From Candidatus Magasanikiibacteriota bacterium (GTDB lineage Bacteria > Patescibacteriota > Patescibacteriia > Magasanikbacterales > UBA922), in the NCBI GenBank assembly GCA_002716765.1, contig PBBY01000020.1, positions 1 to 34,910 on the forward strand: a stretch of 34,910 nucleotides of DNA, in the 5' to 3' direction. Below are positions 1 through 34,910 of this stretch, piece after piece. The notes beneath the pieces were generated by a model that worked only from the letters and a program-made list of their open reading frames with translations, did no database searches and was not told the DNA's origin. Both the position numbers and the translations under genes were made by a program. How positions within the stretch are numbered: the stretch's first letter is position 1; every line of letters starts with the position of its first letter.

Positions 1-65
1 GCCAAAACCTCCGGCTCCGCCAAAACCTCCGGCTCCGCCAAAACCTCCGGCTCCGCCAAAACCTG
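1..65 (+). repeat. 18-bp tandem repeat (GCCAAAACCTCCGGCTCC, three full copies plus a partial) encoding PKPPAP repeats
   Basis: Direct reading: gccaaaacctccggctcc occurs three times head-to-tail from base 1, then gccaaaacct; probably continues upstream of the window. Confidence 0.95.
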
Positions 66-1132
66 CTTCTAGTGACGTAACAATTGTTTCGCCACCACTT
101 AAGATATTGCAAAAAAAGGTAAAAGAAACTATTGAAAAAAAACCAAAAAAACCGGAACAGAGTTTGGTAAAAAAAGAAACTCAAACATTAAGTACCACCA
201 CACCGGTTACCGGTATTTTTGTAGATGAAGCAAGAGCAAAAGAGCATTGGGATGCAGAAGATCATAAATCATTATTAGATTTTGCAGAAGATGCGCCAAA
301 AATTCATGATCCAATTACCGATTTTACGAATGCAAAAGTAGATGCGGTATTTCGTAATATAGATTTACCTATTTCAGATGAGCTTCGACCAAGAATCCGC
401 TCACTTATTTTGTCGCGTCTAAAAGGTATTCGATCAAATGATCAGGTAGAAGAAAAACTTGCCGCATCAAAAGAAATAGGAGGTTTTGCTTTTACAGAAA
501 CAGAAATTTCGCAAGTTATGCGTGCGATTGCTCTTGGATTAAATCACAAAAAGTCCCAGATAAAAGAGGTAAAAAACATCCCTAAAATACAAAAAAAAGA
601 TACGAGCCCATCTATTCCATTACCCCCAGAAGAAATAATAGCTAATACAAAAAAACAGCCGGTGCTGGAACCTATGACAAATAATGTGTTATCGCGACAA
701 TCCACCGGAAATAAACCAATATTACACGATGTATTACCGGCACAAAATCACACACCAATACCAGAAAAGCCCAGTGAATTACAAAAAGCAAAAGCATCAA
801 TACAAATAAATAGACAAAGCATGGGGCCTGTACAAGAATTAGAAAACATGTCTATTGTTGCATTTCGTCGGTTGTCTCCTGACCCGAAAAATGCTATAGT
901 GCAAGTAGAAAACATGATTAATACAATAAAAAATGAATCATTTTTATTCTATATAGAGGCAAAAAAAGCATGGTATTCTAGCCCATTATTTTTGCAATAT
1001 CACGGGCTTATTACAGAAGCAATCAACAGTAAAAGAACACTACAAGAACAATTAGCCTTTCAAAATGTGCCAAATCCATTAACTATGGCAGATTTAGAAG
1101 TCCTTATTACTTTTAATCATTCTTTGATATAG
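2..1132 (+). CDS. 5'-truncated protein with Pro/Lys-rich repeats and a conserved-looking C-terminal region; hypothetical
   Basis: Frame 2 is open from base 2 (PKPPAPPKPPAPPKPPAPPKPASSDVTIVSPPLKILQKKVKE...); the track start at 107 is an internal TTG. Stop TAG 3 nt before the PrgI ATG. Confidence 0.8.
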   Translation, partial: PKPPAPPKPPAPPKPPAPPKPASSDVTIVSPPLKILQKKVKETIEKKPKKPEQSLVKKETQTLSTTTPVTGIFVDEARAKEHWDAEDHKSLLDFAEDAPKIHDPITDFTNAKVDAVFRNIDLPISDELRPRIRSLILSRLKGIRSNDQVEEKLAASKEIGGFAFTETEISQVMRAIALGLNHKKSQIKEVKNIPKIQKKDTSPSIPLPPEEIIANTKKQPVLEPMTNNVLSRQSTGNKPILHDVLPAQNHTPIPEKPSELQKAKASIQINRQSMGPVQELENMSIVAFRRLSPDPKNAIVQVENMINTIKNESFLFYIEAKKAWYSSPLFLQYHGLITEAINSKRTLQEQLAFQNVPNPLTMADLEVLITFNHSLI

Positions 1133-1135
1133 TGT

Positions 1136-1570
1136 ATGCAGCAATTTGTTGTACCACAATTTATAGAAGTAGAAGACAAAATTTTTGGCCCGGTTACGAC
1201 CAGGCAGTTTCTTATTTTACTTATAGCCGGTGGTGTTATTTTTCTTGCATATAGATTTGGCGATTTTGCACTTTTTATTATTACCCTTGCTATTTTGGGC
1301 GGCTTTGCACTTGTTTTGGCGTTTGTTAAAGTAAATGGGCAAAGTTTTCATTACTTTTTACTTAATATCGGAGAAAATCTCAGAAAACCAAGTTTACGTG
1401 TTTGGGAAAAGTCATATAGTAAGAAAGAGTTAGACTATTTACGTAATATTGTGGTAGAAAAAAAAGAAGTAGAGCAGGTTAAAAGAGACGTGCGAAAAAG
1501 TTATATACGAGATTTGTCGCTATTGGTAAATACGGGCGGATATTACAATCCAGAACAGCGAAAAAAATAG
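1136..1570 (+). CDS. PrgI family protein (T4SS-associated small membrane protein)
   Basis: N-terminal VPQFIEVEDKIFGPVTTRQFLILL followed by paired TM helices and ...NIGENLRKPSLRVWEK, typical of the PrgI family; directly upstream of VirB4-like genes. Confidence 0.8.
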   Translation: MQQFVVPQFIEVEDKIFGPVTTRQFLILLIAGGVIFLAYRFGDFALFIITLAILGGFALVLAFVKVNGQSFHYFLLNIGENLRKPSLRVWEKSYSKKELDYLRNIVVEKKEVEQVKRDVRKSYIRDLSLLVNTGGYYNPEQRKK

Positions 1571-1577
1571 GTAGGTC

Positions 1578-2270
1578 ATGCATATGAAAAGTAAAAAAGC
1601 AAAAAAGAAAAAAGCAAAAAAACCAGCAAGTCAGGCGTACTTACCAATAAACGAAATTAAGGAAGATGTGGTAATTATGAAAGACGGCACATTTCGATCG
1701 GTACTTATTACATCGAGTATTAATTTTGCGCTAAAATCAGAAGAAGAGCAAATGGCACTTATTTCTAATTATGTCGGATTTTTGAATTCCTTGGATTTTC
1801 CTATGCAAATTGTGGTCCAATCCAGAAGGCTTCGCATTCAGCCATATTTAGATAGTCTTGTTCAATTAGAAAATAAGCAAAAAAATGAATTACTAAAAGT
1901 GCAAATATCGGATTATAGATCATATATTAAAGAATTAGTAGAAATAGGAGAAATCATGACAAAAAAGTTTTATGTGGTGGTACCATTTGATCCAATGTCA
2001 AGCACAAAAAAAACTTTTTGGTCCAGGTTAAAAGAGGTGATTCATCCAATAATGACAGTCCGCGTAAAAGAAGAGCGATTCTTAAAAAGAAAAGAAGCGC
2101 TAATGATGCGTGTTCGCCAAGTAAAAACTGGTTTAGAAGGTATGGGTTTGGGTGTTACCCCACTTAATTCACAAGCATTAATAGAATTATATTATCAAAC
2201 ATATAATCCAGAGATTTCTTTTTCTGAACAATTACAAGACATAGGCGAAGTGCGGGTTGAAACTATATAG
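1578..2270 (+). CDS. VirB4/TraC-like N-terminal domain protein (separate ORF)
   Basis: 230 aa; ...IKEDVVIMKDGTFRSVLITSSINFALKSEEEQ... and VVQSRRLRIQPYL resemble the VirB4/TraC N-terminal region; tight spacing to both neighbours. Confidence 0.65.
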   Translation: MHMKSKKAKKKKAKKPASQAYLPINEIKEDVVIMKDGTFRSVLITSSINFALKSEEEQMALISNYVGFLNSLDFPMQIVVQSRRLRIQPYLDSLVQLENKQKNELLKVQISDYRSYIKELVEIGEIMTKKFYVVVPFDPMSSTKKTFWSRLKEVIHPIMTVRVKEERFLKRKEALMMRVRQVKTGLEGMGLGVTPLNSQALIELYYQTYNPEISFSEQLQDIGEVRVETI

Positions 2271-2276
2271 TATTTT

Positions 2277-4154
2277 ATGGCATTTAAACCATCCACAACT
2301 CAAATAAGTAAAAAACAAAAAAAGGGCAAAGATGATTTGCAAAAAACTGTGGCTTCGGAATTGGTAACACTAGAAGAAGAGCGCGCGTACAGGGCCGGAA
2401 CCGTTGCAGTTAGAGATTTAATTGCACCATCTGCTTTTAGGGTAGAAAGTAATTATGTACAACTTGGTGATGTATTTTTGCGCACTATTTTTGTTATTAC
2501 TTATCCACGATATATTTCTGTTGGTTGGAGTGCGCCAATTTTAAATTTAAACATGACTATGGACGTTAGCATGTTTTTTTATCCTATCCAATCGCCAGTT
2601 ATTTTAAAACAACTAAAAAAGAAGGTGGGTGCCCTGGAAGCACAGATTAGTTCGGACGCAGAAAAAGGTGCTCCACGAGACCCAATCAGAGAAACCGCCC
2701 TTCGAGATATAGAACAATTACGAGATGACTTAACTCAAGGAGTAGAGCATTTTTTTCAATTTGCTTTTTATACTACCATTTACGCAAAAGACAAAGAAGA
2801 GTTAGATAAAGCAACCGAAGATATAGAAAATGTATTTGGAACAAAACTTATTTATAGCAAGCACGTATTATATCAGGCCGAACAAGGATTTAATTCTACT
2901 GTACCATTTGGGCTCGATGAATTAAATGTGGCATTTAATATGAATTCTTCGCCAATTGCATCGTCCTTTCCATTTATGTCTTCGGAGCTTACTAGCGATA
3001 ATGGTATTTTATACGGTATTAATCGACACAATAATAGTCTTATTTTATTCGATAGATTTTCTTTACTTAATGCTAATATGGTAGTATTTGCCGTTGCTGG
3101 AGCTGGAAAGTCGTATACGGTAAAATTAGAAGTATTACGCAGTATGATGATGGGAACTGATGTTATTATAATAGATCCAGAAATGGAATATTCGCATTTA
3201 TGCGAAGCGGTTGGTGGAACATATGTAAACATTTCTCTTGCATCCGAAAGTAAAGTTAATCCGTTCGATTTACCACGACCGGTTGGTGGTATGCAAATGT
3301 CTACCGAAGACATAATCAGAAGTGCTATTATTACATTAAAAGGGCTTATTCGTATTATGTTTGGTTCACTTACGGCACAAGAAGATTCCATTATGGACAG
3401 AGCGCTTTTAGAAACGTATGCCAAAAAAGATATAACTAGCAATTCAGATTTAACAACAATCGAGCCACCGATTATGCAAGATTTACTTGATGTATTGCAA
3501 GGAATGGATGGTGCGGACACGTTGGCAATTAAATTACGTAAATACACCGAAGGAACGTTTTCTGGATTATTTAATGCACCAACCAATGTAAATACCAATA
3601 ATCAATTAGTCGTGTTTAGTGTCCGTGATTTAGAAGACGAATTACGACCAATGGCTATTTATTCACTTATTAATTATATTTGGAATATTGTACGAAGTGA
3701 AAGAAAAAAGCGTATTCTTATTATAGACGAGGCGTGGTGGCTTATGATGCATGAAGACAGTGCCAAGTTTATTTATGCGCTGGTAAAGCGGTGTAGAAAA
3801 TATTATTTAGGTGTTACAACGATTACACAAGACGTAAATGATTTTCTTGCATCTCAATACGGAAAAGCAATTGTAACTAACTCAGCCTTACAATTGCTTA
3901 TGCGACAATCGCCGGCTGCAATTGATTTGGTGCAAAAAACCTTTATGCTTACAGAAGGGGAGCGCTATTTATTGCTCGAAAGTGCGGTTGGAGAAGGAAT
4001 ATTTTTTGCTGGTTTAAAACATGCGGCAATTCATGTGGTTGCGTCATATACCGAAGATCAACTTATAACATCGGACCCGCGCCAATTATTGGAAATTGAA
4101 AAAGCAAAAAAAGAATTTGCAGAAAAATTGCAAATGCAAAGGGGAGAGGTGTAA
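2277..4154 (+). CDS. virB4: VirB4-family type IV secretion/conjugation ATPase
   Basis: Walker A AGAGKSYT, Walker B RILIIDEAWWLM, C-terminal TTITQDVNDFLASQYGKAIVTNSALQLLMRQ. Confidence 0.9.
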   Translation: MAFKPSTTQISKKQKKGKDDLQKTVASELVTLEEERAYRAGTVAVRDLIAPSAFRVESNYVQLGDVFLRTIFVITYPRYISVGWSAPILNLNMTMDVSMFFYPIQSPVILKQLKKKVGALEAQISSDAEKGAPRDPIRETALRDIEQLRDDLTQGVEHFFQFAFYTTIYAKDKEELDKATEDIENVFGTKLIYSKHVLYQAEQGFNSTVPFGLDELNVAFNMNSSPIASSFPFMSSELTSDNGILYGINRHNNSLILFDRFSLLNANMVVFAVAGAGKSYTVKLEVLRSMMMGTDVIIIDPEMEYSHLCEAVGGTYVNISLASESKVNPFDLPRPVGGMQMSTEDIIRSAIITLKGLIRIMFGSLTAQEDSIMDRALLETYAKKDITSNSDLTTIEPPIMQDLLDVLQGMDGADTLAIKLRKYTEGTFSGLFNAPTNVNTNNQLVVFSVRDLEDELRPMAIYSLINYIWNIVRSERKKRILIIDEAWWLMMHEDSAKFIYALVKRCRKYYLGVTTITQDVNDFLASQYGKAIVTNSALQLLMRQSPAAIDLVQKTFMLTEGERYLLLESAVGEGIFFAGLKHAAIHVVASYTEDQLITSDPRQLLEIEKAKKEFAEKLQMQRGEV

Positions 4155-4190
4155 TATATATTTCATTATCTATCTATAATATTTATTTCT

Positions 4191-4781
4191 ATGATGACAT
4201 TACGACAACGATTAAGTTTAATAATAGGTGTTGTGATTATTGGTATTATTATATTACTCCTTTTGGTGTTTAGAGAAAAACCACAACCAGAACAGGTGAT
4301 AGAGCCAGATGTGGTAGAGGTAGAAGAAACCATACCAGTACCAGACTACCCATTGGAAGATTTTGAAGAAGAGTTGGGGATTCAGGCGGCACCGGTAAAA
4401 GAAGTGGTAAAAGAAGATCCGGGATCATTATATCTACGACAAATAGCACGAATATTTACCGAACGATTTGGTACATATTCTACCCATAACGAAACCAATA
4501 ATACTGATGATATATTTTCTATGGCAACTGACAGTATGGTTGCTTATATGAAAACACAAGAAGTAACACGAACAAAAACATATACCGGCGCAACACTTCG
4601 CGTAATAAGTAGTAGTGTATCATTGCTTTCAGAAGACGCGGCAGAGGTAGAGGTTGCAGCACAAGAAATTGTACGAAAAAATGGTACACAAAATACGCGA
4701 CAAAAAGAAGGGGTGGTAAAATTTGTAAAACAGAATGGTGATTGGAGAGTAAATGGATTGTATTGGAATACTATTGAGTAG
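4191..4781 (+). CDS. Membrane-anchored hypothetical protein (one N-terminal TM, soluble C-terminal domain)
   Basis: 196 aa; N-terminal LSLIIGVVIIGIIILLLLVF, acidic/proline linker, then a globular-looking domain ending VVKFVKQNGDWRVNGLYW. Confidence 0.65.
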   Translation: MMTLRQRLSLIIGVVIIGIIILLLLVFREKPQPEQVIEPDVVEVEETIPVPDYPLEDFEEELGIQAAPVKEVVKEDPGSLYLRQIARIFTERFGTYSTHNETNNTDDIFSMATDSMVAYMKTQEVTRTKTYTGATLRVISSSVSLLSEDAAEVEVAAQEIVRKNGTQNTRQKEGVVKFVKQNGDWRVNGLYWNTIE

Positions 4782-4788
4782 TAGCGCT

Positions 4789-5502
4789 ATGCATTACCAT
4801 AAGAAATTATGGCAATATCTCCAAGATGTACTTTTTCCTCGGTTTTGCTTGGGGTGTAAAAAAGAAGGAGAAGTATTATGTAGTATATGTATTAAAAAAA
4901 TACCAATTCCTGGTATTTTTTTATGCCCAAACTGCTGTATGGATTCAGAAAATGGCATAATGTGTGGCAAAAAATGCGCAAAAACCATGGTATTGCGTCA
5001 AGTAATTTCTTGTGTGCCGTATAATGAAAATACGTTAAGTGGAAAAGTAATCAGAGATATGAAATATGACTATATTACAGAGTATAATACGATTATTGCA
5101 CAACATATTGCACAATTCTTTGTGCGTTTCCCAGGCGTGTTGCCAGAAATTAGCATGGTTGTTCCAGTACCACTGCATAAGAAGCGATATATAGCACGGG
5201 GATTTAATCAAGCAGAATATATTGCTCAGAGTGTTTCTGCGGTATGTAATAAGCCCTGTGGTAATGTGTTAACACGAACAGCGCACACTAAGCAGCAAGC
5301 GCATTTAACTCGGCAAAAAAGAAAAACAAATATGCAGAACGCTTTTTCACTTAACATACACACTAAAGGAAGTGTATTTGGAAAACATATTCTTTTAATA
5401 GATGATGTGTATACTACCGGCTCAACCATGAATGAGTGTGCAAGAGTCCTAAAAGAGGCTGGTGCGAGCAATATTGTTGGATTTACTTATGCTAGAGGAT
5501 AA
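4789..5502 (+). CDS. comF: ComF family protein (phosphoribosyltransferase-like)
   Basis: Zn-ribbon CLGCKKEGEVLCSIC; PRTase motif HILLIDDVYTTGSTMNECARVLKEAGA. The track start at 4753 overlaps the upstream gene; ATG 4789 (MHYHKKLWQYLQDVLFPRFCLGC) is more likely. Confidence 0.85.
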   Translation: MHYHKKLWQYLQDVLFPRFCLGCKKEGEVLCSICIKKIPIPGIFLCPNCCMDSENGIMCGKKCAKTMVLRQVISCVPYNENTLSGKVIRDMKYDYITEYNTIIAQHIAQFFVRFPGVLPEISMVVPVPLHKKRYIARGFNQAEYIAQSVSAVCNKPCGNVLTRTAHTKQQAHLTRQKRKTNMQNAFSLNIHTKGSVFGKHILLIDDVYTTGSTMNECARVLKEAGASNIVGFTYARG

Positions 5503-5503
5503 T

Positions 5504-5533
5504 AAAAAGCACCAGCGTTTCCTGGTGCTTTTT
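5504..5533. terminator. Bidirectional intrinsic terminator between comF (+) and the Cys-rich gene (-)
   Basis: AAAAAGCACCAG-cgtttc-CTGGTGCTTTTT, 12-bp perfect stem. Confidence 0.9.
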
Positions 5534-5546
5534 ATTCCTACTGTGC

Positions 5547-6845
5547 TTAGTTTATATAATCACAAGTCATGGTAGAGTCATTTGGTTGCCTGTTTTCAGA
5601 CCCTTCACAAGTGGTACGTGTCCAGCAAATACCATTTTCTGGTTTTTCGTATAATCCCGGAGGGCATACGCAAGCGGTGTGGTCTGCATTTGGTCTGGTT
5701 TCTCCTTGGCAGGTGTGACATTCTCGTGCATTTTCATCTAGAACAAGATCGTCTCCTCCAACACAACTTTCTCTACTCATACAGTGGTGATATTGAGTGC
5801 TATAATACAACCCTTCTGGACAGACACAGCTAGTTTGATCGCTGTTTGGGATAAGTCCATTTGAGCAGGGAATACAGGCAGTGTAGTTCTCATATTCTTC
5901 TATAACATCTTCACATACACAGCTAGTTTGGTTTGCGTTAGGGGTGAATCCTCCCGTACAGTACTCACAATTCATTTCGTTATTAATTATACTGTTATCT
6001 CCGCACTCAAAAGTACAGGTGTTATTGTTTGAACAGTTTGCGTCATATGTCCATTCATTATTGGAATTTTCATCAAGATCCCATGGATTGCTTAAATCTT
6101 CGCAACTACTCCAGATTCCATGGTGTGATTCCGGTTCATTGGTACAGGTAATTGCAAAAGGAAAGCTTTCGCACTGGTTTGTTGCAGGATTTACTCGTTC
6201 TCCAGTTCCACAACGATAGCTACAAGGTAGTCTATTTTCATATTCAGGGTTACAGAATTCGGTAGCTGCCTCAGGACCAGGTCCAGACCATGTATAATTT
6301 ACTTCTCCGCCATCATGACCTCTGCAAACTGAATTTGCTCCTTCTGGGGGTGGTGAGGGGTTTCCTTCTTCATCAACACATGAGCCACTATTGCTGGCTT
6401 GGTTAATAGTCTCAGGAGTAGGAGTGTCAATATTATCTATCGGGTCAGATTTTTCTTCGTAGCTTGATTCTGATTTTTTACACGATATGCCATCTTTTGA
6501 ATCTCTGTCTACGGTTGGTTCATATCCTTTTGGGCATTCTGCACAAGCCGAGAGACATATTTCTTCTAATCTTTGTCGCAACTCTTGGTTAGAAAGTCTT
6601 TGAGATGAGGCGGCAACCTTTTGTCCTGAGTAGCAAAAACCTCTGGCAGACCCAGCGCGTGTTATAGAAAAAGAATTCAAGCCACATTTTTTTATTTTTT
6701 TAGGCAATTTATTTTGACTAACCTGGTTTACTGGTAAAAATGCAAGAGCAATGCCTGCTGCGGCAAAAAGTGCTGCAGTTGCAAGCGCAAGCTTTGTGTT
6801 TGTTACACTCTGTGTGCGTGTTTCTGTTTTTTTTCTTTTAGCCAT
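5547..6845 (-). CDS. Cys-rich secreted/anchored protein 1 with EGF/GCC2_GCC3-like repeats
   Basis: Likely start MAKRKK at 6845 (track start 6893 adds 16 residues and overlaps the AAA gene). TQSVTNTKLALATAALFAAAGIALAF anchor; repeats CTGGFTPNANQTSCVC / CSNGLIPNSDQTSCVC / CQGETRPNADHTACVC. Confidence 0.8.
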   Translation of the reverse strand: MAKRKKTETRTQSVTNTKLALATAALFAAAGIALAFLPVNQVSQNKLPKKIKKCGLNSFSITRAGSARGFCYSGQKVAASSQRLSNQELRQRLEEICLSACAECPKGYEPTVDRDSKDGISCKKSESSYEEKSDPIDNIDTPTPETINQASNSGSCVDEEGNPSPPPEGANSVCRGHDGGEVNYTWSGPGPEAATEFCNPEYENRLPCSYRCGTGERVNPATNQCESFPFAITCTNEPESHHGIWSSCEDLSNPWDLDENSNNEWTYDANCSNNNTCTFECGDNSIINNEMNCEYCTGGFTPNANQTSCVCEDVIEEYENYTACIPCSNGLIPNSDQTSCVCPEGLYYSTQYHHCMSRESCVGGDDLVLDENARECHTCQGETRPNADHTACVCPPGLYEKPENGICWTRTTCEGSENRQPNDSTMTCDYIN

Positions 6846-6880
6846 AGGCAAAATATACAATAAGTAATATAAATAAAATA

Positions 6881-8023
6881 CTAAGTAAGCCACTCATCCA
6901 CTACTGTCTCAATGTCTGATGCGTCTACCGAGAGGAGCCCCTTTTTTGCTAAAACATCTTCTTCTTTCTCTCGTTTTTCTATCAGGATTTGTTTCTCTGA
7001 TGGATTGGTTGCTTGGGAAATTTTTTGATCAAGTGATTGAATACTTTCCCATATTTTTTGAATATCCGGATGTTTTTTTATGGTAGCATCACACAAAATA
7101 AGTTGTACCGCTTGATTTATATGAGAAACACGCACAAGAGAAGCAGCTTCGTCTATGGCATCAATAGCTTTGTCGGGAAGAGTTCGTTTTTTAATTTTTT
7201 GATGAGTTAGTGTTACGGCTTTTTTTAGTGCTTCATTTGTAAACTGTACCCTGTGGTGGCATTCGTATTTTTCTTTTATCCCTTTTAAAATATCAAAAGT
7301 TTCTTTTTGTGTTGGTGCTTTTATGTTTACGGGCTGGAATCGGCGCTCTAGTGCTGGGTCGGTGGTAACATAGTTTTCGTATTCGTCTGTGGTGGTTGCG
7401 CCAATAAGTTGCAATTCTCCTCGGGCAAGTGCTGGTTTTAGGATATCACCTAAATTGACCGACCCTTCTGTTCCTTGAGACTGAATAACAGAATGAAATT
7501 CATCGATAAATAAAATGATTGATCTGTTTGATCGCTTAATTTCTTCTACGAGTTTTTTTGCTCGTTCTTCAAACTCTCCTCGGTATTTTGTTCCAGAAAG
7601 AAGATTTGCTACATTTAGAGAAAGGACACGTTTTCCTTGAATTGTTTCAGGAACATCTCCTTTTGCGATTTGTACAGCTATACCTTCTGCAATAGCTGTT
7701 TTTCCTACACCAGGTGCTCCAACAAGAATGGCATTGTTTTTTCTTTTTCGAGATAGTATTTGTGCCAGTCGTACAATTTCTTTTTCACGACCAATAACTG
7801 GATCAATTTTCCCTAATCTTGCTAATTCAGTAAAGTTAACAGTAAAGGAGTTTAATATAGGGGTTCGCCCACTAGAACCAGTTGATTGCAGTCTGCTAAA
7901 AAGAGAAGACACAAGAAGCGATGGTTTTTTTACGGTAACAAATTGGTATAGCGCAAATAGTAGTAATGCACCAATAACATAGTAGATACTGGGCGGTTGA
8001 AGGAACGATTGGATGGAGTCCAT
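6881..8023 (-). CDS. Membrane-anchored single-AAA+ (ClpA/B/C D1-like) ATPase lacking D2
   Basis: GAPGVGKTA Walker A, ILFIDEFH Walker B, GATTTDEY, ALERRFQ; N-terminal TM IYYVIGALLLFALYQF; ends ...VDASDIETVVDEWLT where D2 would begin. Likely start MDSIQS at 8023. Confidence 0.85.
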   Translation of the reverse strand: MDSIQSFLQPPSIYYVIGALLLFALYQFVTVKKPSLLVSSLFSRLQSTGSSGRTPILNSFTVNFTELARLGKIDPVIGREKEIVRLAQILSRKRKNNAILVGAPGVGKTAIAEGIAVQIAKGDVPETIQGKRVLSLNVANLLSGTKYRGEFEERAKKLVEEIKRSNRSIILFIDEFHSVIQSQGTEGSVNLGDILKPALARGELQLIGATTTDEYENYVTTDPALERRFQPVNIKAPTQKETFDILKGIKEKYECHHRVQFTNEALKKAVTLTHQKIKKRTLPDKAIDAIDEAASLVRVSHINQAVQLILCDATIKKHPDIQKIWESIQSLDQKISQATNPSEKQILIEKREKEEDVLAKKGLLSVDASDIETVVDEWLT

Positions 8024-8109
8024 ATAATGGTTTTTATGAATAGATGTGTATAGTATATCACATTTTTTCTTCCATGAAAAAACCAAGAGTGATACATACT
8101 TTTGGTATA

Positions 8110-8140
8110 AAAAATCCCGTCACAATGTGTCGGGATTTTT
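8110..8140 (-). terminator. Intrinsic terminator downstream of Cys-rich gene 2
   Basis: AAAAATCCCG...CGGGATTTTT, 10-bp stem with further inner CACA/TGTG complementarity. Confidence 0.75.
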
Positions 8141-8145
8141 GAGGA

Positions 8146-8853
8146 TTATATTCGGATACACTCTTCTTGATTGCCACTTAGTATTTCACCTGGATCGCAG
8201 CAACTAGTTCTGTTTTGGTTGTCGAGATACGAATCTGATCCAAGGGGGCAGGTACAAGAAAGCTCTTCATTTGTCTCTGTAAGAAGCGCATTTTCACCAC
8301 ACATGTAAATGCAGCTATTTTCTTCTGGACCGGGTATGTATCCAGGGTTACACGGGCAAAGTCTTTTCCAGTTCCATAGTGTTGCGGGCATTGAATCGTT
8401 TGGGATTCTGGTGAGCTGTTCCGTTGTGTTTGGGCCGCACGCAGGATCATTTATTGCTTGTGATGAGAGTAGTATACTACCACCACTTCCTGGGATTACT
8501 TCTCTTCCAAGACACTCTTCTTTATTTTCAGAAAGTTCATAGTTTGGTGGACAAAGTGAGGTGCACCCTCCGTGTTTGTTGGGTATTTGTCTTTTGGGGT
8601 CACAGTTTTGTGTATTGTCTTCCTGGGTAGGTGAAATAGTGGTTTCGAATTTTCTTTGTGCGATTGTTTTTGAGGTTTCTATTTGCATTTTTTGCGTACC
8701 AAGTTGTTGTGTTCGTTTTGCTGATCTACTTGGTTGTGTGTTTTTCTTTTCTTGTTGTGGTACGACAATAAACGCAAGGCCACTTGCTATAAGTAGAGAG
8801 GCTGTTGCAAGTGCTAATTTAGTGCTAGTAACACTATGAGTTTTTGTTGGCAT
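8146..8853 (-). CDS. Cys-rich secreted/anchored protein 2
   Basis: MPTKTHSVTSTKLALATASLLIASGLAF anchor shared with neighbours; Cys-rich C-terminal half (CGENALLTETNEELSCTCPLGSD, CCDPGEILSGNQEEC). Confidence 0.75.
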   Translation of the reverse strand: MPTKTHSVTSTKLALATASLLIASGLAFIVVPQQEKKNTQPSRSAKRTQQLGTQKMQIETSKTIAQRKFETTISPTQEDNTQNCDPKRQIPNKHGGCTSLCPPNYELSENKEECLGREVIPGSGGSILLSSQAINDPACGPNTTEQLTRIPNDSMPATLWNWKRLCPCNPGYIPGPEENSCIYMCGENALLTETNEELSCTCPLGSDSYLDNQNRTSCCDPGEILSGNQEECIRI

Positions 8854-8889
8854 AGTTTTGGTTAGTAAATAGTATTGATACGTAATAAC

Positions 8890-9891
8890 TTAACCACTAA
8901 TTTGAAACCCTCTGTTGTTGTGGGGTACTAAACCTCTTCTTGCTATATATTCCTCTGAGAGTGCTGTGTTCCAGTCTGTGTAGTGTGCACGACCTTGGAC
9001 CCATTCTCCATCCTGGTCTTCTTCTTCGAAATATGGAGTATCGACTACTGGGAGGTAGTAGGTTGAACCAAACTCATCTACAAGTAAGATTACTAATGAT
9101 TCTTGATTACGGAAGGTGAACGGACTACAGTGATCTGCATTACAAGGAACATTTGAGTTTTCTGTGTCTATTTCAGGGAGATATATATTTATTTGTTTAT
9201 TTTCTTGTACATTTCCATACCTGTCTTCAATATCTGCAAGGAAACTTAGTGTTTGTTCCTCGATATCTCCAGTAATCGTTACTATAACAAAATTTCTATC
9301 GTTGTAAGGTGTCCAGTTTGACCCATAAAAGCGCTCTGAAGTATTTTTTGATTCACTAAACCATCGCCAAGTTCCTCCTGTAGGTCCAATTACTGGTCTT
9401 GTGTTGGATGAGTTGTTTGCCTGACCAATTGAGACATTGTTGTTTGATCTATAATTTGTTTCGTCTGATTCTCTAATTGTGACGATTTTCATTCTTTCTA
9501 TAGCTCTACACCTACTATTTTCACAAATTTTTCCTTCCCCACACTGTTGGCTTTGTGAGCAGTATTTTTGTTCTATCTCCTTACATTGTCTATTTTCACA
9601 AATCTGATTAACTTCACAATCATAGTCATTTGCACAGAATTTTTGTAACTTAGATGGTGTGGTTTGGGTGACTTTTTTTATAGGTTGTTTTTTTGTGTTC
9701 ATTACTTTTTTACCTTTTTGTTTTTTTGGGTATATTTTTTTTGTTTCTACCGTCTCTTTGTTGGTGTAGTCCTTATCTTTTTCTGAAAGTGGAATTGAAG
9801 CAAATGCAAGACTGCTAGCGGCAAGAAGAGCTGCAGTTGCCAAAGCCAGTTTGGTGCTGGTTACACTTTTTGTTTTTGTTTTTGGAGGCAT
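8890..9891 (-). CDS. Cys-rich secreted/anchored protein 3 with two C-x-ICEN-x-C repeats
   Basis: MPPKTKTKSVTSTKLALATAALLAASSLAF; repeats FCANDYDCEVNQICENRQCKEIE and YCSQSQQCGEGKICENSRCRAIE; distinct C-terminal domain. Confidence 0.75.
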   Translation of the reverse strand: MPPKTKTKSVTSTKLALATAALLAASSLAFASIPLSEKDKDYTNKETVETKKIYPKKQKGKKVMNTKKQPIKKVTQTTPSKLQKFCANDYDCEVNQICENRQCKEIEQKYCSQSQQCGEGKICENSRCRAIERMKIVTIRESDETNYRSNNNVSIGQANNSSNTRPVIGPTGGTWRWFSESKNTSERFYGSNWTPYNDRNFVIVTITGDIEEQTLSFLADIEDRYGNVQENKQINIYLPEIDTENSNVPCNADHCSPFTFRNQESLVILLVDEFGSTYYLPVVDTPYFEEEDQDGEWVQGRAHYTDWNTALSEEYIARRGLVPHNNRGFQISG

Positions 9892-9977
9892 AGAATTATA
9901 TTAATAATATAAAAGAAGTTAATTACCGTTATAGTATACCATATTTTTAAATGTGATGGAAAAAGAGGTTGTTATTC

Positions 9978-11138
9978 TTATTTTACACATTCCCATGCTT
10001 TTGTTTTTTTATTTAATTGCGGTACTTTATCGCCGCCACAAAAAAATTCACATGGTGCGCCCGTGCAAGTGCGAATTAAGTGCCATTCTTCTTCTGCCCA
10101 ACCGCTGGCTGGTGCTTTTTCTGATCCAGGACATTTAATACCATTGTTATCGCGAAGCGCGGTACCAAGACACATAATTTGTTTGCAATAAAAGGTACCG
10201 TCGTTGTGTTCTTTTATTCGGTATCCTGGGTCCGTGCAGGTACATGCTGTACCACGCGTATTTGGGCTCGCGCCCTCTGGACAAGAAATAGCACAAGCGG
10301 TATTGTCTTCGTTTGGTGTGTAATTTGTTGGACAGGAAATAATGCAGCTATTGCCAGAACTGTCGGCTTCTTCTCCTTTTTTGCACTGTACTACACATTG
10401 ATTCCTTTTTTCATTAAATACATATCCAGAAATACAGTCACATCTATTTTTGTCTTCATTTGCTATTTCGTTTTCTTTGCAAACAATTTCGCAAGCATTA
10501 TGATTTTGCGAAAATATAAAGTTTGGCGCACATTGGCAGGCTATTTCTGATGGAGTAGGTGTTTGTCCAGTGGGGCAAGTTTCGACACATGTGGTTTTTT
10601 CTGCATTTGGTACTGTATTCCCTAAGCATGGTTCGCAATATGTTTCTGTGTGTAATCCACCAGAGATGGTGCTAAATGTACTACTTTTTACCACTGACCC
10701 TTCTGGACACGTAAGTGCGCAGAGGAGGTCGGAAGAAGGTTCTGGGCATTGTGCATAATAAAGAAACGGTGCATCTTGTGTTTGTACCGCACCAGCCAGT
10801 GCTAGATTTTCTGTTGAGCATCGTACAAATCCTTCTGTTTCGTCCGGGGTTTGTAAGGTGTTGCATTGTTTTGCAACGGTGCAGTGTTCTGCTTTTTTCG
10901 TTTGTGAGCAGGCGGTAGAGTGCTGGATACGTGTGTTTCCTGATATATTTTCGCCAAATCCAGGGCAACGTGAATAACCTGGCGAAATAATTCCAGTACA
11001 GGTAAAAGCTGTCTGCTTTGGTATTGCCACAAACGCAAGGCCACCAGCAATAAGTAGGGCGGTAATTCCAAGGGCGATTTTTGTATTTGTTTTAGACGTG
11101 CTTACCGAGCGTGTTGCAGTATATTTACGATCTGTCAT
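9978..11138 (-). CDS. Cys-rich secreted/anchored protein 4 with EGF/GCC2_GCC3-like repeats
   Basis: Likely start MTDRKY at 11138; SKTNTKIALGITALLIAGGLAF anchor; many C..G..PN....T.C.C repeats (CLGNTVPNAEKTTC, CPTNYTPNEDNTAC, CPEGASPNTRGTACTC). Confidence 0.78.
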   Translation of the reverse strand: MTDRKYTATRSVSTSKTNTKIALGITALLIAGGLAFVAIPKQTAFTCTGIISPGYSRCPGFGENISGNTRIQHSTACSQTKKAEHCTVAKQCNTLQTPDETEGFVRCSTENLALAGAVQTQDAPFLYYAQCPEPSSDLLCALTCPEGSVVKSSTFSTISGGLHTETYCEPCLGNTVPNAEKTTCVETCPTGQTPTPSEIACQCAPNFIFSQNHNACEIVCKENEIANEDKNRCDCISGYVFNEKRNQCVVQCKKGEEADSSGNSCIISCPTNYTPNEDNTACAISCPEGASPNTRGTACTCTDPGYRIKEHNDGTFYCKQIMCLGTALRDNNGIKCPGSEKAPASGWAEEEWHLIRTCTGAPCEFFCGGDKVPQLNKKTKAWECVK

Positions 11139-11193
11139 ATATACCAGTGTTATTGGTATAGTATACACTATTTTTTACTTTTATGGTAGCAGT

Positions 11194-13026
11194 CTATGCG
11201 GTAACAAATTGATTATTGTTTGCTGAAGTGTTTTCGGTAAACTCTAAAATTTTTCCCAAAAATAATGCACCATATTGTTCAAACTTTTTGTGACCAATGC
11301 CACTTACTTGCATCATCTCTTCTTCGGACGTTGGTTGCGCTTCTGCTAATTCTTTTAATGTTGCGTCGTGAAAAATAATATAGGCTGGTTTTTGTTCTTC
11401 TGTTGCAATGTCTTTTCTGAGTTTTCTTAATGCTTCAAATAGTGGTACGGCTTCTTGACGTACAATAGTGGTTCGTTGTTTTGCCACTTCTCTTTCTTTT
11501 ATTTTTTGTGCAATATCTGAGACATGAACCAATGAAATCGATTGTTTTTTTAAGAGTAGTTGTTTTCCTTGTGGTGTTATATATAGAGTTCTTCCTTTTT
11601 CGTATGCAATATCTATAAATCCAAGATGGAGCATTTGTAATATATATTGTTGCCAATCTGGCGGGGAAATGTCTTTTCCTGCGCCATATGTTTTTATTGT
11701 GTGGTATCCTTTTGCAATAATATCTTGCCGCGTCGAGCCTCGGAGTACGTCTATAAGTGTATTGGTTCCAACATATTCTTTGAGTCGAAAAAGTGCACTA
11801 AGTGCTTTTTGTACAATAATAGTACCATCAAATACTTTTGGTGGATTTTTACACACATCACAATTGTTACAATTTTTTGCGAGTGTTTCGTTAAAATAAT
11901 GAAGGAGTATTCTTCTTCTACATGTAAAGGCATCAGCATATTGTTGCATGCGATCTAGTTTTGCTTTTTGGACGTCTTTTTGTCCACTTTGCTCTACAAT
12001 TTCTCGCAATAATATAATATCTGAAAAACTATAAAATAATACCGCTTGACTTGGTAGACCATCTCTTCCAGCGCGGCCAATTTCCTGATAATACCCTTCT
12101 ATGTTTTTGGGTGTATTATAATGAATAACCCAGCGGACATTGGATTTGTCTATTCCCATACCAAATGCAATCGTGGCACAGACTATATCTATGTGACCAT
12201 GAATAAATGCATGTTGTCTTTTATTTCGTTCTTCTGATTCTATGCCTGCATGATAAGCAATTGCACGAAGACCAGCTTTTTGGAGTTTTTCTGCTGTTTT
12301 CTCTGTGGATTTTCTACTTAAACAATATACAATACCAGATTGCCCAGATCGTTCTTTTGCAAAGTGTTCTATGGTGCGCATTTTATTTTTCCCTGGCATA
12401 ACAGTAAGAGAAATGTTTGGTCTGTCAAAAGACGTAATAAAAATACGAGGATTACGTAAGGCAAGTTGGGATATGATATCTTTTCTGGTTAATCTGTCGG
12501 CTGTTGCGGTAAGAGCAATGCAGGGGATATTTGGGTATTGATCTTTTATTTGAGCTAATTGTGTGTATTCCGGCCGAAAATCATGCCCCCAAGAAGAAAT
12601 ACAATGTGCTTCGTCTATGGCAAATAAACACACGTGAACGCGGTCTAAAAAGTACAGAAAATTTTGTGAAACCAGTCTTTCTGGAGAAACATAGAGTAGG
12701 TCAATTTCTCCTTTTATGGCTTTGCTTTCTACCACATCTTGTTCTTCTGTGGTTAGTGAACTATTTAAATAGGCGGCGCGAACCCCGTTTGCCAAAAGCC
12801 CATCAACCTGATCTTTCATTAAAGAAATAAGAGGGGAAACCACCACACAAACACCTTCCATAAGCAAGGCTGGTATTTGAAAACACAAAGATTTTCCACC
12901 CCCGGTGGGCATAAGAGTTAATACATCTTGTTTTTGTAATACGGCATCAATAATTTCTTTTTGTGCCGGTCGGAAAGAGTCGTAACCAAAGTAATGCTGT
13001 AGTACGGTTTTGGGTGTCTGCTTCAT
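11194..13026 (-). CDS. recQ: ATP-dependent DNA helicase RecQ
   Basis: MPTGGGKSLCFQIPAL, AIDEAHCISSWGHDFRPEY, QEIGRAGRDGLPS, Zn cysteines CRRRILLHYFNE..CNNCDVC, C-terminal HRDC-like domain. Confidence 0.95.
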   Translation of the reverse strand: MKQTPKTVLQHYFGYDSFRPAQKEIIDAVLQKQDVLTLMPTGGGKSLCFQIPALLMEGVCVVVSPLISLMKDQVDGLLANGVRAAYLNSSLTTEEQDVVESKAIKGEIDLLYVSPERLVSQNFLYFLDRVHVCLFAIDEAHCISSWGHDFRPEYTQLAQIKDQYPNIPCIALTATADRLTRKDIISQLALRNPRIFITSFDRPNISLTVMPGKNKMRTIEHFAKERSGQSGIVYCLSRKSTEKTAEKLQKAGLRAIAYHAGIESEERNKRQHAFIHGHIDIVCATIAFGMGIDKSNVRWVIHYNTPKNIEGYYQEIGRAGRDGLPSQAVLFYSFSDIILLREIVEQSGQKDVQKAKLDRMQQYADAFTCRRRILLHYFNETLAKNCNNCDVCKNPPKVFDGTIIVQKALSALFRLKEYVGTNTLIDVLRGSTRQDIIAKGYHTIKTYGAGKDISPPDWQQYILQMLHLGFIDIAYEKGRTLYITPQGKQLLLKKQSISLVHVSDIAQKIKEREVAKQRTTIVRQEAVPLFEALRKLRKDIATEEQKPAYIIFHDATLKELAEAQPTSEEEMMQVSGIGHKKFEQYGALFLGKILEFTENTSANNNQFVTA

Positions 13027-13148
13027 GATTTTCGTAAAAAAATAAACGATTTTATTGTCGTTTTCTTATTATATCATTTTTTATTTTCTCGCTTTTTATT
13101 TATGTGTATAGGGTGTGAACAAGTCAATTTTTTGGCTAAAAACAACAC

Positions 13149-13178
13149 TTGACAATAGAACGATCGTTCTATTATACT
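13149..13178 (+). promoter_or_regulatory. lexA promoter (TTGACA-N18-TATACT) overlapped by a palindromic SOS-box-like operator
   Basis: Operator AATAGAACGATCGTTCTATT at 13154-13173 is a perfect 20-bp palindrome with GAAC-N4-GTTC core, lying between the -35 (13149-13154) and -10 (13173-13178). Confidence 0.85.
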
Positions 13179-13186
13179 TATATCAT

Positions 13187-13753
13187 ATGAATCAAGAATA
13201 TTATAAAAAAATTATTTCATTTTTTAGACATAATAAGCGTATGCCAAGTTATGCAGAAATTATGGAGATTACTGGACTCAAATCCAAAAGTTCTGTGTAT
13301 TATGCGGTGCAGCAGTGTATAGAAAAAGGATTTCTCGCAAAAGATAACAAAGGCAAACTTATTCCAAAAAAACTTTCAGAAGGTATTCGTGTATTAGGGA
13401 GTGTTGCTGCTGGGTTTCCCGGAACAGAAGAACAAGAAGAGTCAGAAACAATGACACTAGACGATATGCTTATTACCAACAAAGACGCCTCATTCCTTTT
13501 AAAAGTAAAAGGAGATTCCATGAAAGGAGAAGGAATAAATGCGGGGGACTTAGTCTTAGTGGAAAGAACAAATAATATTTCCCCAGGAGACATTGTGGTA
13601 GCCTCGGTCGACGGAGAATGGACGGTTAAATTTCTACGAAAAAAAAGAGGTGTAGTATTTTTAGAAGCAGCAAATCCAAATTATCCACCCATTTACCCGG
13701 ATCAAGAACTTCAGATTCCTTTTGTGGTGCGCGCGGTAATAAGACAATATTAA
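13187..13753 (+). CDS. lexA: LexA-type SOS repressor (HTH plus S24 peptidase)
   Basis: ATG at 13187 (MNQEYYKKIISFF); winged-HTH-like N-terminus; AAG cleavage site (SVAAGFPG), GDSMKGEGI Ser region and VKFLRKK Lys region. Track start at 13115 lies upstream of the promoter. Confidence 0.9.
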   Translation: MNQEYYKKIISFFRHNKRMPSYAEIMEITGLKSKSSVYYAVQQCIEKGFLAKDNKGKLIPKKLSEGIRVLGSVAAGFPGTEEQEESETMTLDDMLITNKDASFLLKVKGDSMKGEGINAGDLVLVERTNNISPGDIVVASVDGEWTVKFLRKKRGVVFLEAANPNYPPIYPDQELQIPFVVRAVIRQY

Positions 13754-13766
13754 TATAATACTTTCT

Positions 13767-15071
13767 ATGATACTTTCTCCAAACACATTCCCACAAGCCA
13801 TTCTTCATGTAGACGCCGATTGCTTTTTTGCATCATGCGAGGTGGCAAAAAACCCAGCACTTCGTGGTAAACCGGTGGTGGTTGGTAAAAATCGTGGTAT
13901 AGCGGTTGCCATGACATACGAAGCAAAGGAGCGTGGTGTTACCAGAGGTATGTCAATAGCACGTGTTAAAACTGTTTGTCCGGATGCTGTTATTTTAGAT
14001 GCTGATTATGAATTATACGCTGGCTTTTCTACAAGAATTATTTCTATTATAAAAAAGTATACACCAATTGTGGAAGCATACAGTATAGATGAATGTTTTG
14101 CCGATCTTACCGGATTGCGTAGACCATTAAAAATGTCGTATAAAAAAATGGCACAAAAAATAAAACAAGACTTAGAATCAGCTTTAGGTATTACATTTTC
14201 TGTGGGTTTGGCTCCAACAAAAGTATTGGCAAAAGTTGCTTCAAAATGGAAAAAACCGGCTGGTTTAACTATTATTCCAGCAAATGAGGCGCATACATAT
14301 TTGGCACAATTGGCGGTAGGAGATGTTTGGCATATTGGTCCACAAACTGCATCTTTTTTAAAAAAACTTGGTGTACACACTGCGCTTGCATTTGCTGCAA
14401 AAGAAGTGCAGTGGGTAAAAAACTATTTTACCAAATCTCAGTTTGGTATTTGGCAAGAATTGCGCGGTATAGTCGTATACGAAGTTCAGGCAGGAGAACC
14501 ATCCGTCCCGGCATCTATTAGTAAAACTAAAACATTTACACCTGTTTCCACAGAAAAAGTATTTGTTTTTGCCCAACTATCCAAAAACATAGAACAGGCT
14601 TGCGCAAAAGCCCGAAGACATGGTTTGGTAACAAAACATATCGGTATATTTCTAAAAACACAGGAATTTCGTTATTATGCATATACTATAGAATTGTCGC
14701 GCGCAAGTGCGTTGCCGTACGATATTATTCCACTGGTCAAAAAAGCATTCGATGGTATTATTCTTCCAGGAACAGTATACAGAGCAACAGGAGTGGTATT
14801 AAAACAATTACATGCAAATAGCAATAAACAACTTGATTTATTTCAACCGAATATTCGCATTCAACAAATAGAAACCATGTATGAGTCTGTAGATAATTTA
14901 GCAAAAAAATATGGAAATCATGCAGTTTTTTTGGGATCAAGTTTTAACGCAATTACAAAACAGACACAAGATCCGGTTCATGAAAATAGTACGAAAAGAA
15001 AAAATACATTCCTAAAACGTTTAGAAAATGGCAAACGCTTTTCTGTCCCAGTTTTAGGAACTGCAACCTAA
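13767..15071 (+). CDS. dinB: Y-family DNA polymerase (DinB/UmuC-like)
   Basis: HVDADCFFASCEV, YSIDECFADLTGL, SVGLAPTKVLAKVASKWKKPAG; 13 nt downstream of lexA. Confidence 0.9.
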   Translation: MILSPNTFPQAILHVDADCFFASCEVAKNPALRGKPVVVGKNRGIAVAMTYEAKERGVTRGMSIARVKTVCPDAVILDADYELYAGFSTRIISIIKKYTPIVEAYSIDECFADLTGLRRPLKMSYKKMAQKIKQDLESALGITFSVGLAPTKVLAKVASKWKKPAGLTIIPANEAHTYLAQLAVGDVWHIGPQTASFLKKLGVHTALAFAAKEVQWVKNYFTKSQFGIWQELRGIVVYEVQAGEPSVPASISKTKTFTPVSTEKVFVFAQLSKNIEQACAKARRHGLVTKHIGIFLKTQEFRYYAYTIELSRASALPYDIIPLVKKAFDGIILPGTVYRATGVVLKQLHANSNKQLDLFQPNIRIQQIETMYESVDNLAKKYGNHAVFLGSSFNAITKQTQDPVHENSTKRKNTFLKRLENGKRFSVPVLGTAT

Positions 15072-15090
15072 CCTATGTTAGCTTGTGTAA

Positions 15091-15123
15091 AAAACAAAAC
15101 CACCAAATAGGTGGCTTTGTTTT
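15091..15123. terminator. Bidirectional intrinsic terminator downstream of dinB
   Basis: AAAACAAAACCACC-aaata-GGTGGCTTTGTTTT, 14-bp stem with one mismatch. Confidence 0.85.
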
Positions 15124-15128
15124 AGGTA

Positions 15129-15290
15129 TTATTTCAGTGTATTTTTGTGCTGTCCGGTAATGGGCGAGCCAGTGTCTTTATCTCTTTTTGGAAGTATATC
15201 TTCTGCATTTTCGGTAAGTCCGTCGGCATCATGTTGGCAACATGAGTCAAAAACTGCCTCATAAAATACTTTGTTTTTTTTGTTAGACAT
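15129..15290 (-). CDS. 53-aa small protein with Cys-Cys motif, not in the supplied ORF track
   Basis: AGGAGGT RBS then ATG at 15290: MSNKKNKVFYEAVFDSCCQHDADGLTENAEDILPKRDKDTGSPITGQHKNTLK*; directly downstream of the VKOR gene. Track ORF 15134-15331 is a different, spurious frame. Confidence 0.75.
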   Translation of the reverse strand: MSNKKNKVFYEAVFDSCCQHDADGLTENAEDILPKRDKDTGSPITGQHKNTLK

Positions 15291-15308
15291 AATACCTCCT
15301 TTTTATGA

Positions 15309-15722
15309 TTAGAGAAGTAAAAATACCGCAATGCATAATGCTATATTAAGGATACTGCTAATAATACACCACGTACACACTTTCTTTAATATACCAAACT
15401 GCACATACAAAAGATATATACTAAACAGTGTTGCGACAGCTACTGTAATACGTAGGAATAAAAGAATGGATTCGGAAAGGTGTATGTATGTTGGATTACC
15501 CAGTAAATATGTGCAAAAAAATACAGTTATATAAAAGAGCGTGCCAAGATATTCATTTTGTATACCAAAGATTGTGTTATATTTTGATGCAGTTACAGCA
15601 TCACATGAGCCACGAAGCGGGCAGGTCATTGGTTTGTTGTGTGTGTTAAGTTGATAGTGTTGCCAAATAAGGTATAACACGTTACACATTCCTAATATGT
15701 CCAAAATATAGATAGTAGTCAT
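15309..15722 (-). CDS. Vitamin K epoxide reductase (VKOR) family protein, stand-alone
   Basis: CPLRGSCDAVTASKYNTIFGIQNEYLG loop cysteines, CTWC redox motif, multiple TM helices. Confidence 0.88.
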   Translation of the reverse strand: MTTIYILDILGMCNVLYLIWQHYQLNTHNKPMTCPLRGSCDAVTASKYNTIFGIQNEYLGTLFYITVFFCTYLLGNPTYIHLSESILLFLRITVAVATLFSIYLLYVQFGILKKVCTWCIISSILNIALCIAVFLLL

Positions 15723-15731
15723 AGTGTGTAT

Positions 15732-17162
15732 TTATGACAAAAGACTTTCTTTGTTTACGCAAATGGTATGGTTCCAGTCTATCTCATTATACGAGCGAAG
15801 GAGGGTGTTAAGGTATTTCCTAAGTTCAGTATACCGTACTTGTGTTTTCCCTTCAAATTTAATCGTTATATACGGGCCATTTTGAGAATAGCGAATAACA
15901 AACATGGCATCTGGTAGCTCGAGACGAATGCCATCTCCAGCACGTTCATCATCTATAATCTCTGCATTTGGGTAGTCTGATTCAAGAACTGGTTTTATTT
16001 TTCCAATAAGTGCTACTTTTTTATCTTCTGAGCAGTACAGCTTTATTTCTGGACTAGAAATATATTGTGGTAATGCACTAATTTCTTCACTAAGAGTTTT
16101 TCCTGTTTTTGATAAGTAGTTTAAAAGGCGGAGTGTGGCGTAACACCCGTCATCGTGGTTATAAAAATCTTTTGAAAAGAAAAAGTGACCAGATAGTTCT
16201 CCAATAAAAGGTGCACCAACGTCTTGGTTCTTTTTCTTTAAAAACCCATGACCAGTTCTCCACATAAAAGGTTCTCCACCTTCAGCAACAATAGTGTCTG
16301 ATACTAATTTAGAACATAGTGTGTTATACATGATTGATGATCTGGGGTAGGTGTGTAGAATATCCTTGGCAAATAGTGCGACTAATACATCATTCCAAAT
16401 AATTTGCCCAGTTTCGTCAACAATCCCTATTCTATCTCCATCTGCATCATAAGAAAACCCAATGTCTGCTTTGTGTTCCACAACACCTTCAGCCAATCGT
16501 TTTGCTACAACCTCTTCGGTTGGATCAGCTACACCAAGTGGAAACTTTCCACTTACTTCACAGTTTTGTTCTATAACGGTACACCCAGCTTGGCGTAAAA
16601 GGTTTGGAACAATGGCTCCTGCGGTAGTGCAGCTGGGGTCAATCACCACCTTAAACGGCTTTGAGACTGTGCACTTTTTAATAAGATCGGTAAAATATGC
16701 TGCTGTAATGTCCACTTCTTTTCCTGTGCCATGAGTTTCTGTTAGAGTGTAGTCTTCTTTTTCTACTATATCTGCCATATCTTGAAGCTCTTTTGCAATC
16801 ATGGATTCAGAAAAGTCGCTGGCAAGTTTGATACCATTAAATTCTTTTGGATTATGTGATGCGGTAATCATTGCAGCACCTTTGGTATTGAAGTGGTATT
16901 GTGCCCAATACACTCGCCCAACCAATACCATGCCAATATCTACTGTGTTGAGCCCTGTTTCATGAATACCGCGAATAAATGCCGCTTTATATATATCGCT
17001 GGTTTCTCTGCAGTCGGCTCCAACAACTACTACCTTAGTTCCAGATTTGCTCATAATTGTACCATAGGCTCGCCCAAGGTGAGTATATAAATCTTCTGAT
17101 AAATCTTCCCCAACTATTCCACGAATATCGTAGCCGCGAATAATGTGTCTATTTAGTTCCAT
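15732..17162 (-). CDS. Phosphomannomutase/phosphoglucomutase
   Basis: RGYDIRGIVGEDL, TASHNPKEFNGIKL phosphoserine loop, DADGDRIGIVDE metal loop, GELSGHFFF. Confidence 0.95.
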   Translation of the reverse strand: MELNRHIIRGYDIRGIVGEDLSEDLYTHLGRAYGTIMSKSGTKVVVVGADCRETSDIYKAAFIRGIHETGLNTVDIGMVLVGRVYWAQYHFNTKGAAMITASHNPKEFNGIKLASDFSESMIAKELQDMADIVEKEDYTLTETHGTGKEVDITAAYFTDLIKKCTVSKPFKVVIDPSCTTAGAIVPNLLRQAGCTVIEQNCEVSGKFPLGVADPTEEVVAKRLAEGVVEHKADIGFSYDADGDRIGIVDETGQIIWNDVLVALFAKDILHTYPRSSIMYNTLCSKLVSDTIVAEGGEPFMWRTGHGFLKKKNQDVGAPFIGELSGHFFFSKDFYNHDDGCYATLRLLNYLSKTGKTLSEEISALPQYISSPEIKLYCSEDKKVALIGKIKPVLESDYPNAEIIDDERAGDGIRLELPDAMFVIRYSQNGPYITIKFEGKTQVRYTELRKYLNTLLRSYNEIDWNHTICVNKESLLS

Positions 17163-17537
17163 ATGAGTATGCTAATACAATAAATAAGATATTTCTATTG
17201 TATATGGAATTATAGAAAAATGAAAGGGTGTAAGTCTGTTACTTGACCTTTTTTCTTATTTTTGTTAGGCTAGATATGTTCGGTTTTTCTTTTTTATGCG
17301 TTACAGTAAAGAATGTGCTATATGGTAGATGAACAAAACATTTTAACCCGAGAGTCGGAGCCAAAAAAGTGCATCGTTGTTTCTATTGGTGAGATGACTA
17401 TACGCATGAAAGGGTATTATTTTTTGGATAATAAGATTTCTGTGTTGAAACCGTGTTTAGAAGAGTGTTTTGAGAGTGTACTTGAGCAATTCTGCTCTTT
17501 TTTTAGTCTTATTGAGTATTGTGTGGTTTTATCAAAG

Positions 17538-17670
17538 ACAGATAACGGATCCCAAGATCTGTCTTCAACGTGTGCTGGTCTATATGTTTGCCACAGAAGA
17601 GTTAAATTGCTTTTTCAGGAGTGTTTGGGTGGCAAAAGATTTGCACCGAGCCATGTAGGTTCGGTTTTTT
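17538..17670 (+). terminator. Leader hairpin followed by an intrinsic terminator (17645-17670) ahead of the glycan operon
   Basis: AAGACAGAT...ATCTGTCTT stem, then ACCGAGCC-atgta-GGTTCGGT followed by TTTTTT. Confidence 0.7.
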
Positions 17671-17759
17671 ATTACGGGATTTTTTGGTTTTGTCTTGACT
17701 TTGCTGTGAAATGCTGAGTAAGACTAAGAGTGCGGTATGTTGAGTTAAATATTTTTTAT

Positions 17760-19268
17760 ATGGAAACTGGGTATTATCTATTTTTTGGTCTGGTGGTTGT
17801 GTATATACTGTTTCAATACTATGGAATGTATCAGTCTTTTTTGTTTTTTAAAAAAAGTAGAGTGTGCGATAGAAAAAAACAGAACACCTCTGTTGCGGCA
17901 GCTAAGGATCCAAAAATACACATACTTATACCTGTGTTACGAGAGCAGGAAATTATCATAAAAAATTTAGATATATTTACAAATCTTAGTGGAAACTACG
18001 AGGTAACATATATTACAACAGAAAAAGAAAAGCATGAAAAAGATCTTGCGTTGGTGCGTTTAATGGCCCGTAAAAAACGTCTTTTAGCGACAGGAAGTGA
18101 AGGGGTTTTTGTTGAACTGCTTGTAGGGTTTTTTCCACAAAACATGAGTAGGGTGTTATTTAGAAATAGAAAGAAAGAAGGGTTTTGGTCTGATCTTTTG
18201 TTGCAGTACAGACAGCTACCGAGCACCGCTGATATGATAGATGTGTTTATCAAAAATAGCACAAAAAACTTGGATTTTGTAAAACATGTTCATTATCCAA
18301 AAACTGATGGTCTAATGTCACATCAGTTAAATTATGCATGTGATAGAATTGCAGCTGAAAATAAGTCGGATGAGTGTTTTGTGCTTATCTATAATGCAGA
18401 TTCGGAGGTTCAGTCAAATATTTTAGACGAATTTAGGTTGAAAATTGAGCAAGGTGAGAGGGTTATTATGCAGTCGGCGTTATTTTTGTCGAATTACAAT
18501 TCTTTTGAAAAAGGATTTCGCCAAAGTATTTTAAAGTCTGTTGGACTTGTTCAGAGTCGTTGGACTTTGGCACATGAGATTCCTAGGGTCAGGAGACAAT
18601 ATAACCAAGGGTTTTTGTCTAATTTCGAGTCAGCTCATGTTGTTGGGCACGGAACATGCATACGTTTAGATGTTTTACAAAAAGTTGGTGGGTATCCGAC
18701 AGTGTTTTTAAATGAGGATCTTCCTTTAGGGTATTTCTTGGCGCTTGCAGGGGAGAGAATCTGCACTTTGCCAGTATTAGAAAATGCTCAGTCACCAACT
18801 ACTTTGTCAAGTGTTATTACGCAGTATACAACATGGTTTTTTGGGGTCGCTGGTTACTATTCTTACTATAAGTATGCCGTTGGGCACCTACTACTTCCAA
18901 GGCGTAAGGCTTGTCTTTGGGCTTGGGTCAACACGGTGAAGGCTTTAGTGTGGTTGTTGACACTCATCGTATGGATTATCTTAATTTTGGCCCCACTGCT
19001 TCTTGGAATAGGGCATTTTACACTTATTGCGGTTGGATTGTTTGTATTATTTACAACAGGGTCAAATTTCGTTGTAGCCGCATTTGTGGAGTCTAATCCA
19101 AAGATTTTAGGAGTTAGGTCTTTTCAGGTTAAATACACTCTTGATATGATATATTCTGCACCAGTCGGATACCTTATGAGAAGTTTCGGGCCAGTAAGAG
19201 GGTTTTATCAGATCTGCCGATCTTACATTACTCAAAGCGGAATCATAAAAAAGAAAACTGAAAGGTAG
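17760..19268 (+). CDS. Membrane glycosyltransferase, family 2-like
   Basis: METGYYLFFGLVVVYILF N-terminal TM; IHILIPVLREQEII, YNADSEVQSN, FLNEDLPLGYF motifs; C-terminal TM helices. ATG 17760 preferred over GTG 17730. Confidence 0.8.
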   Translation: METGYYLFFGLVVVYILFQYYGMYQSFLFFKKSRVCDRKKQNTSVAAAKDPKIHILIPVLREQEIIIKNLDIFTNLSGNYEVTYITTEKEKHEKDLALVRLMARKKRLLATGSEGVFVELLVGFFPQNMSRVLFRNRKKEGFWSDLLLQYRQLPSTADMIDVFIKNSTKNLDFVKHVHYPKTDGLMSHQLNYACDRIAAENKSDECFVLIYNADSEVQSNILDEFRLKIEQGERVIMQSALFLSNYNSFEKGFRQSILKSVGLVQSRWTLAHEIPRVRRQYNQGFLSNFESAHVVGHGTCIRLDVLQKVGGYPTVFLNEDLPLGYFLALAGERICTLPVLENAQSPTTLSSVITQYTTWFFGVAGYYSYYKYAVGHLLLPRRKACLWAWVNTVKALVWLLTLIVWIILILAPLLLGIGHFTLIAVGLFVLFTTGSNFVVAAFVESNPKILGVRSFQVKYTLDMIYSAPVGYLMRSFGPVRGFYQICRSYITQSGIIKKKTER

Positions 19269-19284
19269 TATAAATAATATTAGT

Positions 19285-19989
19285 ATGTTTCTAAACATAG
19301 TTTTTCATAGAATAGTAAATAAACACTCTGATCTTAGGGATACATATGAACTGACGACCTCTCAGTTTGTTCAAACTTTGTCGCTTGTTCGTAGATTGAG
19401 TCGGCAAAACGTTTCTCCTTTTACTAATTATAGACTATATTTTGATGATGGTGACAATAGTTTCTTGTCTATTGTTTTACCGTTACTAAAAAAAAGAGAA
19501 CTGAAAAACGTCGTTTTAGCAATTACAACAGACAATGTTGGGCAACCTGGTTTTCTTTCATATGATGATTTAAGTTGGGTTCAGGAAAAGGGCGTTGTCA
19601 TTAGTTCTCATAGTGTTTCGCACCCAGCGTTAGCATATTATATAAATGGGGTTGCACAAGAAAGCGCCATCGGGGCGGAATATCAAACAGCACCTTTTGG
19701 CCATACTCGCAGATTAACAGCACAAGAGATTTTATTCCAACTGAAAGAGTCTAAGAAAACCCTTCAGGATAATGGTTTTTTTACAGATGAGTTCGTTTTG
19801 CCACATGGATGCTATAATGATACAGTTCTTCGTATTAATAAGAAAAATAATTTATATGATACTATAAGTACATGTGATGAGTTTATTGACTCAGGCACTT
19901 ATTTGAGACCAAGAGTCCTTACACGACATGATGTTCCCTTAGAGTATTTTGAGAGAAAAATAACACTACTTACTCCTTACACAGTATAA
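19285..19989 (+). CDS. Polysaccharide deacetylase (NodB-like)
   Basis: YFDDGDNSF (motif 1), SSHSVSHPAL (motif 2), LPHGCYND (motif 3). Confidence 0.85.
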   Translation: MFLNIVFHRIVNKHSDLRDTYELTTSQFVQTLSLVRRLSRQNVSPFTNYRLYFDDGDNSFLSIVLPLLKKRELKNVVLAITTDNVGQPGFLSYDDLSWVQEKGVVISSHSVSHPALAYYINGVAQESAIGAEYQTAPFGHTRRLTAQEILFQLKESKKTLQDNGFFTDEFVLPHGCYNDTVLRINKKNNLYDTISTCDEFIDSGTYLRPRVLTRHDVPLEYFERKITLLTPYTV

Positions 19990-19998
19990 AAACACAGC

Positions 19999-21165
19999 AT
20001 GTCTATATATATAAAAAGTGGAGCGCAAGAAGATCTACCGGATACCAGTTTTTTGTTTGTAACAAGAAATAGGGCGCCATATTCAGATTTCAATAAGAAT
20101 CCACTAACATGGGCTTTCAAGACACTTCTTGCAAATACGTATTCTAAGAAAATTACACAATGGCTTGTAATTATTGATGGTTCTACTGATTACACGATTG
20201 AAAACTTAAAATGGTTATCCAGGAGTCATCGAATTAGAATTGACTCACATTATTATTCTGAACACAAAGGTTGTTCTTTTCGCAGGAACCAAGGGATTGA
20301 ACTTCTTAACAATGATCTCTTTTTTATGGGGGATGATGACTGTCTCTATCGTAAAGAATTTATCAGTCGTGCACTTGAAGCGTGGTTTGAGATTTCAAAA
20401 AAAGATGAAAAACTTTCAGTGCTTGCATTACCAATTCTTGAGATGAGAACTACATATAATGGCAGGATTGAGAAAAAACTTGTAGGGGCTGTTGACCATG
20501 GCCGCGGCTGGTTTTCACATAATTTTGACAAAAGACCTTATTCTAACGGTAGGGTTGTTAGGTCTCCATTTCAGGTCAAAACATTTTCCGGGGTAACACT
20601 TGGGAGTAAGAAGGCCTTTTTGGGTGCAGGTAATTTCCCGGATTTATCTGTGTGGGGTAATGATTATTCTGAACACCTTGAGATTTCGTATTCATTGGAT
20701 AAGGCTGGTTTTTCAATGTATTACCTTCCTGATGAGTCTGCAAGTGTTACGCATATTAAGTGGGGAGATAGGCGAAAAATTTTACCAGCGTCTGATCGTA
20801 GAACAAAGTTTTCTGGGGTTGACTACACGCTTTTTGAGATTGAGAATGAATCCCGGGGTGCAGGTATTAGCGGCTGTAGGGTAGGTTTAGAGGATTTCAT
20901 CATCAATCGAATCGGAAGTTTTTTAGCATTCTATCTACGCATAGGGAAAGATGAGGCAATGGCATACGCCTTAATTGAGTATAGGTGTGCGGTTACGAAC
21001 AAGCATTTAGCTGGAACTCCAAAATCGATTTTTACTCTTAACAAGGCAGCGAGAATTGCGTTATGGAAAAATGGTATTAAGGCTGGACTTAATAGTTTTT
21101 ATAAAAATTTTACAACGCAAAGGGATTATTGGTATAATCAGATAATGCAAGCAGTAAATGAATAA
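19999..21165 (+). CDS. Glycosyltransferase family 2 (GT-A)
   Basis: DTSFLFVTRNR, WLVIIDGSTDYT, HKGCSFRRNQGIELLNNDLFFMGDDDCLY. Confidence 0.85.
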   Translation: MSIYIKSGAQEDLPDTSFLFVTRNRAPYSDFNKNPLTWAFKTLLANTYSKKITQWLVIIDGSTDYTIENLKWLSRSHRIRIDSHYYSEHKGCSFRRNQGIELLNNDLFFMGDDDCLYRKEFISRALEAWFEISKKDEKLSVLALPILEMRTTYNGRIEKKLVGAVDHGRGWFSHNFDKRPYSNGRVVRSPFQVKTFSGVTLGSKKAFLGAGNFPDLSVWGNDYSEHLEISYSLDKAGFSMYYLPDESASVTHIKWGDRRKILPASDRRTKFSGVDYTLFEIENESRGAGISGCRVGLEDFIINRIGSFLAFYLRIGKDEAMAYALIEYRCAVTNKHLAGTPKSIFTLNKAARIALWKNGIKAGLNSFYKNFTTQRDYWYNQIMQAVNE

Positions 21166-21811
21166 GCATACATATCTGAAAAACTCTACACTAAAACTCG
21201 TATTACTTGATTTTGATGGTGTGTTATCACAGGGTCGTTTTTATTCGACAATAAAGAAAGATAGCCCAGAGATTTATGAAAAAATTGCAAATATTTTATT
21301 TAGTAAAGAAGCTTGGCCTTTTTCATCTAGGTGGATGAGAGGTGAATTTTCATATAAAGATTTACATAGGGAAATTGCACCTAGAGTTGGTGTTGAGGTA
21401 GAGTATTTAAATAATAAGCTTGTGGAGAGTGTCATGTGTATGAAATTAAACACCCCACTTGTTGAATTCTCTAAAAAACTAAGGTCTTCCGGAATACAAG
21501 TTGTAATATTTACGGACAATATGGATATTTTTGATGAGGTATTTGTTCGGTATGCAAATTTGGACACTTTATTTGATAAGATTTTTTCTTCTTCAGCGTA
21601 TAAAAAGCTAAAACTGGAAAATAATGCTGAATTTTTACGCGATGTTTTTGCAGAGATGGGTATCAGGCCGTCGGAATCTCTGTTTTTAGATGATTCAATA
21701 AAAATAGGACCTTATATGGAAAAGCTTGGTGGGAAATTTTATCATTATGACAAGTATGTTGATGGACATCAAGACTTCTTAATCTGGTTTAATCAGGCGT
21801 ATTCTGTATAA
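21158..21811 (+). CDS. HAD-superfamily hydrolase
   Basis: LVLLDFDGVLSQG (motif I), VVIFTDN (motif II), SLFLDDSIKIGPYMEKLGG (motif IV); 8-bp overlap with upstream GT. Confidence 0.85.
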   Translation: MNKHTYLKNSTLKLVLLDFDGVLSQGRFYSTIKKDSPEIYEKIANILFSKEAWPFSSRWMRGEFSYKDLHREIAPRVGVEVEYLNNKLVESVMCMKLNTPLVEFSKKLRSSGIQVVIFTDNMDIFDEVFVRYANLDTLFDKIFSSSAYKKLKLENNAEFLRDVFAEMGIRPSESLFLDDSIKIGPYMEKLGGKFYHYDKYVDGHQDFLIWFNQAYSV

Positions 21812-21893
21812 AAAAGTACACAATATCTATCTCGATCATCCGCATCAGATAAGAAAAATATTCTACAAGTCACAGGAGTGGTATGTTAAATCT

Positions 21894-22607
21894 GTGAAGG
21901 ATAAAATAGTCCAGGAGAGGGAGTATAAGGTTCAAGAGGGGTTATATGCATCAGGTCATGTCCCAAGAGTAACTAAGTATTCTGATGAGGGTTTTTATGA
22001 GGAGGTTCTTTTTGGAAGAACCTTTTTGGCGTGTGATTTTATCACAGATGAGATGGTTTCTGCCCTTGCAAAGACCCTGCAGACCGTTCATTGTAGTATT
22101 GATTTGGCGGATCAAGATATGTTTTACGATAAGTTGAAATTTAAAAACTGGTCTTATGATCCAGTATCTGTTTTAGAACTTGTTACGCAGAATAATAAAG
22201 AGTCGGTTAAAGGTGTGCTAGACTATGATGCGGTGAAGAAGATTGCCACAACACTTAAAGAAGTGCTTAGGGGTTTTTCATATCAACCCACAATCATACA
22301 CGGTGATGTGAGTCTTGGGAATGTTATTGTTACCTCGGAAAATAGTATTTACCTTATTGACTGGACAGACTGTAGGATTGATACAGGTATGTCTGATGTT
22401 GTTCAAGCTATTCATTTAATGAAGCTTGATGATGAACACAAAGAGTTATTTTTAAAAACTTATACCCATTCATTAAATTTCCCCTTTTTTGTTGACTACC
22501 TTTTGTTGCTACATGAACTGTTTGACCACTGTAAGAGCAAAAGGAAAAAAGAGGGTGGTATATCTGTGCTGTGCCACAGAATTGAGTATATGAAAAAATA
22601 CTTATGA
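21894..22607 (+). CDS. APH/choline-kinase-like phosphotransferase (true start uncertain, possibly upstream)
   Basis: IIHGDVSLGNVIV catalytic loop, IYLIDWTDC metal loop; frame open back to 21783. Confidence 0.8.
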   Translation: MKDKIVQEREYKVQEGLYASGHVPRVTKYSDEGFYEEVLFGRTFLACDFITDEMVSALAKTLQTVHCSIDLADQDMFYDKLKFKNWSYDPVSVLELVTQNNKESVKGVLDYDAVKKIATTLKEVLRGFSYQPTIIHGDVSLGNVIVTSENSIYLIDWTDCRIDTGMSDVVQAIHLMKLDDEHKELFLKTYTHSLNFPFFVDYLLLLHELFDHCKSKRKKEGGISVLCHRIEYMKKYL

Positions 22608-23227
22608 TTATTAAACAATATTTGCATGGATTGTACGGCAACAAAGCATTGTCGCATGGTATACACTTAGAGGGAGGGGCAGCTTTATCATTTTATTATG
22701 GATTTGAAAGGGTCTTTTCGAATGATTTAGATTTTACATATGAAACGGCAAAAGATCGGGCACGATTTCTTTTAGACCTTTCTCTTCCGCTTGGGAAGGA
22801 TTTTTATGCAAAGGAGTTGTCTAAGCATCGATCAAGTATCATTGAAAGAAGTACCGGTAACACACTTTTCTCAGTTGACTACTATCACGCGCCTTCAAGA
22901 TTTTGTGATTATGAGACACGTCCTTTTGAGGGGAAAACAAATTCAAAGATACATTCTTTGCTAGATATTCTTACTGAAAAGCTTTTTTGCTTGATTGAGC
23001 GTGACACAAAAAGGGATGTGATTGATGCTGCAATGATTCTTCGGTCAGAGAAGGTTAATGCTTCTGAGCTTTCTAGTTTGTTTACACTAAAGCAGACTGT
23101 CAAACTGACTAACTTTAATAATTTAGAGGAATTTGTTCGAGGGATATTTAGGTTGAGCGAGCAGAAGGTGGCATGGGGTGAGGTTTGTCAAGAGTTACAA
23201 TGCATTGTAAATTATTTAAAAAAATAG
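22604..23227 (+). CDS. AbiEii/AbiGii-like nucleotidyltransferase
   Basis: HLEGGAALSFYYGFERVFSNDLDF (GG...R.S.DLDF); KIHSLLDILTEKLFCLIERDTKRDVIDAAMIL; ATGA overlap with upstream stop. Confidence 0.8.
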   Translation: MIIKQYLHGLYGNKALSHGIHLEGGAALSFYYGFERVFSNDLDFTYETAKDRARFLLDLSLPLGKDFYAKELSKHRSSIIERSTGNTLFSVDYYHAPSRFCDYETRPFEGKTNSKIHSLLDILTEKLFCLIERDTKRDVIDAAMILRSEKVNASELSSLFTLKQTVKLTNFNNLEEFVRGIFRLSEQKVAWGEVCQELQCIVNYLKK

Positions 23228-23242
23228 CCTTATCTAAGGCTA
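23225..23242 (-). terminator. Terminator of the minus-strand kinase gene, overlapping the end of the nucleotidyltransferase CDS
   Basis: TAGCCTT-atct-AAGGCTA with a T7 tract on the minus strand. Confidence 0.6.
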
Positions 23243-23826
23243 GTGTAGTCAGCAATTCTATGGCAAATATCTTTGATTGACTTCTCATCAGTGTCTATAT
23301 AAAGATATCGAATTCTATGTCTAGTGCAAAAATCAATCATATACTGTACCGACCTAAGGTTAAACGTTTGGTCGAGTAGTATTGGTAGATATCTATCTCG
23401 AATATGATAAACACGCTTTAATTGTTGAGAGTGTGACACATCTAGAATAATGACTATGTCAGGTAGGATTTTCAGCGAACTGTTGATCCAATGTAATTCG
23501 ATTTCTTCTTGAATATTGATACCGGTTACAGGGATTATTCCATATCTAAACGCGAGTATTGTTAAAAATGAACGGTCTAAAAGAACATGAGTAGGGTTTG
23601 ATCCTTCGAGTATGTTTCCAAGATCCACTAAACGCTGTTCTTCTAGTGTCTCAAAAATTTTCATTCCATCCCAAGTCATTTTAATTGAAGTTGGTGGAAA
23701 TGTTGGTGGAGAGTATGAATAGTCATTATACTCTCGTATTGAGTGAACACCTGATCTTCTTGTTAATTGCTGTATACAGCTACTTTTTCCAGCTGCGCAC
23801 GGCCCTTCAATTGCTATAATACTCAT
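23230..23826 (-). CDS. P-loop nucleoside/NMP-kinase-like protein
   Basis: IIAIEGPCAAGKSSCIQQL Walker A; HVLLDRSFLTILAFRYG; PDIVIILDVSHSQQLKRVYHIRDRYLP; RBS AAGGAGTGAC. Confidence 0.75.
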   Translation of the reverse strand: MSIIAIEGPCAAGKSSCIQQLTRRSGVHSIREYNDYSYSPPTFPPTSIKMTWDGMKIFETLEEQRLVDLGNILEGSNPTHVLLDRSFLTILAFRYGIIPVTGINIQEEIELHWINSSLKILPDIVIILDVSHSQQLKRVYHIRDRYLPILLDQTFNLRSVQYMIDFCTRHRIRYLYIDTDEKSIKDICHRIADYTSLR

Positions 23827-24022
23827 TTTGTCACTCCTTGTAATAATGAGCAGTTGGTTGTGCGGGTATATTACATTTTTTGGGATATATTAGTCAAGTA
23901 AAGTACGTGACCATACTTCTTTCTCCTGGTTGGTGATACTCTTGTAGAACAGGATAATACACTGCTTCAATAGTATTTTTGAGGGGTGAAAGATTTGTAC
24001 GGAACCCTGTGGTTTTGGTTGT

Positions 24023-25552
24023 TTATTTCATGATTTTTTGGTTTTGTATAGTGATTGCGCGGTCGCACTGTATGTGTTCTACAAAATATCTATCATGAGA
24101 AATAAGGAGTACGGCACCGGTAAATTCTTTTATAGCTTGTTCTATAACTTCTTTTGTTTTAATATCTAAATGGTTTGTTGGTTCATCCAAGATAAGAAAA
24201 TCATATTTTTTTTGTGCAAAAACCACAAAACTCAACCTTGCTCGTTGCCCGGGGCTTAACTCTTGTATTTTGTAATTTTGTAAATGTTTTGGAAAAAGAA
24301 ATTTTTCTAGTGTGCCAAATGAGCGACTAAAATCTATGTTCGTTTTTTCTATAACATACTCTCGAACCGTTTTGTTTTTTGGTAAATGGCTTTGGTCTTG
24401 AGAAAAGTATGCCCAAGAAATACTTTCACCAATGCTAATAGTGCCACTTGTTGGAAGTATGTTTTGTTGATCTTGGTTTGCTGCGCTTCCAAGAATAAGT
24501 TTTATGAGTGTAGTTTTTCCTATACCGTTTTTTCCATAAAACCATACTTTTTCATTGCCATATATAGTAAAGTTTGTGTCGATCAGTAGCGGGTCTGATT
24601 TTGGGTAACTAAAAGAGAGGTTTGAAATATCTAGTACCAGTTTTTTATTATGCATGGTGCTTTCTATACTAATGTCTTTTAATTTTTGTTCTTCGTATGC
24701 GGTTATTTCTTCTGATTTTACCTCTCTGTCAATTCTTTTTTTTGCCGCTTTTACCGCCTTACCTCTCTTGTTGCCGCTTTTAATGTTTCTTGCTGATTTA
24801 AGAAGTTTCTCCAAATGTTCTCGTTTCTTTTCTTGTGCAGAAAATGCTTTTTCTCGTTGTTCTATCCACCCAACCTTTTGGAGTAAATAATTATCGTAGT
24901 TACCGGTAAATATATTAAGCTTTTTTTCGTCAATTTCAAAAATAGTATTGGTGGTATTGTTAAGAAATTCTCTATCATGAGAAATAATAATGCAAATACC
25001 GTCAAATGCTTGTATAAATGTTTCAAACCATTCTATTCCTTCTATATCCAAATGGTTTGTAGGTTCATCAAGTAATAGCACTGTTGGTTCAGTAATAAGA
25101 ATTTTTGCTAAATAAAGTTTCATTTTCTGACCTTCGCTAAGTTTGTGTATTGCTAAAAATTCATCAATTACGCCTTCTCGGTGTTTTTGTGTTTCTGTAT
25201 CACCAACAAAAATACCAAGTGACGCAAGTATTTTGTCTACTTTCCATTTTTCTGAATATACATCATCTACAAGGGATTCTATCCACTCGCCAACAAATAA
25301 CTCCTTGTCTTCGCCAGAAAAGACATCTTTAGTAAAAGAAAACTCTTGTGGCAAATAAGCGATTTTTTCACGCGTCAAGTCTACGGTTCCGCTATCCTGT
25401 TTTTCTACCCCCGCGATAATTTTCATTAATGTTGTTTTTCCACAACCATTAAGTCCCACTAGTCCAACTTTTTCTTTATTTCCAAGCAAAAAAGAGATGT
25501 CTGTAAATAGGACATCCGAAAAACTTAAGGATATGTCTTTTGCGTGAATCAT
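24023..25552 (-). CDS. ABC-F family ATPase (two ABC domains)
   Basis: Two Walker A (GLNGCGKTT, GKNGIGKTT), signature motifs LSEGQKMKL and LSPGQRARL, linker between domains, no TM segments. Confidence 0.92.
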   Translation of the reverse strand: MIHAKDISLSFSDVLFTDISFLLGNKEKVGLVGLNGCGKTTLMKIIAGVEKQDSGTVDLTREKIAYLPQEFSFTKDVFSGEDKELFVGEWIESLVDDVYSEKWKVDKILASLGIFVGDTETQKHREGVIDEFLAIHKLSEGQKMKLYLAKILITEPTVLLLDEPTNHLDIEGIEWFETFIQAFDGICIIISHDREFLNNTTNTIFEIDEKKLNIFTGNYDNYLLQKVGWIEQREKAFSAQEKKREHLEKLLKSARNIKSGNKRGKAVKAAKKRIDREVKSEEITAYEEQKLKDISIESTMHNKKLVLDISNLSFSYPKSDPLLIDTNFTIYGNEKVWFYGKNGIGKTTLIKLILGSAANQDQQNILPTSGTISIGESISWAYFSQDQSHLPKNKTVREYVIEKTNIDFSRSFGTLEKFLFPKHLQNYKIQELSPGQRARLSFVVFAQKKYDFLILDEPTNHLDIKTKEVIEQAIKEFTGAVLLISHDRYFVEHIQCDRAITIQNQKIMK

Positions 25553-25591
25553 ATGTTTTTCACTATAGCAAGGATTGGGGAGTGGAGCAAG

Positions 25592-25620
25592 TTGACAAAA
25601 TAATAAAAGTATGATGTAAT
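25592..25620 (+). promoter_or_regulatory. Sigma70-like promoter for the 187-aa ORF
   Basis: TTGACA-N17-TGTAAT. Confidence 0.5.
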
Positions 25621-25659
25621 GTGTGAGTCTTTATTTACCTAGACAAAAGGAGGTTTTGA

Positions 25660-26223
25660 ATGGTAGAAGACGTTAACATTTTACATTACGTAAAACCTGT
25701 TTTTCCGTATTCACCAAGTGATTTTCGTGTCCCGCGCTATACCTGTAATCAGAAAATTGGAACTGTCGAAGAGGAGGAAGTCGCTGCCCGAATTGTACAT
25801 CATTGTATAAGGGAAGGGTGTTGGTGCAAGATTGAACTCCACTCATTTCTTTCAGGTATTAATCTCGAGTATATCGCGATAACACTCGATAATAATAGTC
25901 GCAATGATGTGTTGAGACGTAACCGTCAATCTCAGGCAATGTACAAAGAAAATCTGCTTCGGTACCAACTAAAAGTTGTTTTAACTTTTGGAATATATCA
26001 CTTCTTCGGCAACAATCGTCCTGTGCCCCCAAAACTTAGCAACGTTCCAGAGCTTAATCTGCCGTTTACTGGAGCAGTAAATAGCATGAGTCATGTGCAA
26101 GAAGGTATTGCAAGTTTGACAAAAAAAGGTGCGATTAATATTGTTACTATAAAAGGTAATAAGTGGATTGTTCCTACACCAAAACTTCTGGAACCTCTTT
26201 CAGATTTTCGTGTAAGTAGGTAA
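25660..26223 (+). CDS. Hypothetical protein, 187 aa
   Basis: Strong RBS AGGAGG upstream of ATG, promoter upstream and intrinsic terminator downstream. Confidence 0.75.
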   Translation: MVEDVNILHYVKPVFPYSPSDFRVPRYTCNQKIGTVEEEEVAARIVHHCIREGCWCKIELHSFLSGINLEYIAITLDNNSRNDVLRRNRQSQAMYKENLLRYQLKVVLTFGIYHFFGNNRPVPPKLSNVPELNLPFTGAVNSMSHVQEGIASLTKKGAINIVTIKGNKWIVPTPKLLEPLSDFRVSR

Positions 26224-26251
26224 CACCCATTTCCTTCCGTTCTTTTATACC

Positions 26252-26277
26252 CACTCTTACGTTGTAAGGGTGTTTTT
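26252..26277 (+). terminator. Intrinsic terminator
   Basis: CACTCTTAC-gtt-GTAAGGGTG-TTTTT. Confidence 0.8.
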
Positions 26278-26397
26278 AGTTTCCTCAATAAACACAAAAC
26301 CTGTACAAAAGAATCAGTTTCTGTTAAAATACAAAAGATATTATTATTGCAATATATCTGTTGTATATAACTTTTGCTCTTTTAAAGGAGAAGTGTC

Positions 26398-26679
26398 ATG
26401 ATTCATTCCATGCTTTCTGTTGTCTTAAATATCTTTTTAGCATCATTTGTTATTATGATCATGATGCTCTATATTTTTGCTCGAAATGAACGTAAAAACA
26501 AAGAAGTGGTATTTATTAATATCTGCCTGTGTGGTATATTTTCTCTCAGTGTATTTATGCTTATCCAACTTGTGGCAGTTGAGGTTTCGGGTTTGGCCGG
26601 TGGATTTTTACATGTATATGGATTAGTAGTTTTTGCTCTTATGGCAAGAAATGAATTAAAACTTGTCACTACTCAATAA
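26398..26679 (+). CDS. Small integral membrane protein, 93 aa
   Basis: RBS AAAGGAG then ATG; about three hydrophobic segments. Confidence 0.65.
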   Translation: MIHSMLSVVLNIFLASFVIMIMMLYIFARNERKNKEVVFINICLCGIFSLSVFMLIQLVAVEVSGLAGGFLHVYGLVVFALMARNELKLVTTQ

Positions 26680-26740
26680 TACTGTATAGGTTCTAGTAAC
26701 TTCTATCCTTTTAGTTCTTAAACCAATAACAAAACACCCT

Positions 26741-27016
26741 TTATGGGTGTGTATTTTTTTTATGTTCTTTTACCACTTCTTCCACAATGAGTTGGAAGAT
26801 TTTTGTAATAAGGTTTGTTTCTAGTTTTAGTTTTTTGGCTTGTGTAACAATTTTTTCTAATTGCGCCGCCTCTCTTTTGGTATCCTTTGGTGGAAGACCG
26901 TGCACATGCTTCAGTTCTCCAATTTTTCTGGTTAGAGAAAACCTTTTCGCAAGTAAAGAGAGTAGTTCTGTATTTATAGCATCTATTTCTTTGCGTATTG
27001 AGTGTAATTCTTTCAT
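26741..27016 (-). CDS. Chorismate mutase (AroQ type)
   Basis: MKELHSIRKEIDAINTELLSLLAKRFSLTRKIGELKHVHGLPPKDTKREAAQLEKI; likely start 27016. Confidence 0.85.
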   Translation of the reverse strand: MKELHSIRKEIDAINTELLSLLAKRFSLTRKIGELKHVHGLPPKDTKREAAQLEKIVTQAKKLKLETNLITKIFQLIVEEVVKEHKKNTHP

Positions 27017-27020
27017 ATAC

Positions 27021-28664
27021 TTACAATGTTTCGCCAATTTTTTTATCTTTCATTTTATCTCGAAGTTTGGCAAATTTGGTATCATGCCAAAACATAAGAC
27101 AGCCGTTACACCCTTTTCCGCAACAGGCGTCGGTACCAAATTTTGGTTTTTTTGTTTTAGGCTGCTTGTTGGATTTTGAGATCTCCTTTTTTTCTATTTT
27201 ACAACACACATCGGTTTTTTTGGATTTTTCACAGGGAGATTCTTTGGTACCGCAGCACGACCCTTGTGCTTCTACCGAAAAACTATGCATATCTCTTTTT
27301 AGTCTTGCTGGATCTGTAATAATACTTTTTTCTTTTCGTGCAACTGTATATTGTGGTAATAACTCTTTTATGTTTTTTCCTTCAAGTCCAAGGAAGATAC
27401 TTGCAGGAAGTCTAATAGCCTTGTTTTGTCCTGCTGAAACTGCTTCGGTAACTTCTCCTGTTTCTGCGTCAATGCACTCCGTGATTCGTAGGCGAATTGG
27501 TTCCCATAAAACAGGGGAGAGGATTTCTATTAAGTCTCCGGAGTCAATTCTATTTTTTACTTCAAAAATAATATCATCACCATCCCATTCTCGTATATAT
27601 CCAGCGTTTTCATATTGTGCTACAGATTTTGCGCTATCATAATTATGTGCCAAGTTAGTTAGCCTATTATTATGGAATGCCAAACTGTAACCACGATTTT
27701 GTAGTGTATAGAGTTCTGCTAAAAATGGTTCATGATCCCAGTTTTCTGGATCTGCCACCCACGCATCTATGGCATGTCTGTATGAGCGTGCAACGAGTGC
27801 GGCATAATAATTTGTTTTATTTCTTCCTTCTACTTTTAAACTATCTATACCAAGTTCAAGGTATTCGTTGAGTTTTGGCATAAGACACAAGTCTTTTGCG
27901 TTTAAAATATAGGCACCACGTTCTGTTTCTTGAATTGGCATAAATTCTCCCGGCCTAAACCCTTCCTCTAAGAAAAATTCAAACAAGTCTTTGTTTTCAT
28001 CTGTCAACTGAATTTCTTTGAGTGTGCCATCTTTTAATTGCACATGCATTTTATATTTCCATCGACAGCTTTGTGAACAATTACCTTGGTTTGCCCCACG
28101 TTCGGACAAAAAGTTAGACAGTAAACATCTTCCTGAATATGTCATACACATGGCCCCGTGAATAAATGTTTCCAGCTTTGTGTCTGGGCATTTTTCTTTA
28201 ATTTCTGCGAGTTCCTCAAAACTGACTTCTCGTGCAAGGACTACTAACTCTGCTCCTTGCTCTTTCCAATAATCAACAGTAAGATGGCTGCAGACATTAG
28301 CTTGGGTAGAAACATGTAATTCCAAGTCTGGTGCATGTTTTTTTACAAAAGCAAACACGCCTGGGTCTGCAATAATAACGCCATCTGGGTGTACATCTTT
28401 TATGGTATCTACCAAAGTCTTAAGCTTTGGAATGTCTTTGTTGTGACTAAACAAATTAAGTGTTAAATACACTTTTTTACCTTTTTTATGCGCATATTCT
28501 ATACCTTCTACCAACTCTTCAAGGGTAAATTGTGCTTTTGTTCGTAAAGATAGGTCTGGCGTACCGCAATATACCGCGTCGGCACCATAAAGAATTGCTG
28601 TTTTCATTTTGTGAAGTGACCCTGCTGGCATAAGCAGTTCCGAACGGAGTATTGGTTTTGGCAT
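27021..28664 (-). CDS. U32-family peptidase-like protein (TrhP/RlhA-type hydroxylation factor family) with Cys-rich C-terminal tail
   Basis: ELLMPAGSLHKMKTAILYGADAVYCG, LFIHGAMCMTYSGRCLLSNFL-like motif, RGANQGNCSQSCRW; tail CCGTKESPC...CC...DACCGKGCNGC. Confidence 0.9.
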   Translation of the reverse strand: MPKPILRSELLMPAGSLHKMKTAILYGADAVYCGTPDLSLRTKAQFTLEELVEGIEYAHKKGKKVYLTLNLFSHNKDIPKLKTLVDTIKDVHPDGVIIADPGVFAFVKKHAPDLELHVSTQANVCSHLTVDYWKEQGAELVVLAREVSFEELAEIKEKCPDTKLETFIHGAMCMTYSGRCLLSNFLSERGANQGNCSQSCRWKYKMHVQLKDGTLKEIQLTDENKDLFEFFLEEGFRPGEFMPIQETERGAYILNAKDLCLMPKLNEYLELGIDSLKVEGRNKTNYYAALVARSYRHAIDAWVADPENWDHEPFLAELYTLQNRGYSLAFHNNRLTNLAHNYDSAKSVAQYENAGYIREWDGDDIIFEVKNRIDSGDLIEILSPVLWEPIRLRITECIDAETGEVTEAVSAGQNKAIRLPASIFLGLEGKNIKELLPQYTVARKEKSIITDPARLKRDMHSFSVEAQGSCCGTKESPCEKSKKTDVCCKIEKKEISKSNKQPKTKKPKFGTDACCGKGCNGCLMFWHDTKFAKLRDKMKDKKIGETL

Positions 28665-28851
28665 AAAGTTTTAGGTTAATCTGTCTCCATAATACCAGGA
28701 TATTAGGAAATGTCCAAGTCACAGGGGTAGGAGGGTCGTTTTGAATGATTATATTGTTAGCCGTGAACCTATAAATATAGAGTAATTATACTGGAGTAGA
28801 AAAAACACTGTTTTATTTTAGGAATAAGGTTATCTTTCCACGCACTAATTA

Positions 28852-28880
28852 TTGACAACAAATTAGTTCGGATTTAGAAT
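28852..28880 (+). promoter_or_regulatory. Promoter of merC-like gene
   Basis: TTGACA-N17-TAGAAT. Confidence 0.75.
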
Positions 28881-28984
28881 AAGAACGTGAGATGTATTGC
28901 AACTCATTTTTATTTAGGAGGGTATGAGTTTTTGTAACTCGTAAGCACCTCTCAAACTTTTCTCAAAAAATTAAGGAGTTATGT

Positions 28985-29329
28985 GTGAAAGATAATGCTG
29001 TCTCTAAGGTTGGTCTTTTTTCTTCAATGATATGTGTGGTTCATTGTGTGTTCGCACCATTCTTATCTACCATAATTCCATTTTTTGGAATTGAGGCAGG
29101 TGGGCGATATGTTGAGGTGTTTTTCTGGTTACTGTGTTTGGTCGTCGTTTTTTGGCACGCCTTTAAGACTTCTGGTATCTTTCGGTGCTGTCTCTTGGTT
29201 GTTGCTATAATTGGGACTACAGGCTTATTAACTCATCACCATCTGTTGCTTGATTGTGGTTTTTGTGGGGTGAGCCTGGCAATGTGCTATGGTTTGTTTA
29301 CTAAAAGAGTACCTCATGTTTGTGGTTAG
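28985..29329 (+). CDS. MerC-domain membrane protein
   Basis: SKVGLFSSMICVVHCVFAPFLSTIIPFFG, four hydrophobic segments, LLDCGFCG; GTG start after AAGGAG. Confidence 0.75.
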   Translation: MKDNAVSKVGLFSSMICVVHCVFAPFLSTIIPFFGIEAGGRYVEVFFWLLCLVVVFWHAFKTSGIFRCCLLVVAIIGTTGLLTHHHLLLDCGFCGVSLAMCYGLFTKRVPHVCG

Positions 29330-29355
29330 ATGGGAATGTGTTAGAGGTGTATAGG

Positions 29356-29382
29356 GGCAGGTTTTTATTCATAAAACCTGCC
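29356..29382 (+). terminator. Intrinsic terminator of merC-like gene
   Basis: GGCAGGTTTT-tattcat-AAAACCTGCC, 10-bp stem followed by TATTTTAA. Confidence 0.65.
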
Positions 29383-29394
29383 TATTTTAATGGA

Positions 29395-29422
29395 AAAAAG
29401 TGAGCCAAAAGACTCGCTTTTT
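29395..29422. terminator. Bidirectional intrinsic terminator-like hairpin
   Basis: AAAAAGTGAG-ccaaaaga-CTCGCTTTTT. Confidence 0.65.
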
Positions 29423-29563
29423 ATGTACCGAAATATAAGAACAATGCCACACTGCGCTTGGTTAGCTATACGACTATGACTCACACAAACATGCTATTTG
29501 TATATGTGATTAGTTTGTTTGCATAGTCAAACCTCTAGGACTCTCACCCAATCCTCCACAACA

Positions 29564-29587
29564 AAACACTCCTTTCGGAGTGTTTTT
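29564..29587. terminator. Terminator-like hairpin downstream of the tRNA-Ser genes
   Basis: AAAACACTCC-tttc-GGAGTGTTTT, flanked by T tracts on both strands. Confidence 0.8.
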
Positions 29588-29589
29588 TG

Positions 29590-29676
29590 CGGAGAGACAG
29601 GGATTCGAACCCTGGGTGGGTTTAACCCCACAACGGTTTTCAAGACCGCCGCCTTAAACCGCTCAGCCATCTCTCC
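29590..29676 (-). tRNA. tRNA-Ser(UGA)
   Basis: GGAGAGATGGCTGAGCGGTTTAAGGCGGCGGTCTTGAAAACCG...GGTTCGAATCCCTGTCTCTCCG; anticodon loop CTTGAAA; long variable arm; no encoded CCA. Confidence 0.97.
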
Positions 29677-29711
29677 ATAACCTTAATTTTTTTAGATTGC
29701 ATAAAACAATC

Positions 29712-29804
<93 letters not shown>

Positions 29805-29823
29805 GTAAACAGGTATGGTCTAT

Positions 29824-29852
29824 AGTATACGGCAAAAATAGTAATTCGTCAA
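29824..29852 (-). promoter_or_regulatory. Promoter of the tRNA-Ser pair
   Basis: Minus strand TTGACG-N17-TATACT just upstream of tRNA-Ser(GCU). Confidence 0.75.
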
Positions 29853-30105
29853 TATTTTTGGATCTAATATTAAATATAGTCTGTGTATAGGATGTTTCTA
29901 TAAAAACCAGATTGTGCTATATATAATGTGTACTTAGTTTCCGGACGTTTTTTGGTACGGTGTATCTATTGTAGTTTTACATGTTTCTGTGCAGAACGTG
30001 TCTATGTAAAGATGTTTTAGTTATTATTTTAACCCTTTACCATTCTGGTATTTACGGATAGGGGAATAATTTGTTATACTATACATAAAATAGCTTCATG
30101 TAATT

Positions 30106-30573
30106 ATGTCATATAATAACAGTGATCAGCCAGAAATTTATGAAATGATTCTTAACCCCCATGGTTCGGAAGGTTCTTCTGTGTCTTCAGTCAAAAAACA
30201 AGAGGAATTTGAGCAATCTGACTGGCATGCTCATCACGATGAAGGGCAATTAGCGGTAGATGTTGCACAAACTAAAAAAGAGGTATATGTTATATCTACT
30301 TTAGCTGGTGCACTTGCCGACAAACTAGAGATTTATGTGCATAATGATTTACTTACCATTCGAGGTATAAGACGAACTCCTTTGTCTGTTGCAACAGGTG
30401 TACACTACTTTCACAAAGAATGTTATTGGGGAAAATTTTCCAGAACTATAGTTTTGCCAGTCGAAGTAAAAGGCGACTTAGCTCGCGCCGAATATAGTAA
30501 TGGTGTGTTAGTTATTCGCGCCCCAAAACAAGTGTCACAAAGAAAAATTCCTATTACCATTATAGAAGACTAG
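30106..30573 (+). CDS. Hsp20/alpha-crystallin small heat-shock protein
   Basis: alpha-crystallin domain: QLAVDVAQTKKEVYVISTLAGALADKLEIYVHNDLLTIRGIR...FSRTIVLPVEV...ARAEYSNGVLVIRAPK. Confidence 0.9.
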   Translation: MSYNNSDQPEIYEMILNPHGSEGSSVSSVKKQEEFEQSDWHAHHDEGQLAVDVAQTKKEVYVISTLAGALADKLEIYVHNDLLTIRGIRRTPLSVATGVHYFHKECYWGKFSRTIVLPVEVKGDLARAEYSNGVLVIRAPKQVSQRKIPITIIED

Positions 30574-30625
30574 TAATTTTTTCTGTATTATAACGGTGAT
30601 AGGTGTATCATCAGTTTTTGTTTAT

Positions 30626-32662
30626 ATGAAAAAAATAAAAAAAATATATACCGACAAACTCATGCGATTTTCTTGGCGGAGAATCTGGGTTTTTGTTATT
30701 TCTGTTGCTGTTATCGTAGGTATTATTTTTTTCGGAACAGTGCTTTATGCAAGAGGGTATGATGGTAAGGTAATTCCTGGTATTACCATTGGAAATATAC
30801 CAATTGGCGGCATGACAGAACAGCAATTAAAAACATTTTTGCAAGACATGTCCGATAAACTACTCAACGAAGGTGTGGGGCTGAAAATTGAAACCGAAAA
30901 AGGAGTAAAACGCACTACGTTGTATCCGGTAATTGTTACAGAAGATAAAACAATAGAATTGTTATACATAGATGTAGAAAAAGAAGTGGAAAGATTATTG
31001 CAATTAGGAAAAGCACAAGATATATTTACTCGTGCAGTGGTTATTTTGCGCAGTAGAATTAACGGAAAGGAAGAAACAATTTCCCATATAACACTCGACA
31101 AAGAGGCGATTTCAGATATGTTGCAAAGCTATATCGAACCATACGAAACGCAACCAAAAGACGCAGAAATTATTATAGAAAGTGTCCAACCATTTTCTTA
31201 TGATATTACAGAAGAGGTGGTGGGGAATACGTATGATTATGCGAATGTTTTTCATGTATTACATCGCGATTGGTCCAGATTGCAAGTGCCAACATTAAGC
31301 GCTTTTGTAAAAACGGTAGAAGTGCCAGAAATTACAAAACAAGATATTGAATTAATAGTAGATCGACTCGACGACGTGTTTAATACTGGTTCAATCGTGC
31401 TTACATATACGCATCCACAAACCGCATCGGTAGAAAAGTGGACCATAAGTATTACACATATTGCAAAATGGCTGACGTTATTTAAAGATGAAGAAAATGT
31501 TTTGGTATTCCATTTAGACAAAGAGTTGGTAGAAAACTATATAAAAGAGCATATTGCTAACACCATTGATGTGCCAGCGGTAGATGCAAAGTTTTCTATT
31601 GGAGACGACGGAAGAGTGCGCGAGTTTCAAACATCTCGTCCAGGAGTGCGTGTTGATGTAGAAAAAACATATGATGTAATAAATAATGTATTTATGCAAC
31701 GGACGTGGCACGACGAAGGTGTGGCAAAAAGTGTCCAAATTATTACCACACACACCGAACCGCTCGTTCGAACAACAGAAGTTAATGATTTAGGAATTGC
31801 AGAAAAACTCGGAAGCGGTTCTTCGAGTTACGCCGGAAGTCCAAAAAACAGAAGAAGAAATATACAAAATGCCGTAGAAAAATTACATGGTATATTACTT
31901 GCGCCAGGAGAAGAGTTTTCCACCATAGAGCATACACAACCGTATACGGTAGAAGGTGGCTACTTACCAGAATTAGTAATAAAAGGAGACGAGTTAAAAC
32001 CAGAAATTGGTGGTGGTTTATGCCAAATCGGTACCACGCTATTTCGTATGGCAATGATGAGTGGACTAGAGATTACAGAAAGAAGAAATCATTCTTTGGT
32101 TGTAGGCTATTATAACGACAGATCAAACGGACTTCCCGGAACCGACGCCACCATTTACGAACCACGCCCAGATTTTAAGTTTAAAAATGACACAACACAT
32201 CACATTCTTATCCAAACATATAATGACACAAAAAAACAAGAGCTAGTCTTTACTGTTTGGGGAACCCACGACGGAAGAACAGCAACATACTCTCCGCCGG
32301 TGGTAGAAAGGTGGATTCCATACGGAGAAACACGTATTGTAGAAACCACCAAATTAGCTCCCGGAGAAAAAGAGTGTCAACATGCATTTAGAGGAGCCGA
32401 TGCACACTTTACCTATACACGAACGCTTTTGGGCCAAGAAACAGAAGAGCGCTTATTTGAAAGTCATTATAGACCGCTTCCAGAAATTTGCTTACTTGGT
32501 ATAGATCCAGAAGAAGAAATAGTAGAAGAACGGGATTTAAGCGATGCGTTTGGTGATACGCAAGATCAAGAAGGTGTCACAGAAAATATACATGTAGTAA
32601 AAGTGGTAGAAGAAAAAGTAAAAGAGGAAAAGATAGAGAAAGAAGAGGAGAGTGTGGAATAA
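30626..32662 (+). CDS. VanW family protein (membrane-anchored)
   Basis: N-terminal TM; central APGEEFSTIEHTQPYTVEGGYLPELVIKGDELKPEIGGGLCQIGTTLFRMAMMSGLEITERRNHS is the VanW signature. Likely start MKKIKKIYTDK at 30626. Confidence 0.9.
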   Translation: MKKIKKIYTDKLMRFSWRRIWVFVISVAVIVGIIFFGTVLYARGYDGKVIPGITIGNIPIGGMTEQQLKTFLQDMSDKLLNEGVGLKIETEKGVKRTTLYPVIVTEDKTIELLYIDVEKEVERLLQLGKAQDIFTRAVVILRSRINGKEETISHITLDKEAISDMLQSYIEPYETQPKDAEIIIESVQPFSYDITEEVVGNTYDYANVFHVLHRDWSRLQVPTLSAFVKTVEVPEITKQDIELIVDRLDDVFNTGSIVLTYTHPQTASVEKWTISITHIAKWLTLFKDEENVLVFHLDKELVENYIKEHIANTIDVPAVDAKFSIGDDGRVREFQTSRPGVRVDVEKTYDVINNVFMQRTWHDEGVAKSVQIITTHTEPLVRTTEVNDLGIAEKLGSGSSSYAGSPKNRRRNIQNAVEKLHGILLAPGEEFSTIEHTQPYTVEGGYLPELVIKGDELKPEIGGGLCQIGTTLFRMAMMSGLEITERRNHSLVVGYYNDRSNGLPGTDATIYEPRPDFKFKNDTTHHILIQTYNDTKKQELVFTVWGTHDGRTATYSPPVVERWIPYGETRIVETTKLAPGEKECQHAFRGADAHFTYTRTLLGQETEERLFESHYRPLPEICLLGIDPEEEIVEERDLSDAFGDTQDQEGVTENIHVVKVVEEKVKEEKIEKEEESVE

Positions 32663-32675
32663 TATATAAAATAAT

Positions 32676-32710
32676 AAAAGATCAAAGAGTGCTACTTGGT
32701 CTTTTTTTTT
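32676..32710 (+). terminator. Intrinsic terminator of the VanW gene
   Basis: AAAAGATCAA...TTGGTCTTTTTTTTT. Confidence 0.75.
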
Positions 32711-32761
32711 GCTAAATTTACTAAAATATAAAAATAATATATAAAAAAATAGTAATATTCC

Positions 32762-32790
32762 TTGACAAAAGTAGTAATATATGGTAAGAT
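32762..32790 (+). promoter_or_regulatory. Promoter of the 313-aa ORF
   Basis: TTGACA-N17-TAAGAT. Confidence 0.8.
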
Positions 32791-32887
32791 TGTTTTACCT
32801 TTTCGTAATTGTGGCATAATTTTTTGTCACTTTTGCTCTTTCAAAAACTCCATAACCCCGCTCCAAGAGAGCGAAGGAGAAAAAACA

Positions 32888-33829
32888 ATGACGATACAAG
32901 AAACAAAGCAAATCAATGGCCAACGAAAAATCCAACCCCAACTTTCTGACGCAGAAATTAATGAACGACTAAAATCTGTAGGGGACGAGACAACCACCTT
33001 AGAAGAAGCCAGAAAAGACCCTTTCTTAATGAGCACGCTTTGCGCTCTTTCTGATGATGGTCACGATGAGGGAGATGGAACCGACGGTACTGGTACTACG
33101 CTACCTGTGAACTTTCTAACAAAAGATTATGTTGTGCCTCGGGTCAATTTGACCCCTCCACCTCAAGATGAAGATGGTGAGTATGATGAGTGGTACGAAG
33201 GTGATGAGTATGATGATGAGGAGGATGAGCCTGTGAGCGATCAGAACTTGGAAACTGCTCTAAAGGATGCACCTGCTTCTGAGACTCAGCCTGTTTCAAA
33301 GAAAGGTGTTCAACCTGCTTCTAAGACTAAGTCAAAACCTCAAAAGAAGCCAAAGCCTCGTAGACAGGGTGAAGGTGATAAAGCACGTATAATGCGTATT
33401 GCAGGGGAGGCTCTTCCGGGCATTGTCCCGAGTGAGGTGGTAATACAGGGTGGTCGTATAGATAAATTCAGGCTCATCGCCTGTCGTGAGATCTATAAAG
33501 TGTTACCGCACTTGATAGAACAGCTAAACAGCTGTCGCTCCTTTGGGCCTAGTCTCGACCTTAATGATCTCTTTGATCAGGCAGACGAGATGGTGGCTGC
33601 GATCAATCATGTCCTTACCGAAGGGTTTGGACTGAGGGGGAAGGAGCTTCATAAAGCTGCTTTTCAGGTGGTAACCGAAAAGGTTGCTCGAGACCTGCAG
33701 AAATGTGACAACAGACACCTCGGGCTGCTTGTATCTCTTATTACTACTTTTTGTTGGGAGCATGTCCGTTTTGAGCGACAACGACCTCAGCGTCCGCGTA
33801 GTAATAGTGGGCAGCGACAAGATCGGTAA
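32888..33829 (+). CDS. Hypothetical protein, 313 aa, with acidic/basic low-complexity linker and helical C-terminal domain
   Basis: GGAG RBS then ATG 32888 (MTIQETKQINGQRK). The track's TTG start at 32762 is the -35 box of the promoter. Confidence 0.75.
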   Translation: MTIQETKQINGQRKIQPQLSDAEINERLKSVGDETTTLEEARKDPFLMSTLCALSDDGHDEGDGTDGTGTTLPVNFLTKDYVVPRVNLTPPPQDEDGEYDEWYEGDEYDDEEDEPVSDQNLETALKDAPASETQPVSKKGVQPASKTKSKPQKKPKPRRQGEGDKARIMRIAGEALPGIVPSEVVIQGGRIDKFRLIACREIYKVLPHLIEQLNSCRSFGPSLDLNDLFDQADEMVAAINHVLTEGFGLRGKELHKAAFQVVTEKVARDLQKCDNRHLGLLVSLITTFCWEHVRFERQRPQRPRSNSGQRQDR

Positions 33830-33923
33830 CGCCCTAATCGGTACTAAATAGCCAGCTCCCTTCTTTTCCTCATCCATTCGACATAAGATGGAGGAATCTG
33901 GCAATACTGCCAAAAAAATCTAC

Positions 33924-33949
33924 AAGACCGCTTAACAACCGGTCTTTTC
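33924..33949 (+). terminator. Intrinsic terminator
   Basis: AAGACCG-cttaacaac-CGGTCTTTTCT. Confidence 0.7.
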
Positions 33950-34004
33950 TAATACATAAATTTTGCTAAAATAAGCCAAAAAACCCTTAATTTGGTCCTA
34001 ATAC

Positions 34005-34033
34005 TTGACAAAACCTAAAAAATATGGTATTAT
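34005..34033 (+). promoter_or_regulatory. Promoter driving the putative ncRNA
   Basis: TTGACA-N17-TATTAT. Confidence 0.8.
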
Positions 34034-34039
34034 TATATG

Positions 34040-34365
34040 TTGTGTGAAGATTGCTTGTCATTCTTGGCACAGCCATAAGACTTAGCGAATTATTGAAGCT
34101 ACGAAGTATGTCTAAGATTTTAAACGATAGAACTTGTTGACTTCCGATACGTCTTATACACCAAAACGCGTTTTTGGTACAGAATTGGTTCTTATGTGAT
34201 TTGATGGCGATAGATGAACGTAGGAATTATTCTGTATCCACGACAAGCATGGAGATGAGTTGGTGGCCCAAGCTGGCTCCGGCTCGTTTTTGACCAAGAA
34301 CTCATCTTCTTGGATGCAGCAAAAAAAATATATAAGAAAAACACCCGTCTTTGGCGGGTGTTTTT
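34040..34365 (+). ncRNA. Putative structured non-coding RNA of about 325 nt, family unknown
   Basis: Consensus promoter upstream, 11-bp terminator downstream, no long ORF, several nested perfect inverted repeats (34075-34081/34151-34157; 34160-34166/34172-34178; 34178-34185/34229-34236; 34253-34261/34299-34307). Confidence 0.6.
34337..34365. terminator. Bidirectional intrinsic terminator between the ncRNA and clpP
   Basis: AAAAACACCCG-tctttgg-CGGGTGTTTTT. Confidence 0.9.
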
Positions 34366-34378
34366 CATTGGTAATATA

Positions 34379-34910
34379 TTATTGCTGTATCACTTTGTCG
34401 GCCAATCCATATGCCACTGCCTCTTCTGCAAGCATAAAATTGTCTCTGTCGCTGTCTTTTTCTACCACGCTCATTTTTTGTCCGGTATGTTCTGCCAAAA
34501 TTTTGTTGAGTCGTGCTTTCATTTCTATAATTCGTTCTGCATGAATTTGAATATCGCTGGCTTGTCCTTGCATACCACCCATTACCTGATGAATCATAAC
34601 CTCACTATTTGGCAAGCAAAAACGCTTTCCTTTTTCTCCGGCTGCCAACAGTACCGAAGCCATGCTTGCTGCCATACCAATACAAATTGTTGAGACGTCT
34701 GGTTTAATATATTGCATGGTGTCGTAAATGGCGAGTCCAGAAGTAACCGATCCACCGGGAGAATTAATATAGAGCTTAATATCTTTTTCTGGATCTTGGT
34801 TTTCTAAAAAGAGTAATTGGGCAATCATGGTATTTGCCACACTATCATTAATTCCGGTGCCAAGAAAAATAATTCTGTCTTTTAAAAGTCTTGAATAAAT
34901 ATCGTATGCA
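34379..34910 (-). CDS. clpP: ATP-dependent Clp protease proteolytic subunit, truncated at its 5' end by the window edge
   Basis: [38 protein letters not shown] (Ser), [10 protein letters not shown] (His); frame continues to the edge as [31 protein letters not shown]. Confidence 0.96.

Follow-up and report, generated by a model that had tools for sequence, protein, structure and literature searches.

The window, that is, the whole stretch of DNA analysed (34,910 nucleotides), makes up the entire contig G000:C20 of a source genome of 886 kb in 22 contigs that is about 90% complete and whose content includes VirB4/PrgI genes, ComF and a few small operons. An earlier note on this DNA had described a cluster of four minus-strand genes sharing one N-terminal motif. 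The four genes proved real, but they do not form an uninterrupted cluster, as the gene for an AAA+ ATPase separates genes 1 and 2. The features of the locus are as follows:

5547-6845, minus strand: tagged protein 1, 432 aa from the ATG at 6845; tail MAKRKKTETRTQSVTNTK; one transmembrane helix (TM); 34 Cys in the mature part
6723-6845, minus strand: N-terminal tag of protein 1, profile match, E 4e-18
6881-8086, minus strand: AAA+ ATPase gene, between tagged genes 1 and 2; N-terminal TM, then a ClpB/ClpC D1 and lid
8146-8853, minus strand: tagged protein 2, 235 aa; tail MPTKTHSVTSTK; 14 Cys
8746-8853, minus strand: N-terminal tag of protein 2, profile match, E 4e-18
8890-9891, minus strand: tagged protein 3, 333 aa; tail MPPKTKTKSVTSTK; 10 Cys in the mature part; weak DUF7107 repeat
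9781-9891, minus strand: N-terminal tag of protein 3, profile match, E 4e-18
9978-11138, minus strand: tagged protein 4, 386 aa from the ATG at 11138; tail MTDRKYTATRSVSTSKTNTK; 34 Cys
11010-11138, minus strand: N-terminal tag of protein 4, profile match, E 2e-16

Two of the open frames are longer than the listed genes: that of protein 1 (5547-6893) extends to a GTG at 6893, with the ATG at 6845 as the likely start, and that of protein 4 covers 9978-11168, with the ATG at 11138 as the likely start. We confirmed that the four proteins have a common N-terminus of about 35 residues, with 14 invariant columns in the alignment, and that, as the note had stated, the DNA of this segment has diverged while the protein was kept (pS 0.49-0.83 versus pN 0.10-0.30 across a 22-residue core), so that in the window this core is under purifying selection. 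Simple recent duplication of the four genes was rejected on the basis of this synonymous divergence, and the genes do not align end to end as recent copies, their mature parts being mostly unrelated. The claim that the mature parts differ was correct in general, except that proteins 1 and 4 are homologous (26% identity, E 2e-6), the only such pair among the four. The EGF/GCC2_GCC3-like repeats proposed for proteins 1 and 4 were not borne out: no EGF or GCC2_GCC3 domain matched the window mature parts significantly in Pfam (best match EGF_3, E 0.32), and Pfam, NCBIfam and motif scans of these parts returned no domain apart from the weak DUF7107 in protein 3, the best Pfam match (E 1.6e-4, under the curated cut-off). 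A single-sequence fold prediction of protein 3 had a mean pLDDT of 35. Protein 1 has an ortholog in genome G001 (L100), with 60% identity across 109 aa of the mature part.

A search of the source genome with the tag recovered the same four window genes (E 2e-10 to 2e-3), and a profile, which matched exactly these four on the contig, added a fifth tagged protein on another contig (G000:C22:3771-5726; 651 aa, 28 Cys, E 1e-9). An initial search of 59 relatives with one tag sequence gave matches in G001 (five copies), G014, G026, G045, G050, G009 and others. The motif HMM, the search that the note had proposed, was iterated once; in the stretches fetched from related genomes it hit 54 ORFs, and 6,794 control ORFs of other phyla yielded no match, so that the similarity lies far above chance and a fortuitous resemblance between signal peptides was rejected. 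In a phylum-wide sample of 380 genomes, tags at E<1e-10 were confined to G000, G014 and G022, and an AAA protein above 500 bits occurred in these three genomes and in no other.

We examined 53 tagged carriers, which reach 2428 aa and all look exported. No TM besides the N-terminal one was found in 52 of them, the single exception being an artefact of an over-long start. CARDB domains occur in 10 carriers, while FG-GAP, right-handed beta-helix/NosD, papain protease, plastocyanin, TSP_3, CBM_4_9, DUF285 and Glug domains occur in one or two carriers each. The outer parts are unrelated to one another, and the tag is a family-wide module. This supports the note's modular view of the N-terminus, which serves as an anchor or export unit in its own right, is conserved independently of the rest of the protein and is joined to extracytoplasmic domains of no common origin. 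The motif recurs on unrelated exported proteins, as anticipated, but is not restricted to Cys-rich ones, and the proposed tie to disulfide-rich ectodomains did not hold: Cys counts range from 0 to 111, and several carriers have no Cys at all (L126, L137, L122 and L109:6530). The note's own reading, in which a family of Cys-rich adhesins serves host attachment and has an export signal to itself, agrees with the Cys-rich members of the window and with a DsbB-like VKOR 4 kb away. As a general role of the tag, we rejected it in view of the many carriers with few or no Cys and of domains as varied as papain, plastocyanin and beta-helix, and as an account of the system we regard it as very unlikely; host attachment by the four window proteins themselves is possible. 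Wzy_C ligases adjoin or lie near tagged genes in five genomes, which is not general and suggests glycosylation.

The tag (consensus TxTxTxSxTxTK[LM]A[VIL]A[TV]) consists of a short tail of 12-20 residues, T-x-T-x-[TV]-x-[ST]-x-T-K, and a single Ala-rich membrane helix after it. Across 51 aligned tags, T, T/V, T, S/T, T/S and T occupy alternate columns at 2.8-3.6 bits, and the columns between them hold variable K, Q, N and V at 1.0-2.2 bits, so that the information ranges of the six conserved and the six variable tail columns do not overlap. After the tail comes a K at the membrane, then [LM]-A-[VIL]-A(0.94)-[TV] and the Ala/Gly-rich helix, in which L and A are conserved, small residues hold fixed places, and a Pro or Gly often comes next. 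In 12 tails outside the model, mostly chosen for an adjoining ATPase in other families, the alternation was also higher than in other N-anchored ORFs of the same stretches (0.57 versus 0.34, p=0.001, a value that serves as a guide only, as the control ORFs include some non-genes). More positive residues precede the TM than follow it in 34 of the 53 carriers, and the numbers are equal in 10. Together with the tail composition, these charges modestly suggest that the tail is cytosolic and the outer domain lies outside the cell; the charge rule is weak, with 34 of the 53 clearly N-in, and counts against the partnership model developed below.

Several known signals were rejected as the identity of the tag. 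The aligned tags have no G|F(T)xxE cleavage motif, as a type IV prepilin would, and no lipobox Cys, the mark of a bacterial lipoprotein, is among the common residues of their columns. C-terminal sorting signals of the sortase type (LPXTG, PEP-CTERM, GlyGly-CTERM) disagree with the lack of a second TM in nearly all carriers, and the consensus does not fit the YSIRK-GxxS motif of the YSIRK/GXXS signal peptide.

The ATPase gene, which had been missed earlier, is the most informative part of the locus. Its product has 401 aa from a TTG start, with the start common to G001 at MDSIQSF (residue 23). In Pfam and NCBIfam it matches the D1 region of ClpB, ClpA and ClpV, and its best solved relative is ClpC (6em8) over residues 153-483, from D1 to its boundary. 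The D1 AAA core, with Walker motifs, Arg finger and Tyr pore loop, is present and about 55% identical to ClpB/ClpC D1; in the predicted model the core is confident (pLDDT above 90), and the model resembles ClpC and ClpB NBD1 (1qvr, 4hse). No Clp_N domain was matched in the window protein or in 36 short relatives, which have a TM helix in its place. Likewise, no D2 ring was found in the window protein, where the alignment stops at ClpC residue 483, or in the 36 relatives, and it therefore lacks the ClpP-docking part of ClpC. The identity of a full ClpB/ClpC (Hsp100) chaperone was accordingly rejected: there is a single ring, without Clp N-domain or D2. All 36 short relatives begin with a hydrophobic helix, and in 35 of them positive charges come after the TM, which is why we place the ring in the cytosol. 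None of the 36 has lost the Walker A K/T, the Walker B D/E, the sensor, the two Arg or the pore loop GTK[YF]RGE. The same genomes also hold ordinary full-length Clp ATPases (e.g. G000:C10, 887 aa), which makes the short ATPase an extra protein. Beyond the relatives, a contig search with the AAA protein returned only ordinary ClpB/ClpC-like proteins of other phyla, which served as a negative control and for alignment depth. By its sequence features, the protein is predicted to be an AAA+ ATPase with one ring and a membrane anchor, descended from the D1 half of ClpB/ClpC.

The ATPase and the tag are neighbours in most genomes that carry them. A tagged gene lies within 200 bp of the AAA gene, always on the same strand, at 20 of 31 AAA loci, and this number rises to 22 with G001 (cut at a contig end) and G067 (203 bp). 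Wherever the stretch around a locus contains an HMM-tagged gene, the closest one shares the strand of the AAA gene. Beyond the pair, the neighbours vary, with T4SS-like genes and ComF in G000, G001 and G014, and methyltransferase, YraN and NusA elsewhere. The T4SS genes next door in the window (1-4781) were rejected as partners of the tag because they accompany the cluster only in G001 and G014. An explanation without any functional link is that a lineage-specific signal anchor spread by domain fusion and lies near the ATPase through shared gene order. The surrounding order is indeed conserved in one family (81-aa TM protein, methyltransferase, YraN, AAA, tagged gene, NusA). However, between families the neighbours are wholly different while the AAA-tag pair persists, and in some genomes tagged genes are unlinked and yet the AAA gene is present in the genome as well; such an explanation is extremely improbable. 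Elsewhere in the phylum, distant AAA genes of other families are flanked by tag-like genes, recognised by position, in G225, G253 and G176, while G109, G139, G112, G127, G097, G121, G129, G239 and G199 have no recognisable tag adjoining their distant AAA relatives, which implies either that the pairing arose later than the AAA family or that their tags have diverged beyond recognition. In G009 both genes are present and far apart. This unlinked pair, and the eight or more distant AAA members without a tagged neighbour, count against the partnership model.

Co-occurrence was counted in draft genomes and assessed by Fisher tests. Among 86 genomes of the order, 26 have both tag and AAA, 56 have neither, two have the tag only and two the AAA only (p=2e-17; tag profile A4 at E<=1e-3, short AAA profile A3 at E<=1e-131), a count in which A4 is not fully independent, as some of its rows were found beside the AAA gene. 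With the tag-hits-only profile A2, 144 relatives gave 23 with both, seven with AAA only, two with tag only and 112 with neither (p=2e-18). The four discordant genomes of the order are explained or partly explained: in G010, a contig end directly after the tagged gene cuts off the start of an AAA gene (L155:8528-9204); in G065, a contig end borders the tagged cluster; and in G038 and G042 a diverged protein resembling the tagged ones is encoded next to the AAA gene or close by. Setting aside the contig-end cases G010 and G065, five genera (g10, g15, g23, g24, g51) each contain one species with neither and a sister with both. Relatedness alone is thus insufficient to account for the co-occurrence, because tag and ATPase are gained or lost together. 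Overall, they follow a many-to-one pattern of tag and partner, with joint presence or absence and neighbouring genes, and there is good support for a partnership. Neither the family libraries nor the open-access literature searched yielded a description of the pairing.

FtsH and Msp1 are AAA+ machines anchored in the membrane that pull other membrane proteins out by a tail on the cytosolic side. As extractors of this kind are known, and as the genomes also keep a full-length Clp ATPase, the tag could mark abundant anchored surface proteins, and the short ATPase could be a dislocase for failed membrane proteins of any kind, whose gene simply adjoins those of its most frequent clients. A general service of this sort is difficult to reconcile with the loss of the ATPase wherever the tag is lost, even inside a genus, and we find quality control a distinctly unlikely role.

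The model that we favour instead is a many-to-one system in which the ATPase would engage the cytosolic tail of tagged surface proteins, likely by pore threading; on the present sequence evidence we think it slightly more probable than not. The tag would anchor unrelated domains on the cell exterior through its one membrane helix, leaving the short tail in the cytosol. The ATPase, as its dedicated partner, would use an N-terminal helix of its own to keep its ring at the cytosolic side of the same membrane, and a single ATPase would serve all tagged proteins of a cell. The D1 pore loops of ClpB bind extended substrate at dipeptide spacing via a conserved Tyr (PMC6546751), and two-residue segments are the units in which AAA+ motors in general grip an extended substrate (PMC7112951). 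With an alternating tail, a ring on the tail's side and a two-residue pore grip, the simplest model has the ring engaging the tail and pulling on it: its pore would grip the extended, beta-strand-like tail, with one pore loop at every second residue. ATP may be spent on extracting, releasing, re-sorting or exchanging tagged proteins, on clearing stuck precursors or on setting their number at the surface. What we infer from these patterns comprises the topology, read from charge, direct binding, threading, and both the direction and the result of the ring's work on the tag. Two observations speak against threading: 12-20 residues make a short tail for it, and an outer domain that is folded and disulfide-bonded could not be drawn through the membrane. 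Also against the model, the tag helix is as conserved as the tail and may itself be the recognised element.

An alternative explanation is that the tail and helix bind the ATPase by strand addition or helix packing, with the ring as a non-threading scaffold that clusters a surface complex. The alternating T/S/V is the pattern of an edge strand, and the tag helix has its small residues at fixed positions. A scaffold would nevertheless have no need of the pore loop that every member keeps, and we judge this alternative about as improbable as quality control. Somewhat less remote, although still unlikely, is an export helper that keeps tagged precursors unfolded or feeds the Sec channel, with the tag as a specialised export signal comparable to the YSIRK or KxYKxGKxW signals of Gram-positive bacteria. 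The tag is indeed N-terminal and ahead of the sole hydrophobic stretch of proteins that all look exported, and signal peptides with an additional secretion-steering motif exist (YSIRK/GXXS; PMC5962339). However, a ClpB-type ring pulls toward its own side, here the cytosol, no second SecA or SecY was present among the adjacent genes inspected, and the aligned tags have no constant cleavage site after their helix.

Returning to the favoured model, the pair may represent an undescribed surface-protein system, in which the T/S/V rhythm of an N-terminal handle is built for gripping by a tethered, protease-free AAA+ ring that pulls, releases or exchanges its carriers at the expense of ATP; we put forward this broader proposal tentatively. 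The bacteria concerned have genomes of about 1 Mb and, judged by gene content, probably belong to the Patescibacteria (CPR); such bacteria are thought to live by contact with other cells, and few of their surface proteins are recognisable from sequence. The tag offers a means of listing tagged surface proteins genome by genome, and the paired ATPase provides one testable point of entry to their management. If true, the model would give the Clp AAA+ fold a new job, on exported proteins via an N-terminal tag and without a protease.

The closest parallels to the pairing are sorting systems. In GlyGly-CTERM/rhombosortase and PEP-CTERM/exosortase sorting, tag and partner are jointly present or absent, and the partner gene tends to adjoin a target (PMC3237569, PMC1569441); in the former, one partner serves many targets and adjoins the target when it is single (PMC3237569). 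Like these pairs, tag and ATPase occur or are missing together, with the partner gene often beside its target. In contrast to them, the tag is N-terminal rather than C-terminal, its carriers have no second TM, and the partner is an AAA+ ATPase rather than an intramembrane protease or transpeptidase. With YSIRK/GXXS and KxYKxGKxW, the tag shares extra conserved residues around a signal-like hydrophobic stretch on unrelated surface proteins; it differs from them in its motif, in the lack of a C-terminal cell-wall anchor and in having an ATPase partner. The ATPase resembles the D1 ring of ClpB/ClpC (Hsp100) in its lid and pore loop, but has an N-terminal membrane helix and neither the Clp N-domain nor D2 nor the ClpP-docking part. 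As a membrane-anchored AAA+ ring proposed here to act on membrane proteins, it is comparable to FtsH, Msp1 and Bcs1, although it belongs to a different AAA clade and, unlike FtsH, carries no protease.

Among the proteins carrying the tag (a shared short N-terminal tail and one Ala-rich membrane helix), a small one of about 115-170 aa recurred, with a common ...CHD[GR].. core following the anchor. Larger tagged proteins were also found, and an exported-looking, Cys-rich neighbour of the fifth tagged gene of the window's own genome lacked the tag (L numbers denote fetched genome stretches):

L116:1536-2024, small tagged protein with CHD[GR] core
L167:4793-5308, small tagged protein with CHD[GR] core
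L170:1887-2288, small tagged protein with CHD[GR] core
L117:9219-9569, small tagged protein with CHD[GR] core
L099:1151-8437, minus strand, tagged protein of 2428 aa with 111 Cys, from the same genus
L147:2809-6891, minus strand, tagged protein of 1360 aa carrying a protease domain of the papain family (E 2e-39)
L146:5772-6797, plus strand, untagged neighbour with 25 Cys

The cluster of four tagged Cys-rich genes adjoins a T4SS-like set comprising PrgI, a two-part VirB4/TraC-TraG ATPase and a 196-aa TM protein, a gene order beside the cluster that recurs only in genomes G001 (L100) and G014 (L102). A VKOR/DsbB-like protein, encoded 4 kb from the cluster, is a candidate that could form the disulfides of the cluster proteins:

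Window 1-4781, plus strand, T4SS-like genes
Window 15309-15722, minus strand, VKOR/DsbB-like protein (Pfam E 1e-22)

L136, L139, L140, L141, L142, L145 and L166 contain short AAA+ membrane proteins that form another, second group, and no tagged gene was found beside them; several members share the motif AEAGEA[ST]GAI, and cysS/dus-type genes adjoin most of the group. In a further genome, contig G026:C47 has a listed length of 34910 bases, identical to that of the window but with a different sequence, and the agreement is probably due to chance.

In several genomes (L155, L156, L127, L116, L170, L167), tagged genes are adjoined by a multi-span protein with the motif [FY]GYD[TVA]GIYR[RH], three copies of which gave no Pfam matches and for which no match was found in the window's own genome. 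In five genomes (L117, L138, L128, L164, L151), a Wzy_C protein adjoins or lies close to tagged genes or the membrane-anchored AAA+ ATPase proposed as tag partner, and this proximity hints at glycosylation of tagged proteins, the Wzy_C proteins in these loci being of the O-antigen ligase/O-oligosaccharyltransferase type.
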